Source of the DNA: Acetobacter lovaniensis | GTDB lineage: Bacteria > Pseudomonadota > Alphaproteobacteria > Acetobacterales > Acetobacteraceae | Length of the DNA stretch: 64,000 bases | Direction of reading: 5' to 3' | Assembly: GCF_014207635.1 (NCBI RefSeq) | Contig: NZ_JACHIE010000006.1 | Span: forward strand, 62,001 to 126,000 | Shown: positions 1-64,000 of the stretch, piece after piece | How the letters are laid out: each line of letters opens with the position of its first letter | How positions within the stretch are numbered: position 1 is the stretch's first letter | Position numbers and translations under genes: made by a program | The notes under the pieces: generated by a model | Databases searched by the model: none | Told to the model about the DNA's origin: nothing | Seen by the model: the letters and a program-made list of their open reading frames with translations, nothing else

Positions 1-712
1 CCATGCTCAGCTGGTCAATGCTGATATCGCGCGTATTGGCGTGGGCGGTGTAGGGTGCGCCCGTGGTCAGGGTTTTGTACAGGTCGGCAAGGGCAACGCC
101 ATCCACGCTCATGGACTCGGCCTTTATATGGCGCGGCGGAGCGGCATCGGTGGAAAGCTGCACATTGCGGGCCTGCAGGTGTGAGGGTTCGTCCGCGCCG
201 AAATTGTCCATGCTGGCGCTCTCTGCCGACAGGTCGGATTGCAGGGCGCTGACAAAGCCGTGCAGACCGGTTGCCTGCACGTGGCCGATGCTCAGGGTCT
301 GCATGTCGGGGGCGGTGGGGTCCTCGGCCTTGGTGGGCAGGGCCAGATCGTCCATTTCCATGGTTTTCAGGTGCAGGCTGCCTGCGGTGTCTGCGAGCTG
401 GAAGTTGCGGAAGCTCAGGTGGTGAATCCGGGTTACGTCGGAATCCTGCGTGTCGGGTTTGGTCAGTTCCGCCTCATCGGCGGTTATGGTCTCCGACCCC
501 TGACGGAAAACAAGGCCGTTAAACCGCACACTGCGGCCCAGAAGGCCCGGCTTTGCCCGCGTGTAGGTGAAGGAGACATCCGGCCCCAGCGCCTGTTTGA
601 ACCGTTCGATCCCTTTATCAACCATCACACGTTCTGCGTGGTGGGCGCCAAACCATGCGATCCCGCCAAGAATGGCAATACTGGAGACCGTGACAAGAAC
701 GTTCTTCTTCAC
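1..712 (-). CDS. Hypothetical membrane-anchored periplasmic protein (3' end outside window)
   Basis: Reading leftward from a GTG at 712 the frame is open to the window edge, about 237 codons. The protein starts MKKNVLVTVSSIAILGG, a basic N-terminus and a hydrophobic helix (about residues 4-20) that reads as an uncleaved signal anchor, followed by a soluble segment with no cysteines in the visible part. An in-frame TGA lies 12 codons upstream, and AGGA sits 10 bases before the GTG, so this start is the only reasonable one. It is divergent from rplM with about 200 bases between them. I do not recognise the family. The alternating polar/hydrophobic pattern would suit an extended beta-rich AsmA- or DUF945-like periplasmic protein, but that is a guess. 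Confidence 0.6.
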   Translation of the reverse strand, partial: MKKNVLVTVSSIAILGGIAWFGAHHAERVMVDKGIERFKQALGPDVSFTYTRAKPGLLGRSVRFNGLVFRQGSETITADEAELTKPDTQDSDVTRIHHLSFRNFQLADTAGSLHLKTMEMDDLALPTKAEDPTAPDMQTLSIGHVQATGLHGFVSALQSDLSAESASMDNFGADEPSHLQARNVQLSTDAAPPRHIKAESMSVDGVALADLYKTLTTGAPYTAHANTRDISIDQLSM

Positions 713-845
713 GCGTTGGAAATCCTGCTGTTTTCACCACAGCCTTCAGCTTTAGTGCATGCGGGGGTGGGGGGCAAGCGGTGCAACGGTAACATGTTAC
801 CTAGAGAAAACCGCCTGAAAATACGGTCATTAACTGCAATACCTC

Positions 846-874
846 TTGACTGCCCGTGCGCCACCCATCATAAC
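846..874 (+). promoter_or_regulatory. Putative sigma70 promoter of rplM-rpsI
   Basis: TTGACT (846-851) is followed after 17 bases by CATAAC (869-874), a near-consensus -35 and a fair -10. It sits about 40 bases before the rplM start, in the divergent gap. Confidence 0.45.
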
Positions 875-915
875 GCGCCATCAATACGTAACTGTTCTCA
901 TATGGAATCAGTGTC

Positions 916-1392
916 ATGAAGACCACCCTCTCGCTGAAGCCCGCGGAGGTGACGAAGAACTGGATCCTGATCGATGCCGAAGGTCTCGCTCTGGGTCGTC
1001 TCGCCGTCATCATCGCCACGCGCCTGCGCGGCAAGCACAAGCCTCAGTTCACACCGCATGTTGACTGCGGTGACCATGTTGTCGTCATCAACGCCGAAAA
1101 AGTGGCGCTGACCGGCAACAAGGCGGACCAGAAGCTCTTTCATTACCACACCGGCTATGCTGGCGGTATCAAGACCCGCACTGTGGCGCAGCGCCTGAAC
1201 GGCAAGCACCCCGGCCATCTGGTCGAAAAGGCAGTTGAACGCATGATCACGCGTGGTCCGCTCCAGCGTGAGCAGATGCGCAACCTGCATGTGTATGCTG
1301 GCGCTGAACACCCCCACGGTGGTCAGACCCCCCAGGTGCTTGACGTTGCGGCGCTGAACCGCAAAAACGTCGTTAACGCTCAGAAGGGCTGA
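916..1392 (+). CDS. rplM: 50S ribosomal protein L13
   Basis: L13 is an early-assembly protein of the large ribosomal subunit that binds 23S rRNA. The 158 residues cover the whole family, including the N-terminal [15 protein letters not shown] segment, the [21 protein letters not shown] core and the late block [20 protein letters not shown]. The length is slightly above the E. coli protein because of a short N-terminal extension before KNWILIDA and a C-terminal tail. rpsI follows after four bases, the usual L13-S9 pair, so the two are translated from one message. The ATG at 916 is the start. Confidence 0.98.
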
Positions 1393-1396
1393 GACA

Positions 1397-1885
1397 ATGT
1401 CTGAAACTCAGGAACGCACAGGCACGCTGGCCGATCTGAAGACCGTTGCACCGGTTCTGGCCGATTCCGCTCCGGTTTACGAAGCAAAGCGTGACGCACA
1501 GGGCCGCTCCTACGCCACTGGCCGCCGTAAGGATGCCGTGGCCCGCGTATGGATCAAGCCGGGTAAAGGTGAAGTCACCGTTAACGGCCGTCCGGTTGTT
1601 CAGTATTTCGCACGCCCCGTGCTGCGCATGCTGCTCACCCAGCCCTTCCTCGTATCCGACCGTTACAACCAGTTTGACGTGGTCTGCACCGTAACCGGTG
1701 GCGGTCTGTCCGGTCAGGCTGGTGCGGTTCGTCACGGGATCAGCCGTGCGCTGACCCACTACGAACCCGAACTGCGCAGCATCCTCAAGGCTGCTGGCTT
1801 CCTGACCCGCGATTCGCGTCAGGTTGAACGTAAAAAGTACGGTCGCGCAAAAGCCCGTCGTTCCTTCCAGTTCAGCAAGCGCTGA
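1397..1885 (+). CDS. rpsI: 30S ribosomal protein S9
   Basis: S9 belongs to the head of the small subunit; its C-terminal tail reaches the P-site tRNA. The signature [19 protein letters not shown] lies near residues 98-117, and the protein ends in the expected basic tail [14 protein letters not shown]. At 162 residues it is longer than E. coli S9 because of an N-terminal extension of about 35 residues before [14 protein letters not shown], common in Alphaproteobacteria. It is the second and last gene of the rplM-rpsI operon; a strong hairpin terminator follows within about 35 bases. Confidence 0.98.
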
Positions 1886-1917
1886 TCCGGTCCGGACTTC
1901 GGTTTTTCGTTCGACAG

Positions 1918-1952
1918 ACGGGCGGGGGGATTTTGGTCCCCCCGCCCGTTTT
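1918..1952 (+). terminator. Rho-independent terminator of rplM-rpsI
   Basis: A perfect 12-bp GC-rich stem (1919-1930 with 1937-1948), a six-base loop and a TTTT tail lie directly after rpsI. The T-tail is on the + strand only. Confidence 0.85.
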
Positions 1953-2080
1953 GCGTTTGGGGCCTGGGGGGTGGTTGTGCCCGCTACGTGGGCCAGACGT
2001 TGCCGCCTTGGGGCTGGAAGGGCCGGGGCGCGTGCCCGGCCCCCTATGTTTGATGGGTAGGGTGTTACGTGCCCGCTGGT

Positions 2081-3658
2081 TCAGGGAGCCAGAAAGGTGC
2101 GGACATCGCGCGCAAGGGCGGCACGGCTGTCCGGGCGGGTGTAGAGCATATGCCCACCGGGGTAGACATGCAGGCCAATGCGGCTGCGGCCGACAGGAAT
2201 ATGCTCCGCCACCCAGCGGGAGGAAGCATAGGGGCACACCAGATCATACGCGCCATTGGCAATGAACACCCGCAGGGTGGGGTTAAGGGCCAGCAGGCGG
2301 CGCAGGGTGGGAATGGGGCGTACAATGGGGGCGTTTGTGTCGCGGTAGTCCCATGCCTGACTTATGGCGTTGTTGAGCAGGTTGTAGCTTAGCTCTGTCT
2401 GGTAGCGCAGTTCGGCGGTGGCGTAATGCTCAAAGGCGCTGCCATAGGCGTGGCCAAACCCGTCCAGCATGGGGTCGGGGCTTTCTCCGTTATCCACCCC
2501 TTCGGGGAAGGGGTCGGCAATGGAGAGTGTCGCGTCATACAGCGAGTACAGGCGGCCATCGCGGCTGCGTATGTCGTGCGCCTCTGGCCGGGGCATGCCG
2601 CGTTGTTTGGCAATAATGTCCTGTTCAATGCCGGTATGGTTGGCGACGGCCTCGTAAAAATCCTCCGCATCATCACCCGTTGGGGGTGTGCCTGCCAGTG
2701 TGCCCAGATATGGCCCCATGGCGTACCGGTATGCCGTGTCCAGATGCTGGGAGATGTTCTCGGGGGTCAGCTTGTGCTGGAGGGCCAGATTGGCGGCCTC
2801 AAGCGAGGGCAGCACAAAGGCTTCGGCCAGAATGTCGTTTTCCGTATCCAGCAGGGTCATGTCCAGTGCGGGGGAGATCATGATCATGCCGTTGAGCAGA
2901 ATGTTCTGGTCTTCGGCCAGCGCGTTGGCCACCTCTATGGCGCGCAGGCCACCATAGCTTTCTCCCGCAAGGTAGCGGGGGGAGGTCAGGCGCTTGTTGG
3001 CGTTGGCCCAGAGCTGAATGGCCTTGGCAAAGGTTCTGGCATCCTGTTTGACGCCATAGAACTGCTTGTCCGCCTGTTTGGGGTCGGTCGGGACCGACCA
3101 GCCCGTGCCCGGTGCGTCCAGAAAAACCAGATCAGCAGCACTCAGCCAGCTTTCGGGGTTGGGCCTGATCTGTGCATTGGCCCCATCGGCGGGGTTGCCT
3201 GTGGGAAAATCAAGCGTGACCGGGCCAGCCGCCCCAAGGTGCAGGTAAGCGGTACCCGCGCCGGGGCCACCGTTAAAAAAATACACGACCGGCCTGTGCG
3301 CAGGGTCCGCCCCATCGCGCGTGTAGGCGGTATAGAACATGCGTGCTGTGGGTTTGCCAGTATCGTCACGCAGGGTCAGCGTGCCTGCTGTTGCGGTGTA
3401 GGTCATTTTCTGCCCACCAAAAGTGCCGTTATGGTGGGTGACCGAATCCCTGGGCAGCATGGCGGCGGCGTCATGGAATGTGTCTGTGTCACTGGGAGGC
3501 TGGGCGGGCTGGCTTGCCTCCGTCGTCCGGGTGGGAGCGGGGGCTGTGGCCGCCAGTGCGGATGTGGTGGACAGGCAGAGGGCAAGGCAGAGGGGCAGAC
3601 CGGGCCACAGGCCAGCGCGGGCGCGGGTAGGGTTGTAAGGTGCTGGGCGTGTGGTCAC
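2081..3658 (-). CDS. Secreted serine carboxypeptidase, peptidase family S10
   Basis: Family S10 enzymes remove C-terminal residues from peptides and work at acid pH, which suits the periplasm or surroundings of an acid-producing bacterium. An N-terminal export signal ends near LCLSTTSALAA. The oxyanion block FFNGGPGAGTAYLHLG, the nucleophile motif AGESYGG, the catalytic aspartate in IANGAYDLVCP and the histidine in YPGGHMLY are all present and in the right order, so the triad is complete. I chose the GTG at 3658 because AAGGAAG stands eight bases before it. An ATG at 3697 or the farthest in-frame start at 3724 would only add residues in front of the signal. It is a single gene, convergent with rpsI. 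Confidence 0.9.
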   Translation of the reverse strand: MTTRPAPYNPTRARAGLWPGLPLCLALCLSTTSALAATAPAPTRTTEASQPAQPPSDTDTFHDAAAMLPRDSVTHHNGTFGGQKMTYTATAGTLTLRDDTGKPTARMFYTAYTRDGADPAHRPVVYFFNGGPGAGTAYLHLGAAGPVTLDFPTGNPADGANAQIRPNPESWLSAADLVFLDAPGTGWSVPTDPKQADKQFYGVKQDARTFAKAIQLWANANKRLTSPRYLAGESYGGLRAIEVANALAEDQNILLNGMIMISPALDMTLLDTENDILAEAFVLPSLEAANLALQHKLTPENISQHLDTAYRYAMGPYLGTLAGTPPTGDDAEDFYEAVANHTGIEQDIIAKQRGMPRPEAHDIRSRDGRLYSLYDATLSIADPFPEGVDNGESPDPMLDGFGHAYGSAFEHYATAELRYQTELSYNLLNNAISQAWDYRDTNAPIVRPIPTLRRLLALNPTLRVFIANGAYDLVCPYASSRWVAEHIPVGRSRIGLHVYPGGHMLYTRPDSRAALARDVRTFLAP

Positions 3659-3817
3659 GACTGTATCTTCCTTTGCAGGCTTTTGCTCGGGAGCCATGCT
3701 GCTTGTGCAAACGTGTTCCTGCAAGGGTGGGCTGGACTATTTTTTGCCCCAATCTCATGTCTTACACATAACCGATGTTCGCACTGTGAGGGTGTGGAAC
3801 ACAGGAAAGGAATATTT

Positions 3818-4348
3818 ATGCTCTCTCTCCGGAAAATTGCGCTTCTTGGCCTGCCTCTGTTTGCCTTTGCGGGCACGGCGTCTGTTGCGTATGCCGATCC
3901 GTGTCTGTCCCTGAGTGGCTGTGTCCAGCAGGGCGTGAACAATCAGGTGGAGTCCGCCAAAAACGCAGGTAGCCAGTTTACGTCCGGCGTGCGCGATCAG
4001 GCCAAGCAGCGCTGGAACAGCGCAACCGAAGCCGAGCGTGAAAAACTGCTGGCCAAGGGCGGCGCGCTGACCAGCAAGGGCGCGAACGCCACGGAAAAAC
4101 TGAACAACGCGGAAAAAACCGTTAAAGACCGCTGGAACAGCGCCAGCACGACCGAACGGCAGAAAATTCTGGCCCAGCGTGACAAGCTGACCAATGCCAC
4201 CAATAACGTGACCAATGCGGAAAAAAATGTGAAGGACCGTCTGAACAACGCGTCTGACGGCGCCAAAAACGCATGGAAGAGCAAAAAAGATCAGCTGAAG
4301 TCGGATGTGAACAACGCAACCGCCCTGCCGTCTCTCCCCTCCCTGTAA
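3818..4348 (+). CDS. Small secreted helical-repeat protein, function unknown
   Basis: The 176-residue product begins with a clear signal peptide (hydrophobic residues 8-22, probable cleavage after AYA at about residue 26). The mature part is lysine-, asparagine- and alanine-rich and holds three imperfect repeats of 30-40 residues (about 65-104, 105-140, 141-168). The first two open with RWNSA, the third with RLNNA, and units one and two share KLNNAEK- and NAEKNVKD-like endings. Helix is strongly predicted by eye, similar in style to LEA- or apolipoprotein-like repeats. Two cysteines (29 and 35) near the mature N-terminus could pair. The ATG at 3818 has AAAGGAA seven to eight bases upstream. 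I do not recognise the family; a stress-related periplasmic protein is one possibility. Confidence 0.75.
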   Translation: MLSLRKIALLGLPLFAFAGTASVAYADPCLSLSGCVQQGVNNQVESAKNAGSQFTSGVRDQAKQRWNSATEAEREKLLAKGGALTSKGANATEKLNNAEKTVKDRWNSASTTERQKILAQRDKLTNATNNVTNAEKNVKDRLNNASDGAKNAWKSKKDQLKSDVNNATALPSLPSL

Positions 4349-4385
4349 GGGCAGGCTGGCCACGGGCCAGAGCGCTTAAGGCCAC

Positions 4386-4421
4386 AAAAAAGGCTGCTCC
4401 CTTACCGGGGGCAGCCTTTTT
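4386..4421. terminator. Bidirectional terminator between convergent genes
   Basis: AAAAAGGCTGC (4387-4397) pairs with GCAGCCTTTTT (4411-4421), extended by a CCC/GGG step inside. The A-run on one side and T-run on the other let it serve both the small secreted protein gene and the helicase gene on the other strand. Confidence 0.85.
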
Positions 4422-4462
4422 GAGTAGCCCCCCTCTCCAGCAGGAAAGGGGGTGTGTGCAGC

Positions 4463-6229
4463 TTACTTGCGCTTGCGCGAGGACGGACCGCTTTTGCCAG
4501 CCGGTGGGCCTTTGCGGTCAAAATTGGCGCGGCCTTTTGGTGGGCCACGGCGTTCGCCAAACGGGGGGCGACCACCGCCACCCGCGCCGGGTGGGCCTTT
4601 GCGGGGGGCTTCTGCGGGTTCCACGGTCATTTCATCCGCATCGGCAGCGGCGGCGCAGGCGGCAAAGCGCTCGGCCTTGTCCTGTGCGATTTCGACCAGC
4701 GTATGGTCGTTTACAATGCGGATTGCGCCAATATCCTGCTTTTTAATGCCGCCCAGACGGCACAGAACAGGCACCAGCCATTTGGGGTCTGCCCGGTCTG
4801 CCCGGCCGACGGAAAGGCGGAACCAGCTCCCGTTCATGTCGGGTGCGCGTTCACGTGGCTCACGCGGGGGGGCGTTTTCGTCCCGCGGGCCACGGGTGCG
4901 GGTGGCGTCTGGCGTAATCACGCGGAGCTGGGCGGGTTCGGGCAGGCTTTTGCGCCACAGGCCCACAAGGGCGGTGGCAAGCTGCTCAGGCGTATGCTCG
5001 GCCACCAGACGGGCGGTGAGGGCCTGAATGTTCTCGTTCTCCGAAGGGGGGAGCGAGAGGAAGTGCGCGCCCAGAAGGCGTTCGGCATCGGCCTCGGCAA
5101 TGGCCTGCGGGGTGGGGGCGCCACTCCATTCCGCCGTCACCTTGGCGGCCTGGAGCAGGCGTTCGGCCAGACGGCGGCGTGCGGGCGGAACCAGCAGCAC
5201 ACAGGTGCCCTTTTTGCCCGCACGGCCCGTACGGCCCGAGCGGTGCAGCAATGTGGCCGGGTTGGACGGCAGGCTGGCATGGATAACCAGCCCGAGGTCT
5301 GGAATATCAATGCCACGCGCGGCCACGTCGGTCGCCACGCAGACGCGGGCCTGCCCGTGGCGCAGGCTTTCAATGGCGCGGGTGCGCTCGTTCTGTCCCA
5401 GATCGCCTGAAATGGCGACAGAGGCAAAACCGCGCTCGGTCAGAATGTGCTGGAGTTGGCGTACGGCCTCACGCGTGTGGCAGAACACAATGGCGGAGGG
5501 CGAGTCGACCAGACGCAGCACGTTCACCACCGCGCGGGCCATGTCGCCTTGATCCACCAGAATGCCCCGGTAGGTAATGTCTGTATGGGCGGTGTTGGTG
5601 CCTACCGTATCCACGCGCAGCGCATCATGCTGGTAGCGCTTGGCAAGGCCTGCGATCTCACGCGCAATGGTGGCGGAGAACAGCAGGGTGCGGCGGTCCT
5701 TGGGGGTTGCGTCCAGCAGGGTTTCCAGCTCGTCGCGGAAGCCGAGGTCGAGCATTTCGTCCGCTTCGTCCAGCACGGCGGCCTTGAGGTGCGACAGGTC
5801 GAGGTTACCACGCTTGAGGTGGTCGCACAGGCGGCCGGGCGTGCCCACAACAATGTGGCAGCCAGCGGACAGGTGGCGGGCTTCCGTACGGGGTTCCATC
5901 CCCCCTACGCAGGACACGATCCGTGCGCCGGTCTTGGCATAGAGCCATTCCAGCTCGCTGCGGACCTGAAGAGCGAGTTCACGCGTGGGGGCAATGACCA
6001 GCGCCATTGGTGCGCCAGCAGGGCCACAGCGCTCCGCGCCGTTAAGGAGCGTATCCGCAAGGGAAAGGCCAAAGGCAACCGTCTTGCCCGAACCCGTGCG
6101 GGCGGAAACCAGAAGGTCGCGGCCTTTGGCGTCATCCGCCAGAATGGCGGCCTGAACAGAGGTCGGGGCTTCAAACCCGCGCGCGGCCAGAGCCTGAGCG
6201 AGCGGGGCGGGAGCATTTTGGAAAGGCAT
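4463..6229 (-). CDS. DEAD-box ATP-dependent RNA helicase (CsdA/DbpA type)
   Basis: This enzyme unwinds RNA duplexes during ribosome assembly or mRNA decay. All helicase motifs are visible in order: the Q-motif region GFEAPTSVQ, motif I ARTGSGKT, Ia APTRELALQ, Ib VGTPGR, II DEAD, III SAT, IV VFCHTR, V ATDVAARGID and VI HRSGRTGRAGK. After the two RecA domains (about 1-360) there is a spacer, then a DbpA-type RNA-binding domain (about 475-550, WLVPVLCRLGGI) and a Gly/Pro/Arg/Lys-rich tail ending SSRKRK. The ATG at 6229 begins MPFQNAPAP; a TTG at 6247 is possible but neither has a strong ribosome site. It is a single gene, transcribed toward the bidirectional terminator. Confidence 0.93.
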   Translation of the reverse strand: MPFQNAPAPLAQALAARGFEAPTSVQAAILADDAKGRDLLVSARTGSGKTVAFGLSLADTLLNGAERCGPAGAPMALVIAPTRELALQVRSELEWLYAKTGARIVSCVGGMEPRTEARHLSAGCHIVVGTPGRLCDHLKRGNLDLSHLKAAVLDEADEMLDLGFRDELETLLDATPKDRRTLLFSATIAREIAGLAKRYQHDALRVDTVGTNTAHTDITYRGILVDQGDMARAVVNVLRLVDSPSAIVFCHTREAVRQLQHILTERGFASVAISGDLGQNERTRAIESLRHGQARVCVATDVAARGIDIPDLGLVIHASLPSNPATLLHRSGRTGRAGKKGTCVLLVPPARRRLAERLLQAAKVTAEWSGAPTPQAIAEADAERLLGAHFLSLPPSENENIQALTARLVAEHTPEQLATALVGLWRKSLPEPAQLRVITPDATRTRGPRDENAPPREPRERAPDMNGSWFRLSVGRADRADPKWLVPVLCRLGGIKKQDIGAIRIVNDHTLVEIAQDKAERFAACAAAADADEMTVEPAEAPRKGPPGAGGGGRPPFGERRGPPKGRANFDRKGPPAGKSGPSSRKRK

Positions 6230-6355
6230 ATAAAGAGGTCCAGACAAACAGGTAGGAGAGAGGGAATAAAGCGTCCTGTCCGGAAAGACCTCTCTCTTAT
6301 GCCGGGGGGATATACTGCTGACCCGCAGTGCCCCGGCAACCTGTAAAAGACATCC

Positions 6356-8260
6356 TTACTGGAAGGGTAGGTAACGGAAATCCATAAAGAGTTCGCTCAG
6401 GCTGGTGTCTGGCGCGCCACCGTTGCCGTCCCACGCATGAATGCGCGAATAGGCAAGCTGCACACCAGCTTCCACCGTACCATAACGGCCTTTAAAGAAA
6501 CGATACCACGCTCCGATTGTGGCTTCCATAACACTATGGATGTTACTGCCAGCCGCACAGTTACCACTCAGCTCGGTATAGCACCCCGTGTTGTTATAGG
6601 CAGGGTTGCCGTAACCGTAGGCTTGACCACCTTCCGAGAAGTAGCTGCGACCGGCCTGTTGGTAGCCAAAATAGCCATACACGTCAATGAGGGGGTTGGG
6701 GTGGGCGATAATTCCCGCCGTGCCCTGTAGGGAGAACAGGGGAGAGGGCGCACCATTGGCCTTGAGTGTGGCGTCTGGCAGCAGTACCGAGCCGTAACGG
6801 CCAATGCCGTAGCCTGCCAGCCCCGCCAGCCGGACTTCCACCTTGTGCGGAATAACTGGCAGGATCATGGACCCACCGCCGCCACCGCCCACGGCCGTAT
6901 GGTTCTGGCCCGATCCAAGGGTGGAAACGCGGTCATGCGGGAAGTGGAGAATACCCTCCACTTCGTAATGGCCCCAGTGCGGGTCCCAGGCGATCTTGCC
7001 AATCACGTCGGGTGCGATTTCGTTGGGGAACAGGGCATCGTTGGTCAGGCCCACGCCGCTGGAGCCCACGGTAACGGTCTGTCCTCCGGGTATGATCACC
7101 TGCCCGTCCGATGTGCCATTGCTGAAGGAGCCGGTGCTGTACAGCGTTGCCGAGTTCTCAATCGAAAGGCCGGTCCACAGGCGGTGGTTCAGGAAGTCCT
7201 TTACAAAGCGGAACTGGAGCTGACGCGCCCATGTCTGCCCTGCCAGCATGGAGGATTCTATGGTTTCAGGCAGGCTTTCCTGTCGGGGGATAATCCCTAC
7301 GCGGCCGGGGGTAAGCATGCTCCACGCCTGCCCGGCAAGGAAGTGGAAGTTCTCCTTGCTGTTATCATACGCAAGATAGGCCTGACGCATGCGGAACGCG
7401 TAGCTGTTGCTCTCATAGGCATCGGTGGTATCGGCGCCTGCGCCAAAATCCATTTCGAACACGCCCGAAATGGTGGAGTAACTGTCAATATTCCCGCGCG
7501 CCATGAGCGAGAGGCGGCTGTAACGCGCGCTGCCCTCGAAGTTGTCGGTATGGTAGCGCGGTTCGTTCCTGAAGGGTGTGGCCTGCCAGAAGTTGAAGGT
7601 ACCGCTGGCTGTGTGGCGGTTGCTCTCCACGGCCGAGGCATCAAGAAACCCACCAAGGATCAGGGTAACGGGGCCAAGGTGGAACACGCCGTGGTCACCC
7701 AGCGCGCCTGCCGCCTGTGCGCCCGCCGTTTCACGCGAGTGGGGCCCTACACCGTTTTCCGCCAGGCGGGAGATCACGTCTTCCGCGCGGTGGCCAACGA
7801 CGGATTCCACGGTTGGCGTGTCATCCGCGCCCCCGAACACAGGCTGGGCATCTGGCCCGCCGGTATGGAAGCGCCCGCCCACAAGGTGGTGGACCCCGGC
7901 TTCTTCCTCATGATCGGCGGAGTGTACGGCAATGCCTGCCTCATGGTCGGCGGCATCCAGACTGGCAAGCTGGTGGGCGGCAAGGCCGTGATGGGCCGCA
8001 GCACCCCCCGCATGGGCGACAGAGCGGTGGGCGGCAATCTGTTTCTGCACGCTCACCAGAGCTTTTTGCAGAGCCTTCTGTTCGGACTGGATGCGCGCAA
8101 TCTGCTGTTCCAGCGCATCCAGCGAGGCTTCGTCTCCCGCAGCCATGGCCGGTGCGCCAAGGCACAGCAGCAGTGGGCCGGAGGCCAGGACTGTGCCCAT
8201 ACACAGGCTGGCTTTCATACAGTGCGCCCAAGAGGCGTGCAGGGACTTCAAGATGCGCAT
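6356..8260 (-). CDS. Outer-membrane porin-like beta-barrel protein with coiled coil and His-rich segment
   Basis: The product has an export signal ending near APAMA (residue 40), then a short coiled coil (about 47-77, LDALEQQIARIQSEQKALQK), then a segment with eleven histidines between residues 78 and 132, then a long domain with alternating aromatic strands (YSRLSLMARGN, AWSMLTPGRVG, YGYFGYQQAG) ending YLPFQ. This resembles DcaP-like and related porins: the coiled coil at the N-terminus trimerises and the barrel sits in the outer membrane. The barrel family is inferred from pattern only. Start choice is open: the ATG at 8260 has a purine-rich stretch very close to it, while the ATG at 8218 gives a more typical 26-residue signal peptide. 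It is divergent from gloA. Confidence 0.75.
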   Translation of the reverse strand: MRILKSLHASWAHCMKASLCMGTVLASGPLLLCLGAPAMAAGDEASLDALEQQIARIQSEQKALQKALVSVQKQIAAHRSVAHAGGAAAHHGLAAHQLASLDAADHEAGIAVHSADHEEEAGVHHLVGGRFHTGGPDAQPVFGGADDTPTVESVVGHRAEDVISRLAENGVGPHSRETAGAQAAGALGDHGVFHLGPVTLILGGFLDASAVESNRHTASGTFNFWQATPFRNEPRYHTDNFEGSARYSRLSLMARGNIDSYSTISGVFEMDFGAGADTTDAYESNSYAFRMRQAYLAYDNSKENFHFLAGQAWSMLTPGRVGIIPRQESLPETIESSMLAGQTWARQLQFRFVKDFLNHRLWTGLSIENSATLYSTGSFSNGTSDGQVIIPGGQTVTVGSSGVGLTNDALFPNEIAPDVIGKIAWDPHWGHYEVEGILHFPHDRVSTLGSGQNHTAVGGGGGGSMILPVIPHKVEVRLAGLAGYGIGRYGSVLLPDATLKANGAPSPLFSLQGTAGIIAHPNPLIDVYGYFGYQQAGRSYFSEGGQAYGYGNPAYNNTGCYTELSGNCAAGSNIHSVMEATIGAWYRFFKGRYGTVEAGVQLAYSRIHAWDGNGGAPDTSLSELFMDFRYLPFQ

Positions 8261-8437
8261 GCTCTCTTCATTTTCTGACAGGTGTTATGCGGGAACCTGA
8301 TTAGATCAGAACCATTTTAGCACCCCCTTAGTAAAGAGAGACATGCTTAAAAAATAATTTCAGAACAAACGCGGCTGTCGTTAAAAAAGATGCAGTAGAG
8401 TTTAAAAAAACAGGGCATTGGAAAAAAGGAAGTCTTT

Positions 8438-8839
8438 ATGGCCAGAATGATCCACAGCATGCTGCGTGTGCTGGATGAACGGAAATCCGTTGCGTTCTAT
8501 ACTGATACGCTGGGCCTTGCTCCGGTTGGCCGTTTTGAGTTTGACAGCTTCACTCTGGTCTATCTGGCCAATGACGAGCAGAGTTTTGAGCTTGAACTCA
8601 CCATCAACCACGGCCGCACGGAGCCTTATGCTCTGGGGGAAGGCTATGGGCATCTGGCGGTTTCGGTGGCGGATGTGGTGGCCGAGCACGCACGCATGCA
8701 GTCTGCGGGGCACCCGGTTACGCCAGTTAAAACCATGCAGCACGAGAGCACGGTCGTCGGGCAGTTCTTTTTCCTGACCGACCCGGATGGCTACAGGATC
8801 GAGGTGCTCCAGCGCGGCGCGCCGGGCCGCTTTATCTAA
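8438..8839 (+). CDS. gloA: Lactoylglutathione lyase (glyoxalase I)
   Basis: Glyoxalase I isomerises the hemithioacetal of methylglyoxal and glutathione to S-lactoylglutathione, the first step of methylglyoxal detoxification. The 133 residues match the short bacterial class. The four metal ligands can be placed at His6, Glu53 (ELELTIN), His72 (YGHLAV) and Glu122 (YRIEVLQ), spacing close to the E. coli nickel enzyme. The [12 protein letters not shown] signature near the C-terminus is typical. AAGGAAG before the ATG at 8438 is a strong ribosome site. The AT-rich gap of about 175 bases to the divergent porin gene probably holds both promoters. Confidence 0.93.
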
Positions 8840-8967
8840 CTCCCACCCGGCGCATACGGGCCGGGACAGCAGGGGCCGCGCCATGCTATGCCTTGCAGGC
8901 CAGTGCAGCGCTCAACCGTGCGGGTGGGGCATGGCATCCCGGTCTGAATTGGCATATAAGGCGCGCA

Positions 8968-9783
8968 ATGCTGACCTCTTTTTACAAAATGCACGGTCTG
9001 GGGAATGATTTTGTCATCCTCGACGAGCGGACGGGCGACCTGCCCCTGACCCCCGGCCGCATTGCAGCTCTGGCGCACCGCCGCCGGGGTATTGGCTGCG
9101 ACCAGCTTGTAACCCTGCGCGCGCCCACGGCGGATGGGGCAGATGTGCTTGTGCGCTTTTTCAACCCCGACGGGTCGGAGGCAGGGGCCTGCGGCAATGC
9201 CTCGCGCTGTGTGGCCGATCTTGTGTGGCGCTGTAGCGGTAATGCAACACCTGTGCTGCAAACCCGCGCAGGCGTGCTGCCTACCAGCAGAACCCCCGAC
9301 GGGCTGATTACGGTGGACATGGGCGCTCCACGCACCCACTGGCAGGATGTGCCACTGGCCATGGCGGTGGATACACTGCACCTGCCCTTGCCGGGTGATC
9401 CGGCGGCGGCTTCCATGGGCAACCCGCACGCTACGTTTTTTGTCTCCGATTTTGGTATGGTGGCGCAGGGGGATGCGCTTGAGCACGACCCCATTTTTCC
9501 CGAACGCGCCAATATCGGCTTTGCCCGCATGGACGGGCCGCACCATATGCGCCTGAAGGTGCATGAACGGGGTGCAGGCGTGACCGAGGCCTGCGGGTCT
9601 GGCGCATGTGCCGCCGTGGTCAATGCCGTGCGGCGTGGCCTTGCCGCACGGACCTGCACGGTGGAGCTGGATGGCGGCACCCTGCACATTGTCTGGTCCG
9701 AGCAGACGGGCCATGTGCTCATGACCGGCTCCGCCACCACAGCTTTTGAAGGGACGGTCGATCTGGCCGCCTATCCATCATGA
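8968..9783 (+). CDS. dapF: Diaminopimelate epimerase
   Basis: DapF interconverts LL- and meso-diaminopimelate, the last step before lysine and the supplier of the peptidoglycan cross-linking residue. The 271-residue product carries both catalytic cysteines, Cys75 in GACGNASRC and Cys209 in [10 protein letters not shown], and the N-terminal substrate signature [15 protein letters not shown]. The ATG at 8968 is chosen because the protein then starts directly with [10 protein letters not shown] as in the family; an in-frame start at 8893 would only add unrelated residues. Its stop overlaps the mtaB start by four bases (ATGA), so the two genes are translationally coupled. Confidence 0.96.
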
Positions 9784-11027
9784 CCACCCGGCCAGAAATC
9801 CTGACCTTCGGCTGCCGCCTGAACACGTGGGAGAGCGAGGTCATGCGGGACCACGCGCAGGGGCTGGGCAATGTGATCATTGTCAACACCTGCGCGGTTA
9901 CGGGGGAGGCGGAGCGGCAGGCAAGGCAGGCCATCCGCCGTGCGCATCGTGAAAACCCTGATGCCCGCATTGTCGTGACCGGCTGCGCCGCCCAGATTCA
10001 CCCCGAAAACTGGTCCATCCTGCCCGGCGTAACCCGCGTGCTGGGGAATGAGGAAAAACTGAAGGCCGAAAGCTGGTCCCCCGCGGCACTGGCCGAGCCT
10101 GTAGCCGTGTCCGACATTATGGCGGCAAGGGAAACGGCCGCTCATCTGGTCACCGAGTTTGCAGGCCGCACCCGTGCGTTTGTGCAGGTTCAGCAGGGGT
10201 GCGACCACCGCTGCACCTTCTGCATTATTCCCTTCGGGCGCGGGCCTTCGCGCTCCGTGCCGGTTGGGGCCGTGGTGGAGCAGGTGCGCGCACTGGTGGG
10301 GGCTGGCTACCGCGAGGTGGTGCTGACCGGGGTGGATATGACCTCATGGGGCGCGGACCTGCCGGGCAAGCCCGTGCTGGGGCAGTTGTGCCGCCGTGTG
10401 CTGCGGCTGGTGCCCGAGCTGGAGCGGCTGCGCCTGTCCTCGGTTGATCCGGTGGAAATTGATGAGGACATCTGGCAACTGCTGGAGGCCGAGCCCCGGT
10501 TCATGCCGTATCTGCATCTTTCCCTACAGGCCGGGGCGGACCTTATTCTCAAACGCATGAAGCGCCGCCATCTGGTGGAAGATGCCGCCCATGTTGTGGC
10601 GCGCGCCAGAAGCCTGCGGCCCGATATTGGTATTGGTGCCGACCTCATTGCCGGGTTCCCCACCGAGGATGACGCCCTGTTCGAGCAGACGCGCGCCTTT
10701 GTGGCAGAGATGGCGCTGCCTTACCTGCATGTGTTCCCCTACAGCGAGCGTGAGGGTACTCCGGCCGCGCGCATGCGTGCGGTGCCCGTGCCCCAGCGCA
10801 AGGCGCGTGCAGCCGCCCTGCGGGCGGTGGGGGCCGCATCTGCGGCGCGGTACTATGCAAGCCTGCTGGGCCAGCCCCAGCGTGTGCTGATGGAAACCCC
10901 CACAACAGGACATAGCGAGCAGTTTGCACCCGTCCGCCTGAGCGGGGCCGAAGCCTCGGTCGGGGATATTCTCTCCCTTCTGCCCATCGCGGTGGAAGAG
11001 GGCGGACTGGTGGCGGAAAGGATCTAG
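9780..11027 (+). CDS. mtaB: tRNA (N6-L-threonylcarbamoyladenosine37-C2)-methylthiotransferase
   Basis: MtaB is a radical-SAM enzyme that adds a methylthio group to t6A37 in ANN-decoding tRNAs. The 415 residues show the N-terminal UPF0004 domain with Cys12 (GCRLNTWES), Cys38 (NTCAVTG) and Cys69 (TGCAAQ), which bind the auxiliary Fe-S cluster, then the radical-SAM triad Cys141, Cys145 and Cys148 in [12 protein letters not shown]. The CRLN start and the missing MiaB-type features favour MtaB over MiaB or RimO. A shortened C-terminal part stands where the TRAM domain would be. It overlaps dapF by four bases and ftsY begins one base after its stop. Confidence 0.9.
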
Positions 11028-11028
11028 A

Positions 11029-11958
11029 ATGGCGCTTGGTTTTTTCTCTCGTCTCAAGGAGGGGCTGTCCCGCTCCACCCAGAAGCTGGGTGGCGGGCTT
11101 ACGGGTATTTTTACCCGCCGCAAACTGGATGACGAGGCGCTGGAGGAACTGGAGGAACTGCTCATTACCGCAGACCTTGGCCCCGGTGTTGCGGAAAAGG
11201 TGATTGAGACTTTTCGGTCCAGCCGCTTTGGCGCCGAAGTCACGGATGAGGAAATCCGGCTGGCTCTGGCCGAAGAAATTGCCCGGATTCTGGAGCCGGT
11301 AGCCGTACCGTTTGCCCCCGACCCCGCCCACAAACCGCATGTGGTGCTGGTTGTGGGGGTCAATGGCGTGGGCAAAACAACCACCATTGGCAAAATGGCC
11401 CGCTTTTTTTCCGCTCAGGGCAGCAAGGTCATGATGGTGGCGGGCGATACATTCCGTGCCGCAGCCGTAGAGCAGCTCCAGATCTGGGGCGAGCGCACGG
11501 GCTGCCCGGTTATTGCCGGTCCCCCGGGAGCTGATGCCGCAGGCCTTGCATACGAAGCGCTCAAGCGTGGCAAGGCCGAAGGGGCGGACCTTGTGTTCGT
11601 GGATACGGCGGGGCGGCTGCACAACAAGTCGGCGCTGATGGAAGAGCTGGCAAAAATTATTCGCGTCATGCGCAAGTTTGATGAAAGCGCTCCCCATTCG
11701 GTCCTGCTGGTGCTGGATGCCACAACGGGGCAGAACGCGGTGGAGCAGGTACGGGTTTTTCGCGAACTTGTGAACGTGAGCGGGCTGGTCGTGACCAAGC
11801 TGGATGGCTCGGCCCGTGGTGGTATTGTGGTCGCGCTGGCCGATGGGTTCGGCCTGCCTGTGCATGCCGTTGGCGTGGGCGAACAGGTAGAGGATCTGCG
11901 GCCTTTTTCCGCCATGGACTACGCGCGCGGGCTGGTTGGCCTGCCCGGAATGGAGTAA
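11029..11958 (+). CDS. ftsY: Signal recognition particle receptor FtsY
   Basis: FtsY docks SRP-ribosome complexes at the membrane for co-translational insertion. The 309 residues contain the helical N domain (about 1-100) and the GTPase G domain: P-loop GVNGVGKTT (110-118), GDTFRAAA, the G3 element DTAGR, the G4 element TKLD and the following GSARGG. The long acidic A domain of E. coli FtsY is missing; only a short basic/amphipathic N-terminus (MALGFFSRLKEGLSRS) is left, which is usual in Alphaproteobacteria and is enough for membrane contact. The gene follows mtaB with one base between, ending the dapF-mtaB-ftsY block. Confidence 0.97.
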   Translation: MALGFFSRLKEGLSRSTQKLGGGLTGIFTRRKLDDEALEELEELLITADLGPGVAEKVIETFRSSRFGAEVTDEEIRLALAEEIARILEPVAVPFAPDPAHKPHVVLVVGVNGVGKTTTIGKMARFFSAQGSKVMMVAGDTFRAAAVEQLQIWGERTGCPVIAGPPGADAAGLAYEALKRGKAEGADLVFVDTAGRLHNKSALMEELAKIIRVMRKFDESAPHSVLLVLDATTGQNAVEQVRVFRELVNVSGLVVTKLDGSARGGIVVALADGFGLPVHAVGVGEQVEDLRPFSAMDYARGLVGLPGME

Positions 11959-12019
11959 TCAGCGGGGTGGCGCAAATGCTACGGTGCAATATTTTGGACA
12001 GCAAGCCCGCTAAGGTTTC

Positions 12020-12048
12020 TTGACAGGATATGGCTGCCCCGTTAGCAA
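12020..12048 (+). promoter_or_regulatory. Possible promoter of the atpI-atpB-atpE-atpF'-atpF operon
   Basis: A perfect TTGACA (12020-12025) is followed after 17 bases by TAGCAA (12043-12048). The -10 is poor, but the position, 30 bases before the atpI start and after ftsY, fits the F0 operon. Confidence 0.35.
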
Positions 12049-12077
12049 GCGCCTGCACCCCTTGGGAGGTGCGAGGT

Positions 12078-12383
12078 ATGAGTAAGGAAAAAGACGATTC
12101 CTTCAACGCCAGATTGCAGTCGGCTGAGCGCCGCTACGGTCTGGTCAAGGAGGAAAAACCTCAGGTTGATGCAAACATGGAGGCCGACAGGTCCCTTGCT
12201 GCATTGGCGTTCAGAGCCGGGACAGAAATGCTCGCGGGGCTGGTTGTGGGGGTTGCCATAGGGTGGGGGCTGGATCACTGGCTCCATACCCGGGCGCTGT
12301 TTCTTGTCATCTTCGCACTTTTGGGCGGTAGCGCCGGAATGCTGAATGTTTGGCGTCTGGTCAGGACGATGGACGTAAAGTAA
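12078..12383 (+). CDS. atpI: ATP synthase protein I (AtpI/AtpZ type)
   Basis: A 101-residue protein with a charged N-terminal half and two membrane helices: LAGLVVGVAIGWGLDHWL and, after ALFLVI, the segment FALLGGSAGMLNVWRLV. AtpI helps assembly of the c-ring and may act in magnesium uptake. The pattern with a conserved GWG(L)D between helices and the gene position directly before atpB identify it. The ATG at 12078 gives MSKEKDD, with GGGAGGTGCGAGGT just upstream as ribosome site. Confidence 0.88.
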   Translation: MSKEKDDSFNARLQSAERRYGLVKEEKPQVDANMEADRSLAALAFRAGTEMLAGLVVGVAIGWGLDHWLHTRALFLVIFALLGGSAGMLNVWRLVRTMDVK

Positions 12384-12433
12384 GAAGCTGAAGCCCGGAT
12401 GTTCGATTCGGGGCAAGGTCTAGGAGAGCGGTT

Positions 12434-13183
12434 GTGGCGGGCGGTTCCAGCATTAACGTACTTGAACAGTTTGAGCTCCACCCCGTTCTTGGCGGGCTGG
12501 GCGAGGCCCTGCGCTTCAGCCAGTCTCCGCTGTACATGATGGCGGCAGTCTGCCTTGTTCTTGCGTTCCTGTATTTTGGCATGCGCCCCGCAGCAGTTGT
12601 TCCCGGTCGGCTTCAGGCCGCAGCCGAGGTCTGCTACGAGTTCATTCATAACATGGCCGTGGATACGATCGGGCCGGAAGGTGCAGCCTTCTTCCCGTTC
12701 ATCTTCACCCTGTTCTTCTTCATTCTGGCGGGGAACTACATCGGCCTTCTGCCGTTCTCCTTCACCTTTACCAGCCATATTGCCGTCACCTTCGCCATGG
12801 CGTTCATGGTGTTCCTGCTGACGGTTGTCGTGTCGCTCAAGGTGCAGGGCCTGCGGTTTTTCGCCCACTTCATGCCGGACGGCGCCAGCCCCTTTCTGGC
12901 GCCCCTGCTGATCCCGATCGAGATTCTCTCGTTCCTCTCCCGCCCGGTCAGCCTGTCCATCCGACTGTTCGCCAACATGGTTGCCGGGCACGTCATGTTC
13001 GATATTTTCGCAAGCTTCGTGATCATGCTCGCCGGTTTTGGCGTGGTGGGTGACGTGTTTGCGATCGGGCCCATCGCCATTAACGTGGCGCTTATGGCTC
13101 TTGAGTTGCTTGTCGGGGTATTGCAGGCCTATGTGTTTGCCATCCTGACGTGCATCTACCTGCGGGAGGCCGTGGCTCACTGA
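12434..13183 (+). CDS. atpB: ATP synthase F0 subunit a
   Basis: Subunit a forms the proton half-channels beside the c-ring. The 249 residues contain about six membrane helices; the essential arginine is in SIRLFANMVAGH and the last helix carries LLVGVLQAYVFAILTCIYL, both typical. The start is the GTG at 12434 (MAGGSSINVLEQFELHP), preceded by AGGAGAGCGG. The lead sequence before the first helix matches the periplasm-facing N-terminus of alphaproteobacterial subunit a. It is the second gene of the F0 operon. Confidence 0.97.
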   Translation: MAGGSSINVLEQFELHPVLGGLGEALRFSQSPLYMMAAVCLVLAFLYFGMRPAAVVPGRLQAAAEVCYEFIHNMAVDTIGPEGAAFFPFIFTLFFFILAGNYIGLLPFSFTFTSHIAVTFAMAFMVFLLTVVVSLKVQGLRFFAHFMPDGASPFLAPLLIPIEILSFLSRPVSLSIRLFANMVAGHVMFDIFASFVIMLAGFGVVGDVFAIGPIAINVALMALELLVGVLQAYVFAILTCIYLREAVAH

Positions 13184-13235
13184 GCTGCTTTGCCCGTTTC
13201 GTTTGAAACTGTCTTGAAACAAGGAAGTGACTGAT

Positions 13236-13460
13236 ATGGACATCGCTGCAGCCCGGGAAATCGGTGCAGGTATCGCCGTTATCGCCCTCGCCGGCGTTGG
13301 TATCGGCCTCGGCAACATCTTCTCAACGCTGGTCAGCAGCATTGCCCGTAACCCGGCGGCTCGCCCGCACGTGTTCGGTCTGGGCATGCTCGGCTTCGCA
13401 CTGACAGAAGCTATCGCCCTGTTCGCGCTGCTGATCGCATTCCTGATCCTCTTCGTCTGA
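13236..13460 (+). CDS. atpE: ATP synthase F0 subunit c
   Basis: Subunit c forms the rotating ring. The 74 residues make two hydrophobic helices around the polar loop [12 protein letters not shown], and the proton-carrying carboxylate is Glu58 in [13 protein letters not shown]. The glycine-rich first helix ([15 protein letters not shown]) packs the ring. No sodium-type ligand set is evident, so proton coupling is likely. The ATG at 13236 lies nine bases after AAGGAAG; the in-frame GTG at 13227 falls inside that ribosome site and is not the start. Confidence 0.97.
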
Positions 13461-13488
13461 GATCGGGAAAACAAGAGGAGACATTCCT

Positions 13489-14091
13489 GTGGGTGTGATT
13501 ACGAAGACAGTTCGTGCCGGACTGCTTGCAACGGTTTGCGGCGTTTCTTTGCTGGCCGTTTCGGCACCTGGTGCATACGCCACGGGAATGCCTCAGCTTG
13601 ACTTTGCCAACCCACTCGTGACCGGCCAGGTCATGTGGGGGGCAATTATTTTCTTCATCTTCTATCTTGTTCTCAGCAAGGCCATGCTGCCGGGTGTCGC
13701 CCGCGTTCTGCATGACCGTAGCCAGCGTATTACAGGTGATCTTGAAGTCGCCCGGTCCGCTAAACAGGATGCTGACAAAGCCGTAGCCGAACTCCAGCAG
13801 GCCCGCAAAGATGCCATGGCAGAAGCCCAGGCGCATCTTCAGAAGGTTCTGGACGAAGAGCATCGTGCGGCAGAGCAGCAGATGCAGGAAATCAACGCAC
13901 GTCTGGCTTCCGAAATTGCGGATGCCGAAAAGAATGTTGCGGCAGAAAAAGCGCGGGCCTTGAGCGCGCTTAAAGAAATTGCGGCCGATACCACACAGGC
14001 GCTGGTGCAGCGGCTGACAGGTGTTGCGCCAGACGCCCAGCTTGTTGCCCAGAGTGTTGAGAGCGCCTCCGCGCATCGCAGCATTATCTGA
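13489..14091 (+). CDS. atpF': ATP synthase F0 subunit b' (peripheral stalk)
   Basis: Subunit b' pairs with b to form the peripheral stalk that holds F1 still against the rotor. The 200-residue protein has an N-terminal hydrophobic stretch (about 9-27) with an ALA-like end, a membrane helix (VMWGAIIFFIFYLVLSKAML) and a long charged coiled coil rich in Ala, Glu, Lys and Gln to about residue 190. The N-terminal stretch could be a cleaved signal peptide, a feature seen in some alphaproteobacterial b' proteins. GTG start at 13489 with AAGAGGAG upstream. Followed directly by atpF. Confidence 0.92.
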   Translation: MGVITKTVRAGLLATVCGVSLLAVSAPGAYATGMPQLDFANPLVTGQVMWGAIIFFIFYLVLSKAMLPGVARVLHDRSQRITGDLEVARSAKQDADKAVAELQQARKDAMAEAQAHLQKVLDEEHRAAEQQMQEINARLASEIADAEKNVAAEKARALSALKEIAADTTQALVQRLTGVAPDAQLVAQSVESASAHRSII

Positions 14092-14116
14092 ATCCGTACT
14101 CAGGGGAATTTTGGTC

Positions 14117-14620
14117 ATGACTGACATTTTTCATGTAGCGGGTTTCTGGGTCGCTGTTTCGTTTGTTCTGTTCTTTGTGCTGGCCGGTAAAAAACTGTGG
14201 ACGCCTATTGCGTCCATTCTGGACAACCGCGCCAACCTGATCCGCGAGGAACTGGACGAGGCAGCCCGCCTGCGCCGCGAAGCCGAGCAGATGCTCGAAG
14301 ATGCAACGCGCGAGCGTGAACAGGCTCTGGCGGAAGCCAAATCCTTTATCGAGCAGTCCCGCATCAAGGCGGACGAAATGGCCAAGCAGGCCCGTGCAGA
14401 AGCCGAGGCCGCCGTGCGCCGCCACGAGCAGATGGCGCGTGACCGGATTGCCGCCGTTGAGCGCGCCGCCGTAAAGGAAGTGCGCCAGCTCGCCATTGAT
14501 GTGGCGGTCAATGCTGCGCACAGCATTATCCCCCAGACCATTGATGAGCAGAAAGCCTCTGCACTGGTTGATCAGGCACTGGCAGACCTGCCCGCCGCGT
14601 TTTCCCGTCAGGCAGCTTAA
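14117..14620 (+). CDS. atpF: ATP synthase F0 subunit b
   Basis: The 167-residue product has the standard layout: a short N-terminus, one membrane helix (FWVAVSFVLFFVLAGKKLW) and a long coiled coil with the ILDNRANLIREELDEA start common to b subunits. It is the partner of b' encoded just upstream. The ATG at 14117 gives MTDIFHVAGFW; the earlier in-frame start inside atpF' would add unrelated residues. It is the last F0 gene here; F1 genes are not in the window, as expected where F0 and F1 operons are separate. Confidence 0.94.
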   Translation: MTDIFHVAGFWVAVSFVLFFVLAGKKLWTPIASILDNRANLIREELDEAARLRREAEQMLEDATREREQALAEAKSFIEQSRIKADEMAKQARAEAEAAVRRHEQMARDRIAAVERAAVKEVRQLAIDVAVNAAHSIIPQTIDEQKASALVDQALADLPAAFSRQAA

Positions 14621-14647
14621 GCCCATCTCCCTTCAGGGTGCATATGT

Positions 14648-15415
14648 ATGACACAAACGGTGCAAACCTCTGTGTCGCAGGCAAGCGATGTTCAGCCCGT
14701 GCTGAGCATCGTTATTGCTGTTCTGGACGAGCAGGATAACCTGCCACAGGTCTGCCGCGAACTGGCCGAAGCCTGCAAGAGCCTCCCCCCATCGGAAGTC
14801 GTGTTTGTAAACGACGGCAGCCGCGACAACACGGTGGCCGTGCTGCGCCAGCTTCGGCAGGAGTGCCTGCCCAACCTGCGTATTCTCTCGCACGATCGGT
14901 GCTGTGGTAAGTCCGCCGGGTTGCGTACGGGCATTACCGCGGCAAAAGGCGCGTGGATTGCCACGATTGATGGGGACGGGCAGGACGACCCGCGTGAGCT
15001 GGTAGCACTGGTGGCTCTGGCCCGGGCCGCACAGGGTACGCCCCCGCTTGTGGTCGGGGTGCGCGCCAGACGGAAGGATGGCTGGTCCCGCCGCTTTGCC
15101 ACACGCTTTGCCAATGGCCTGCGCCAGAGGCTGCTACAGGACCACTGCCCGGATACGGGTGCCCCGATCAAGATTTTTCAGCGCGCCGATTTTTTGCGCC
15201 TGCCACAGTTTGAAGGCCTGCACCGGTTTATGCCCGCCTTTTTTGCATCCTATGGGGTGCCTCTGGTGTGCCATCCGGTTTCGCATCGGCCGCGGCTGCA
15301 TGGGCAGTCCAAATATACCAATTTCAACCGTGCTGTAGTGGGTGTGCGGGACCTGCTGGGTGTTATGTGGCTGCGTAACCGCACCCGGCTGCCCAGAACG
15401 GTTGATGAATGCTAG
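14648..15415 (+). CDS. Family 2 glycosyltransferase, polyprenyl-phosphate sugar transferase type
   Basis: The 255 residues form a GT-A fold of the dolichol-phosphate-mannose-synthase/ArnC kind, which moves a nucleotide-linked sugar onto a polyprenyl phosphate at the inner membrane face. Visible motifs are the N-terminal SIVIAVLDEQDNLP, VNDGSRDNT (nucleotide binding), IDGDGQDDP (the metal-binding acidic motif) and the late HGQSKYTNF, close to the RxxGxSKY block of this group. There is no C-terminal membrane helix pair, so it resembles the soluble DPM1-like form. The stop overlaps the start of the next gene by seven bases; the two would work as donor-maker and donor-user. Confidence 0.85.
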   Translation: MTQTVQTSVSQASDVQPVLSIVIAVLDEQDNLPQVCRELAEACKSLPPSEVVFVNDGSRDNTVAVLRQLRQECLPNLRILSHDRCCGKSAGLRTGITAAKGAWIATIDGDGQDDPRELVALVALARAAQGTPPLVVGVRARRKDGWSRRFATRFANGLRQRLLQDHCPDTGAPIKIFQRADFLRLPQFEGLHRFMPAFFASYGVPLVCHPVSHRPRLHGQSKYTNFNRAVVGVRDLLGVMWLRNRTRLPRTVDEC

Positions 15416-17109
15416 GGCCTGCACGCGGGGCCCGTACCCTGCCGTGGCGTGTGCTGGTGCTGATCGGTCTGGCGGCTTTTGTGCTGTTTCTGCCCGGCCG
15501 CATGACAATCCCCCCGTTTGACCGGGATGAACCACGCTACATGGAAGCATCGGCCCAGATGCTGGAGACGCACAACTACATAGATGTGCGCTTTCAGGAC
15601 AAGCCGCGCTACCTTCAGCCCGCCGGTATTTACTGGCTGGAATCCATGGCTGTTAAGGCTGTGGGCATGGATTATGCCCGCACGGTGTGGCCGTACCGTA
15701 TTCCTTCCCTGCTGGCCATGACCGGAGCGGTGGTGCTGACCGCCATCATGGGGGCCAGCCTGTTCGGGGCCATGGTCGGGGTCGGGGCTGCGGTCCTGCT
15801 GATGGCCTCGGTGCTGGTGGCGGCGGAAAGCCGTATGGGCACGATTGATTCGTGCCTGCTGCTCAGCGTGCTGGTAGCCCAGTACGCGCTGGTACGGGCA
15901 CTGGCAGACAGGGAGGCAGCGCGTGCCACACCTGCTGGCACGGCGCTGCTGTTCTGGGGCGCTGTGGGCTGCGGGCTTATGCTTAAAGGCCCGGTTGTGC
16001 TGATTCCCTCCCTAGCAACACCGCTGGCCATGGGCTGGGTGGAGCGTCATCTGGACCTGTGGCGCAGGCTGCGCCCGGCATGGGGCTGGCTTGTGGCGGC
16101 TGCCGTGGTGCTGCCGTGGTGCGTGGCCATTGGGGTGGTCAGCCACGGCGAGTTCTTCCGGCGCGCGGTGGGGGGGAATTTTCTGGGCAAGGTGGCTTCC
16201 GGGCAGGAGGCGCACGGCCTGCCGCCGGGCTATCACCTGCTTGTATTCCTGATCGCATTCTGGCCCGGCTCCTACTTTGCCGCCAGTGTGCTGCCGCAGG
16301 CATGGCGGGAGCGGCGTACTCTGCCGGTGCGTTACCTGCTGTGCTGGATTGTGCCGCACTGGGTAGTGTTTGAAAGCATAGCAACCAAGCTGCCCCATTA
16401 CGTGCTGCCCACATACCCCGCCATTGCCATACTGAGTGCGGGCCTGCTGGCGCAGAGTGGTGTGGTGTGGCGGAACGGCCCGCGGACCCGCTGGGGCCAC
16501 CTGCTGCTTGGGGTCTATGCCGTCTTGTGGGGTTTTGCAGGCTGCGCGCTGGCTGCCGCGGGGCCATTTTTACTGTGGACGCTGGAGCGCCAGCTTAGTG
16601 TTCCCGCCCTTGTGCTGGCGGGTGGCGTTCTGCCGCTGGTTGGGCTGGCGGTGTGGCAGATCTGGCGGGCGGAACTGTGTTATGCAGCGTTGAGCAGCTG
16701 TGTTGCGGCAGCCCTTTTATATGTGGGGCTGTTTACGGTTGTGGTGCCGCAGTTGCGCAGCATCTGGCTGGCACCCCGTCTGGTGGCGCTGGTGCAGGCG
16801 CATCAGCCCTGCGCACAGACACAGGTTTATTCCGTTTCCTTTACCGAGCCCAGTCTGGTGTTCCTGATTGGGGGCAAGGTGGTGCTGGGGAGCCCCGCAC
16901 AGGCCGCGCAGGCCATGCGCGACCACCCGGCCTGCACCGCAGCCCTTGTGGATGTGCGTGAGCGCAAGGCGTTTATGGAGGCACTGGGGGCGGATGCGCC
17001 AAAGGCGTTCAGCCGTGGCACGGTCGCGGGGCTGAACTATTCCAACGGCCACGCCATGGCGATCAGCTTTTACACGCTGGACGCGCCGGTGGCGGATAAA
17101 GCCCACTAA
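15409..17109 (+). CDS. ArnT-like membrane glycosyltransferase (GT-C, polyprenyl-phosphate sugar donor)
   Basis: A 566-residue protein with about eleven membrane helices. After helix one comes PPFDRDEPRYMEASAQM and then FQDKPRYLQPAGIYWLE, the catalytic-loop signature of ArnT and related GT-C enzymes in which the aspartate near DRDEPRY serves as base. The ArnT family transfers a sugar such as aminoarabinose from undecaprenyl phosphate to lipid A; here the acceptor is unknown. It overlaps the upstream polyprenyl-phosphate transferase gene by seven bases, so the pair probably makes and uses one lipid-linked sugar. No formyltransferase or decarboxylase (ArnA) is nearby, so aminoarabinose specifically is not supported. 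Confidence 0.85.
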   Translation: MLGPARGARTLPWRVLVLIGLAAFVLFLPGRMTIPPFDRDEPRYMEASAQMLETHNYIDVRFQDKPRYLQPAGIYWLESMAVKAVGMDYARTVWPYRIPSLLAMTGAVVLTAIMGASLFGAMVGVGAAVLLMASVLVAAESRMGTIDSCLLLSVLVAQYALVRALADREAARATPAGTALLFWGAVGCGLMLKGPVVLIPSLATPLAMGWVERHLDLWRRLRPAWGWLVAAAVVLPWCVAIGVVSHGEFFRRAVGGNFLGKVASGQEAHGLPPGYHLLVFLIAFWPGSYFAASVLPQAWRERRTLPVRYLLCWIVPHWVVFESIATKLPHYVLPTYPAIAILSAGLLAQSGVVWRNGPRTRWGHLLLGVYAVLWGFAGCALAAAGPFLLWTLERQLSVPALVLAGGVLPLVGLAVWQIWRAELCYAALSSCVAAALLYVGLFTVVVPQLRSIWLAPRLVALVQAHQPCAQTQVYSVSFTEPSLVFLIGGKVVLGSPAQAAQAMRDHPACTAALVDVRERKAFMEALGADAPKAFSRGTVAGLNYSNGHAMAISFYTLDAPVADKAH

Positions 17110-17337
17110 CTCTGTATGTGACTATGAGGCTGGCCACAGAGCCAGTCTGGCGCATCTTCTGCGGGGCAGGGTGCTGCGCTCCCTTCAGCCTTTGGTCTTT
17201 GGCGTTTTTTGGGGGCGGCGTCGCGGAGCGTACACAGGTTGGGGCAGTCTGGTGCTCCCGGTCATACGGGCATGACTGTGCAAAGCCGTGGCGTGCTGGC
17301 GGCATGCAGCAAAACTGATGACAATTTAGGGGAAAAG

Positions 17338-17413
17338 TGGTGCCCGCTGACGGATTCGAACCATCGGCCCCATCATTACGAATGATGTGCTCTACCAACT
17401 GAGCTAAGCGGGC
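17338..17413 (-). tRNA. tRNA-Thr (anticodon CGT)
   Basis: On the minus strand a 76-base cloverleaf is complete: acceptor GCCCGCT with AGCGGGC, D-arm GCTCAGTTGGTAGAGC, anticodon stem CATCA/TGATG around loop TTCGTAA (anticodon CGT, codon ACG), T-arm with GGTTCGAATCC, discriminator A and an encoded CCA at 17340-17338. It stands alone between the ArnT-like gene and pqiA. No protein gene is seen in 17110-17337. Confidence 0.97.
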
Positions 17414-17619
17414 ACAGCAGTGTGTGCGGTAGGCTGACTATCATGATCATTCAGAGCATGCAACATCCATTACGGCAGTGAAGGGGGCTTTTTTCCCCCA
17501 TATTCCGGAGCGGTCCGGTTTTTTCTTCTTCTTTGCCAAAGGTGCCGGGCCTGTAGGGGGGCATGCCGGAAGAGCCGCCAAACCGCTCGGGTGCGGATGT
17601 GCAGGGGCAGCCGTATGGC

Positions 17620-17667
17620 GGTATCGGCCCCGGTATTGGTCCCGGTCCCGGTCCCGGTCCCGGTATC
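17620..17667. repeat. Hexanucleotide tandem repeat upstream of pqiA
   Basis: Eight six-base units follow one another: GGTATC, GGCCCC, GGTATT, then GGTCCC four times exactly (17638-17661), then GGTATC. The array lies in the 370-base gap 17414-17783 between tRNA-Thr and pqiA. A 64-codon frame (17563-17757) crosses it as a Gly-Pro repeat but lacks other coding signs, so I treat the gap as non-coding. Apart from this repeat and the pqiA ribosome site nothing else was identified there. Confidence 0.85.
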
Positions 17668-17783
17668 GGGGGCGGGGGCCGGGGTGGCCGGGCACAGAAG
17701 CGCTGGGCGCAGGTCTGTATGGCAGGGGTGCCATACGGTTTTTTCAGTTACAGGTGAAGCGGTTGGTATTAAGAACAGGAGTA

Positions 17784-19262
17784 ATGAACGCAACGCAAGT
17801 CATGGCCCTGCTGCGGGAGGCTCTGTTCCCCGGCCGGGATGTACCGGTTGATGAGGAACGGCACGTCCGGCTTTTGCGCGGGGCGGTGGAGTGTCCGTGC
17901 TGCGGGCATTACCAGATTCTGCCAGAGCTTAACCCCGGCACACAGGCACGCTGCTGCCGGTGCAACCAGTTGCTGGACCGGCGGAACCATACCTCTCCCA
18001 TAGCGACGCCACTGGCCTTTTGCATCAGCTCGGCCGCGCTTTACCTTGCCATGCTGGCCTCAACCCTGATGATGCTGGACCTGTATGGTCGCCAGCGCAC
18101 GGTGAATATCCTGACCGGCCCGATTGAACTGCTGCATGAGGGCTGGGGGGAAGTGGGCGTACTGGTGGCCATTGCCACCATTATTGTGCCCGGTCTGGTT
18201 ATTGGCATGATGCTGGCCATTCTGGTGGGGGCGTTGCAGCCAAAGCTGCCTTTCTGGGTGCCGCATCTGCTCAAATGGTACGAACGCCTGCGCCCGTGGT
18301 CCATGGTGGAGGTGTATATTCTGGGCGTGTTCGTGGCCTATACCAAACTGTCCGATCTGGCTTATGTGCAGATCGGGGCGGCGGTGTTTCTGGTCTCGGG
18401 CCTGATGCTGACCATGTCCGCGACCGATGCCACGCTGGATACGGAGCTGATCTGGGAACGCAGGCAGACAGACCACAGCCTGCGCCGCATGGATAACAGG
18501 CGCATCCGCCTGACCTGCGAGAACGTGACGCGCCACACTCCCCTGCCGCCGCCTTCGCACATGGCGTCGTGCCTGTCCTGCGGGGTCGTGCTGGCGTTTG
18601 AGGAGGCCATGCCCACAACCGGGGCTCTGGGCTTTTGCCCGCGCTGTGGGCATGTGGTGCGCCGCCGCAAGCTCAATGGCCGCGTGCGCGCACTCGCTCT
18701 GCTTATTTCTGCCGTGGTGTTTTACCTGCCTGCCAATATCTACCCGGTCATGACCGTGATCCGGCTGGGTGGGGGCACGGGGCATACCATTATAGCCGGG
18801 GCGGTGGAGCTGTGGCAGGACGGGATGATCCCGCTCTCGCTGCTGGTGCTGTTTGCGAGTGTAACCGTGCCCGTGCTCAAGATTTTTGGTCTGCTGTTCA
18901 TGCTCTTTACCACATGGCGGCGCTCGGAGCGCTGGCTGGTGGCGCGGACCAGACTTTACCGGGTGATCGATATTATTGGCCGGTGGTCCATGATTGACGT
19001 GTTCATGGTTTCCATTCTGGTGGCCATGGTCCGCTTTAACAGCATGGCCAGCATTACCGCCAATGGGGGCATGGTCTGCTTTGCCGCGGTGGTGGTGCTG
19101 ACCATTTTTGCGGTGCATGTGTTTGACCCCCGCGTTATGTGGGACGTGGTGGGCGACAATGAGACATCCTCCGATTGCGGCCTTGCCGGGCGGGTGACCC
19201 CCACCCCCGCGCCGCATAAAACTGCCGCGTATTTGAATGATATGGAGCCGGACAGGGCGTGA
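17784..19262 (+). CDS. pqiA: PqiA/LetA-family integral membrane protein
   Basis: PqiA/LetA proteins sit in the inner membrane and work with an MCE-domain tunnel protein to move lipids across the envelope. The 492 residues show two similar halves, each opened by a zinc-ribbon: CPCCGHY with CCRCN near residues 37-63, and CLSCG with CPRCG near 260-290. Each half then has about four membrane helices. The YLPANIYPVM and related proline-rich helix ends are typical. The ATG at 17784 with CAGGAG eight bases before it is chosen; the frame is open far upstream through the hexamer repeat but has no better start. Its stop overlaps the pqiB GTG by four bases. Confidence 0.92.
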   Translation: MNATQVMALLREALFPGRDVPVDEERHVRLLRGAVECPCCGHYQILPELNPGTQARCCRCNQLLDRRNHTSPIATPLAFCISSAALYLAMLASTLMMLDLYGRQRTVNILTGPIELLHEGWGEVGVLVAIATIIVPGLVIGMMLAILVGALQPKLPFWVPHLLKWYERLRPWSMVEVYILGVFVAYTKLSDLAYVQIGAAVFLVSGLMLTMSATDATLDTELIWERRQTDHSLRRMDNRRIRLTCENVTRHTPLPPPSHMASCLSCGVVLAFEEAMPTTGALGFCPRCGHVVRRRKLNGRVRALALLISAVVFYLPANIYPVMTVIRLGGGTGHTIIAGAVELWQDGMIPLSLLVLFASVTVPVLKIFGLLFMLFTTWRRSERWLVARTRLYRVIDIIGRWSMIDVFMVSILVAMVRFNSMASITANGGMVCFAAVVVLTIFAVHVFDPRVMWDVVGDNETSSDCGLAGRVTPTPAPHKTAAYLNDMEPDRA

Positions 19263-20965
19263 ACGACAGGCACAATTCTCCAAGACATGGTGAAAGTGAC
19301 ACTCAGGATGCGCTGGTGCGCAGGATCCGGTTTTCCATTATCTGGGTTATTCCCATTATTTCGGTGCTGATTGCGGGCTTTCTGGTCTGGCGCAGCTTTG
19401 TGGATAACGGACCGGAAATCTCTGTTATCTTTGATACCGCCGATGGCCTGACCAGTGGGCAGACACAGGTCAAGAACAAGTCCGTGGTGCTGGGAACGGT
19501 GCAGAACATCTCCCTCACCCCCGACCTGCGCCATGTTCGTGTGCTCATCCGCATGAACAAGGGCACCAATGACATGCTGACCGACAAGGCACGGTTCTGG
19601 GTTGTGCGCCCCCGCATTAACGGGGCCAGCATTACCGGGCTGGAAACGCTGATGTCTGGCGCGTACATCGCCTTTGACCCCGGACTGGATGAAAACGGCC
19701 ATAATTCCGGCCAGCGCAGGGACCAGTTTGAAGGGCTTGAAGCCCCACCGGGCATGCGCTCGGACCAGCCGGGCCAGACCTATACGCTGGTGGCCAACAA
19801 TATTGGGTCGATCGGTCAGGGGGCCCCTGTCTTTTTCCGCGATGTGGATGTGGGGGAAGTGCTGGGTTACACCATGCCGCCCGGTGGGCGCGGGCCGGTG
19901 CTGATCCAGATTTTTGTCAAGGAACCCTACGACCATTACCTCAATGGGAGCACACGGTTCTGGAACGTCTCGGGCGTTAAGGTGGGCTTTGGGGCTGGTG
20001 GGCTCAAGGTGCAGTTGCAGTCCCTTCAGGCGCTGTTCTCCGGTGGGGTGGCTTTTGGCCTGCCCCCGCTGGAGGAGGGTAAACTCCAGCGTGACCTGCC
20101 CATGGCTGCGGCCAACACCGTGTTCAAGCTCTATGAGAGCGAGGAAGATGCCCAGAACGCCGGGTACCATGAGCGTGTTCCCGTTGCCACGTACCTGACC
20201 TCCTCCGTCAAGGGGCTGGCTCCGGGGGCTGTGGTCAGCATGTTTGGGATTCAGGTGGGCAACGTGACCAGTGTTAAACTGGACATGACCTCCACCCCCG
20301 GCCACCCGCGCGTGCGTATTGGCATGGAAATCCAGCCCGAACGGGTGATGACCTCCAAGGAACTCTCGCACGAGGAGGTCACGGACATGCTGCGGACACT
20401 GGTGGCGAACGGCCTGCGGGCCTCCACCGACAGCGCAAGCCTGCTGACGGGGGAAGGGCTGATCTCGCTCAACTTTGTCAAGAACGCGGGCAAGGCCACC
20501 ACCAGCATGGAAGGCACAACGCTTGTTATCCCCGGTCAGCCGGGGGGTATGAGCGGGATCATGGAATCGCTTTCCACCGTAACCGACCGTCTGGCGGCCA
20601 TGCCGTTCGAGCAGATTGGCACCAACGCCAACAACCTGCTCGCCCATGCGGACGAAACGCTGAGCAGCCCGGATGTCAAACAGTCTCTGGCCAGCCTGCG
20701 TGTGTCCATGCAGCATTTTCAGGCTTTGACGCAGGACCTGCAAAAAGGTCTGGCACCTCTCAGCCAGCGCCTGCCCGCCATGGCCGAGCAACTGGACCAG
20801 ATGCTCCACAACGCCAACCGCCTGCTGGCCAGCTACGGGGGCGACAGCGACTTCAAGCGCAGCCTTCAGGCCATGGTTATCCAGCTTGGACAAACCGCGC
20901 GCTCCCTGCGCTTTTTGTCTGACTTCCTGACCAACCACCCCTCTGCGCTCATATCGGGACGATAA
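19259..20965 (+). CDS. pqiB: PqiB/LetB-like MCE-domain (MlaD) lipid transport protein
   Basis: The 568-residue protein has a cytoplasmic N-terminus, one membrane helix (about 25-46, FSIIWVIPIISVLIAGFLVW) and periplasmic MCE domains. Three copies can be counted from repeated blocks like GLTSGQTQVKNKSVVLGTV, GSIGQGAPVFFRDVDVGEV and GLAPGAVVSMFGIQVGNV, then a C-terminal helical region (about 440-568) that in PqiB forms the needle-like channel. Three domains match E. coli PqiB rather than seven-domain LetB. GTG start at 19259 overlapping the pqiA stop. The order A-B-C matches pqiABC. Confidence 0.93.
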   Translation: MNDRHNSPRHGESDTQDALVRRIRFSIIWVIPIISVLIAGFLVWRSFVDNGPEISVIFDTADGLTSGQTQVKNKSVVLGTVQNISLTPDLRHVRVLIRMNKGTNDMLTDKARFWVVRPRINGASITGLETLMSGAYIAFDPGLDENGHNSGQRRDQFEGLEAPPGMRSDQPGQTYTLVANNIGSIGQGAPVFFRDVDVGEVLGYTMPPGGRGPVLIQIFVKEPYDHYLNGSTRFWNVSGVKVGFGAGGLKVQLQSLQALFSGGVAFGLPPLEEGKLQRDLPMAAANTVFKLYESEEDAQNAGYHERVPVATYLTSSVKGLAPGAVVSMFGIQVGNVTSVKLDMTSTPGHPRVRIGMEIQPERVMTSKELSHEEVTDMLRTLVANGLRASTDSASLLTGEGLISLNFVKNAGKATTSMEGTTLVIPGQPGGMSGIMESLSTVTDRLAAMPFEQIGTNANNLLAHADETLSSPDVKQSLASLRVSMQHFQALTQDLQKGLAPLSQRLPAMAEQLDQMLHNANRLLASYGGDSDFKRSLQAMVIQLGQTARSLRFLSDFLTNHPSALISGR

Positions 20966-20969
20966 GATC

Positions 20970-21689
20970 ATGGCTCGCGTTAAACCTTACGGACTGGCTG
21001 GGGCTGGTCTTTGCCGCCGCAACGTTCTGGTCGGCGGGGCCTCGCTGGGGCTTATGGCGTTTACCCTTGCAGGCTGCGCCAGCAGTGGGGCCTCGCTTTA
21101 CACGCTGGCGGTTGTGCCGGGGCAGGCACAGGCCGGTGGCCCGCGCTTTGTGGAGGTGCGCCTGCCCAGCATTGCCTCCGGCCTGGACCGTGACCGGATT
21201 GTTACGGCCGATAGTGGTTATAAGCTGAGCGTTTCCAGCACCGATGCATGGAGCGATTCCCTTGCCAGCCAGATCGGCCACGCACTGGCGGGGGATCTGG
21301 CCCAGCGCCTGCCCGGTACGGGCGTGTTTGTGGAAAACGATGCCGCCGCCGCCGACCCGCAGGTTTATGTGGAGCTTTCGGTCAGCCGCTTTTCCACCGG
21401 GCCGTCTGGTCATGTGGAGCTGGATGCCATGCTCTCGGTCCAGCCTGCGGCGGCGGGGGCACCTTACGGGCAGGGCACGCTCCAGCGTATCAGCCTGAGT
21501 GGCCCTGCCGGTGGCAGCACCATGAGCATGGTGCAGGGCCTCAGCTAGCTTCTGGGCCAGTTGGCGGATGTGGCGGCCGGGCAGATCCGCCTGCTCCCGC
21601 CCGATGCCCCCAATGCCACGGCCGCCGCCGCGGCGCAGGATGCAGCCCGGTCAGCTCCGTCCTCCTCCGCGCAGGGGCATCGCAGATAA
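20970..21689 (+). pseudogene. pqiC: PqiC-like lipoprotein gene interrupted by an in-frame amber codon
   Basis: PqiC is the outer-membrane lipoprotein partner of the PqiB tunnel (ABC-type transport auxiliary family). From the ATG at 20970 the frame encodes a long N-terminal region with a lipobox-like LAGC (Cys31), then the family core SLYTLAVVPG ... VEVRLPSIASGLDRDRIV. TAG at 21546-21548 stops it at 192 residues, yet the same frame continues for 46 further codons with family-like content (LLGQLADVAAGQIRLLPP) to TAA at 21687-21689. A single CAG to TAG change would explain it. Either the product is truncated by about 47 residues, the amber is suppressed, or it is a sequence error. A terminator follows. 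Confidence 0.8.
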
Positions 21690-21723
21690 GGGGCACTCCG
21701 GCCTCTGTCGTGGTGTTTTGCGC

Positions 21724-21759
21724 CAGCCCCCGCATGTGCCGTGCGGGGGCTGTTTTTTT
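21724..21759 (+). terminator. Rho-independent terminator of pqiABC
   Basis: CAGCCCCCGCA (21724-21734) pairs perfectly with TGCGGGGGCTG (21742-21752) around a seven-base loop, followed by seven T residues. Confidence 0.9.
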
Positions 21760-21825
21760 GGTAATGGCTTTTTCCTGTTATTGCACTACGCTCGCCTCGT
21801 TTCCCATCACATGCGAGAGGTTCTC

Positions 21826-22608
21826 ATGGCGGATATTACAGGAAAAGTGGCGCTGGTTACCGGCGGCGGGCAAGGCATTGGCCGTGGCATAGCCCTGCGG
21901 CTGGCCAGGGACGGTGCGGACATAGCTCTGGTGGACATCCGCGAGGATCATCTGGCAGGAGTGGTTCAGGAAATCGAGGCACTGGGCCGCAAGGCCACCA
22001 GCTTTATTGCCGATATTGGCGACCGCGCGCAGGTGGCGGCCGCGATTGACCATGCCGAGGCCACGCTGGGCAGCTTTGATATTATGGTCAACAACGCAGG
22101 CATTGCCCAGATCAAGCCGCTGGCGGATGTAACACCCGAGGAAGTCCAGCGCATTTACCGCATTAACGTGGAAGGTACGCTGTGGGGTATCCAGCTAGCC
22201 GCGGCCAAGTTTATTGCACGTAAAAGCCGCGGCAAAATCATTAACGCCTGTTCCATTGCCGGGCACGAAGGCTACGCCATGCTGGGCGTGTACTCCTCCA
22301 CCAAGTTTGCGGTGCGCGGGCTTACGCAGGCTGCCGCCAAGGAATATGCCTGTCACGGCATTAACGTAAACGCCTACTGCCCCGGTGTGGTGGGGACGGA
22401 TATGTGGGTGGAAATCGACAGGGAATTCGCCAGACTGACCGGCGCCCCCGTGGGTGAGACGTACAGGAAGTTCGTGGACGGCATAGCCCTTGGCCGGGCC
22501 GAAACACCCGATGATGTGGCGGCACTTGTGTCCTGGTTTGCTGGCCCTGATTCCGATTACGTTACCGGCCAGTCGATCCTGATTGATGGGGGTATGGTGT
22601 ACCGCTAG
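21826..22608 (+). CDS. Short-chain dehydrogenase/reductase, acetoin (diacetyl) reductase or butanediol dehydrogenase type
   Basis: The 260-residue classical SDR has the cofactor motif TGGGQGIG, the NNAG motif, catalytic Ser in NACSIAGHEG, Tyr and Lys in YSSTKFAVRG, and ends LIDGGMVYR. The stretch YCPGVVGTDMWVEID with the GHEGYAMLGVYSSTKF block closely resembles BudC/ButA acetoin reductases, which reduce diacetyl and acetoin to 2,3-butanediol with NADH. Asp at the end of strand two (ALVDI) favours NAD(H). The ATG at 21826 (MADITGKVALVTG) has GAGAGG five bases upstream. It is a single gene, with the pqi terminator before it and its own terminator after. Confidence 0.88.
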   Translation: MADITGKVALVTGGGQGIGRGIALRLARDGADIALVDIREDHLAGVVQEIEALGRKATSFIADIGDRAQVAAAIDHAEATLGSFDIMVNNAGIAQIKPLADVTPEEVQRIYRINVEGTLWGIQLAAAKFIARKSRGKIINACSIAGHEGYAMLGVYSSTKFAVRGLTQAAAKEYACHGINVNAYCPGVVGTDMWVEIDREFARLTGAPVGETYRKFVDGIALGRAETPDDVAALVSWFAGPDSDYVTGQSILIDGGMVYR

Positions 22609-22635
22609 GGGCACGGCCTGCGCGCACCGCCTGAC

Positions 22636-22672
22636 AAAAACCCCGCCAGAGTGGGTCTCTGGCGGGGTTTTT
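22636..22672. terminator. Bidirectional terminator between the SDR gene and purF
   Basis: AAAAACCCCGCCAGA (22636-22650) pairs perfectly with TCTGGCGGGGTTTTT (22658-22672) around a seven-base loop. The A/T runs on both ends serve both converging genes. Confidence 0.92.
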
Positions 22673-22696
22673 CATAACAGGGCGGCAGGCCGTGGC

Positions 22697-24184
22697 TCAG
22701 GCTGAGTCCGGGCCGTATTCCGCATCGTGGTCAACCAGCGCAATGGGGTATTCGCCGGTAAAGCAGGCGTCGCAATAGGTGGAGCGACTGGCCTTGCGGC
22801 TTTCATGCCCCATGGCGCGGTACAGCCCGTCGAGCGAGATAAAGGCCAGACTGTCCACACCAATCAGTTCAGCCATTTTCTGCAGGTCGTTCTGGGCTGC
22901 CAGCAGCTTGCTGCGTTCTGGCGTGTCGATCCCGTAGAAGCAGGAATGCTTGGTGGGGGGGGAGGAAATGCGCATATGCACTTCCCGCGCCCCGGCCGCA
23001 CGCACCATGTCCACGATCTTGCGGGATGTGGTGCCACGCACAATGGAGTCGTCCACCAGCACAACACGCTTGCCGTCCAGAATCGGGCGGTTGGGCGAGT
23101 GCTTCATTTTAACGCCCAGATGCCGGATATGGTCGGTGGGCTCAATAAAGGTGCGGCCCACATAGTGGTTGCGGATGATGCCCAGCTCGAACGGAATGCC
23201 GCTGGCCTCCGCATAGCCAATGGCGGAGGGCACGCCGGAGTCGGGTACGGGCACGACCACATCGGCCTCGACCCCGCTTTCCTGCGCCAGTTCACGCCCG
23301 ATTTCCTTGCGCACGTTATAGACCGGCAGGCCTTCAAGCACGGAATCCGGGCGGGCAAAGTAGATGTATTCAAACACGCAGAAATGGGGTTGCGTGTCCC
23401 CGAACGGGCGCAGGGAGCGGACACCCTCGTCAGTGATGATAACCAGTTCGCCCGGTTCCACATCGCGCACGAATTCCGCGCCAATAATATCCAGCCCGCA
23501 GGTTTCGGATGCCAGAACCCATGCGCCGTCCTTGTCGCCTTCGCCCGGCAGCCTGCCCAGCACCAGCGGACGCACACCCATGGGGTCACGCACGCCGATC
23601 AGCGCATCCTGCGAAAGAACAACAAGGGAGTATGCACCAGTAACCCGCTTGAGCGCGTCAATCAGCCTGTCTTCCACCGTGGCGTAAAGCGAGATGGCAA
23701 TCAGGTGTACGAACACTTCCGTATCCGTGGTGGACTGGAACAGGCAGCCACGGCGGATCAGTTCGCGGCGCAGCGTGTCAGCGTTGGTCAGGTTGCCGTT
23801 ATGGGCCACCGCCAGACCGCCAAAGGCGAACTCGGCAAACAGGGGCTGCACGTTGCGCAGCAGGGTAGCCCCTGTTGTGGCGTAACGGTTATGGCCAATG
23901 GCGCGTGTGCCAGTCAGTGTGGCCATGACGCGCGAATCACTGAACACATCGCCCACAAGGCCGAGCCCACGGTGGGAATTGAAGCGGTGATGCGCCGGAT
24001 CAAAGGAGACAATGCCCGCTGCTTCCTGCCCACGGTGCTGGAGGGCGTGCAGTCCAAGGGTTGTCAGGGTTGCTGCGTCCTTGGCGTTCCATATGCCAAA
24101 GACGGCACATTCCTCCTGTAGGTGATCCTCGTCCGCACGGACAGGATCGGGGAGGGAAACGGACGGCGTGGAATGGGAGTGCAT
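22697..24184 (-). CDS. purF: Amidophosphoribosyltransferase
   Basis: PurF makes phosphoribosylamine from PRPP and glutamine, the committed step of purine synthesis. The N-terminal glutaminase domain starts at the catalytic Cys26 (EECAVFGIWN), so about 25 residues would be removed as propeptide, longer than in the Bacillus enzyme. The HRGQEAAG and GHNRYATTG blocks follow, then the phosphoribosyltransferase domain with the PRPP loop VVLVDDSIVRGTTS. I chose the ATG at 24184 (MHSHSTPSVS), with GGAGG 13 bases upstream; a start at 24286 would overlap cvpA. It ends the metH-cvpA-purF block; cvpA-purF adjacency is classical. Confidence 0.97.
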   Translation of the reverse strand: MHSHSTPSVSLPDPVRADEDHLQEECAVFGIWNAKDAATLTTLGLHALQHRGQEAAGIVSFDPAHHRFNSHRGLGLVGDVFSDSRVMATLTGTRAIGHNRYATTGATLLRNVQPLFAEFAFGGLAVAHNGNLTNADTLRRELIRRGCLFQSTTDTEVFVHLIAISLYATVEDRLIDALKRVTGAYSLVVLSQDALIGVRDPMGVRPLVLGRLPGEGDKDGAWVLASETCGLDIIGAEFVRDVEPGELVIITDEGVRSLRPFGDTQPHFCVFEYIYFARPDSVLEGLPVYNVRKEIGRELAQESGVEADVVVPVPDSGVPSAIGYAEASGIPFELGIIRNHYVGRTFIEPTDHIRHLGVKMKHSPNRPILDGKRVVLVDDSIVRGTTSRKIVDMVRAAGAREVHMRISSPPTKHSCFYGIDTPERSKLLAAQNDLQKMAELIGVDSLAFISLDGLYRAMGHESRKASRSTYCDACFTGEYPIALVDHDAEYGPDSA

Positions 24185-24230
24185 AAGCGCGCAGGGCCTC
24201 CGCAAATGGCTGGTACTGGCCGTATGGGGA

Positions 24231-24755
24231 TTACAAGCTGGCGTCATGACCTGTTGAACGCTTTGGCGCAACCCCCTTTGCGTCAAATTCAGTCAGATAA
24301 GGGTGGATATAGGTTGTGGCGGCGCGAATATAAGGGGTCAGCCGTCCGTTAGCTTCTATGGCTTCCATGTCCTCGGGCTGCAAAAGCCATTGCCCGGCCA
24401 TGAACAGCAGCACAATCACACACATACCCCGCGCAAGCCCGAACAGCCCGCCCAGCGTGCGGTCCAGCCCGTCCAGCGGGGTTGCGCGTACCAGACGCAC
24501 AATGGTAGCCGCCAGCAGATAACCGGCAATAAGAAAAAGCAGCAGCACCAGCGTAAAGCTGGCCAGTTGCAGCCCTATGGGGGAGTGAATGAAGCGCCCC
24601 AGCCAGGGCGTGGGCACAGCATGGAAGCGAAAAGCCAGCACAAATGCCACGGCCCAGCTAAGCAGGCCCAGTGCAAGCTGCGTAAACCCCCGCCACATCC
24701 CATGCAGGATGGAAAGGGCCACAATGATCAGGGAGAGTGCATCTATGGCTGCCAT
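24231..24755 (-). CDS. cvpA: CvpA family membrane protein
   Basis: A 174-residue inner-membrane protein with four hydrophobic helices (about 7-21, 26-44, 62-86 and 108-124) and the family features GLFGLARGMCVIVLLF and an early GxWRGF-like turn (MWRGFTQLALGLLSW). CvpA is needed for colicin V export in E. coli and for envelope stress tolerance more widely; its exact role is open. purF lies just downstream, the gene pair that gave purF-linked cvpA its name. The ATG at 24755 starts MAAIDALSLI. Confidence 0.93.
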   Translation of the reverse strand: MAAIDALSLIIVALSILHGMWRGFTQLALGLLSWAVAFVLAFRFHAVPTPWLGRFIHSPIGLQLASFTLVLLLFLIAGYLLAATIVRLVRATPLDGLDRTLGGLFGLARGMCVIVLLFMAGQWLLQPEDMEAIEANGRLTPYIRAATTYIHPYLTEFDAKGVAPKRSTGHDASL

Positions 24756-24821
24756 GAGCGCAGGTTTACAGCCCCCTGTAGGGTGGGGGAAAGAGGGAAA
24801 AACACATAAAGCCCGCGCCGC

Positions 24822-25151
24822 CTATGGCAGCTTGCTTGTGGTAACGCGCCATGGCCTGCTGGGGCTGCCGTTTTTCTTTTTACGGTGGGGGGGCTGGTTG
24901 AGCTTGTGCAGCAGTTCGGACACTTCCACCCGGCGCAGGAGTTCGGTCCAGACATCGGCCTCCTCCACCCCGTCCTGCATCCACATATGGCTCAGGGTTT
25001 TCAGGAACAGAGCACTCTCGCGCACAAGGTCTGCGCGTCTGGCCGCAATAAAGGCAGTTGTGCATCCGGTCGCGTGCAGCCCCACCTGCATATACAGGTC
25101 CTTGCGTTCCTGAGTAAGCGGAGGCGGCAGATGCGGACGGGAATAGACCAT
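24822..25151 (-). CDS. Hypothetical protein
   Basis: A 109-residue soluble protein lies between metH and cvpA on the same strand, about 48 bases after the metH stop. The central part (ADLVRESALFLKTLSHMWMQDGVEEADVWTELLRRVEVSELLHKL) reads as helices and the C-terminus is very basic (HRKKKNGSPSRPW). I do not recognise a family. The ATG at 25151 begins MVYSRPHLPPP; a TTG at 25187 or the ATG at about 25091 (MQVGLHATG), which has AAGGA nearby, are alternatives. Its position suggests co-transcription with metH, cvpA and purF. Confidence 0.55.
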   Translation of the reverse strand: MVYSRPHLPPPLTQERKDLYMQVGLHATGCTTAFIAARRADLVRESALFLKTLSHMWMQDGVEEADVWTELLRRVEVSELLHKLNQPPHRKKKNGSPSRPWRVTTSKLP

Positions 25152-25198
25152 TGCGGGATGATGCGCTGCACCATCCCGACTGGTCAATGCCCGGCGGA

Positions 25199-28100
25199 TC
25201 AGATCGTGAAATATTTGGCGTGTTTATTCAGCACCACCAGAGCGGAGGTGGACTGCTCGGGGTGGAGCTGGTCCCCATCGGTCAGGGAGACGCCAATACG
25301 CTCTGCATCAAGCAGGTTAAGGATGCTGCTCTGCTCCTCCAGCCGGGGGCAGGCCGGGTAGCCGAACGAATAGCGCGAGCCACGATAGCCCTGCTGGAGC
25401 AGGTCCTCCATGTTCCGCGGGTCTTCGGCGGCAAAGCCCAGTTCGGCGCGGATACGCTTGTGCGTGTATTCGGCCATGGCTTCCGCCATCTCCACCGAAA
25501 GGCCGTGCAGGTAGAGGTAGTCCTGGTAGCGGTTTTCCTCAAACCAGTCGCGGGCAATGTCGGAGGCTTTCTGCCCTACGGTTACAACCTGCAGGCCCAC
25601 CACATCACGCTCGGGGTCGTTTATGTCACGCACAAAGTCGGCAATGCACTCCCCATCCGCGCGGGGCTGGCGGGGCAGGGCAAAGCGGGCGGCCTCGGTT
25701 GTGCCATCGGGTTCAAACAGAACAAGGTCGTTCCCGTCGCCCGCGGCTTTCCAGTAGCCGTAGCAGGCCTGTGGTTTGAGAATCTGCTCATCCGCTGCCA
25801 GCTTGAGCATGCGTTGCAGAATGGGGCGCAGCTCCTGCCGTGCCCAGACCAGAAACTCGTCCAGAGAACGCCCCTGTTTACGGAAACCCCACTGGAACTG
25901 GTAAAGGGCGCGCTCGTTCAGGAAAGGCAGAACGGCCTCGGGGGTGGCCTGCAGTACCTTGGCACCCCAGAAGGGGGGTGTCAGGCGGGGTTCATCCGCG
26001 GTCAGGCGTGCACGGCGGGTGGCAACCTCGGCCTTGTCCACGGGGCCGTAGCCGCGTGTTTCCGCCACTTCTGGCGAGCGGGCGTTTTTGCGGGTGGCCT
26101 TGCCCTCACGCCGTTTCTGAATGGCGGCCAGATACCCGTCAAACCCGCTCTGGGCGATCTGGTCCATCAGGGTCAGGCCATCAAACGCATCGCGCGCATA
26201 GGCTACGCGGCCGGTGGTGCCGTAAGCGGCCACGCAGTCCTCTTCCACGTAGTTGCGGGTCAGGGCCGCCCCGCCGAGCAGCACGGGGGTATCCAGCCCC
26301 GCGCGGGCGATTTCTTCCAGATTCTCGCGCATGATCACGGTGGACTTTACCAGCAGGCCGGACATGCCAATGGCGTCCGCTTTTTCCTTGCGGGCGGCGT
26401 CGATCATGTCGGCCACAGGCACCTTGATGCCAAGGTTGACCACACGGTAGCCGTTGTTGGTCAGGATGATGTCCACAAGGTTTTTGCCAATGTCGTGCAC
26501 ATCGCCTTTGACGGTGGCCAGAACAATGGTGCCTCGCTGCTGGCCTTCGGCACGTTCCATGTGCGGTTCAAGCCATGCCACGGCGGCCTTCATGGTTTCA
26601 GCGGACTGAAGCACGAAGGGGAGCTGCATTTTACCCGCGCCAAACAGTTCGCCCACCACCTTCATGCCATCGAGCAGCACGGTGTTGATGATGTCCAGCG
26701 GGGCCATGGTCTGCATGGCTTCGGCAAGGTCGGCTTCCAGCCCCTTGCGGTCGCCATCCACAATGCGGTCCTTCAGGCGTTCTTCGGCGGTTTCGGCCTG
26801 CTTGCGCTTCACGGCTTCGGAGGCCTTGCGGTCCGCGAACATGGCCAGCAGGGCCTGCAGGGGGTCGTAGTCCTCGGTCCGGCGGTCAAAGATCAGGTCT
26901 TCGGCAACCTTGACTTCCTCCGGGGCGATCAGGTGCAGCGGGCGGATTTTGGAGACATGCACAATCGCCGCCGTCATGCCCGCCTTGACCGCAAGATCAA
27001 GGTAAACCGAGTTCAGCACCGCGCGGGCCGCAGGGTTGAGCCCGAAGGAGATGTTGGACAGGCCCAGCACGATCTGGATATCGGGGAAGGCCTCGCGGAT
27101 CATGCGAATACCCTCCAGCGTCCACTGGCCGAGCTTGCGGTCGTCCTCCGCCCCGGTGGCGATGGTAAAGGTGAGCGGGTCGATCATCAGATCGGACTGG
27201 GGCAGGCCGTATTTGTTGCAGGCAAACTCCACCAGACGGCTGGCAATGCGCAGCTTGTCCTCGGGTTTGCGGGCCATGCCCACTTCATCAATGGTCAGGG
27301 CGACAACGGCGGCACCAAACTTGCGCGCCAGCGCCATGCGGTCGGCGGCCGGGCCTTCCCCATCTTCGAAGTTGATGGAGTTGATGATCGGCTTGCCACC
27401 ATGCAGCTTGAGGGCTGCCTCGATCACCGGGGTTTCGGTCGAGTCAATGACCAGTGGCGCGTTGACCGAGGAGGTGAAGCGCTTGATTACCTCATCCATT
27501 TCCTCGCGTTCGTTGCGGCCGACAAAGGCGGTGCAGACATCCAGCGCGTTGGAGCCTTCGCGCAGCTGTTCGCGGCCTACGGTTACGCAGCCATCCCAGT
27601 CATGCGCTTCCTGGAGTTCGCGCCATTTTTTGGAACCGTTGGCGTTGCAGCGCTCGCCGATGGAAAAATAGGCGTTTTCCTGCCGCAGGGGCACCTGCGA
27701 GTACAGGCTGGCAACGGAGGGCACCCACACAGCCGTACGGGCAACAGGGGCCGGGCGGTGTCGGCCCGTGGCTTCCGCCCGGCGGCGCAGCATGGCGTCC
27801 AGTGCGGCAATGTGTGGGGTGGAGGTGCCACAGCACCCTCCGGTCATGTTAATGCCGTCTTCGTGCACAAAGCGCTCGACCCATGTGGCCATGTCTTCGG
27901 GGCTGAGCGGGTAGTGTGTTTTGCCGTCCACCAGTTCGGGCAGGCCCGCATTGGGCAGGACGGAAACCAGACGGGGCCAGTTTTCGGCCAGCCAGCGCAC
28001 ATGTTCGGCCATTTCCTGCGGGCCGGTGGCGCAGTTCAGGCCGATCAGGTCCACATCCAGCGCGTTAATGACCGTGGCGGCGGCGGCAATGTCTGGCCCA

Positions 28101-28705
28101 ACCAGCAAGGTGCCTGTGGTTTCTACCGTAACCTGCACAAAAATGGGGAGTGTGACGCCCGCTTCGGCCCGCGCAATCTTGACGCCATTGACGGCCGCCT
28201 TGATCTGGAGCGTGTCCTGACAGGTTTCAATCAGCACCGCATCGACCCCGCCTTCAATCAGGCCACGGGTCTGTTCGGCAAGGGCGGCTTCCAGGGTGTC
28301 GTAATCAATATTGCCAAGGGAGGGCAGCTTGGTGCCCGGACCCATGGAGCCAAGCACGTAACGGTGGCGGCCATCGGCAAAGCTGTCCGCTGCCTCACGC
28401 GCCAGAATGGCGGAGGCGCGGTTAATCTCACGCGTGCGGTCTGTCAGCCCGAACTCGCCCAGTGTAATAGGGGAGGCACCAAACGTGTTGGTCTCCACCA
28501 TGTCGGCCCCGGCCTCAAAATACCCACGGTGGATTTCGCGGATCAGTTCAGGGCGTGACAGGGTCAGGACTTCGGTGCAGTTTTCCTGTCCCCAGTAATC
28601 ACGTTGCACATCAAGGTCGAGCATCTGGATGCGGGACCCCATCCCTCCATCACAGAGCAGAACCTGTTCACGCAGGGCATCAAGAAGCGGCAGACGAGAA
28701 GACAT
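25199..28705 (-). CDS. metH: Cobalamin-dependent methionine synthase
   Basis: MetH moves a methyl group from methyltetrahydrofolate to homocysteine through cobalamin. The 1168 residues hold all modules in order: the homocysteine domain (about 1-330) with zinc cysteines in GLNCATGP and GGCCGTSTPHI, the folate-binding barrel (about 345-640) with FSIGERCNANGSKKW, the cap (about 655-740), the B12 domain with DVHDIGKNLV and a GMSGLLVKST block, and the C-terminal reactivation domain with RGSRYSFGYPACP. Full length thus implies SAM-dependent reactivation. No cobalamin riboswitch fits upstream, because the divergent gene starts at the same place. The start codon ATG at 28705-28703 overlaps the start ATG of that gene. 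Confidence 0.97.
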   Translation of the reverse strand: MSSRLPLLDALREQVLLCDGGMGSRIQMLDLDVQRDYWGQENCTEVLTLSRPELIREIHRGYFEAGADMVETNTFGASPITLGEFGLTDRTREINRASAILAREAADSFADGRHRYVLGSMGPGTKLPSLGNIDYDTLEAALAEQTRGLIEGGVDAVLIETCQDTLQIKAAVNGVKIARAEAGVTLPIFVQVTVETTGTLLVGPDIAAAATVINALDVDLIGLNCATGPQEMAEHVRWLAENWPRLVSVLPNAGLPELVDGKTHYPLSPEDMATWVERFVHEDGINMTGGCCGTSTPHIAALDAMLRRRAEATGRHRPAPVARTAVWVPSVASLYSQVPLRQENAYFSIGERCNANGSKKWRELQEAHDWDGCVTVGREQLREGSNALDVCTAFVGRNEREEMDEVIKRFTSSVNAPLVIDSTETPVIEAALKLHGGKPIINSINFEDGEGPAADRMALARKFGAAVVALTIDEVGMARKPEDKLRIASRLVEFACNKYGLPQSDLMIDPLTFTIATGAEDDRKLGQWTLEGIRMIREAFPDIQIVLGLSNISFGLNPAARAVLNSVYLDLAVKAGMTAAIVHVSKIRPLHLIAPEEVKVAEDLIFDRRTEDYDPLQALLAMFADRKASEAVKRKQAETAEERLKDRIVDGDRKGLEADLAEAMQTMAPLDIINTVLLDGMKVVGELFGAGKMQLPFVLQSAETMKAAVAWLEPHMERAEGQQRGTIVLATVKGDVHDIGKNLVDIILTNNGYRVVNLGIKVPVADMIDAARKEKADAIGMSGLLVKSTVIMRENLEEIARAGLDTPVLLGGAALTRNYVEEDCVAAYGTTGRVAYARDAFDGLTLMDQIAQSGFDGYLAAIQKRREGKATRKNARSPEVAETRGYGPVDKAEVATRRARLTADEPRLTPPFWGAKVLQATPEAVLPFLNERALYQFQWGFRKQGRSLDEFLVWARQELRPILQRMLKLAADEQILKPQACYGYWKAAGDGNDLVLFEPDGTTEAARFALPRQPRADGECIADFVRDINDPERDVVGLQVVTVGQKASDIARDWFEENRYQDYLYLHGLSVEMAEAMAEYTHKRIRAELGFAAEDPRNMEDLLQQGYRGSRYSFGYPACPRLEEQSSILNLLDAERIGVSLTDGDQLHPEQSTSALVVLNKHAKYFTI

Positions 28706-29189
28706 GACAGCACAAGACCGGAATAGTGGGGAGGGTACGCCTCAGCCGCAGGAACGGGCCAAAGCCACATCCTTATTCCAGACAGAGGCTACCCTGTCCA
28801 CCGCCATGCGTGCTCCACCGCACATGCGCGGCGGGCGCATGCCGCTTTTTGTGCTGGAGGATGCTCCACAAGGGCAGGCATGGCGGGGCAAAGGGGGGGT
28901 GGTGTTTGCCGGTATAGCCCCTGAACCTGCGCAAACTCAGGGGTGGCGGTGTGTGCTGGAATGGTCCGGGCCCGAAGGGGGCACAACCCATGGCGGGCAT
29001 TGCCTGTGCTGTGTGGGGCGGGGTGGGCTGGACCAGTTCCTGCTGGCGCAGGCGCAAAGCCGGGTGCGCGGCGTGGGGGAGCCGCTTGAGGTTATGGTGG
29101 TGGTGTGCGCCCCCCAACTGGTGGAGGTGTATAAGACCCAGCTTAAAGCCTCGGTTTTCCTGTCTGCTTTTTACGTGCTGCAGGCATAA
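28704..29189 (+). CDS. Hypothetical protein with a CxCC motif, divergent from metH
   Basis: A 161-residue product with a low-complexity N-terminus and a better-defined part from about residue 46 (MPLFVLEDAPQG). It holds GHCLCCVGRGGLDQFLLA, which resembles the metal-binding CxCC element of COG0523/CobW GTPases, followed by a hydrophobic strand VMVVVCAPQLVEVYK. No P-loop is present, so it is not a GTPase. The ATG at 28704-28706 overlaps the metH start codon on the other strand (bases 28703-28706 read CATG). If that is wrong, starts at 28806 or 28842 are alternatives. Base usage is coding-like, but there is no further support. Confidence 0.55.
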   Translation: MTAQDRNSGEGTPQPQERAKATSLFQTEATLSTAMRAPPHMRGGRMPLFVLEDAPQGQAWRGKGGVVFAGIAPEPAQTQGWRCVLEWSGPEGGTTHGGHCLCCVGRGGLDQFLLAQAQSRVRGVGEPLEVMVVVCAPQLVEVYKTQLKASVFLSAFYVLQA

Positions 29190-29221
29190 AAAACAGCCTG
29201 ACGATGCGCATCAGGCTGTTT
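29187..29221. terminator. Bidirectional terminator after flgL and the CxCC gene
   Basis: AAACAGCCTGA (29191-29201) pairs with TCAGGCTGTTT (29211-29221). A seven-A run precedes it, giving a strong T-tail on the minus strand for flgK-flgL; the TTT on the plus strand is weaker. Confidence 0.8.
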
Positions 29222-29249
29222 GGGGGAGTGTTGAGGTTACGCCGGTGGC

Positions 29250-30365
29250 TTAGAGGTAGTTGGCCAGCGACATATCTTTCATATTCGCGATTAGCATGAA
29301 CGATGCCTTCAGGCTTGTCTGCACGTTGGCGGACTGGATGGCCACCATGCCAATATCGGTTGTACGGGCGTTGTCGAGCTGGGTTTGCAGCGCTGTTGCC
29401 GTATTGGTCAGCAGGGTGGAACGCGCGCTCAGGGCGTTCTGCTGTGCCCCCACGGCTGTTTCCATGCTGATTAGCTGGTTGGTCGTGTTGACCAGCGAGG
29501 TGTGGAGCTGGGTGATCATGTCGGAATAACCAGGGCTGGTGGAAGACATACCCTGCATGCCCGAAACCAGCATCATATCCCGCATCAGGTCCTTGATGGG
29601 GGAGCCGGTGGAGATAGGGGAACTGGTAGAGGTGGTGTTCGCGTCTGCCGGATTGCCCTGTGTGGCCACAATCCCGTAGTGGCTTGCCGTGCTGTCCCCC
29701 GTGATCGTGCTGGTCTGCTGGCTGTTGGCCAGTGCGAGGGAATCCGCAGCGCTGGTCGGGCTGGAAATGGTGCTCGAAAAAATGGAGCTATCCCCGTTCA
29801 TCAGCACGGTAGCCTGTTGCAGGACGGAGACCATGCTCGCCCCCGATGTCAGAGAGTTGAGCGTATCTGCAATCTGAGTGCTGGTGGTACCGCTGGTCAC
29901 GCTGGACGGGTTCGCAACCGGTGCTTCGGTCGAGGACTGCCCGGCAAAGACATAGCCCGTGCCATTGGAGGTGTTCAGGACGGTTGCAAGCTGGCCAAGG
30001 CTGCTCGAGGCCTCGGTCGCGACCGTGTTCACGGCGGAGGTGGAACTGGACCCGCCAATGCTCAGCAGGTTTGTGGCCATGCTCTGGGCGAGCGAGACAA
30101 TCTGCTTGAGGGCGCTGGCCGTAACGGTCAGGCTGTTCTGGGCACTGGTAATGTTGCTCTGCCACGCATTGACCTGCGTGATCTTGGGCGTCAGTTCAAA
30201 GACATTGGTGCGCGACGAGCCCAGACCGGCAAAGGTTTCCGCCGTAATGCCTTTGCTGGAGGTCTGCCACGCCAGAGTGGTCTGGGCGTTGGTGAGTTCC
30301 TGAACGGCGGCGGAAAGAACAAGGTTTGCAGCGCTCGCGCCATACTGCCCGATAGAAGTGCTCAT
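29250..30365 (-). CDS. flgL: Flagellar hook-associated protein 3 (hook-filament junction)
   Basis: FlgL joins the hook to the flagellin filament. The 371-residue protein has the conserved helical D0 ends: an N-terminal coil with LTNAQTTLAWQTSSKG and a C-terminal stretch LDNARTTDIGMVAIQSANVQTSLKA, the flagellin-like end needed for assembly. The middle is Ser/Thr-rich, as exported flagellar parts often are, and there are no cysteines. It lies 26 bases downstream of flgK and is followed by a terminator, so flgK-flgL is one unit. Confidence 0.93.
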   Translation of the reverse strand: MSTSIGQYGASAANLVLSAAVQELTNAQTTLAWQTSSKGITAETFAGLGSSRTNVFELTPKITQVNAWQSNITSAQNSLTVTASALKQIVSLAQSMATNLLSIGGSSSTSAVNTVATEASSSLGQLATVLNTSNGTGYVFAGQSSTEAPVANPSSVTSGTTSTQIADTLNSLTSGASMVSVLQQATVLMNGDSSIFSSTISSPTSAADSLALANSQQTSTITGDSTASHYGIVATQGNPADANTTSTSSPISTGSPIKDLMRDMMLVSGMQGMSSTSPGYSDMITQLHTSLVNTTNQLISMETAVGAQQNALSARSTLLTNTATALQTQLDNARTTDIGMVAIQSANVQTSLKASFMLIANMKDMSLANYL

Positions 30366-30391
30366 GGTAAAGTATCTCCCATTCTCAAGGC

Positions 30392-31987
30392 TTAGTTGAT
30401 GGCGTTCAGAAGAGCGCTGAACATGGTCTGGACGGAGGAAATGATCTTGGCATTGGCCGTATAGGCATTCTGCAACGCCACGATCTTGGCCATTTCGTTG
30501 TTCACGTTTACGCCCGACACGTTGGTCACCTTGGCGTTAATGGTGGTCTGCACGGCGGTTGCGTAAGTCAGGTTGGTGCCGGCCGTGCCAATAACCGCGC
30601 CCTGGGCGGAGGTCAGGGAGGTGGCAAGTGCGACCAGCCCCTGTGTGCCGCTATACCCGGTCTGGAGTGTCCCGCTTGGTCCCAGCCCTGTGGTGGGGGC
30701 GGAAAGTGTGCCGTCCACATCAGCGCTGGAGGTGCCGAACGTGGTGCTCAGCACCTGCGTAATGCCGCTGATGCTCCCATTCGGGGCAAGCTGGGATGGT
30801 GTGGTGGCGTAGCTGTTGCTCACGCTGATCGCGGAGGACAGGCTGACAATCCCGTTAGGCGTTGTCTGGGTCGGGTTGTAGGACTGCGGGGTGGGGGTCT
30901 GGGGTGCGCCAGAGCTATCCACATCCGTGCCGTTGGTGAACAGGGGCATACCCGCGTTGTTGAAGCGGTTGATCAGCGTTGCGGAGAACGAATCAAGCTG
31001 CGCCTGCATGGTGGGGTAGGTCGTGTCGCGCAGGGTAATGTTCGCACCCAGCGTGCCACTGGTCAGGTGGGAGGTGATATCCGTTGTGGATGTGTTGGTT
31101 GTCCCATCCGCGACCGTAATGCCCGCAATGGCGGAATTAGCCGGATCACCCGGCTTGTAATACATGGAATCGGTAATGGTGGTGTTGGCCGTGCCACCAT
31201 TTGTCGCGGAGAGCGGCCACGTATTGCTGGGCAGGGTCTGGGTGTTGTTGTTCAGGCCGATCTGGTCCGGACGGGTTGGCAACTGGGTGCCATCCTCGGT
31301 CGTGACGATCATGTCGCCCTTGGATGTTTCGGTGAACTTTACCCCCAGTTCGGAGGAGAGGTCGCTCATCACCTCAAGGCGGCTGTTTTCCAGACTGGAC
31401 GTGTCGGCTCCCACAGCCTGCAACCCCATGATCTGCTTGGAAAGCTGGCCGATCTGGGTGAGATTCTGGTTGATGGTGGACACGGTGGAAACAATGGTGT
31501 TTTCCGCCGTCTGCCGCTGCTGGGTGTAAGTGGACGCCAGCGTGTGGATCGTATCGGTCAGGGATGTGGCGGCCGTAATGACGGCCGTCTGCGCCGAACT
31601 GTCCAGCGGGGTGGAGGTCAGGGAGGTCAGGGCGCTCTGCACATTGCCCAGTTCATCCGACAGGGTCTGGGTCTGCCCCGATGTGGCGGAGGTGGACCCC
31701 TGAACGGATGCAACCGCTGCCAGCGAATTGGAGGAAGACGTCAGGGCCGAGACCTTGGCGTTCTGCGTGTACAGCGAGGATTGCAGGAAGGGGCTGACAT
31801 TGACCACCGTTTTGCCAATGCGCACGCCCGTGCCCTGATTGCCTGCAACAGCCGAGGTCACACTGGCCGATTCGGCAGCGTAGCCGGTGGTGGAGGAGTT
31901 GGCGACGTTCTGGGCAACAACGGAGTACTGGTATTCAATCCCGTTCAGCCCGCTGGAGGCGATTGATAGAGCTGATCCTAGGTCCAT
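30392..31987 (-). CDS. flgK: Flagellar hook-associated protein 1
   Basis: FlgK is the first junction protein on top of the hook. The 531 residues start with the axial-protein signature LGSALSIASSGLNGIEYQYSVVAQNVANSSTTGY, which is spread over residues 3-36 (key elements SGLN, NVAN, TTGY), and end with VSGVNVNNEMAKIV followed by a helix with LQNAYTANAKIISSVQTMF. The middle is Ser/Thr/Asn-rich. Length is close to E. coli FlgK. It lies upstream of flgL and about 140 bases after flgF on the same strand. Confidence 0.95.
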   Translation of the reverse strand: MDLGSALSIASSGLNGIEYQYSVVAQNVANSSTTGYAAESASVTSAVAGNQGTGVRIGKTVVNVSPFLQSSLYTQNAKVSALTSSSNSLAAVASVQGSTSATSGQTQTLSDELGNVQSALTSLTSTPLDSSAQTAVITAATSLTDTIHTLASTYTQQRQTAENTIVSTVSTINQNLTQIGQLSKQIMGLQAVGADTSSLENSRLEVMSDLSSELGVKFTETSKGDMIVTTEDGTQLPTRPDQIGLNNNTQTLPSNTWPLSATNGGTANTTITDSMYYKPGDPANSAIAGITVADGTTNTSTTDITSHLTSGTLGANITLRDTTYPTMQAQLDSFSATLINRFNNAGMPLFTNGTDVDSSGAPQTPTPQSYNPTQTTPNGIVSLSSAISVSNSYATTPSQLAPNGSISGITQVLSTTFGTSSADVDGTLSAPTTGLGPSGTLQTGYSGTQGLVALATSLTSAQGAVIGTAGTNLTYATAVQTTINAKVTNVSGVNVNNEMAKIVALQNAYTANAKIISSVQTMFSALLNAIN

Positions 31988-32128
31988 TGTGTTCCCCGTC
32001 CGTCCATCACGGCGTTTTTAAAATCCGGTCACGCATAGCAGCCATTTGGCGGCATATAAAGGAGTCTTACGGCGCAATGGTTTTCAGAAGGTTAACGCGC
32101 GACGCAAAACAGCCTGCCCGGTTGCTCC

Positions 32129-32872
32129 CTAGCTGCTGGAATCCTGCGTGATCTTGTCGATCGCGTTGGTCCGGCGGGTGGATTCGGTCTGCACGAGCTG
32201 GAAGTTCAGGTCGTAATCACGCTGGATTTCCACCATGCGGGTGGTTTCCGTAATGGCGTTGACGTTGCTGCTTTCCAGCATGCCCTGCCGTATTTCCTTG
32301 CGGGGCAGAGCCCGCGTGGGGGTGGTGGGCTTGAGCAGATAGTTGCCCTCGGGCTGGAGGGTGTTCATGTTGTCCACCGTCATCAGGTCCAGAGTGCCGA
32401 TTGCGCCGTTCTGCGTGGAAATCGTGCCATCGGAGGAGACGGACAGGACATCGTCCTCGCGTGGGATAACGATGGGGCGCTGGAAACGGTTGAGGATCGG
32501 GTTGCCGTTAATATCCACAATGGTGCCATCGGAGCGGCGCTGGAACTGGCCATTGCGCGTCAGCCGCACGCCCTGCGTGGTCTGCACGGCAAAAAAACCT
32601 TCCCCGTTGATGGCAAAATCGGTGGGGTTGCCGGTCTGGCGCAACTGGCCCTGCCCGTGGTTCTGATAGGTGGCGCGGTCCTGTGTGTAGGCTTCCGTGC
32701 GCGCACCCGGTGTGCCGTGAATGTCCTTCTGTTTGACGACGTAATCCGAAAACAGCTCGCGGGAAGCCTTGAAGCCCGTTGTATTGGCATTGGCCAGATT
32801 GTTGGACGTCACGTCAAGGTCATGTGTCAGCGCATTGATGCGGGACAAGGCGATGTAGCTCGTGTTGTCCAT
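32129..32872 (-). CDS. flgF: Flagellar proximal rod protein FlgF
   Basis: FlgF is a rod subunit of the flagellar basal body. The 247 residues carry the rod/hook N-terminal motif TSNNLANANTTGFKASR and the C-terminal motif MLESSNVNAITETTRMVEIQRDYD. Start MDNTSYIALSR is typical for FlgF, which separates it from the longer-conserved FlgG encoded on the other strand next door. No signal peptide, as expected for a type III exported part. It is divergent from flgG across a 358-base gap. Confidence 0.93.
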   Translation of the reverse strand: MDNTSYIALSRINALTHDLDVTSNNLANANTTGFKASRELFSDYVVKQKDIHGTPGARTEAYTQDRATYQNHGQGQLRQTGNPTDFAINGEGFFAVQTTQGVRLTRNGQFQRRSDGTIVDINGNPILNRFQRPIVIPREDDVLSVSSDGTISTQNGAIGTLDLMTVDNMNTLQPEGNYLLKPTTPTRALPRKEIRQGMLESSNVNAITETTRMVEIQRDYDLNFQLVQTESTRRTNAIDKITQDSSS

Positions 32873-33230
32873 GGCTTCTAACTCCGGCGGGTGATCTGGG
32901 TGGTCTGGGGCTGGTTACGCACGGCAGGCCCCGAATCATGGGGTATAGTATGGGTTTGTGTGCCAGAAATCTATTGGTTTGACCACAATACAGCAACAGT
33001 GGATGTGTGGCATATACAACAATAACGTGGCTGGATGTATAAGTGGTAAGGAAATGGCCAGACAAAACCTCTTGCAATGGTCATGCGGTCGTCTTACCTC
33101 TTGCAGGCAATACATGGTGTGGCAGCTACAGGCTGTGCGTATGGCCATGTAAGTTCCCGCCCATGCTCCCATCATCGTACTGTTGCTGGGGCGAGCATGG
33201 CGCAAGGTACACCCGGAGGCTTGTCATCCT
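32873..33230. other. Divergent intergenic region between flgF and flgG
   Basis: These 358 bases are less GC-rich than the flanks and carry no believable gene; they should hold promoters for both flagellar directions. A TATAAG (33038-33043) is a possible -10 facing flgG without a good -35. I looked for the sigma54 pattern (GG-N10-GC) and a CtrA-like TTAA-N7-TTAA and found neither. GGAGGC at 33215-33220 is the flgG ribosome site. Confidence 0.5.
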
Positions 33231-34019
33231 ATGATGCGTTCCCTTGATATCGCCGGTACGGGCATGCAGGCCCAGACGACGAACGTCGAGACAATTTCCC
33301 ACAACATCGCCAATATGACGACCACGGGCTACAAGCGGCGTCGGGCGGAGTTTCAGGATCTTATCTATCAGGATCTGCGCCGCGCGGGGACCATGAGCTC
33401 GGATACGGGTGACCTTGTGCCATCCGGCGCGCAGGTCGGTCTGGGTGTGCGTACCGCGGGTATTTACCGCATTAACGAGCAGGGCACTCTGGAACAGACC
33501 GGCAATGCGCTGGATATGGCCATTGAAGGGCGCGGCTACTTCCGCGTCACCCTGCCATCGGGCGAATACGCCTATACGCGCGACGGCACGTTCTCCCTCT
33601 CCAACGACGGGACGATCGTAACGGCAGACGGTTATCCGCTCAGCCCCGATATTTCTCTGCCAAACAACGCTGAAAACATTACCGTCGATCAGAGCGGGCA
33701 GGTGCAGTACACCCTGTCCGGGCAGACCACGGCGCAGGTTGCCGGGCAGATCCAGCTCGTCACCTTCCAGAACGAAAACGGTCTGGCCGCCATGGGGCAG
33801 AACCTGTTTACCTCCACCACCTCTTCGGGCGACCCCATTACGGGCACACCGCAGAGCACGGGCTTTGGGGATATCCGGCAGGGCTTTGTGGAAGAATCGG
33901 CCGTGAACGTCGTGACCGAAATTACCGACCTCATTACTGCGCAGCGTGCGTATGAAATGAACAGTAAGGTCATCACCGCTTCTGATGAAATGCTTCAGAC
34001 ACTTACGAATCTGAAATAA
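33231..34019 (+). CDS. flgG: Flagellar distal rod protein FlgG
   Basis: FlgG forms the distal rod that runs through the outer rings. The 262-residue product starts MMRSLDIAGTGMQAQ, has SHNIANMTTTGYKRRRAEFQDL, and ends GFVEESAVNVVTEITDLI followed by a helix to LQTLTNLK, an excellent match to FlgG. I chose the ATG at 33231, which follows GGAGGC by ten bases; the next codon is also ATG. flgA starts one base after the stop codon, giving a flgG-flgA-flgH operon. Confidence 0.96.
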   Translation: MMRSLDIAGTGMQAQTTNVETISHNIANMTTTGYKRRRAEFQDLIYQDLRRAGTMSSDTGDLVPSGAQVGLGVRTAGIYRINEQGTLEQTGNALDMAIEGRGYFRVTLPSGEYAYTRDGTFSLSNDGTIVTADGYPLSPDISLPNNAENITVDQSGQVQYTLSGQTTAQVAGQIQLVTFQNENGLAAMGQNLFTSTTSSGDPITGTPQSTGFGDIRQGFVEESAVNVVTEITDLITAQRAYEMNSKVITASDEMLQTLTNLK

Positions 34020-34020
34020 C

Positions 34021-35022
34021 ATGTCCCTGCGGGCAGCCATACTGCCGCTGCTGGCTGCGGTTTTGGCGGTTCTGCCGCCCGCAGCCTGCCTTGCCGCAAC
34101 CCTGCGCACGGCAACCACGGTTACATCGGATACGGTGCGGCTGTCGGACCTGTTCATGGACCTCGAACCCGGGCAGGACCGGGTTCTTGGGCCCGCCCCC
34201 CTGCCGGGCAGCAGTTTTGTTGTCGGTGGGCGGCAGCTTCTGGCCATTGCCGACCAGTACGGGGTGGACTGGATGGACCAGTCCGCAACGGCGCAGACCA
34301 CCATTACCCGCGCTGGCCGCGTGCTGGACCGCGATTTTTTTATCCATATGGTCAAGCAGAACCTGCCTGATCTGGGCGAAGGCCCGGTCACGGTTGAACT
34401 GGGGGATTTTCACCCCATGACCGTTGCCGCGGATGACCCCAAACCCGTTGTGATGTCCGATCTGGACTGGGACCAGAAGAGTGGCCGTTTTTCCGCCACG
34501 GTGTACCGCTCTCACCCGCTGGGCGATATTACGCAGGATTCGTTTCTGCTGACCGGAGTGGTCCATGCAGCGCAGCGCGTGCTGGTTTACACGCATGCGC
34601 TCTCGGCCGGAACGGTGCTCGCCGCTGCGGACGTGCGGGTGGACGACTCCTACACGGGGCGGAGTGGCGCCAAGGCCTATACGGGGGATGTGGACGTGGC
34701 GGGCATGACCCTTGTGCACAGTGTCATGGTGGACGAACCCGTGCTGGAGCGGGACCTGCGGCGGACGGTTGTCATGCACAAGGGTGACCCTATCATGCTC
34801 ACCTACACCGCGCCGGGCCTGCGGTTGTCGGCCACGGGCCGGGCGCTGGAGGATGGGGGTGTGGGCCAGTATGTGCATGCGCTCAACCTTGCCAGCAAAA
34901 TGATTCTGACGGGGCGGGTCATCAACGGGTCCGAAATGGAGGTGGACACCACATCGGGCGCCGTGCCATCGGATGGGAACGCCCTGCGTCGCCTCAGTTC
35001 GTCCTCCCGCTCCGGTGGGTAG
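34021..35022 (+). CDS. flgA: Flagellar P-ring assembly chaperone FlgA
   Basis: FlgA is a periplasmic chaperone that helps FlgI form the P-ring. The 333-residue protein has a Sec signal peptide (residues 1-24, cleavage near CLA) and, from about residue 195, the SAF-type domain with VLVYTHALSAGTVLAAADV, then a LERDLRRTV block and the C-terminal INGSEMEVD-like end. It is longer than the E. coli protein because of a roughly 170-residue N-terminal domain, as in other Alphaproteobacteria. flgI itself is not in the window. Confidence 0.9.
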   Translation: MSLRAAILPLLAAVLAVLPPAACLAATLRTATTVTSDTVRLSDLFMDLEPGQDRVLGPAPLPGSSFVVGGRQLLAIADQYGVDWMDQSATAQTTITRAGRVLDRDFFIHMVKQNLPDLGEGPVTVELGDFHPMTVAADDPKPVVMSDLDWDQKSGRFSATVYRSHPLGDITQDSFLLTGVVHAAQRVLVYTHALSAGTVLAAADVRVDDSYTGRSGAKAYTGDVDVAGMTLVHSVMVDEPVLERDLRRTVVMHKGDPIMLTYTAPGLRLSATGRALEDGGVGQYVHALNLASKMILTGRVINGSEMEVDTTSGAVPSDGNALRRLSSSSRSGG

Positions 35023-35049
35023 GGCGGCATATGCCCCGGTGGTAGCTGA

Positions 35050-35802
35050 ATGACTTGGAGAGACTTATTGACCCAACACCGTCTGTCTGGCGCCATTATG
35101 GTCGGATTGCTGGGCCTTGCCTCCTGTTCCGGGCTGGCGGATACGAGCGAACTGGGGCACCCCCCGCGCATGACCCGTACATCGGACCCCACGCAAACGC
35201 CCGATTACCGGCCTGTCACCATGCCCATGCCCCCCCTTCAGCCACCGCCAACCGAGGTGGGGAGCCTGTGGCGGCCGGGGAGCCGCGCCTTCTTCAAAGA
35301 CCAGCGCGCCTCTCAGGTGGGGGATCTGCTGACCATCAAGGTCGAGATCGCGGATAACGCGAATCTGGTGGATAATACTTCAGCCTCGTCCAGCGGGTCG
35401 GAGGATTTCGGGATTCCCAGCCTGTTCGGCTTTCAGGGCAAGGGGCTGTCGCATCTGACCCAGTCTGATGCGCTGAACACGAGCAGCGCAAGCGCTAATG
35501 CCGGTACCGGCACCATCCGCCGGACAGAAGCGGTTACACTCACGCTGGCTGGCACCATTACGCAGGTGCTGCCAAACGGTAACTTTGTGGTGGTGGCCCG
35601 TCAGGAAGTGCGTATTAACGGGGAGTTGCGCCAGCTTATGGTGAGTGGTGTTGTCCGCCCGCAGGATATTCTGGAAGACAATACCGTAACCCATGACCGT
35701 ATTGCGGAGGCGCGCATTTCCTACGGTGGACGTGGGCAGCTGACCAAGCAGCAGACTCCGCGTTACGGCCAGCAGATTCTGGACAATGTCCTGCCGTTCT
35801 AG
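35050..35802 (+). CDS. flgH: Flagellar L-ring protein FlgH
   Basis: FlgH makes the L-ring in the outer membrane. The 250-residue lipoprotein has a lipobox LASC near residue 26, then SLWRPGSRAFFKDQRASQVGDLLTIKVEI, the core family block (here spread over residues about 74-102), and VRPQDILEDNTVTHDRIAEARI, which ends in the typical GRGQLTKQQTPRYGQQILD. ATG at 35050; an internal ATG at 35098 would give a shorter signal. It closes the flgG-flgA-flgH group. Confidence 0.95.
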   Translation: MTWRDLLTQHRLSGAIMVGLLGLASCSGLADTSELGHPPRMTRTSDPTQTPDYRPVTMPMPPLQPPPTEVGSLWRPGSRAFFKDQRASQVGDLLTIKVEIADNANLVDNTSASSSGSEDFGIPSLFGFQGKGLSHLTQSDALNTSSASANAGTGTIRRTEAVTLTLAGTITQVLPNGNFVVVARQEVRINGELRQLMVSGVVRPQDILEDNTVTHDRIAEARISYGGRGQLTKQQTPRYGQQILDNVLPF

Positions 35803-35875
35803 GCGGGCGGATGCCGGGTTTATGTTGCGCTGCGATGACGGTTCCAAAAAGGTGGGGCATTCCCCAACGCATAAC

Positions 35876-35881
35876 TTGACA
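35876..35881 (+). promoter_or_regulatory. Isolated consensus -35 box upstream of the bactofilin-like gene
   Basis: A perfect TTGACA lies about 170 bases before the bactofilin-like start in the 250-base gap after flgH. No convincing -10 is found 16-18 bases downstream (CATTCA is the closest), so this is only a candidate. Confidence 0.25.
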
Positions 35882-36053
35882 TAACGGTTCAATTTACCCC
35901 ATTCAACAAGCTGTGCAATGCCTGTTTTCTGTGTGTTGCATGGCCATCAATGCCGGGGCGGCGTGCTGCGGCCAGAAGGACGCTGGCGGTAGCTGGAGTG
36001 TGCAGGGATGGCCATGTTGGCATCATCGGCAGGTAACACCACGGGAGATAAGC

Positions 36054-36719
36054 ATGAATAACGGTGACAACGCATTCGGCACCCTGGCCGAGCCTACCCA
36101 GACCATACTCGTACAGGGGCTGAATGTAGCCAGCCTGAAGTGTGAAACCGACGCCCCCATCGCCATTGGTGGTACGGTACGCAGCGCGCATCTGCAGGCC
36201 CCGATTGTGGACGTTCTGGAAAGCGGCATGGTCTCGGGCGAACTGGTGGCCGAGGAAGTGGTCATTCGTGGCACGGCGGAAAACGTGGTTGTCCGCGCCA
36301 AGCGCTTTTTTGCAACCGGCACCGCCAAAATCCAGAACTGCACGCTGTTCCTTGAAGGCGTGAGCGGGTGCAGCATCCAGCAGGGTGCGGAACTGACCGG
36401 TGACTTCAAGATCACCACGGCAGCCCTTGCCGCGGCTCCTGTTGCGCCGGTAGCGCCCGTAACGCCTGCGGTCTCCCCTGCAAGCTTTGCCGCTTCGACC
36501 AGTGCGCCCACACCTGTCAAGGCTGTCAAGGTCGAGGTCAAGCCTGCTCCGGTTGTGGCGACGTCCTCCAAGTCTGCTACGACGGAATCCTCCAAGTCCA
36601 CCTCTTCGGGCGCGGATAACGGTTCAGTCTGGGGCGATATGGATCAGGTCATGCGTTCCACGGCGGAAACGGAAGATGGCCACGCCTCCCTGATGGGCAT
36701 GTCCGATACGCAGCCGTAA
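36054..36719 (+). CDS. Bactofilin-like polymer-forming protein
   Basis: Residues 18-120 of this 221-residue protein show the bactofilin rhythm of short strands with glycines at turns: LNVASLKCETDAPIAIGG, VESGMVSGELVAEEVVIRG-like steps and GAELTGDF at the end. Bactofilins build a right-handed beta-helix that polymerises without nucleotide. From about residue 120 there is an Ala/Pro/Ser/Lys-rich linker (PVAPVAPVTPAV and TSSKSATTESSKS) and a C-terminal acidic tail. No membrane helix. The ATG at 36054 follows GGGAGAT. It sits between flgH and a motE-like gene, so a scaffold role at the flagellum is suggested by context only. Confidence 0.65.
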   Translation: MNNGDNAFGTLAEPTQTILVQGLNVASLKCETDAPIAIGGTVRSAHLQAPIVDVLESGMVSGELVAEEVVIRGTAENVVVRAKRFFATGTAKIQNCTLFLEGVSGCSIQQGAELTGDFKITTAALAAAPVAPVAPVTPAVSPASFAASTSAPTPVKAVKVEVKPAPVVATSSKSATTESSKSTSSGADNGSVWGDMDQVMRSTAETEDGHASLMGMSDTQP

Positions 36720-36847
36720 GTCTGTGTCTGGTCTGGGGTCAGGCCTGTGGCTGGGGTGTGTGGCTGGCTGCACTCCCCTTTATGGGGCCGGTTCTGCCAC
36801 ATGCCCGACCGCCGGAGTGTTTTTATGAAGAGATGTCGTAGGTTGTG

Positions 36848-37794
36848 ATGCTGATACCCCGTTTGTCGTTCGGGAAACTTGTGCATATTTCATCAAGCCT
36901 GATGACTCTTCTTCTGGCGATGAATATCCACACCATCGCCGGACACATGAAGGACAAGAGTACGGACACGGCTGCGCAGCCTCTGGTTTCTGTCGCGCAG
37001 GCGGCAGCGGCCGAGAACATGCCTTCTGTCAACGATTCCAGCAGCAAGACCAAAAGCGACAAGGACGCGCTGGAGGGCTGGGTTTCCGTGCTGGACGCCA
37101 ACGAGGCGGCGGAAATGTCCCCCGATGTGGGTGATACCGCGGGCAAGAGCAAAAAAAGGTTTCTGTTGCGGCGGATGACTGTGCCAAGGGTATTTCCTGC
37201 GCACAGGTCAAAACCGGCGCGGCTGGCCTTGGCCCCGACCCGGACCCCGAAGTCAGCAAGGCCGAGGCCGATCTGGTCAAGGATATTCTGGCCCGTCAGT
37301 CCACCATCGAGGGTGAGCAGCAGCAGCTTGACCAGCAGAAGCATGTGCTGAATGCAGCCCGCGCCGTGCTGGACCAGAAAATGAACACGCTGGATGCCTC
37401 CATGGCCACGCTGGAGCAGAAGCAGGCCGCCCACCGTGAGGTGATGGACGCCGAGACGGACCGGCTGGTCAAGATTTACGAGGACATGCCCCCCAAGGAG
37501 GCAGCGGCGGTCTTCAACATCATGGACATTCATGTGCTTATTGCCGTGGCCAGCAAAATGAACACCCGCAAGGTGTCGGCCATCATGGGTAACATGTCGC
37601 CCGAGCGTGTTAACCTGATTTCCCAGTTCATGGCCGGGGTCCGGAGCTTCCGGGCGTCCACGGACGGGGGGGAAGGCGGCGACCGGCTTGCCCAGACCGT
37701 GGGCACGGCAACATGGTGGGCCAAACCCAGCGTAAGCGCTACCCCGGCCGCGGGGGCTCGCGCGGGCAGTGGGGCGCAGTCCTCTTCCCAGTAA
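36848..37794 (+). pseudogene. MotE-like flagellar/motor protein gene with a frameshift at an A7 run
   Basis: From ATG 36848 the first frame encodes a short basic N-terminus, a membrane helix (LMTLLLAMNIHTIAG), then a low-complexity segment to GKSKK. At the run of seven A (37151-37157) the coding sense moves to the next frame: KVSVAADDCAKGISCAQ follows, then a coiled coil (ILARQSTIEGEQQQLDQQKH and onward) and the MgtE-N-like block YEDMPPKEAAAVFNIMD with VLIAVASKMNTRKVSAIMGNMS. The joined protein would be about 315 residues and has the MotE layout (helix, coil, MgtE-N). One more A in the run restores the frame. A start inside the second frame exists at 37345 but lacks the anchor. MotE folds the motor protein MotC in rhizobia. 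Confidence 0.7.
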
Positions 37795-37986
37795 CCGCTG
37801 GCTTCTCCGGGTTTTTTGGCGCAGGGGTGCCTCTTGTCTCGCATTTACATGGGAAATGGCTTAAAATAGCATGTTCATCTGGTAGCCATAGGCCCGTATG
37901 CCGGGTCTGGCGGCATCAGGCATCAGGATAGGCCATGCCGGTCGTAAGGGTGTGCGTGTGGGCTTGAAGGACGGGAACAAAAAGGC

Positions 37987-38322
37987 ATGATGATCAGGCG
38001 CGGAATGATGGTGGCCCTGATTCTGGCGGTTGCGGGGTGTTCACCCGACCATATTGCCAGCAAGATAACGGGGCGTGAGTGTAACGCCGGTTATATTCAG
38101 GAAGGGGAGGACTGGTGCGCCCCCCCCGAGCGCCCGCCCGCGCCACAGCCCTACTGCACACAAAGCTGGAATGGTGTGGACTGCTGGGCCCGCCCGGACC
38201 TGATGCCCAATGTGGCGCGTGAGGTGGCGGAAGGCCCGACAGGGCTGACGCAGGACCAGAACGCACGGCGCCTGAATATGCCGATTAAAAAAGTGCCGCC
38301 GACAAACGCGTATTATCCATAA
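37987..38322 (+). CDS. Small hypothetical lipoprotein
   Basis: A 111-residue protein starts MMIRRGMMVALILAVAGC, a lipoprotein signal peptide with Cys18 as lipidated residue. The mature part has cysteines at 33, 44, 57 and 66, proline-rich linkers (PPERPPAPQP) and ends NAYYP. I do not recognise the family. It lies between the motE-like gene and fliF on the same strand, 190 bases after the former, with AAAGGC before the ATG. Location in a flagellar cluster is its only functional hint. Confidence 0.7.
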   Translation: MMIRRGMMVALILAVAGCSPDHIASKITGRECNAGYIQEGEDWCAPPERPPAPQPYCTQSWNGVDCWARPDLMPNVAREVAEGPTGLTQDQNARRLNMPIKKVPPTNAYYP

Positions 38323-38580
38323 AACGGGGTTCGTTTGGTGCGCCGGACCGGGTTACAATACAAACTGGAGTGGGTCTGGTGTTGCAAGACTGTTCTTTTA
38401 CTGTGGCACAACGTGCTTATGATGTGTTTATGGCGATACAGAAGCCGGTTTACCTTGACGGGTATGACAGGGCGATGGCAAGGCCATGGTTTGGCGGAGC
38501 GCGGAGTGTTTGGATGCTGAAACGTCTGGAGAGTTGTGTGATTCCCCATTTTTCCATCGTGACAGCGTAGCCATTCCCGT

Positions 38581-40233
38581 ATGAAAAACTTTCTTACAAG
38601 CCTCAGGGCTCTGGGCCGCACGCAGCAGATCGCACTGGGTTTGGCGGGTGCTGCCCTGCTGGGGGCTCTGGCCTATTTTTCTTTTTACGCCGGAGCGGGG
38701 GCCAGTGCCCTGCTGTACGGTGATCTGGACCTGACAGAGGCGGCCGAAATGGCCGATGATCTCGCCAAGGCCCATATCTCCTTTACCACCAGTCAGGACG
38801 GCACCCGCATTTTTGTGGCCAAGGACAAGGTTGCCAGTGCGCGCCTGCTGCTGGCCAAGGATGGCCTGCCCAGCGGTGGCGCGGTCGGGTATGAGCTGTT
38901 TGACAAGAGCGGCACCCTGACCAGCACCCAGTTCGAACAGTCGATCAACGAAACCCGCGCCATGGAAGGTGAACTGGAACGTTCCATCCGCCTGCTGCAT
39001 GGGGTGCGGAATGTGCGTGTGCATCTGGTTCTGCCGCACAGGGACCTGTTCTCGACCGAGACCAATCCCTCGCAGGCCAGTGTGGTGCTGGATATTGGCC
39101 GTGCGAGCCGTATGGCGCCCGATGGTATTCAGGCTATCCAGAACCTTGTCGCCGCTGCTGTGCCGGGCCTGCGCCCGCAGAATATTTCCATTGTGGATAC
39201 GCGCGGCGATGTGCTGGTCAAGCCGGGTGACCCCGATAGTCTGGCCGGGCAGGAAACGCAGATGGAAAAAATCCGTCATGCGGAAGAACAGCGCCTTGCC
39301 CAGGCGGTGGAGGACATGCTGGTGCCCACACTGGGTGCAGGCCATGTGCGCGCCCGTGCTGCGGTGACCATGTCCACCGAGGAAGTGCATGAAACGGAGG
39401 AAAGCTTCGATCCCAACCAGCAGGTGTTGCGGTCGCAGCAGACAAGTTCGGACAAGAGCACCAATACCGAATCCAGCCCCAGCACCACGGTTGGCAACAA
39501 CCTGCCCAATGCCAACGCCAATCAGGACAACAAGAGCGGCTCGAGCAGCGACCGCGAGGAAGAGACCAATAACTACGAAATTGGCAAGCGTGTGCGCGTT
39601 GTTAACCAGTCGCGCCCCCGCATTGCGCGGGTGAGCATGGCGGTGCTGGTTGATGGCACCATGACCAAGGACAAGAACGGCAAGGAAGTCTGGACCCCGC
39701 TGGACGACTCCGAGATGGAGCGGATCACCACCCTTGCCCAGACCGCCGTAGGCTTTGACAAGGCCCGTGGGGACGAAGTGCGCGTTGTGTCCATGCGGTT
39801 CATGCCCGATGGCGGGTTTGATTTTGCTGGTGGGAGCGTAGACTACTTCAGCCGCGAAATGCTCATTTACGTGGCGGAGTGGGTTATTCCCATCCTGCTG
39901 GTGCTGGGTGCGCTGTTTATTGGCCTGCGCCCCATGCTGCGCCGCACCGGGCTGGTTACCCTTATTTCCAAGGAAGTGCCCGGGCAGGAAAAACTGCTCG
40001 AGGGTGTGGAGGATGGCTCCATTGTCATGGGCGCCAATGGCCAGATGCTCCATGCCAGCAGCGGCCTGCCTGTGGGAGAAGGGGGTCATGAGGTCGATCT
40101 GGATGGCGTTCAGGGCAAACTGCGGCAGGAAGCACTGGATAAGGTGGCCAACCGCTTCGAAAACAACCTTGATGAAACCATACTGATTATCCGGAGCTGG
40201 CTGGCCGCCCCGGATCCGAAGAAGGGAGCCTAG
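38581..40233 (+). CDS. fliF: Flagellar M-ring protein FliF
   Basis: FliF forms the MS-ring, the inner-membrane base on which the export gate and C-ring assemble. The 550-residue protein has a first membrane helix (about 18-38), the ring-building domain with RVHLVLPHRDLF and ASVVLDIG, a low-complexity middle, and a second helix (about 432-453, EWVIPILLVLGALFIGLRPML). The C-terminus (NRFENNLDETILIIRSWL) binds FliG. ATG at 38581, 260 bases downstream of the lipoprotein gene; I found no confident promoter in that gap. fliG begins four bases after the stop. Confidence 0.97.
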   Translation: MKNFLTSLRALGRTQQIALGLAGAALLGALAYFSFYAGAGASALLYGDLDLTEAAEMADDLAKAHISFTTSQDGTRIFVAKDKVASARLLLAKDGLPSGGAVGYELFDKSGTLTSTQFEQSINETRAMEGELERSIRLLHGVRNVRVHLVLPHRDLFSTETNPSQASVVLDIGRASRMAPDGIQAIQNLVAAAVPGLRPQNISIVDTRGDVLVKPGDPDSLAGQETQMEKIRHAEEQRLAQAVEDMLVPTLGAGHVRARAAVTMSTEEVHETEESFDPNQQVLRSQQTSSDKSTNTESSPSTTVGNNLPNANANQDNKSGSSSDREEETNNYEIGKRVRVVNQSRPRIARVSMAVLVDGTMTKDKNGKEVWTPLDDSEMERITTLAQTAVGFDKARGDEVRVVSMRFMPDGGFDFAGGSVDYFSREMLIYVAEWVIPILLVLGALFIGLRPMLRRTGLVTLISKEVPGQEKLLEGVEDGSIVMGANGQMLHASSGLPVGEGGHEVDLDGVQGKLRQEALDKVANRFENNLDETILIIRSWLAAPDPKKGA

Positions 40234-40236
40234 GCC

Positions 40237-41301
40237 ATGTCCGAGACCGCAGCCTCTGATGCACGGCAGCCGGAAACGTCTTCTTCCGTTGTGCATGATG
40301 AGACCAGACACCTGACCGGCAAGCAGCGTGTCGCCATTCTTCTGCTTGCTGCCGGGCGTGAGCGCGCGGTCAAGGTGCTCAAGCAGTTGCAGGAAGATGA
40401 GGTCCGCGACGTATCGGTCGCCATGGCCGGGCTGGGGCTGATCAGCGCTTCCGTGGTGGAGGGAGTGTGCGCGCAGTTCTCCAAGAACTTCGAATCGGCC
40501 GAAGGGCTGGTCGGCACGTACGAAACCACCGAGGAACTGCTGCGCAAGGCGCTGTCGGGCGAGCAGGTCGACAAGATCATGGAAGAAATCCGTGGTCCGG
40601 CCGGGCGCACCATGTGGGACAAGCTGGGCAATGTGCAGGAAATGGTTCTGGCCAACTACCTGCGCAACGAATACCCGCAGACCGCCGCCGTTATTCTCAG
40701 CCGCCTGCAGCCCGCCCACGCCGCCCGTGTGCTGACCCTGCTGCCAGAGGACTACGCAACCGAAGTGATGATGCGTGTGCTGCACATGGAAACGGTGCAG
40801 CGCGAGGTGCTGGACAGCGTGGAGGCCACCTTGCGGTCCGAGTTTATTTCCTCCCTTGGGCGTTCGTCCAAGCGCGACAGTTACGAACTGCTGGCCGAAG
40901 TGTTCAACAACTTCGACCGCAAGACCGAAACGCGCCTCATGGCGTCCATGGACAAGCGCAACCACGCCGATATGGAAAAGGTGAAAGCGCTCATGTTCAC
41001 CTTCGAAGATATCAAGCGCCTGCCGCACGATGCCCTTATGCGCATTGTGGCGCAGGTGGACCGCGAAAAACTGCCCCTCGCCCTCAAAGGCGCGTCCGAA
41101 ACTGTGCGCAAGATGTTCCTGCAGTGCATGTCCAAGCGTGCAGGCAGCATTCTGCTCGAAGAAATTTCCGCCCTTGGCCCTGTGCGCGTGAAGGATGCTG
41201 ATGCCGCGCAGGTCGATATTGTGACCATTATCAAAAACATGGCCAATGCGGGTGAAATCGACCTGACCGAAAACGGCGGCAACGACGAGATCATTCCGTA
41301 A
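40237..41301 (+). CDS. fliG: Flagellar motor switch protein FliG
   Basis: FliG sits on FliF and takes torque from the stator. The 354 residues show the N-terminal FliF-binding domain (LTGKQRVAILLLAAGRERAV), the middle domain with MWDKLGNVQEMVLANYLRNEYPQ, the hinge around HPQTAAVILS-type motif (here YPQTAAVILSRL), and the C-terminal torque helix with LFTFEDIKRL-like sequence (LMFTFEDIKRLP) plus MSKRAGSILLEEI. The C-terminal conserved charges needed for torque are visible. Its stop and the fliH start share a base. Confidence 0.97.
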   Translation: MSETAASDARQPETSSSVVHDETRHLTGKQRVAILLLAAGRERAVKVLKQLQEDEVRDVSVAMAGLGLISASVVEGVCAQFSKNFESAEGLVGTYETTEELLRKALSGEQVDKIMEEIRGPAGRTMWDKLGNVQEMVLANYLRNEYPQTAAVILSRLQPAHAARVLTLLPEDYATEVMMRVLHMETVQREVLDSVEATLRSEFISSLGRSSKRDSYELLAEVFNNFDRKTETRLMASMDKRNHADMEKVKALMFTFEDIKRLPHDALMRIVAQVDREKLPLALKGASETVRKMFLQCMSKRAGSILLEEISALGPVRVKDADAAQVDIVTIIKNMANAGEIDLTENGGNDEIIP

Positions 41302-42059
41302 TGCTGGAACGGGTACTCTTCCGGTCTGGTGTGCGCCGCATGGCGGATGGCGCGTCCTCCAGCGAGGGGGCGTGTATGCCTGCGCACACGTATCCACGGA
41401 TGATGGATCTGGAGGATTTCAGTCTCCCGGAGGTGGATCCCGCCTCGCAGACGGACCCGGATGAGGATGACACGTCCTCTGAGCCACCCCCGCCCGACCC
41501 TAACCTGCTCAGCATAACGCGTGACGATCTGGCGGCCATGCAGCAGCAGGCGCGTGATGAGGGTTACGCTGCGGGTGCAGCCGACAAGGACGCGGAGCTA
41601 CAGGCCTTTTACACCGGATGTCTGGCTGAGCTGACCAATGCCTTCAAGGCGGAAAATGCCCGGCGGGATCAGGCGCTGGCCAAGGCGTCGCAGGTTTTTG
41701 TGGCGACAGTGGTGGATATCGTGCGGAGCCTGACAGCACTGGATGGCACGGTGTTGCAGGGCATGCAGCGCGACCTGCTGGCCGATGCCGCCAGCTTCGC
41801 CCGTGAGTGCGAGGGTGATGTGACCGTGCAGTGCAGTTCGGCCGACATACAGCGCCTGCAGGCGGCCTTGCAGACTGACAGCGGTGTGCAGGTCGAAGCC
41901 CTGTCTGATCTTGCACCGGGTATCATACGGATTTCCACGGCGGCCAATACCATTGTCATTGATCCAGTGCAGTGGCGCAAAAACATGGCTGAAAAAATAG
42001 TTGCCAGTGTAACGGCTCTTGCGCGCGAGCGCATGCAGCACAACACTGGACAGGCATAA
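41301..42059 (+). CDS. fliH: FliH-like regulator of the flagellar export ATPase
   Basis: FliH docks FliI to the C-ring. The 252-residue protein has a disordered acidic, proline-rich N-terminal part (DPDEDDTSSEPPPPDPN), a charged Ala/Gln/Arg/Glu helix (about 73-130, MQQQARDEGYAAGAADKDAE, the GxxxG-like region of FliH) and a compact C-terminal domain with VQVEALSDLAPGIIRIST. Sequence is weakly conserved in this family, so the gene order fliF-fliG-here-fliN carries most of the weight. The ATG at 41301 overlaps the fliG stop by one base; an ATG at 41340 is another possible start. Confidence 0.8.
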   Translation: MLERVLFRSGVRRMADGASSSEGACMPAHTYPRMMDLEDFSLPEVDPASQTDPDEDDTSSEPPPPDPNLLSITRDDLAAMQQQARDEGYAAGAADKDAELQAFYTGCLAELTNAFKAENARRDQALAKASQVFVATVVDIVRSLTALDGTVLQGMQRDLLADAASFARECEGDVTVQCSSADIQRLQAALQTDSGVQVEALSDLAPGIIRISTAANTIVIDPVQWRKNMAEKIVASVTALARERMQHNTGQA

Positions 42060-42075
42060 GCAGGCGGAGACAACC

Positions 42076-42450
42076 ATGACAACAGACAACACCGATATCG
42101 GGCTTGAGGATTTCGCCACCAGCGCGCAAGCGCCGGATGCCTCCGCAACGGCTGCTCCCGGAGCCGCCCCCGCTCCTGATGGCAAGGATGCGGACGACGT
42201 GCAGAAAGAAGCCGTTTACGATATCCCGGTCAAGATCACGGCGGTTATTGGCACGGCCACCATGCCAGTCAACCAGTTGCTGCGTCTTGGGCGTGGGGCT
42301 GTGGTCGAGCTGGACCGCAAGCTGGGGGAAGCCGTGGATATTTACGCCAACAACCGACTGATCGCCCGAGGTGAAGTGGTGGTGGTGGATGACAACCATA
42401 TCGGTGTGACCATGACGGAAATCCTGTCCTCCTCCGCGACCAACGGTTAA
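42076..42450 (+). CDS. fliN: Flagellar motor switch protein FliN
   Basis: FliN forms the lower C-ring and binds the CheY-controlled switch. After about 45 disordered residues rich in Ala and Asp, the 124-residue protein has one SpoA domain: DIPVKITAVIGTATMPVNQLLRLGRGAVVELDR, here covering residues about 50-82, then VDIYANNRLIARGEVVVVDDNHIGVTMTEI. AGGCGGAG precedes the ATG at 42076. fliM is not here, so the C-ring genes are split in this genome. Confidence 0.95.
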   Translation: MTTDNTDIGLEDFATSAQAPDASATAAPGAAPAPDGKDADDVQKEAVYDIPVKITAVIGTATMPVNQLLRLGRGAVVELDRKLGEAVDIYANNRLIARGEVVVVDDNHIGVTMTEILSSSATNG

Positions 42451-42455
42451 AACCC

Positions 42456-42881
42456 TTGCCCGCGCCCGGTACAGTCGCCGCAAACGTTGCCCAGCCCGCT
42501 GCCGGGTTGGGTGCTGGGGCGTTTGTTGTGCCGGTTTTGACCTGCATTGTGGCGTTCGCACTTGTTATCGGGCTGATTTTTCTGGCCCGTTACGGGCTCA
42601 AGTTCATGGAGCCGTATCTGCTTAAAGGGCGGCAGACGCCCAATCTGGCGGTTGTGGAAAGTGTGGCCGTAGACCAACGCAGGCGGGTAAGCGTCATTCG
42701 TTACGGGCAGAAAAAAGGGCTGGTCCTGACTGGCGGCGGTAACGATGTGTTCATGGGCTGGGTAGAGGATGGTGGTGCCGTTATGCCAGTCCCCGCAGGC
42801 CAGCCCCCGGTACTGGCACCTGTTGCCACTTTGCCCGGCGGGCAGCCAGCGCCCGGCCCGGTCCCCCCATCTGATGCATAA
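42456..42881 (+). CDS. fliO: FliO-like flagellar export apparatus protein
   Basis: FliO helps assemble FliP into the export gate. The 141-residue product has one membrane helix (about 22-44, VVPVLTCIVAFALVIGLIF) and the short soluble FliO domain with LAVVESVAVDQRRRVSVIRYGQKKGLVLTGG, ending in an Ala/Pro/Val-rich tail. FliO is poorly conserved, but the helix, the size and the place between fliN and fliP agree. The start is a TTG at 42456, six bases after the fliN stop. Confidence 0.85.
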   Translation: MPAPGTVAANVAQPAAGLGAGAFVVPVLTCIVAFALVIGLIFLARYGLKFMEPYLLKGRQTPNLAVVESVAVDQRRRVSVIRYGQKKGLVLTGGGNDVFMGWVEDGGAVMPVPAGQPPVLAPVATLPGGQPAPGPVPPSDA

Positions 42882-42896
42882 GCGGAGCCCCAAGCC

Positions 42897-43673
42897 TTGA
42901 CAGTTCCGGCCTTTACAAGACGTGGCGTGTGGTTTGCGAGCCTTGCGCTGTGTACTCTGGCGGTGGGCGTGCTGGCTGGCATGCCGGTTGTGGCCCATGC
43001 CCAGTCCATAGCTCTGGACCTGGGCAAAGGGGGAGACCCGGGTACAACCAGCCGCATTATCCAGTTGACCGCGCTGCTGACCGTGCTTTCACTCGCGCCC
43101 AGCCTGCTGGTGATGGTTACGGCTTTTACCCGTATTATTGTTGTGCTCTCTCTGCTGCGCGGGGCTATTGGCTCGCAGGGTACACCGCCCAACATGGTGC
43201 TGATCGGGCTTGCCCTGTTCCTGACCTTTTTTGTCATGCAACCCACGTTCCAGCAGTCATGGGATCAGGGGATTGCCCCCATGGTGGACGGGCAGGTGGA
43301 GGAAATGGAAGGGCTGAAGGCGGCAGCGGAGCCTTTTCGCACGTTCATGCTCTCCCATGTCCGTTCGGCCGATCTGGCTACGTTTGAGCGTCTGGCCAAC
43401 GTAACTCCCACCGCAAACGTGGCGGATACGCCATGGCGCGTGCTGATGCCCGCTTTTATGGTGGGCGAACTCAGCCGCGGGTTCGAGATGGGGTTTCTGC
43501 TTTATCTGCCGTTTCTGGTTATTGATATTGTCACATCCAGTGTGCTGATGAGCCTTGGGATGATGATGTTGCCCCCTGCAACCATATCCCTGCCATTCAA
43601 GCTGATTTTCTTTGTGCTGGTCGATGGCTGGCAGATGGTGGCGGGGGGGCTTGTCCGCAGTTTTGGCGGCTGA
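42897..43673 (+). CDS. fliP: Flagellar type III export gate protein FliP
   Basis: FliP is the main ring subunit of the export gate. The 258 residues have a cleavable signal peptide (to about residue 36, PVVAHAQ), then the conserved membrane segments with LAPSLLVMVTAFTRIIVVLSLLR, here spread over residues about 67-88, and the ending FMVGELSRGFEMGFLLYLPF and VLMSLGMMMLPPATISLPFKL. The length is typical. The start is a TTG at 42897 (no ATG is near). It is the last gene of the fliF-P group; fliQ and fliR are not next to it. Confidence 0.96.
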   Translation: MTVPAFTRRGVWFASLALCTLAVGVLAGMPVVAHAQSIALDLGKGGDPGTTSRIIQLTALLTVLSLAPSLLVMVTAFTRIIVVLSLLRGAIGSQGTPPNMVLIGLALFLTFFVMQPTFQQSWDQGIAPMVDGQVEEMEGLKAAAEPFRTFMLSHVRSADLATFERLANVTPTANVADTPWRVLMPAFMVGELSRGFEMGFLLYLPFLVIDIVTSSVLMSLGMMMLPPATISLPFKLIFFVLVDGWQMVAGGLVRSFGG

Positions 43674-43946
43674 GTCCGGGCGGGGGACTGTACCCTGAAT
43701 GGGGGTGAGACTGCCGGTTTCATGGCGCCGTAATAATAAACGGTCGCAAATGGAGCGTTTGAGCCTGTAATATTGCAAGGTTTTTAGAAATCGCCATGCG
43801 GTTACAGGCTTGCTCATTGTCACGAAAAAGCTATCATTTCACGCAGGGCAGCCATCAATTCCTCCTGGTCACAGGGCGGAGCCGGGGCGGTGGCTACCTG
43901 CGGTATTGTTTTGTAAGAATTTTATCTGACGGGAGCACAAAGCCTA

Positions 43947-43976
43947 TTGTCTGAAGATCGGACGATCTTCTGTAAA
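43947..43976 (+). promoter_or_regulatory. Putative promoter with a perfect dyad filling the spacer
   Basis: TTGTCT (43947-43952) and TGTAAA (43971-43976) are separated by 18 bases. Those 18 bases are a perfect inverted repeat, GAAGATC-GGAC-GATCTTC, occupying exactly the spacer. This is 240 bases before the chemoreceptor start. The rest of the 542-base gap 43674-44215 holds no believable gene. Confidence 0.4.
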
Positions 43977-44215
43977 GACATCCAGCCATGAACGCGGTAT
44001 GAAGGCGTTTATGTGTCTGGTCCGTGTGTCTGGATAGGGACAGGTTATCTGCTTTATGTCTCACAGGGGACGTCCACGGGCGTTTTCTGGTTTTTGTAAA
44101 TAGGCATGGGGGCCATTAAGGTCAGGGCAGGCTGGCATTTTTTCCATGTGAAGGAAAAAAAGGTCGGGGTCTGTCTCGCAAGGCGCCCCAATAATATAAG
44201 GGAAGTTGCACTGAT

Positions 44216-45766
44216 ATGCTGCAATGGCTGAACAAGGACGCTCCGTTCCGCGAGAAGATTCGTGTCGTTATGCTGTGTCTGGAAGCATATTTCATGTTCC
44301 AGATCATTGTAGAGACGGTTGGCTTTTTCTGGCATGCGCCAGTCCATTACACGTATATCATCAACATGGCGGCCCTTGTTTTCGGTCAGTTGGTTGTCTG
44401 GCAGATCTGGCGGTGGTTCACGAGCCTGATTACCGAACCGGTTGAAAAACTGGCCACGATGGGTGAAGAACTCGGCAACGGCGTCGCCCACAGCAATATT
44501 CCCTTCCTCAAGAACAAAGACTGCGTTGGCCGCCTTGCCCGGATTATGGCGCGTTTCTCCCGCATGGTGGAAGAGCAGGCCACTGCCCGCCAGCGGCAGG
44601 AAAAAATGGCGTCCGAAATTCAGGGCGCGCTGACCGGCAGTCAGGAGCGCGACAAGCATACCCATCTGGTTATCGAGCGTCTGGGGCAGGCTCTGGCCGA
44701 CATGGCGCAGGGTGACCTGCGCGCACGGATTGAAGACCCGATCTTTGATGGCGAATTCGCCCCCCTGCGTGATGCGTTCAACCATTCCGCCTCCCGCCTG
44801 AACGAAGCGCTGAGCGCTGTTGCCTCCAATTCGGACCTGATCTCCACCGGTGCGGCAGAAATTTCCACCGCCTCGGACGATCTGGCCAAGCGGACGGAAA
44901 AGCAGGCCGCCAATCTCGGGCAGGCGGCTTCCTCCGTGCGGACCATTACCGAAGGTGTGCAGAGCAACGCCAAAGCCTGCGCCGACGCCAATGCCGAAAG
45001 CCAGAAAGCGCTGGAAAAGGTCAAGGCCGCAACAAAGATCATGACCGAAACCACCGCCGCCATGGACGGGATCAAAAGCTCTTCCGATGCGATTGGCGAA
45101 ATTATTTCGGTCATTGACGGCATTGCCTTCCAGACCAACGTGCTGGCCCTGAACGCCGGGGTGGAAGCTGCCCGTGCGGGCGAGGCCGGGCGCGGGTTTG
45201 CCGTGGTTGCGCAGGAAGTGCGCTCGCTGGCCGAACAGTCCGCAACATCTGCCAGCGAGATCAAACGCCTGATTTCCGTGGCGGCCGAGCAGGTGAGCAA
45301 GGGTGTGGACCTGGTGCAGCAGACCGGGCGTTACCTGAACGATTTTGCTGGCAGCACCCAGAACATTGCGACCCGGGTTGAGGAAATTTCCTCCTCCACG
45401 CAGGATCAGGCCCAGCGCCTGTCTGAAGTTACGGCCTCTATTGGCGGTATGGATCAGGTTACGCAGCAGAACGCCGCCATGGTGGAAGAAACCACGGCAG
45501 CCAGCCATAACCTGACCGCCGAAACCCGGACGCTGGCAGCGACACTCAGCCGCTTTAAAATGGATACGGCCGGGGGGCGTGCAAGTCAGGCGTCCCGTCC
45601 CGCACTTGTGGCCCCGCGTTCTTCTCCCCCCCGGCCCAAACCGTCTGCTCCGGCCCGTGTGGCGCCGCCAGCTCCAGCACCGGTCACGCCTCCCCCGGCG
45701 GCCCCGGCCTCGTCTGCGCTGTCCATGCCCACCACCTCTTCCGATGCGGGCTGGGAAGAATTTTAA
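44216..45766 (+). CDS. Methyl-accepting chemotaxis protein with no periplasmic sensor domain
   Basis: The 516-residue chemoreceptor has two hydrophobic helices close together (about 17-38 and 45-68) with only a few residues between, so no outside ligand domain. A HAMP-like region and a long helical coiled coil follow; the signalling hairpin tip [37 protein letters not shown] is perfectly conserved (residues about 300-336, split here as key words [17 protein letters not shown] and [10 protein letters not shown]). After about residue 450 an Ala/Pro/Ser linker leads to a GWEEF end, like the CheR-docking NWETF tail of E. coli receptors. It likely senses internal energy or redox state. Chemotaxis genes follow downstream. 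Confidence 0.95.
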
Positions 45767-45834
45767 TGGTCATTATTCCAGTATGTCAGGGGTCGGTTGA
45801 CCCCTGCCTGCGCGGCTGACAAGGGAGCGGACCG

Positions 45835-46101
45835 TTGGTTAGTGTGACCTTACCTGAACGTCTGGACAGTTCGGCGGCGTTTGCCCTGAAGAGTGAGATC
45901 GAACAGGCTGTTAAAAATACCGGAGGCGGGCAGGTTGCTCTGGACGCCTCCGGCGTGACGTACCTAGGAGGACTGTGTTTGCAGGTTCTCCTCGCCAGCA
46001 GATGCCCCCTTGTGGCGCCATCGGAGCCAGTCGTGGAAGCATACGGCCTTTTTGGCGTAAGTGCGTATCTGACCGAACCGCTAGCGTCATTGAAGGAGTG
46101 A
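45835..46101 (+). CDS. STAS-domain protein at head of the chemotaxis operon
   Basis: An 88-residue single STAS domain, the fold of anti-sigma-factor antagonists such as SpoIIAA. Strand VSVTLPERLDSSAA, helix ALKSEIEQAV and strand GQVALDASGVTYLGG fit. The position that carries the phosphorylatable serine in SpoIIAA (DSSGL) reads YLGGL here, so switching by serine phosphorylation seems lost. The TTG at 45835 has AAGGGAGCGG before it; a GTG at 45844 is an alternative. The stop overlaps the cheY start by one base, so it is part of the operon. A short hairpin (AGGGGTC/GACCCCT, 45788-45805) lies before it, without a T-tail. Confidence 0.75.
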   Translation: MVSVTLPERLDSSAAFALKSEIEQAVKNTGGGQVALDASGVTYLGGLCLQVLLASRCPLVAPSEPVVEAYGLFGVSAYLTEPLASLKE

Positions 46102-46493
46102 TGAGGACTATGGTGGAAAAATTGGGCATTCGTGTCCTGACAGTTGATGATTCGCGCACCATGCAGGGTATGCTCCGCAAGGCTCTGGAAGGAGCAGGGT
46201 ACGAGGTTATTCAGGGTGGAGATGGCGTAGAGGGGCTGGAAGTGCTTCAGGAAGCCGACCCCACTCCCAATGCGATTATTACAGATATCAACATGCCCCG
46301 CATGGATGGCTTTGAGTTTATCGAGGCGGTCCGGGCGATGGATCAGTACAAACATCTGCCAATGATCGTTCTGACAACGGAAAGCGATCCCGAGAAAAAA
46401 GCCCGTGCCCGTGCAGCAGGCGCGACAGGGTGGATTGTCAAGCCGTTCAGCACAGATAGCCTTGTGGCGGCTATCCGCCGGGTGACCGCCTGA
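46101..46493 (+). CDS. cheY: Chemotaxis response regulator CheY (first copy)
   Basis: A single receiver domain. From the ATG at 46101 the key residues are the acidic pair in TVDDSRT, phospho-acceptor Asp62 (ITDINMPRMDG), the Thr/Ser switch in LTTES, and Lys in VKPFSTDSL. Length of 130 residues is standard. CheY-P would bind FliM/FliN to change rotation. The ATG at 46101 overlaps the STAS stop, and an ATG at 46110 is the alternative; both have GGAG just upstream. cheA starts 17 bases downstream. A second CheY gene follows cheB. Confidence 0.93.
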   Translation: MRTMVEKLGIRVLTVDDSRTMQGMLRKALEGAGYEVIQGGDGVEGLEVLQEADPTPNAIITDINMPRMDGFEFIEAVRAMDQYKHLPMIVLTTESDPEKKARARAAGATGWIVKPFSTDSLVAAIRRVTA

Positions 46494-46510
46494 AGGAGAG
46501 AGAGACCAGA

Positions 46511-48790
46511 ATGAGTGGTGACATGGACGATATCCTTCTGGTTTTTTTCCAGGAGTGTGAAGAGCAGCTTCAGGAACTGGAGCGTGGCCTGTCTGCCCTC
46601 TCGGATGGTGAGTCCGGGAAGGAGACAATCAACGCCGTTTTTCGTGCCGTGCATTCGGTCAAGGGCGGGGCTGCATCGTTCGGTCTGGAAAATCTGGTCC
46701 GCTTTGCGCATGTCTTCGAAAGTTCTCTCGATGGTCTGCGTTCCGGCCGTGTCGCCCCTACGCCAGAGATCGTCAAAACCTTTCTCAAGGCCATGGATGT
46801 TCTGAGCGATCTGGTCGCCGAGGCACAGGGGGGTGCTACGGTTGATACCGGCCGGATAGAGGAAAGTCGCGTCGAACTTCAGGCCATTATTGGTGAAGGC
46901 AGCGGCAGTGCCGGGCCAAAGGAAGATGATACCGTTCCCGCCGATTTTGCGCCTGTTCCGGTGGATTTTGAACCGGTCATGGCCGATTTCGACTTCGGTG
47001 ATTTCGGCGTGGAGGAAGACGCTCCGGCCGATGCGGCATCGCTTGTCGTGACGTTCAGCCCCCATGCCGCCATGTATGACCGGGGAGATGATGCGCGCAA
47101 CCTGCTGATTGGCCTGTCCGATGTGGCCGTGGCCCACGGTGGCACAAGCATGGTCACATGCGAAACCGCAGCCCTGCCTGCGCTGGGAAGTCTGGAAACC
47201 GAAAAATCCTACCTGTCATGGCGCGTGGTCCTGCCCGCCGCCGTGCCGGAGGAAAGCGTGCACACGGTCTTCGACTGGGTGAGTGATGTGTGCGATGTGA
47301 CCATCACGCGTGATGGTGGCTCCAGCCCCGGTTCCAGCAGCCAGGAAGAGCCGGCCGAGGCACAGGCAGCCCTGGCCGAGCCGGAAGCGGAACCGGAAGC
47401 GCCCGTTCCGGCGGCAGTTCAGGCCGCTCCTGTACAGGCTCCTGTGGCTGCCAGCCATGCGCGTACTCCGACGTCCATTGCCGAAAAAATCATGGCGGAG
47501 CTGCCGCCTGCGCCAACCCCTGCCGCCACGGCCCCTATTGCCGCAGGCAATACCGCCACGCGCCGCCCGGTTGAGCAGGCGACCATCCGCGTGGATCTCC
47601 ACCGTGTGGACGACCTGATGGACCTTGTGGGCGAACTGGTGATTGCACAGGCCGCTCTGGAATCCATTGGCCAGCGGGAGGACGGTGGCCAGCAGGAAAT
47701 GATCAAGCGCATTGCCAGCATGAAAACCCTGACGCGCGACATTCAGGACGCCGTCATGGCCGTGCGGGCCCAGCCGGTGCGCAGCGTGTTCCAGCGCATG
47801 CAGCGTGTTGTGCGCGAGGCCTGCTCCATGACCAACAAGGACGTGGTGCTGACGCTGGAGGGTGAGGACACGGAAGTGGACCGCACTCTGGTTGAAAAAC
47901 TGTCTGATCCGCTGACCCACATGCTGCGCAACGCGGTGGACCACGGGATTGAAAGTGCCGAGACCCGGATTGCCGCAGGCAAACCCCCCACCGGGCAGAT
48001 CCTGCTTTCCGCCGGGCACCGTTCTGGCCGCATCCTCATCACCATCAAGGACGATGGGGGCGGGATCAACCGTGAGCGCGTTCTGGCCACTGCGGTCAAG
48101 CGCGGCATTATTGCCCCCGACGCGGTGCTGACGGATGATGAGGTCAACAACCTGATCTTTGCTCCGGGCTTTTCCACCGCTTCCACCGTGTCCGACCTTT
48201 CGGGCCGCGGGGTGGGGATGGACGTGGTCAAGCAGGCCATTCTGGGGCTTGGCGGGCGTGTGACAATCAACAGCGTGGAAGGACAGGGCACCACCTTCTG
48301 TCTGAGTCTGCCGCTGACACTGGCCGTGCTGGATGGCATGCTGATCGTGGCCGCCGGGTCCACCATGGTTGTTCCGGTGTCCTCCGTGGTGGAAACCATG
48401 ATGGTCAACCACAAGGACATTTACATGCTGCCCGATGGCGCCAATGTTGTGTCCATCCGTGGGGCGTGCATGCCGCTTATTCCGCTGGCGTCCGAACTGG
48501 GGCTTGACGGGTACAAGGCGGGTGGTCCGTCCGAGGAGGACGTCATTCTGGTGGTGGAAAACGAGTCCGGGGCGCGTGCGGCCCTGATTGTGGAGGATAT
48601 CCGCGATCAGGCGCAGGTGGTGATCAAGAGCATCGAGAAAAACTATCGGCAGATGTCTGGTGTGTCCGCTGCCACCATTCTGGGGGATGGGAGCGTTTCC
48701 CTCATTCTGGATGTTCCCGCACTGGTTGCCAACGCGCTGGGACGGATTGACACAAGACCATCGGATGTTCGCACAGGACTTGCGGCATAA
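46511..48790 (+). CDS. cheA: Chemotaxis histidine kinase CheA
   Basis: CheA relays receptor signal to CheY and CheB. The 759 residues contain the Hpt domain with His48 (AVHSVKGGAASFG), a second domain around 160-260 with VVTFSPHAAMYDRGDDARNLL (a P2-like module seen in alphaproteobacterial CheA), an Ala/Pro/Glu linker, the dimerisation domain with DDLMDLVGELVIAQAALE, the ATPase boxes N (HMLRNAVDHGIE), G1 (DDGGGIN), F (FAPGFSTA) and G2 (GRGVGMDVVK), and the CheW-like C-terminal domain ending near residue 745. All kinase motifs are intact. ATG at 46511 with AGGAGAGAG upstream. Confidence 0.97.
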   Translation: MSGDMDDILLVFFQECEEQLQELERGLSALSDGESGKETINAVFRAVHSVKGGAASFGLENLVRFAHVFESSLDGLRSGRVAPTPEIVKTFLKAMDVLSDLVAEAQGGATVDTGRIEESRVELQAIIGEGSGSAGPKEDDTVPADFAPVPVDFEPVMADFDFGDFGVEEDAPADAASLVVTFSPHAAMYDRGDDARNLLIGLSDVAVAHGGTSMVTCETAALPALGSLETEKSYLSWRVVLPAAVPEESVHTVFDWVSDVCDVTITRDGGSSPGSSSQEEPAEAQAALAEPEAEPEAPVPAAVQAAPVQAPVAASHARTPTSIAEKIMAELPPAPTPAATAPIAAGNTATRRPVEQATIRVDLHRVDDLMDLVGELVIAQAALESIGQREDGGQQEMIKRIASMKTLTRDIQDAVMAVRAQPVRSVFQRMQRVVREACSMTNKDVVLTLEGEDTEVDRTLVEKLSDPLTHMLRNAVDHGIESAETRIAAGKPPTGQILLSAGHRSGRILITIKDDGGGINRERVLATAVKRGIIAPDAVLTDDEVNNLIFAPGFSTASTVSDLSGRGVGMDVVKQAILGLGGRVTINSVEGQGTTFCLSLPLTLAVLDGMLIVAAGSTMVVPVSSVVETMMVNHKDIYMLPDGANVVSIRGACMPLIPLASELGLDGYKAGGPSEEDVILVVENESGARAALIVEDIRDQAQVVIKSIEKNYRQMSGVSAATILGDGSVSLILDVPALVANALGRIDTRPSDVRTGLAA

Positions 48791-48838
48791 AAACCCAACA
48801 CCACATCAGCCGATCTGTATTTGAGTAGGAAAATGGAT

Positions 48839-49294
48839 ATGACGGACGAAGCCGGGGCGGACACCAAACTTGTCAAGATGATCGTGTTTGCGGTGGGTGA
48901 GCAGGAATATTGTATTCCTATCCTGAGCGTGCGCGAAATTCGTGGCTTTGAAAAAACGACAGCCCTGCCGTTTGCCCCGCATTATGTGTGCGGTGCGATC
49001 AACCTGCGCGGTATCATCCTGACCGTGATCGACCTTGCGGTCTATCTGAACGTGGAGCCGCTGCCCGATAACCCGCGCCGCGTGGTGGTGATTGTGGAAT
49101 CCCGCAATGGTACGGTGTGTGGCCTGCTGGTGGACCGGGTGATCGACATGGCCGATGTCAATCTGGCCGACATTCAGGCCGTGGCTGAGGAAGACAGCAG
49201 CCTGAGCGGTCTGGTCATGATTGCGGACCGCATGATTGGCGTGCTCCGGCTTGAGGTTGTGGTCGGCCAGCTGGTGGGTGGGATGACTTCCTGA
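48839..49294 (+). CDS. cheW: Chemotaxis coupling protein CheW
   Basis: CheW bridges CheA to receptor tips. The 151 residues include VFAVGEQEYCIPILSVREI, the GAINLRGIILTVIDL block and VIVESRNGTVCGLLVDRVIDM, all typical. The ATG at 48839 (MTDEAGAD) has AGGA eight bases upstream; the ATG at 48833 would add two residues and the TTG at 48821 four more. It follows cheA and its stop overlaps the cheR start by one base. Confidence 0.96.
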   Translation: MTDEAGADTKLVKMIVFAVGEQEYCIPILSVREIRGFEKTTALPFAPHYVCGAINLRGIILTVIDLAVYLNVEPLPDNPRRVVVIVESRNGTVCGLLVDRVIDMADVNLADIQAVAEEDSSLSGLVMIADRMIGVLRLEVVVGQLVGGMTS

Positions 49295-50136
49295 TGGGGG
49301 AGGTGAGTTCCACTGCCGATCCAGAATATACAGACGCCGACTTTCAGATGGTTCGGCGGATTGCCAAGCAGGAAGCGGGGATTTTTATTCCCGATTCCAA
49401 AAGTACGCTGGTGTATTCGCGCGTGTCCCGCCGCGTGCGGGAAAACGGGATGGGCAGTTTTCACGCCTATCTCAACTATGTGCAAAGCCCATCTGGCCGG
49501 GCGGAAATGGAAAAGCTGGTCTGTGCGCTGACAACCAACGTCACCAGCTTTTTCCGCGAACGACCGCATTTTGTGCATATGGAGCAGACTGTCATGCCAG
49601 CGCTTGCCGCCAAGCTGCGCAGTGGCGGGCGCGGGCGCATCTGGTCTGCCGCATGTTCCACAGGGCAGGAGCCGTGGAGCATTGCCATGTCTGTTCTGTC
49701 GGCTTTTCCCGAAGCGGCGTCGTATGACATGCGTATTCTGGCAACCGACATCAACTCCAAAGTGGTGGCGCAGGCTGCCGCTGGGACCTATGTCGCCAGT
49801 GAGACGGATGGCATTTCCAATGCCCAGAAAAACCAGTTCATGCAGGCCGACGATCAGGGGAACCTGACTTTTGTTGGCGATATCCGCGCGCTTCCGGTCT
49901 TCAAGGTGCTGAACCTGAATGCCGACTGGCCGATGCGGGGACAGTTTGCGGTTATTTTCTGCCGCAACGTCGTGATTTATTTTGATGAACCCACGCGTGA
50001 GCGCCTGTGGGGGCGTCTGGCCGACAAGCTGGAAAAAGGGGGGTTTCTGTATGTCGGTCACTCCGAAAAAGTGGCCGACCCCCGCCAGTGCGGTCTGGAG
50101 CAGGTCGCCCCGACCATTTACCGGAAAGCAAGCTGA
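49294..50136 (+). CDS. cheR: Chemotaxis receptor methyltransferase CheR
   Basis: CheR uses S-adenosylmethionine to methylate glutamates on receptors. The 280-residue enzyme has the N-terminal helical domain, the SAM loop WSAACSTGQEPWSIAM, DINSKVVAQAAAGTY, and the late VIFCRNVVIYFDEPTRERL signature. The C-terminal block VGHSEKVADP is typical. In this operon the receptor tail GWEEF could be a CheR docking peptide. cheB follows after three bases. ATG at 49294 overlaps the cheW stop. Confidence 0.96.
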   Translation: MGEVSSTADPEYTDADFQMVRRIAKQEAGIFIPDSKSTLVYSRVSRRVRENGMGSFHAYLNYVQSPSGRAEMEKLVCALTTNVTSFFRERPHFVHMEQTVMPALAAKLRSGGRGRIWSAACSTGQEPWSIAMSVLSAFPEAASYDMRILATDINSKVVAQAAAGTYVASETDGISNAQKNQFMQADDQGNLTFVGDIRALPVFKVLNLNADWPMRGQFAVIFCRNVVIYFDEPTRERLWGRLADKLEKGGFLYVGHSEKVADPRQCGLEQVAPTIYRKAS

Positions 50137-50139
50137 TTG

Positions 50140-51180
50140 ATGCCCCAGCCAGTAAGAGTTCTGATTGTCGATGATTCACGCACGATCCGTGCGCTGATCA
50201 AGCGTTCCTTCGCGCAGAATCCTGATATTGAAGTCTGTGGTGAGGCGGCAAATCCGCTGGAAGCGCGTGACCTGATTATCAAGGACCAGCCGGACGTGAT
50301 TACCCTGGACGTGGAAATGCCGGGGATGAATGGCCTGCAGTTTCTGGAAAAAATCATGCGGATGCGCCCCATCCCCGTTGTCATGGTGTCCAGCCTGACA
50401 GCCAAGGGAGCGGATACGGCCATTACGGCGCTCCAGATGGGGGCGTTTGACTGCTACCCCAAACACAACGTGGCTCCGGGGGAGGATGCGTTTGCAGGCC
50501 TTGGGCGGCTGGTTGTGCTGGCGGCCCGTTCGCAGCCGGTCTCGCGCATTCAGCGGCGCACGCCTCCTTCCCCGGTGGGTCACGTGCAGACCACGTGGGG
50601 CAATTCGGTGGACCTTGTGGCGATTGGTTCGTCCACCGGTGGGGTGGAGGCGCTGGAAGAAGTGCTTACGGGGTTTCCGCCAAAAAGCCCGCCGGTTGTT
50701 ATCTGCCAGCATATGCCTCCGCTGTTTACCGCCAGTTTTGCAAATCGGCTCAATCAGTCCATGTCGGCACTCTCCATTGCCGAAGCGCGGGAGGGAGAGG
50801 TGCTGCAACCCGGCATGGTCCGCATTGCCCCCGGTGGGGACCGGCACCTTGTGGTCGATAATGGCGGCGGCAAATACGTGACACGGCTGATCAGCGGTGC
50901 GCCGGTCAGCGGGCACTGCCCCTCGGTGGATGTGCTGTTCAAGTCTGTCGCCAAACATGCCGGGAGGAATGCGCTGGGAATCATCCTGACCGGCATGGGG
51001 CGGGATGGCGCCGAAGGACTGCTGAGCATGCGGCAGGCTGGTGCCTATACAATCGCGCAGGACAAAACGTCCTCAGTTGTTTATGGAATGCCACGGGTTG
51101 CGGCGGAAATTGGTGCGGCCTGTCAGGTTGTGCCACTGCGCCAGATCAGCTCTGCGGCCATGGCCATTCACACGCGCTAA
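50140..51180 (+). CDS. cheB: Chemotaxis response regulator methylesterase CheB
   Basis: CheB removes receptor methyl groups when phosphorylated. The 346 residues have the receiver domain with the DDSRT acidic pair and phospho-Asp57 (VITLDVEMPGMNG) and, after a linker, the esterase domain: catalytic Ser in AIGSSTGGVEAL, His in ICQHMPP and Asp in GMGRDGAEGLL. ATG at 50140, directly after an in-frame TTG. A hairpin without a clear T-tail follows, before the second cheY. Confidence 0.96.
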   Translation: MPQPVRVLIVDDSRTIRALIKRSFAQNPDIEVCGEAANPLEARDLIIKDQPDVITLDVEMPGMNGLQFLEKIMRMRPIPVVMVSSLTAKGADTAITALQMGAFDCYPKHNVAPGEDAFAGLGRLVVLAARSQPVSRIQRRTPPSPVGHVQTTWGNSVDLVAIGSSTGGVEALEEVLTGFPPKSPPVVICQHMPPLFTASFANRLNQSMSALSIAEAREGEVLQPGMVRIAPGGDRHLVVDNGGGKYVTRLISGAPVSGHCPSVDVLFKSVAKHAGRNALGIILTGMGRDGAEGLLSMRQAGAYTIAQDKTSSVVYGMPRVAAEIGAACQVVPLRQISSAAMAIHTR

Positions 51181-51191
51181 CTGTCACAAAA

Positions 51192-51212
51192 AGGACGGCT
51201 TTGAACCGTCCT
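51192..51212. other. Hairpin between cheB and the second cheY
   Basis: AGGACGG (51192-51198) pairs perfectly with CCGTCCT (51206-51212) around a seven-base loop, 11 bases after the cheB stop. The bases after it (GTCTATCGG) are not T-rich, so a full terminator is unlikely; it could protect the upstream mRNA end or attenuate. Confidence 0.4.
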
Positions 51213-51271
51213 GTCTATCGGCTGCCGGTCTTTGATGGCTGGAATTGAGACTAGGAATAAGGGGGAGACAA

Positions 51272-51661
51272 ATGCCTGCCGCTTCACAAATCAAGGCCCT
51301 GATCGTAGATGACCAGGCCTCTATCCGTCAGGTTCTGGCTAACAGTATGGCTGAAATCGGCTTTACCAACATAGCCCAGCGCAAGGATGGCAAGGAGGCT
51401 TTGGAATATCTGGACCAGAACCCCACACATCTGGTGATTTCCGACTTCAACATGCCGGTTATGGATGGTCTGGCCCTGCTGCGTGCGGTGCGGAGCAACC
51501 CGAAAATCCAGAAAGTGGCATTTATTATCCTGACCGGTGAAGCCAGCAAGGATCTGGTGCAGGAAGCGGTCAAGGCTGGTGTTAACAACTTCCTTGCCAA
51601 ACCTTACACTGTAGCCAAGCTACGTGAGGTTCTGGAAAAGGTGTTCGGACCGATCAAGTGA
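51272..51661 (+). CDS. cheY: Chemotaxis response regulator CheY (second copy)
   Basis: A 129-residue single receiver domain with the acidic pair in IVDDQAS, phospho-Asp58 (VISDFNMPVMDG), Thr in ILTGEA and Lys in LAKPYTVAKL. It differs from the first copy in and around its active site, so the two likely have distinct partners, for example one acting on the motor and one as a phosphate sink, as in rhizobia. The ATG at 51272 has a GGGGGAGA ribosome site. cheD overlaps its stop by four bases. Confidence 0.94.
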   Translation: MPAASQIKALIVDDQASIRQVLANSMAEIGFTNIAQRKDGKEALEYLDQNPTHLVISDFNMPVMDGLALLRAVRSNPKIQKVAFIILTGEASKDLVQEAVKAGVNNFLAKPYTVAKLREVLEKVFGPIK

Positions 51662-52218
51662 GCGATCACACCGTAGTTAAAACGGTTATTCAGGGCGAAG
51701 TAGAAATTTCTGGCGATCCGTCAGTTGTTTTTGCAACACTGCTTGGCTCCTGCATTTCAGTCTGCATGTTTGACCCGCTGGCGCATGTCGGTGGCATTAA
51801 TCATTTTCTGCTGCCAGATGGCGGTGTGAGTGAAACCGGCATGGCCATGCGGTTTGGCGTGAACTCCATGGAAATGCTGGTCAACGGTCTGCTCAAGGCT
51901 GGGGCGCAGCGCAGCCGTCTGGTGTGCAAGGTTTTTGGTGGTGCGGCCGTTGTGCCCAGTCTGGGCCGCATCGGGCAGGAAAATATTCGTTTTGTAACCA
52001 ACTATCTGGTGGATGAAGGTATTCGCTGCGTGTCGCAGAGTCTGGGCGGCACATTGGCACGGCGTATTCGGTTCTGGCCAACAACGGGCCGTGCACAGCA
52101 GAATCTGGTGCAGGACGTGCTGGGTATTGGCAAGCAGGAAGTCGCCTACAGCCGGCGTGAGGCTGAAGCAGAGCGGAAATGGGCTAAGGAAGCCAGTTCC
52201 GAGGTCGAGCTGTTCTAA
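51658..52218 (+). CDS. cheD: Chemoreceptor glutamine deamidase CheD
   Basis: CheD deamidates glutamines on receptors to give methylatable glutamates. The 186-residue protein has the catalytic Cys32 in LGSCISVCMFD, His49 in GGINHFLLPDG and the conserved KVFGGAAVVP and RIRFWPTTGR blocks. It starts with a GTG at 51658 overlapping the second cheY stop (GTGA). The C-terminal tail EASSEVELF continues past the usual family end; the next gene product ends with a similar tail. Confidence 0.95.
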   Translation: MSDHTVVKTVIQGEVEISGDPSVVFATLLGSCISVCMFDPLAHVGGINHFLLPDGGVSETGMAMRFGVNSMEMLVNGLLKAGAQRSRLVCKVFGGAAVVPSLGRIGQENIRFVTNYLVDEGIRCVSQSLGGTLARRIRFWPTTGRAQQNLVQDVLGIGKQEVAYSRREAEAERKWAKEASSEVELF

Positions 52219-52245
52219 AAAGCCGGGCCAAAGAGGAAGAAGAAC

Positions 52246-52632
52246 ATGGATGTGGTGCCCCCTTTGCCCCATGGTGTAGCCGGAAGCGCATGTAGCCTGC
52301 ACGATGTTATGGACCATCTGGTGGAACTTCTGGATGAAACCTGTCAGGACTTTATGGGTGTGCAGCGCGTGGTCGGCGAAAACATGGCCACCGCATCGTT
52401 GAGTGATACGGATGCACACATCCTGCAAAAGCTGGATTCCGCCACGCAAATGGTGGAAGCCGTGTCCACCGTGCTTAAAAATCTGGTTGTCTGTTATGAG
52501 CAGGACGAAACACAGCCGCTCGATGTTGGCACTCTGAGTCAGGGCGTTAAGCTTTCCCATGTTATTCGGGTGCTTCGCTATGGCATACAGGCTGAGACAG
52601 TCAGACCTTCTGGCGTAGTGGACCTGTTTTAA
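52246..52632 (+). CDS. Small chemotaxis-operon protein with a DxxxQ motif, CheZ/CheT-like phosphatase candidate
   Basis: The 128-residue all-helical protein closes the che operon, 28 bases after cheD, with AGAGGAAGAAG before its ATG. Asp64 and Gln68 form DxxxQ within KLDSATQMVEAVST. The phosphatases CheZ, CheX/FliY relatives and the rhizobial CheT use an acid-xxx-Gln/Asn helix to insert a glutamine or asparagine that hydrolyses CheY-P. The end GVVDLF is an acidic-aromatic tail, as at the CheZ C-terminus, which binds CheY. Family assignment is from motif, size and position only. Confidence 0.6.
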   Translation: MDVVPPLPHGVAGSACSLHDVMDHLVELLDETCQDFMGVQRVVGENMATASLSDTDAHILQKLDSATQMVEAVSTVLKNLVVCYEQDETQPLDVGTLSQGVKLSHVIRVLRYGIQAETVRPSGVVDLF

Positions 52633-52698
52633 CGCCTGACCTCTCCGCTCCCGGTGTTGGTGTCAGTCTCCCCAACGCCATATGCAGGGCTGTATGGT

Positions 52699-53985
52699 TC
52701 ATGCTCCGGTTTGCGGAGCGCGTGCGGAGCCAGCAAGCCGGGCACGCGCCAGTCCCCACCCGACCATTAAAAAGACCCACCCTGCCGTGCGTTCCGTAAA
52801 CAGGGAACTGGTCGAGGCAAGGGGCCAGAACAGCATGCACGCTGTAATAAAAAGCATGGCTTGCATAAGGTCCCGGCCCGCAAGTGCGGCCTGAAGCAGT
52901 TTTTTCAACCAGAGCAGAACCATCCATACAAACAGGAACAGTCCTGACAGCCCCGCCGTGGTGGCGATTTCCAGATAGGTGTTGTGCGGGTGAATGGTGC
53001 ACCCCGCTCCTATGTCCTGCCCGGCAATCATGCTGGTAAACTGCGGAATACCGTACAGATAGGCTGTCTCGCCACAATGGATGCGAAAACCGTTATAGCC
53101 CAGCCCAAGCAGGGGGTGCGCGTGCACCATGTTGAGCGCACGCATATAAAGCTGGCCATAAGGGGACTGCGAAAAATGCCCGAGTTGCTCAAAAAAGCGC
53201 AGGATCAGCTTGTTATAGGACGGGGGGGAGATAAACGGCAGGAGCCCCAGCGCCACAACACCGGACAGTGTGGCCAGCAGAACCGTAACCCGTGTGGTTT
53301 TGACCAGCATGGCGCACAGGAAAAATCCAAAAAACACCAGCAGTGCGGGCATTCTCTGCCCGATCATGACCATGGTCAGCAGTAGAAAAGACATAAGGGC
53401 CAGCCCCGCCAGCTTCCGGGCCAGCTCCTTTTTCTGCACCATGCGCATGGGGTAGATCATCAGTCCGGGGAACATGATGATTGCGAGGGGTGGTCCGGCA
53501 CGGGGTTGAAAAAACGGGCCGGTCAGGGCGCCATCCTGCCAGCGGGGATAGCCCCACAGGTTAACTCCGAGCAGATACTGCTCCCAGCACTGGCAGATGA
53601 TCCACACCCCGGCCAGTGTGACGCTCAGACCCAGCAGGTGCTGCTTTTGCGCACTATCCAGCAGCCATTCTTCCAGCGCTTTGACAAAAACAAAATAACG
53701 CAGGAGCGCTATGGCTTCCAGAACGGCATGTGTGGACCCGTTGAGTATGGAGGAAACAACGATAACGCCCCAAAGCCCCAGAGCGCAGGGGAACCACCCA
53801 TGCAGGAGGCATCGGTAATGTTTTTCAAAAGTGCAGTATAGTAAAAAGCTTATTGCAATAAACAGGATACTCAGATCCGCTATGGCGCGACCACGTAATT
53901 GGAAAAAAGGCAGGAAAACACAGAGGGCCAGAGAGATTTTTTTTAAATGAACATCGCACGATATAAGAAAGGTTTTCATGGTCAT
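52699..53985 (-). CDS. O-antigen ligase/polymerase-family membrane protein
   Basis: A 428-residue inner-membrane protein with about ten to twelve helices and the Wzy/WaaL-family signature HPHNTYLEIATTAGLSGLFLF in the long periplasmic loop before the last helices (short key part HPHNTYLEI). It joins polysaccharide to a lipid acceptor or polymerises units; which of the two cannot be told by eye. The ATG at 53985 has GGAG upstream; a further ATG two codons on is equal. It is convergent with the che operon, with no gene between. Upstream of it 53986-54356 (371 bases) has no believable gene. Confidence 0.8.
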   Translation of the reverse strand: MTMKTFLISCDVHLKKISLALCVFLPFFQLRGRAIADLSILFIAISFLLYCTFEKHYRCLLHGWFPCALGLWGVIVVSSILNGSTHAVLEAIALLRYFVFVKALEEWLLDSAQKQHLLGLSVTLAGVWIICQCWEQYLLGVNLWGYPRWQDGALTGPFFQPRAGPPLAIIMFPGLMIYPMRMVQKKELARKLAGLALMSFLLLTMVMIGQRMPALLVFFGFFLCAMLVKTTRVTVLLATLSGVVALGLLPFISPPSYNKLILRFFEQLGHFSQSPYGQLYMRALNMVHAHPLLGLGYNGFRIHCGETAYLYGIPQFTSMIAGQDIGAGCTIHPHNTYLEIATTAGLSGLFLFVWMVLLWLKKLLQAALAGRDLMQAMLFITACMLFWPLASTSSLFTERTAGWVFLMVGWGLARARLAGSARAPQTGA

Positions 53986-54356
53986 ATCGGGGCGCTCCAG
54001 TCAAACCTGATATTAAAAGACTCTTTGCGCAAAAGCCATTCTTAAAGCACCCGTGAGGAACGCTCCTCTGTAAGGGGTGTTCCGGGTGAGGGGTTTTGGA
54101 AAGATAATGGAATGGTCGGGGTTTTTGTTGGTGAGGTATTGGCGGGGTTTATTGTGCACAATGGCGGAGAAGACACGCGGAGGCCGCGCCGCAAGGGGGG
54201 CTCCTGCGCAGGAGAATGAAAAACCTGTTGCCACTGGCAATGGTTTTCCCCGCAGGGCTGCGGGGATAAGGGGCGGAAAGGGGGTGGGCAGACCATGCTG
54301 GGTATATGCGCTGGCTTGCGCTCCGGTGGTCTGGCCCTGTGGTCTGTTCGGGCTGT
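53986..54356. other. Intergenic region between the ligase-like gene and flhF
   Basis: This stretch contains short overlapping reading frames on both strands without ribosome sites or recognisable products. A 10-base pairing with two G-U steps (54058-54067 with 54073-54082) and a CCCCGCA/TGCGGGG hairpin (54248-54265) occur, but the T-run of the second is on the wrong side for termination. The promoter of the ligase-like gene should lie near 53986-54050. Confidence 0.45.
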
Positions 54357-55217
54357 TCAGGAGGGCAGGGTCAGCAGCCGGTTTGCCAGAACGGAGGCGT
54401 TAAGAGGCACCAGCCCACCCACAATGCTGGAGGAGCAACTGCCATAGGTCAGGGTTAAGCCGCAGGCGGCAGCGGCAATAATGCCCCCCACCCGACCTGC
54501 CTGATCCATTTTGCTGGCAACCATGGTGGTGGCGCCCTGCTGGGCAAAGGCATAGCCGATATCGGCCGATTCCTCGGCATCCAGCCCGGCGGGCAAGACC
54601 AGACTGAGTGTTGCACCAATACGTTCGACCATCTGCATCATTCTGCCCATGCTGACTGGGGAATAGACGCAAATACCCGGTAGATCGACCAGAATAGGCT
54701 GCCCCGGCTCCTTGTGGTGCACGGCATCGGCCAGAATTTCGGGCGTGTTCCCCTGAATGATGGGAATATTATAGGGCTGGAGCAGAGCCGAGAGCTTGGC
54801 AAAGCTGCCAGCCGTATGGTCGCACGCAATAATCAGGGGTGGGGGGCTGTTCCTGTGTTCTTCGGCCAGAACGTAGCGTGCGGCCAGCTTGGCCAGCACC
54901 AGCGTTTTGCCTGACCCGGAAGCCCCGCCAAAGGCAAGGGGGGTCTGCGTGGCGTCGGGCAGGGTGCCAAAGGAGAGCATATTGCTCAGCCCGTCGGCCA
55001 GTGTTTTGCCTGCAAGGGCCTGAATGAGCGGCTGCGGCACGGAGTGCCAGCGCAGAATGTCCTCTACCCTCAGGTGGCTGACCGGCAGGGCTACGCCATT
55101 GGTCGCGGCTGTACTGTCATCCGTGGCCTGTTCCGGCACGGCTGATTCCTTCCGCGTGTTTCCCTGACGGCGCTCCGCAACCTTCTGGCTTGCGGTGTCG
55201 GAGGGACTATCCTGCAT
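54357..55217 (-). CDS. flhF: Flagellar SRP-type GTPase FlhF (divergent)
   Basis: FlhF places and counts flagella. The 286-residue protein has an N-terminal variable part (Ser/Thr/Glu-rich), an NG-like domain and the P-loop GGASGSGKT (97-105). Other GTPase motifs are altered: where DTAGR is expected it reads VDLPG (about 177-181), and the G4 motif is SKMD (235-238) rather than TKLD. Both changes would be compatible with weak or different hydrolysis. It lies 35 bases after flhA on the same strand, the classic flhA-flhF order. Confidence 0.8.
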   Translation of the reverse strand: MQDSPSDTASQKVAERRQGNTRKESAVPEQATDDSTAATNGVALPVSHLRVEDILRWHSVPQPLIQALAGKTLADGLSNMLSFGTLPDATQTPLAFGGASGSGKTLVLAKLAARYVLAEEHRNSPPPLIIACDHTAGSFAKLSALLQPYNIPIIQGNTPEILADAVHHKEPGQPILVDLPGICVYSPVSMGRMMQMVERIGATLSLVLPAGLDAEESADIGYAFAQQGATTMVASKMDQAGRVGGIIAAAACGLTLTYGSCSSSIVGGLVPLNASVLANRLLTLPS

Positions 55218-55252
55218 ATTCTACTCCCATGCTGCGGTCTTCTGGCGGACTG

Positions 55253-57448
55253 TCACGATATGGTCGCAACTGTCTTGATCCGGGCACGTGGGTATATCTC
55301 AGCTTGTGACAGAACGGAAATGGAAGGACGGACACGTTCGACAATGGCGTGCATGGAATCTCTTACAGGGGAGGCGACAACAATAACCGGAATTTCGCCG
55401 TTTGTGGAAAGGGCGTTAAAGGTATCGCGCAGTTTTCCCACAAAAACATTGAGCATGGAAGGCGGCATGGCCAGCTTGCGGTCTTCCGCCGGGCCGGTGA
55501 TATGCGCCATAAAATCCGATTCCCATTTGGAGGAAAGGGTTACAATGGGAATATATCCCCCCGGCCCAACCAGCGCGTTGCAGATCTGACGGGACAGGCG
55601 CATGCGCACATGGTTGGTCAGCGGTCCAATACCGCGCAGGCCCATGCCGCACGCTTCCTGAATGCTTTCCAGAATGGTGGGCAGGTCACGGATGGAAACA
55701 CGCTCGGCCAGCAGGGCCTGCAACACGCGCTGCACGGTGCTCAGCGGCACCTGCGAGGGAATAAGGTCGTTGACCAGCTTCTGCTGCTCACGCGGCAGGT
55801 CGTCCAGCAGGGCCTGTGTGGCCACATAGGTCAGCAGGTCCGGCAGGTTGCTGCGCACCATCTCGCTCAGATGGGTGACAATCACGCTGGCCGGGTCCAC
55901 CACGGTGCAGTTCATGGCCATGGCTTTGGTTTTCTGCGCAGGGTCTATCCATACCGCGGGCAGGCCAAAGGCGGGTTCTGTCGTTTTTTCGCCTGCCACG
56001 GGGGGTGCCCCACCAGAGGGGGTCATGGCCAGCAGCTTGTGAGGCCGGACCTCGCCCGAGGCGATCTCGATCTCCTTGAGCTTGATGACGTATTTTTCCG
56101 AGGGCAGGTGGATGTTGTCCTGAATACGCACAGGCGGGGTGACAAAGCCCATCTCGGTCGCAACCGAGCGGCGCAGCGCCTTGATCTGCTCGGCAAGCTG
56201 GGGGGTGTCTCCCCCTGTCAGGGGCAGCAGGCCAAAGCCCAGCTCAAGACGGAGCAGGTCGAGCTTGAGAATGTCGGAAATGGGGGTGGTGGTCGCCTGC
56301 GGAGCAATTTCGGTGACGTCCCCATCACTGTCGGCGGCGGGGGCGCGGCTGCGCAGCCAGGCCCCCGTGCCAGCCACGACCGCAATGGCCAGAAAGGGGA
56401 AGGCGGGCAGGCCGGGCATCAGGGCAAACAGGACGGACAGGGCGGCGGCCACACCAAGCGGTTTGGCGTTGCCACTGAGCTGGCGGGCCAGAATAACGTC
56501 CGCCGTGCCATCCGTGCCACCTTTGGTCACCACAATACCGGCGGCGGTGGACACCAGCAGGGCCGGAATCTGGGAGACAAGGCCATCACCCACGGTCAGC
56601 ATGGTAAAGGTGCTTGCGGCTTCGCTCAGCGGCATGCCGTGACGGAGCACGCCAATGGTCAGCCCCCCCACAATGTTGATGGCGGTGATGATGATGCTGG
56701 CGATGGCATCGCCGCGCACAAACTTGGCGGCACCATCCATGGAGCCGTAAAACGCGCTTTCTTCTTCCAGTTCCTTGCGCTTGGCGCGGGCGGAGCGCTC
56801 GTTGATCGCGCCGGAGGCCAGGTCCGCGTCAATGGCCATCTGCTTGCCGGGAATGGAGTCGAGGAAGAAGCGGGCCGCCACTTCCGCAATACGCCCGGAC
56901 CCTTTGGTAATGACCATGAAGTTCACGACCAGCAGGATACAGAAGATGATCCCCCCGATCACCACATCCCCACCCATAAGGAACCCGCCAAAGGCCGCCA
57001 CAACATGGCCTGCGGCATAGGGGCCTTCGCTGCCATGGCTGAGGATCAGGCGCGTGGTCGCAATTTCCAGCGAGAGGCGCAAAAGGGTGGTGAGCAGCAG
57101 AAGCGTGGGGAAGGAGGTAAAATCCAGCGGGCGCTCAAGGAACAGCGCCACCATCAGCACCAGCACCGAGGAGGTGATGGAGATGGACAACCCCATATCC
57201 AGAATAAAGGTGGGCAGCGGCAGGATCAGGATGGACAGCAGAAGCACCACGCCCACTGCCAGCCCTATATCGGTCCCCGGCACGGCGGCGCGCCAGGGCA
57301 GGGCTTTCCACCCGCCATTGCGCAGGGTGCCTGCCGCGTGGGTCAGCAGGCGCGAGCCCGATGTAAACCTCAGGCGTGCGGCTGCGGTTCTGTCCGCCAG
57401 TTTTCCTGCGGCGGCTTTGTTGACCGAGTTGCCATCGGCAGTATCCAA
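55253..57448 (-). CDS. flhA: Flagellar export gate protein FlhA
   Basis: FlhA forms the nonameric gate that receives export cargo. The 731 residues contain an N-terminal extension of about 60 residues, eight membrane helices (about 60-360) with the signature FTSFPTLLLLTTLLRLSLEIATTR in the first region (key part PTLLLLTTLLRLSLEIATTR) and the GDAIASIIITAINIVGGL block, then the cytoplasmic domain ending near RARIKTVATIS. The start is a TTG at 57448 with AAGGAAA eight bases upstream; no ATG is near. flhF follows downstream on the same strand. The divergent TPR gene starts 272 bases away. Confidence 0.96.
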   Translation of the reverse strand: MDTADGNSVNKAAAGKLADRTAAARLRFTSGSRLLTHAAGTLRNGGWKALPWRAAVPGTDIGLAVGVVLLLSILILPLPTFILDMGLSISITSSVLVLMVALFLERPLDFTSFPTLLLLTTLLRLSLEIATTRLILSHGSEGPYAAGHVVAAFGGFLMGGDVVIGGIIFCILLVVNFMVITKGSGRIAEVAARFFLDSIPGKQMAIDADLASGAINERSARAKRKELEEESAFYGSMDGAAKFVRGDAIASIIITAINIVGGLTIGVLRHGMPLSEAASTFTMLTVGDGLVSQIPALLVSTAAGIVVTKGGTDGTADVILARQLSGNAKPLGVAAALSVLFALMPGLPAFPFLAIAVVAGTGAWLRSRAPAADSDGDVTEIAPQATTTPISDILKLDLLRLELGFGLLPLTGGDTPQLAEQIKALRRSVATEMGFVTPPVRIQDNIHLPSEKYVIKLKEIEIASGEVRPHKLLAMTPSGGAPPVAGEKTTEPAFGLPAVWIDPAQKTKAMAMNCTVVDPASVIVTHLSEMVRSNLPDLLTYVATQALLDDLPREQQKLVNDLIPSQVPLSTVQRVLQALLAERVSIRDLPTILESIQEACGMGLRGIGPLTNHVRMRLSRQICNALVGPGGYIPIVTLSSKWESDFMAHITGPAEDRKLAMPPSMLNVFVGKLRDTFNALSTNGEIPVIVVASPVRDSMHAIVERVRPSISVLSQAEIYPRARIKTVATIS

Positions 57449-57719
57449 GAACCACGTTTCCTTTTGTAACCGGGCGGCACGGCTCGTGGCGGATTGTGTG
57501 ACGCTGGTCCATCCTGCCGCGCATCTGGACCGGCCACGCCATAGAGGGCCATGCCTGTGCCCCAGTTATTACAGTTATCACCAAGTGTCATTCAAGGCCA
57601 GAAAATGGTTCTGGCCGTGCGGCTCTGTCCGCCATGGGTATTGCAGCGGGTTGGGTCTGGTTAAGTCGGGGCGGTATGGTAAGATCACCCACCATGATCA
57701 CAGGATGCAGATAGGCGAC

Positions 57720-59294
57720 ATGAAAGCGACTTGGGAACCTGAAAAAGCCCATATGCAAAAGCTGGTGGCCCGCAAAGACGCCGTTTTGCAAAATCCCACG
57801 CCCATGAGTGTCGGCCAGCTCTGCGAGGAGCTGTGCCGGGCCGAACTGGCGGGGGAAGCGGTCAGGCTGTCGCTGGAAATGGTGCGGCGCGAGCCCGATA
57901 ACGTGGCGTATCTGCTGGTTGCCGCCTTTGTGCTGAGTACGCATGTCTTCCGGTACGATATTGCCGTGGCGCTGTTGCGCAAGGCCATGCTGCTGGAGCC
58001 CGATAACCCCGCCATCAAGATCCTGCTGGCGCAGGCCCTGATTGTGAACGGGGACCTTGCGGGCGGCACGGCGCTGTTTTCGGACATCATCAAGCTCTAT
58101 CCCAGCCAGCGCGTGGTGGCCACGGTGCAGATTTCGCAGGTTTTCCTGCGCATGGGCTACCCGGTAGAGGCGTTGAACATCCTCCTGTTCGCCGTGCAGC
58201 AGGAGCCGGGGCAACCTGCGCTGTATAACGCGGTGGGGTGTGCGCTGGGCTGCCTCAACCGTGCGGAGGAGGCCCTGCCGTGGTACGAGCAGGCCCTGCA
58301 TATGGCCCCGCATGATGAAGGCATCCAGCTTGGTGCGGCCATTGCCACGCTCAAGGCAGGCCATTATGCCAGAGGGTGGGAACTGTTTGCGCAGCGGTCC
58401 CACAAGCTGACATCGGTTACAAAATGGTTCGGTCAGTTTCCCCGCCTGCAACCTGATAATGACGTGGCGGGCAAAACGGTTGTACTGTTTCAGGAGCAGG
58501 GGCTGGGCGATACGCTCCAGTTCATCCGTTTTGCCCCGGTTCTGGTGGCGCGCGGCGCGCGGGTGACTGTGGCTGTGGGGGGCTCTCTTGTGCGGCTGAT
58601 CAGCCAGTCCTACCCGGAGCTGACCGTGCGTGACGCGGTGCAGTTCGGGCTGGATGAGAGCTTTGATTATGCCCTGCCCATTCCCAACCTGCCCTATGTG
58701 ACCCGGATGCAGAGTGTGGCGGATATTCCCGACACAATGCCCTACCTGCGCGCGGACCCGCAGGACGTGGCGCGCTTTGCCGCCCTGCTGCCAGCAGCCG
58801 GGCCGCGCATTGGTCTGGTCTGGTCGGGGGAGAGGCGGACATCCGCGCAGGATGTCATGGCCAACCAGCTCCGTTCGAGCACGCTGCCCGTTATGGCAGG
58901 GGCCCTGACCCCGGTGGATGCAACGCTGGTCAGCCTCCAGCTTGGCAGCCCGCGGGAGGATATGGCGGAGTGGCATGGCCAGCCGGTCTGTGACCTGATG
59001 GACAGCGTAACGGACATGGCCGATACCGCTGCGATCATAGCCAGTCTGGACCTTGTGATTTCGGTTGATACGTCTGTCCTGCATCTGGCGGGCGCACTGG
59101 GCAGGCCGGTGTGGCTGCTCAGCCGGTGGGATGCCTGCTGGCGGTGGCTGGATAGTGGGGAAACCACGGCATGGTACCCCACCATGCGTATTTTCCGCCC
59201 GCAGGAGCGCTCCTTTGCTCCCGTGCTGCGGCAGATGGGTGAGGCCCTGCAGACATGGGTGGCCACATGGCACGCCACCCACCCCACGCCCTAG
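57720..59294 (+). CDS. TPR protein with a C-terminal GT9-like glycosyltransferase domain (first copy)
   Basis: The 524-residue protein has TPR-like helical repeats (about 20-250, including VRREPDNVAYLLVAAFVLSTH and LYNAVGCALGCLNRAEEALPWYEQAL, in which AEEALPWYEQAL is a canonical unit) and from about residue 270 a domain that contains FQEQGLGDTLQFIRF, IGLVWSG, SLDLVISVDTSVLHLAGALG and a WYPTMRIFRPQ end, close to the GT9/ADP-heptose-transferase fold. TPR-glycosyltransferases such as FlmG of Caulobacter bind flagellin and glycosylate it. It is beside flhA; a paralog follows downstream. The ATG at 57720 is chosen; 57705 is possible. Confidence 0.8.
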   Translation: MKATWEPEKAHMQKLVARKDAVLQNPTPMSVGQLCEELCRAELAGEAVRLSLEMVRREPDNVAYLLVAAFVLSTHVFRYDIAVALLRKAMLLEPDNPAIKILLAQALIVNGDLAGGTALFSDIIKLYPSQRVVATVQISQVFLRMGYPVEALNILLFAVQQEPGQPALYNAVGCALGCLNRAEEALPWYEQALHMAPHDEGIQLGAAIATLKAGHYARGWELFAQRSHKLTSVTKWFGQFPRLQPDNDVAGKTVVLFQEQGLGDTLQFIRFAPVLVARGARVTVAVGGSLVRLISQSYPELTVRDAVQFGLDESFDYALPIPNLPYVTRMQSVADIPDTMPYLRADPQDVARFAALLPAAGPRIGLVWSGERRTSAQDVMANQLRSSTLPVMAGALTPVDATLVSLQLGSPREDMAEWHGQPVCDLMDSVTDMADTAAIIASLDLVISVDTSVLHLAGALGRPVWLLSRWDACWRWLDSGETTAWYPTMRIFRPQERSFAPVLRQMGEALQTWVATWHATHPTP

Positions 59295-59335
59295 ACGCAC
59301 TGGCGACACCCGTGGAGAGAACAGAGGACCAGCCA

Positions 59336-60934
59336 ATGGACCAGCCAGCACAAGCCCCCACCATAAGGTTGCCCAAAGGCATGACCGTGGAAAGGCTGTG
59401 GGAGGCCAGACAGGCTCTGTTGCAGAACCCCACTCCTGAGGGGCTTAAAAGTCTGGCAACGCTGATCTTTGATGCGCAGCAGTATGTTGCGGGCGAACGT
59501 CTTGTGCTGGACGTTATTGCCGCGCATCAGGACAACCTGCCCCTGCTGCTGGCCGCGGCCGATGTGCTGGCCACCTACACCATGCGCTACGATATGATCG
59601 TGGCCATTCTGGGCAAGGTGCTGACCGCGCTGCCCCATATGGCCCAGCTCAAGGTTTTTTTAGCCACGGCGCTGGTCACCAAAGGGGACGTTGCCGCTGG
59701 CCTGCGCATTTTTACCGAGATCATGCAGCAGCACCCCGAACTGCATCAGGATGCATGCGAGCATCTGGTGGTGGCCCTGCTGGATGCGGGCTACGCGCAG
59801 GAAGGGTATATGGTGCTGGATGCGTGGTTCAGGGATAAAAAACCGGTCACGACCGCGTTGCTCAACAACATGGGCTGTGTGCTGCAACGCCTGAACCGAT
59901 CGGAAGAAGCGCTGGGCTGGTACAGAAAAGCGCTGGAAAATGACCCCCATAATGCCAGCACCCGCATGGGGTATGCGGTGGCTTTGTTCAAAACCGGGCA
60001 GTTTAAAGAAGGTGCCCCCTATTACTTTGCCCGCATGGGGCTGGTGCAGGATACGGTCAGTTGGTACCTGTCCCTGCCGCGCTTGCAAAAAGGGGCCCCC
60101 CTGCAGGGCAGAAACCTGATTTTCTATCAGGAGCAGGGGCTGGGCGATACGCTCCAGTTCATCCGTTACCTGCCCATGGTTGTGGCGCAGGGGGCGCGGG
60201 TTACGCTGGTTGTGCCCACAACGCTGGCCCGCCTGCTCAGCCTTGCCTTCCCGCAGGTCCGGGTGGTGACGGAACAGGATTTTGCCCCGCAGGATGGGTA
60301 TGATGCCATTCTGCCCATTCCCGACCTGCCCTTTGTCATGGGGCTGGAAACACTGGCCGATATTCCCGCACAGGTGCCCTATCTGGGCGCCGTGCCAGCC
60401 GATTGTGCGCGTCTGGCGGAACTGCTGCCAGCGCGGCGGCCCCGTATTGGCCTTGTGTGGTCCGGAGGGCGGCGCACAAAAGCCATGGATGTGCTGACCG
60501 ACCAGCGCCGTTCCACAACAGCGGGGCAGATGCTGGCCGCCATTACCCCGGTGGACGCCACACTGGTCAATCTCCAGCTTGGCCCCCGCCGGGAGGACCT
60601 TGCCGCCTGGCACGGCCAGCCGGTGTGCGACATCATGGACCATGCGCACGACATGGCCGACACCGCCGCCCTGATTGAGAATCTGGACCTTGTGATTTCG
60701 GTCGATACATCGGTCGTGCATCTGGCGGGCGCACTGGGCAAACCCGTGTGGCTGCTCAGCCGGTGGGATGGATGCTGGCGGTGGGGAGATACGGGGGAAA
60801 CCTCCCCCTGGTACCCCACCATGCGTATTTTTCGCGCGCAGGAGCGCACGCTTGGCCCGGTGCTGGAGCAGGTGGGGGCAGTCCTGCGCACATGGGTCGC
60901 TACATGGCAGCCGGGCAAGGGCGCGCTGGACTAG
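59336..60934 (+). CDS. TPR protein with a C-terminal GT9-like glycosyltransferase domain (second copy)
   Basis: A 532-residue paralog of the upstream gene. Repeats such as LLNNMGCVLQRLNRSEEALGWYRKAL are TPR units; the C-terminal half has YQEQGLGDTLQFIRYLP, IGLVWSGGRRT, NLDLVISVDTSVVHLAGALG and WYPTMRIFRAQE, nearly the same words as in copy one. The N-terminal halves differ more. The ATG at 59336 lies 41 bases after the first gene with AGAGGA upstream; an earlier in-frame start at 59255 would overlap that gene. Two copies suggest two acceptors or sequential sugar additions. Confidence 0.8.
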   Translation: MDQPAQAPTIRLPKGMTVERLWEARQALLQNPTPEGLKSLATLIFDAQQYVAGERLVLDVIAAHQDNLPLLLAAADVLATYTMRYDMIVAILGKVLTALPHMAQLKVFLATALVTKGDVAAGLRIFTEIMQQHPELHQDACEHLVVALLDAGYAQEGYMVLDAWFRDKKPVTTALLNNMGCVLQRLNRSEEALGWYRKALENDPHNASTRMGYAVALFKTGQFKEGAPYYFARMGLVQDTVSWYLSLPRLQKGAPLQGRNLIFYQEQGLGDTLQFIRYLPMVVAQGARVTLVVPTTLARLLSLAFPQVRVVTEQDFAPQDGYDAILPIPDLPFVMGLETLADIPAQVPYLGAVPADCARLAELLPARRPRIGLVWSGGRRTKAMDVLTDQRRSTTAGQMLAAITPVDATLVNLQLGPRREDLAAWHGQPVCDIMDHAHDMADTAALIENLDLVISVDTSVVHLAGALGKPVWLLSRWDGCWRWGDTGETSPWYPTMRIFRAQERTLGPVLEQVGAVLRTWVATWQPGKGALD

Positions 60935-61101
60935 GCCGGTAATCTCAGGTTTGGTTTTGTGTGAGGCCGTTTGAGTGTGGCACTCTGGCATGCAACGAAT
61001 CGGTCTTTATCCGCACGCGTTCGCTTGTGAATGCATGTGCTGGATGCGTGCAGAATAACCTGTAAGGAGCCCGCGTGTTGAAGGTGTTTTGCGCGTTGCC
61101 T

Positions 61102-61145
61102 CTCTTACACGTCAAACTGTAAGAGCTAGACAACATAGCATGTTG
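61102..61145. repeat. Two adjacent inverted repeats at the left edge of an AT-rich segment
   Basis: CTCTTACA (61102-61109) and TGTAAGAG (61118-61125) form an eight-base perfect dyad with an eight-base loop. Six bases later CAACAT (61131-61136), AGC and ATGTTG (61140-61145) form another. No T-run follows. They sit 50-90 bases before the AT-rich genes, where base composition changes. Confidence 0.6.
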
Positions 61146-61195
61146 CTGCTACTGGCCATGACTATTATCAATACAAAATATTGATTGGAATTAGA

Positions 61196-61717
61196 ATGCC
61201 ATTTAAGAAAACAATTTATTTTTTCATGGTATATTGTGCGGCGTTAGTGGTTTCTTATTTAATATTAATGAGATGCGAAAGTTATTTGTTTGGATTGAGC
61301 ATCTTTTTCGTATCCACTATTTTATCTGCCATGATCCCGGCCGGGATGTTTTATTTTGTCAAAAAATATTCCTTTATCAAATCGTCATTTGAAAATTTTC
61401 TCGTGGCCGTGATCGGCTTTTTTGTCCTGTTTACGTTTTCGGTTTTTGGTCCGGTTTTCATTGACAGGTCCATTTCCTACCATCTGGTGTTTTACGCCGT
61501 AGAGAATGGCGCAATTCAGGAAAATGTTTTTCAGAAACAGTTTGCAGATTCTGTCTTTCAAAAGCGGATACTTGATGCACAGATGGCCAAATTCCTCGAA
61601 AAAACGCCAGAAGGAACGTATGTCCCGACAAAAAAGGCATTTATTTTTTCTGGTATCATGAAGCTTATTGGAAAGCTGTCTGGGACAATGGATAATTATG
61701 ATAAAACAAAGGTATAA
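61196..61717 (+). CDS. Hypothetical membrane protein in an AT-rich segment
   Basis: The 173-residue product has three hydrophobic helices (about 8-25, 29-55 and 69-92: YFFMVYCAALVVSYLILM, LFGLSIFFVSTILSAMIPAG and FLVAVIGFFVLFTFSVFGPV) and a C-terminal soluble part with lysines and phenylalanines. The base composition is strikingly AT-rich compared with the rest of the window, and codons reflect this. I do not recognise a family. The ATG at 61196 (MPFKKTIYF) has GGAA upstream; a TTG at 61181 is an alternative. The next gene overlaps its 3' end by about 20 bases, so both form a unit. Confidence 0.65.
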   Translation: MPFKKTIYFFMVYCAALVVSYLILMRCESYLFGLSIFFVSTILSAMIPAGMFYFVKKYSFIKSSFENFLVAVIGFFVLFTFSVFGPVFIDRSISYHLVFYAVENGAIQENVFQKQFADSVFQKRILDAQMAKFLEKTPEGTYVPTKKAFIFSGIMKLIGKLSGTMDNYDKTKV

Positions 61718-63182
61718 TATTGTGTGGAATTATATGGAAAGAAATGTAACGATTTTAACGGTTCTGTATTTTTTATTATTGTGTATATTTTATAGATTCC
61801 ATTATTATGTTCCGGATTTTGATTTGTATTCCGGATTTCAGCATAATTTTGGACACTTTAGTAAAGACGGTTTTTCAACATTATTTGTCAAAATCTCATC
61901 GCGTATTGCACATTACCCAGCCAGCCCATTTATTATAGCAAGCATGCTCTTTATGGCATCTGGGTTTTTCGCAGTTAACTTCCTGGCATTCAGATATATT
62001 GGGACAAATATTCGTTCCGTACTTGTCTGTATATTCATATCGTCCTGCGGGATATGGTACTACCTGAGCGGGAAAGTATATTATGACTTTCCCTTCACTG
62101 TGTTTTCTTTTTCCATTGTAATTTATATTCTGCTCAAGGTATATTTTTCAGAGACAGATAAGTCCGCTCTTGTTTATCTTTTTGGCATGGCCTGTGGGTT
62201 CATGCTGTCCTGGAAGCCGTATAATATTTTTATCCTGTCCGGGCTTTTTTCATTCCTTGTCTGTGATGAGAAATTAAAAACACGTTTCCTGAATAGTCTG
62301 CTTAACCCACTCAGACTGCTTACCGCCGTGTTTCTATTCGCGTTAGGATATGCTTTAGGGAATTACTCATTCTTCTATTCTGTTGAAAAAACGGTTCTGG
62401 GTATTTCTGCCTATCCGGCGCAATCGGATTTTATGACCTTCCTGTTCGAGAGGGATGGCAAAATCTGGGATCATGTAAACTCTTTAGGATACACCTTTTC
62501 AAATATTAACATCCTCTCCCTTTTTATCGTTATTATCATTATTCCTCTTGTTACAAAAAGATATTTATGTCTTGTCCTGAATAGTATTAATTTTTCATTG
62601 TTTTACATTTATATTTCCTATTTTTCTCCCGGCTATCCATGGCATGGTTTTTGCTATTCCCTGAGTGTTTTATTAGGTCTGATTTCTGCGTGTCAGAAAA
62701 ATGAGTCACTCGGTGCCATGCGGGAAAAAGTTCTGACCTGCCTTCTGGCCGGTTCTGCAGCGGTGCAGGTCGTGGTGACATTTTTGTACTACGTCCCGCA
62801 GCAGGCCTACTGGATTGAGCAGGACGACCAGACATACAATACGCTGCGTCAGAAGAGCTTTGAGATTTATGAAAATGTGCAAAATGTTGCCGGGAAATTA
62901 CAGGGCAGTATTTCTGTATCGTGCGATTTCAATAGATTCATTACTTATGAAAATGAAGGGAAAAATAAACTCATTCCCGCATATCAGTCAGATAACCCAC
63001 AGGCATGGGAAAAACTGGAAAGAGAGAAGTTCGGTTCCGGTGATGCCGTTTACAGAATACGGATCGTGCCATCCGGCATGCTCTATATGGGGAATATATA
63101 TTCTATAGATATGAGCGGATACAGTCAGATTTCTCAAACCGCGTATTCTGGCTACAGTATTTATATCTACAAAAAAATCTGA
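61698..63182 (+). CDS. Hypothetical polytopic membrane protein, possible GT-C glycosyltransferase
   Basis: The 494-residue protein has about ten membrane helices through residue 400 and a soluble C-terminal part of about 100 residues. After the first helix (VTILTVLYFLLLCIFYRF) comes YVPDFDLYSGF, an acidic pair in the first outside loop, as in GT-C transferases, but no family could be named. It is AT-rich like the gene before it, which it overlaps. The ATG at 61698 starts MIKQRYNIVW; the ATG at 61734 (MERNVTIL) and a TTG at 61668 are alternatives. Likely role, inferred only, is surface polysaccharide. Confidence 0.6.
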   Translation: MIKQRYNIVWNYMERNVTILTVLYFLLLCIFYRFHYYVPDFDLYSGFQHNFGHFSKDGFSTLFVKISSRIAHYPASPFIIASMLFMASGFFAVNFLAFRYIGTNIRSVLVCIFISSCGIWYYLSGKVYYDFPFTVFSFSIVIYILLKVYFSETDKSALVYLFGMACGFMLSWKPYNIFILSGLFSFLVCDEKLKTRFLNSLLNPLRLLTAVFLFALGYALGNYSFFYSVEKTVLGISAYPAQSDFMTFLFERDGKIWDHVNSLGYTFSNINILSLFIVIIIIPLVTKRYLCLVLNSINFSLFYIYISYFSPGYPWHGFCYSLSVLLGLISACQKNESLGAMREKVLTCLLAGSAAVQVVVTFLYYVPQQAYWIEQDDQTYNTLRQKSFEIYENVQNVAGKLQGSISVSCDFNRFITYENEGKNKLIPAYQSDNPQAWEKLEREKFGSGDAVYRIRIVPSGMLYMGNIYSIDMSGYSQISQTAYSGYSIYIYKKI

Positions 63183-63199
63183 GCGGCGGGAGCGCGTAG

Positions 63200-63223
63200 G
63201 TTCTGGCGGCTGATCGCCAGAAC
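63200..63223. terminator. Possible terminator after the AT-rich genes
   Basis: GTTCTGGCG (63200-63208) pairs perfectly with CGCCAGAAC (63215-63223) around a six-base loop, 18 bases after the stop and between convergent genes. No T-run follows on either strand, so termination would be weak or Rho-assisted. Confidence 0.4.
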
Positions 63224-63283
63224 GCTCGCGTGTTATCGGCCGGGTTGAAGCACCATCCGGGTTCGTCTGTGTGGCGCTCCGGC

Positions 63284-64000
63284 TTATTCGCTGCCTTGTG
63301 CGAGGATGCGCGGAGCGCTGGCCCGCGCCACGGGGGCGGCCCGGTAGGAGGCAAGGGAGCGTCCGCGCATGCCACCGCCCCGGCTGTTCCCCACGGGGCC
63401 GGGTTCCACAAAGTTCCGCATGCCCTGAAAAGGGTGGAACACCTTGGGGTGCGAGATCTGAGGCATGCCATCCGGTCCCGTGCCGGTGCTGGCTTCCGCC
63501 ACCATCATCGGGCCATGATGGGTGACGGGCATGACCGGGTGTGGGAACACCTGCGGCATAAGGGGTGACTTTTGCGCAGGCTGCGGGCTTTCCCGCCCGT
63601 CTTGCGGCACGGCCCATGCCTCCAGCACCTTCCACTGGTAGGGGGTGCCTATGCCGGGGGTCTGGGAATGGTAGGCCGCCGCAGCCCGTGGCCAGCTACC
63701 CGTCTTGTCATACATCTGGAGCAGAAAGCCACCCGCGAACATGGCGTTGCGCAGCGGGTCAAACGCCTGATCGAGCGAGGCGAAGGCATCGGGGTGCTGT
63801 TGCAGGTTGACCTGCATGCACCCCACATCAAGGGACATGATGCCCTGCTGGCGAAAGCTCTGCACAGCCGCTATGGCCTCGGCCTGACTGTTATAGTGGT
63901 GGCCGATGCCTGCTGCGTTGATTGTCCATGGCCATGCGGAAACCGTTCCGTCGGATTCGGCCTTTCCGCTCTCCACCCGCCCCATGGCGGATAAAAATCC
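63284..64000 (-). CDS. Lytic transglycosylase, SLT type (5' end outside window)
   Basis: Reading leftward from the right edge the frame is open from position 64000 (GFLSAMGRVESG) to the stop at 63284. The motif RVESG carries the likely catalytic Glu; INAAG, MSLDVGCMQVN and the late AAAAYHSQTPG block (YHS) belong to family-1 lytic transglycosylases, which cut peptidoglycan between MurNAc and GlcNAc. An ATG at 63985 lies inside the domain, so the true start lies beyond the window. The C-terminal 110 residues are Pro/His-rich. It converges on the AT-rich genes. In a flagellar region it might open the wall for the rod, but that is inference. Confidence 0.85.
   Translation of the reverse strand, partial: GFLSAMGRVESGKAESDGTVSAWPWTINAAGIGHHYNSQAEAIAAVQSFRQQGIMSLDVGCMQVNLQQHPDAFASLDQAFDPLRNAMFAGGFLLQMYDKTGSWPRAAAAYHSQTPGIGTPYQWKVLEAWAVPQDGRESPQPAQKSPLMPQVFPHPVMPVTHHGPMMVAEASTGTGPDGMPQISHPKVFHPFQGMRNFVEPGPVGNSRGGGMRGRSLASYRAAPVARASAPRILAQGSE

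Follow-up and report, generated by a model that had tools for sequence, protein, structure and literature searches.

A divergent CheT homolog, probably an accessory CheY-P phosphatase, at the end of a two-CheY che operon in Acetobacter lovaniensis

The window analyzed here, a 64,000-nucleotide stretch of an Acetobacter lovaniensis contig (NZ_JACHIE010000006.1, positions 62,001 to 126,000), contains a chemotaxis operon with the order mcp-cheS-cheY1-cheA-cheW-cheR-cheB-cheY2-cheD-orf, in which a small cheT-like reading frame comes last. The features of the locus, numbered from the first nucleotide of the window, are as follows.

44216..45766, + strand: chemoreceptor (MCP) gene; the protein ends GWEEF
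45835..46101, + strand: cheS, a single STAS domain
46110..46493, + strand: cheY1, start inferred inside the listed ORF 45975-46493
46511..48790, + strand: cheA, the sole CheA found in the genome
48821..49294, + strand: cheW
49294..50136, + strand: cheR
50137..51180, + strand: cheB
51245..51661, + strand: cheY2
51658..52218, + strand: cheD (Pfam CheD); the protein ends EVELF
52246..52632, + strand: cheT-like gene, 128 residues; predicted helical hairpin 18-47 / 54-86; Q61-x-x-D64-x-x-x-Q68; tail GVVDLF
52426..52449, + strand: codons for the invariant motif Q61 to Q68 (QKLDSATQ), from position arithmetic and conservation
52615..52629, + strand: codons of the C-terminal pentapeptide VVDLF, a tail resembling the receptor pentapeptide, from sequence
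52699-53985, opposite strand, convergent: Wzy_C-domain (O-antigen ligase) gene, the next gene after the cheT-like ORF

A spacer of 27 bases separates cheD from the cheT-like ORF, which is preceded by an AGGAAG-like ribosome site; its ATG start is supported by the Acetobacter orientalis homolog, which opens with the same MDVVP. The reading frame, its Asp64-Ser-Ala-Thr-Gln68 motif and its GVVDLF end are as the initial annotation read them, and the gene is, as proposed there, the last of the operon. The protein scores below the cut-off of every Pfam and NCBIfam model and is without a Pfam family; in the records examined, the acetic-acid-bacterial gene bears the annotation 'hypothetical protein'. 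Among the ten receptor matches of this genome, at least two carry a pentapeptide (GWEEF, DWSDF), and a receptor signaling domain on contig 8 has one internal stop, probably marking a decayed receptor.

The position of the gene after cheD in a two-CheY operon, also part of that annotation, recurs in Shinella and in A. orientalis. In Shinella sp. PSBB067, Pfam matches give the order mcp, STAS, receiver, CheA, CheW, CheR, CheB, receiver, CheD, CheT; this genome was chosen for the check because the cheA of Sinorhizobium sp. C101 is split over several frames in its record and the C101 gene order was read by eye. An A. orientalis plasmid has the same che gene order, and its last gene, a 'hypothetical protein', is 65% identical to that of the window. 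The two CheY proteins each have a counterpart in Sinorhizobium sp. C101, with 64% identity for CheY1 and 51% for CheY2, compared with 34-37% for the cross pairs.

Within a sample of 200 genomes from the family of the bacterium, the window protein is matched in 11, its own genome included, and CheD is present in 32. Downstream of CheD, 22 of these 32 genomes carry a cheT-like gene or a diverged form of it, two of the diverged rows being weak by the ten-row profile alone (L030, E 0.008; L023, E 0.18). The other ten have cheB immediately after cheD, a second operon type. A class-wide search with the ten-row profile matched 5 of 385 genomes, the own genome and L043 among them; the class-wide matches L044, L045 and L046 are long or unrelated frames and were rejected as false. 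A scan with a CheD alignment, from which the best 80 of at least 583 loci were kept by likeness to the window's CheD, places a homologous ORF after CheD in 63 of the 80, in Acetobacter, Gluconobacter, Gluconacetobacter, Bombella, many Rhizobiaceae (Sinorhizobium, Agrobacterium, Shinella) and Caulobacter vibrioides. Of the 17 loci among the best 80 that have no homolog after CheD, 11 bear Rhodobacterales names, and absence right after CheD does not equal absence from the genome, the gene of G221 lying ~4 kb from CheD. A clean profile, built without rhizobial or Caulobacter rows and omitting the false rows L044 and L045 of an earlier iterative profile, recovers all 63 homologs among 175 candidate ORFs, the worst of them at E 1.4e-11 and the best other ORF at E 0.61. 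This profile and the ten-row profile A1 rank the same 63 ORFs first; A1 alone is poor on the weakest rows (S. americanum, E 0.02; S. glycinis, E 0.042).

Plasmids carry the complete che operon in A. orientalis (pAOF1) and Komagataeibacter saccharivorans (p92689), with IS elements and transposases beside one copy and flagellar genes beside the other, and three other genomes of the same genus in the family sample have no match for CheD or the cheT-like gene. The che module with its cheT-like gene looks mobile and patchy. In Azospirillum brasilense p4 a cheD stands alone, its annotated neighbors including no other che gene. Two other Acetobacteraceae genomes with CheD-CheB type operons encode a small protein after cheB (L013, reverse complement 2951-3295; L014, 2964-3293) that contains IDRFxQ, a DxxxQ motif, and ends VELF or AELF; it is possibly a second CheT-like family. 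A 375-residue soluble receptor-like protein, also encoded after cheB (L080, reverse complement 4382-5506), contains FQDLTKQ, a motif of CheZ type, and its C-terminus, GGDIELF, has this tail as well.

The relation to rhizobial CheT was assessed with profiles built from disjoint sets of rows. The 10 acetic-acid-bacterial rows align with 18 rhizobial rows over the full length (hhalign, Prob 95.4, E 1.7e-8, 117 columns) and with 11 Caulobacter-led rows (Prob 98.5, E 2.4e-15), and the rhizobial and Caulobacter-led profiles match each other at E 1.3e-9. Pairwise identity between the window protein and Sinorhizobium americanum CheT is only 19%, and direct BLASTP, which misaligned the sequences (E 0.007 for one pair), was set aside for the profile comparison. 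The NCBIfam model NF047973 (CtxProtCheTAlpha), whose equivalog cut-off is 200 bits, accepts S. americanum (243.8 bits), Sinorhizobium sp. C101 (228.2 bits) and Shinella sp. PSBB067 (223.5 bits), and leaves Agrobacterium MEJ076 (198.3 bits) and Caulobacter vibrioides (18.9 bits) below it. It gives no match to the window protein at E up to 10 and none to the A. okinawensis, A. orientalis and A. pasteurianus homologs at E up to 0.1; the equivalog is narrow. Because the window protein does not reach the 200-bit cut-off, we file the gene as a divergent homolog of CheT outside the NCBIfam equivalog, an assignment argued for by the full-length profile match to rhizobia, the gene order shared with Shinella and the absence of a CheZ match described below. 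The right comparison is CheT, to which gene order, the CheY orthologies and the homology between profiles all point. The likeness to CheT initially suggested thus stands as full-length homology and not as membership of the curated equivalog. We found no paper that describes CheT from acetic acid bacteria, to which CheT, reported in 2024 from S. meliloti, would now extend.

A DxxxQ motif in one single sequence is weak and without significance: the 40 long ORFs of the window hold 44 such sites in 17,911 residues, and from these ORFs the probability of at least one in 128 residues is ~0.27. These odds speak for a small protein of the operon that is unrelated and bears its motif by chance, a reading made exceedingly improbable by the invariance of the motif across Acetobacteraceae, Rhizobiaceae and Caulobacteraceae. 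Q61, D64 and Q68 are identical in 64/64 rows (63 homologs from the best 80 of at least 583 CheD loci, plus the window), which include near-duplicates and are dependent, and QxxDxxxQ is found in 24/24 further rows from other genomes, a set that leaves out L044-L046, excluded beforehand as false matches. Homologs without D64 and Q68, named by the initial annotation as the finding that would count against it, thus occur in neither set. In the 54-row alignment these three residues are the sole invariant columns; a first ten-row alignment had 11, D64 and Q68 among them. For a family with a mean column identity of 36%, such invariance is far beyond chance, and the final F is kept in 62 of the same 64 rows (best 80 of at least 583 CheD loci, plus the window). 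The candidate active site is narrowed to three invariant residues, of which Q61 lies outside the CheZ motif, and conservation of the D/Q pair could reflect binding instead of catalysis.

The AlphaFold2 model of the window protein, based on 54 rows (pLDDT 79.9), predicts helices at 18-47 and 54-86 followed by a low-confidence tail. The motif is placed on the second of these, in line with the helical location first proposed, and S. americanum CheT, modeled at pLDDT 74.8, is laid out alike, DxxxQ again falling on the second helix. Projected onto an ideal helix, the three residues Q61, D64 and Q68 point 138-178 degrees away from the hydrophobic direction, and the face they form is probably exposed. 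Foldseek and VIA searches with the monomer model return generic, uninformative hairpins and no CheZ in the rows shown, a result that does not count against a CheZ-like fold. A PDB sequence search yields mostly coiled-coil and designed helical proteins, with no CheZ among the matches listed.

Could the protein instead be a true CheZ in shortened form? In layout the protein recalls CheZ as described in PMC7750401, with the same motif spacing, a hairpin of helices, a flexible segment and a peptide at the C-terminus. Against this, a Pfam search of the window protein gives no CheZ match at E up to 1, profile-profile comparison with 17 alphaproteobacterial CheZ rows gives probabilities of 0.6% and 1.9%, and where CheZ has an invariant FQD this family has QxxD, which leaves a shortened CheZ very unlikely. 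The CheZ consensus, ACNFQDLTGQ, has no conserved Q at the offset of Q61. Pfam also gives no CheX or CheC match in the protein, and a search of its own genome gives no match for CheZ, CheX or CheC, so that a bacterium without such matches gains a candidate phosphatase. Among 372 genomes of the class sample, from which both the CheT and the CheZ counts are assumed to be drawn, CheZ is present in 0/8 CheT genomes and in 144/364 others, with a Fisher p of 0.025 that is uncorrected for relatedness and rests on 8 CheT genomes picked from 14 matches. The weak CheT matches dropped (G258, G305, G379, G413, G419 and G500) include three genomes with CheZ (G305, G413 and G500), and the anti-correlation is weak. 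The observation behind the initial label, a CheZ/CheT-style motif, is confirmed, with its CheT side supported by profiles, gene order and CheY orthologies and its CheZ side lacking a sequence relation; that the protein works like CheZ is an analogy to which the sequence gives no link.

According to a 2025 review (PMC12654446), CheT of S. meliloti has a DXXXQ motif and a CheZ-like model, speeds the decay of only one of two CheY-P and forms a complex with CheR, and CheT homologs occur in C. crescentus; an earlier review (PMC8429497) describes CheY1 as a phosphate sink and cheT mutants as defective in chemotaxis. We consider it likely that the window gene encodes a divergent CheT that serves a CheS/CheY1/CheY2 system as a small accessory phosphatase with a helical-hairpin fold. 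By analogy, the protein is most likely a CheY-P phosphatase working like S. meliloti CheT, for which CheY1-P is reportedly the target and the affinity for CheR is said to be micromolar. The second-helix face with Q61, D64 and Q68 would dock on phosphorylated CheY, and Q68 would enter the CheY active site and, together with D64, orient the attacking water, as in CheZ. The protein may act as a dimer. If S. meliloti is a guide, only one of the CheYs would be the target, the sink CheY1 being the likeliest, and loss of CheY1-P via the sink would shorten the CheY2-P signal. Signal termination may thus run through the sink CheY1 and not the motor CheY, since S. meliloti CheT is reviewed as dephosphorylating only one of two CheYs.

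A binding protein without catalysis would explain part of the same evidence: its helix face would hold CheY-P and its tail CheR, making it a scaffold or buffer that links termination and adaptation. Q61 matches D64 and Q68 in its invariance but has no conserved equivalent in CheZ, the tail pattern is conserved in 57 of the 64 rows, and the CheT-CheR complex of S. meliloti (PMC12654446) fits such a role. Yet the D-x-x-x-Q spacing that CheZ and NarX require to act as phosphatases, according to PMC3510030, is invariant here, and the faster decay of one CheY-P reported in PMC12654446 for the homolog favors catalysis, so that a purely binding function seems unlikely.

The C-terminal tail is a further candidate functional element. 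In the best 80 of at least 583 CheD loci, the pattern (hydrophobic/aromatic)-(D/E)-x-F ends 57/64 CheT (the window included) and 67/81 CheD, and it is found in 0/351 CheA, CheW, CheR, CheB or CheY2 sequences, assigned to che families by best phmmer hit. The 13 receptors of these loci all end W-x-(D/E)-(F/Y), 5/13 satisfying the strict tail pattern. PMC7390727 describes receptor pentapeptides as CheR- and CheB-binding sequences in which position 2 is mainly W, position 5 mainly F and the remaining positions acidic. From sequence, CheT and CheD share a tail resembling this docking peptide, a feature that is new here; we found no paper on it, and the original CheT paper may discuss the tail. Given that S. 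meliloti CheT forms a complex with CheR, a possible role for this tail is as a soluble mimic of the receptor pentapeptide W-x-(D/E)-F, through which CheY phosphatase and receptor deamidase would dock on CheR and/or CheB by the receptors' own docking site, a proposal we put forward tentatively and with low confidence. Several features count against it: the beta-subdomain loop of acetic-acid-bacterial CheR is shorter than that of rhizobial CheR, the window tail VVDLF has V and no aromatic residue at position 2, and 7/64 CheT tails miss the pattern (three Bombella with T, one Agrobacterium with C, and L113, L114 and L123). The last three end DWF, VWEEV and AWEML, each W recalling the receptor pentapeptide, and in Bombella L107, L110 and L118 CheD is without the ELF tail and CheT keeps a TLF tail. 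If the mimic is real, termination and adaptation enzymes would compete for, or be co-assembled by, one docking code across Alphaproteobacteria, and the tail suggests a directly testable route by which CheT finds CheR.

Among known systems, CheX and CheC perform the same task on CheY-P with a fold that differs from that of the window protein. CheX uses an ExxN motif (PMC3510030), unlike the DxxxQ found here, and has no Pfam match in the protein. HisKA_3 sensor kinases such as NarX likewise carry a DxxxQ phosphatase motif on a helix (PMC3510030), whereas the window protein is without a kinase domain or a Pfam match. E. coli CheZ (PF04344) is similar in having DxxxQ on a hairpin helix, a linker and a C-terminal peptide; it differs in its lack of detectable sequence homology, in its FQDxTGQ motif in place of QxxDxxxQ and in its length, with 214 residues compared with 128 and no long C-terminal helix predicted here. 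From S. meliloti CheT, compared via S. americanum and other relatives, the window protein differs by its ~19% identity, its position outside the curated model, its VVDLF tail in place of DFEAF and the shorter CheR loop in its operon. It shares with that CheT the operon place after cheD, the CheS/two-CheY system, a predicted hairpin whose second helix carries DxxxQ, a low-confidence tail ending in F and homology at the profile level.
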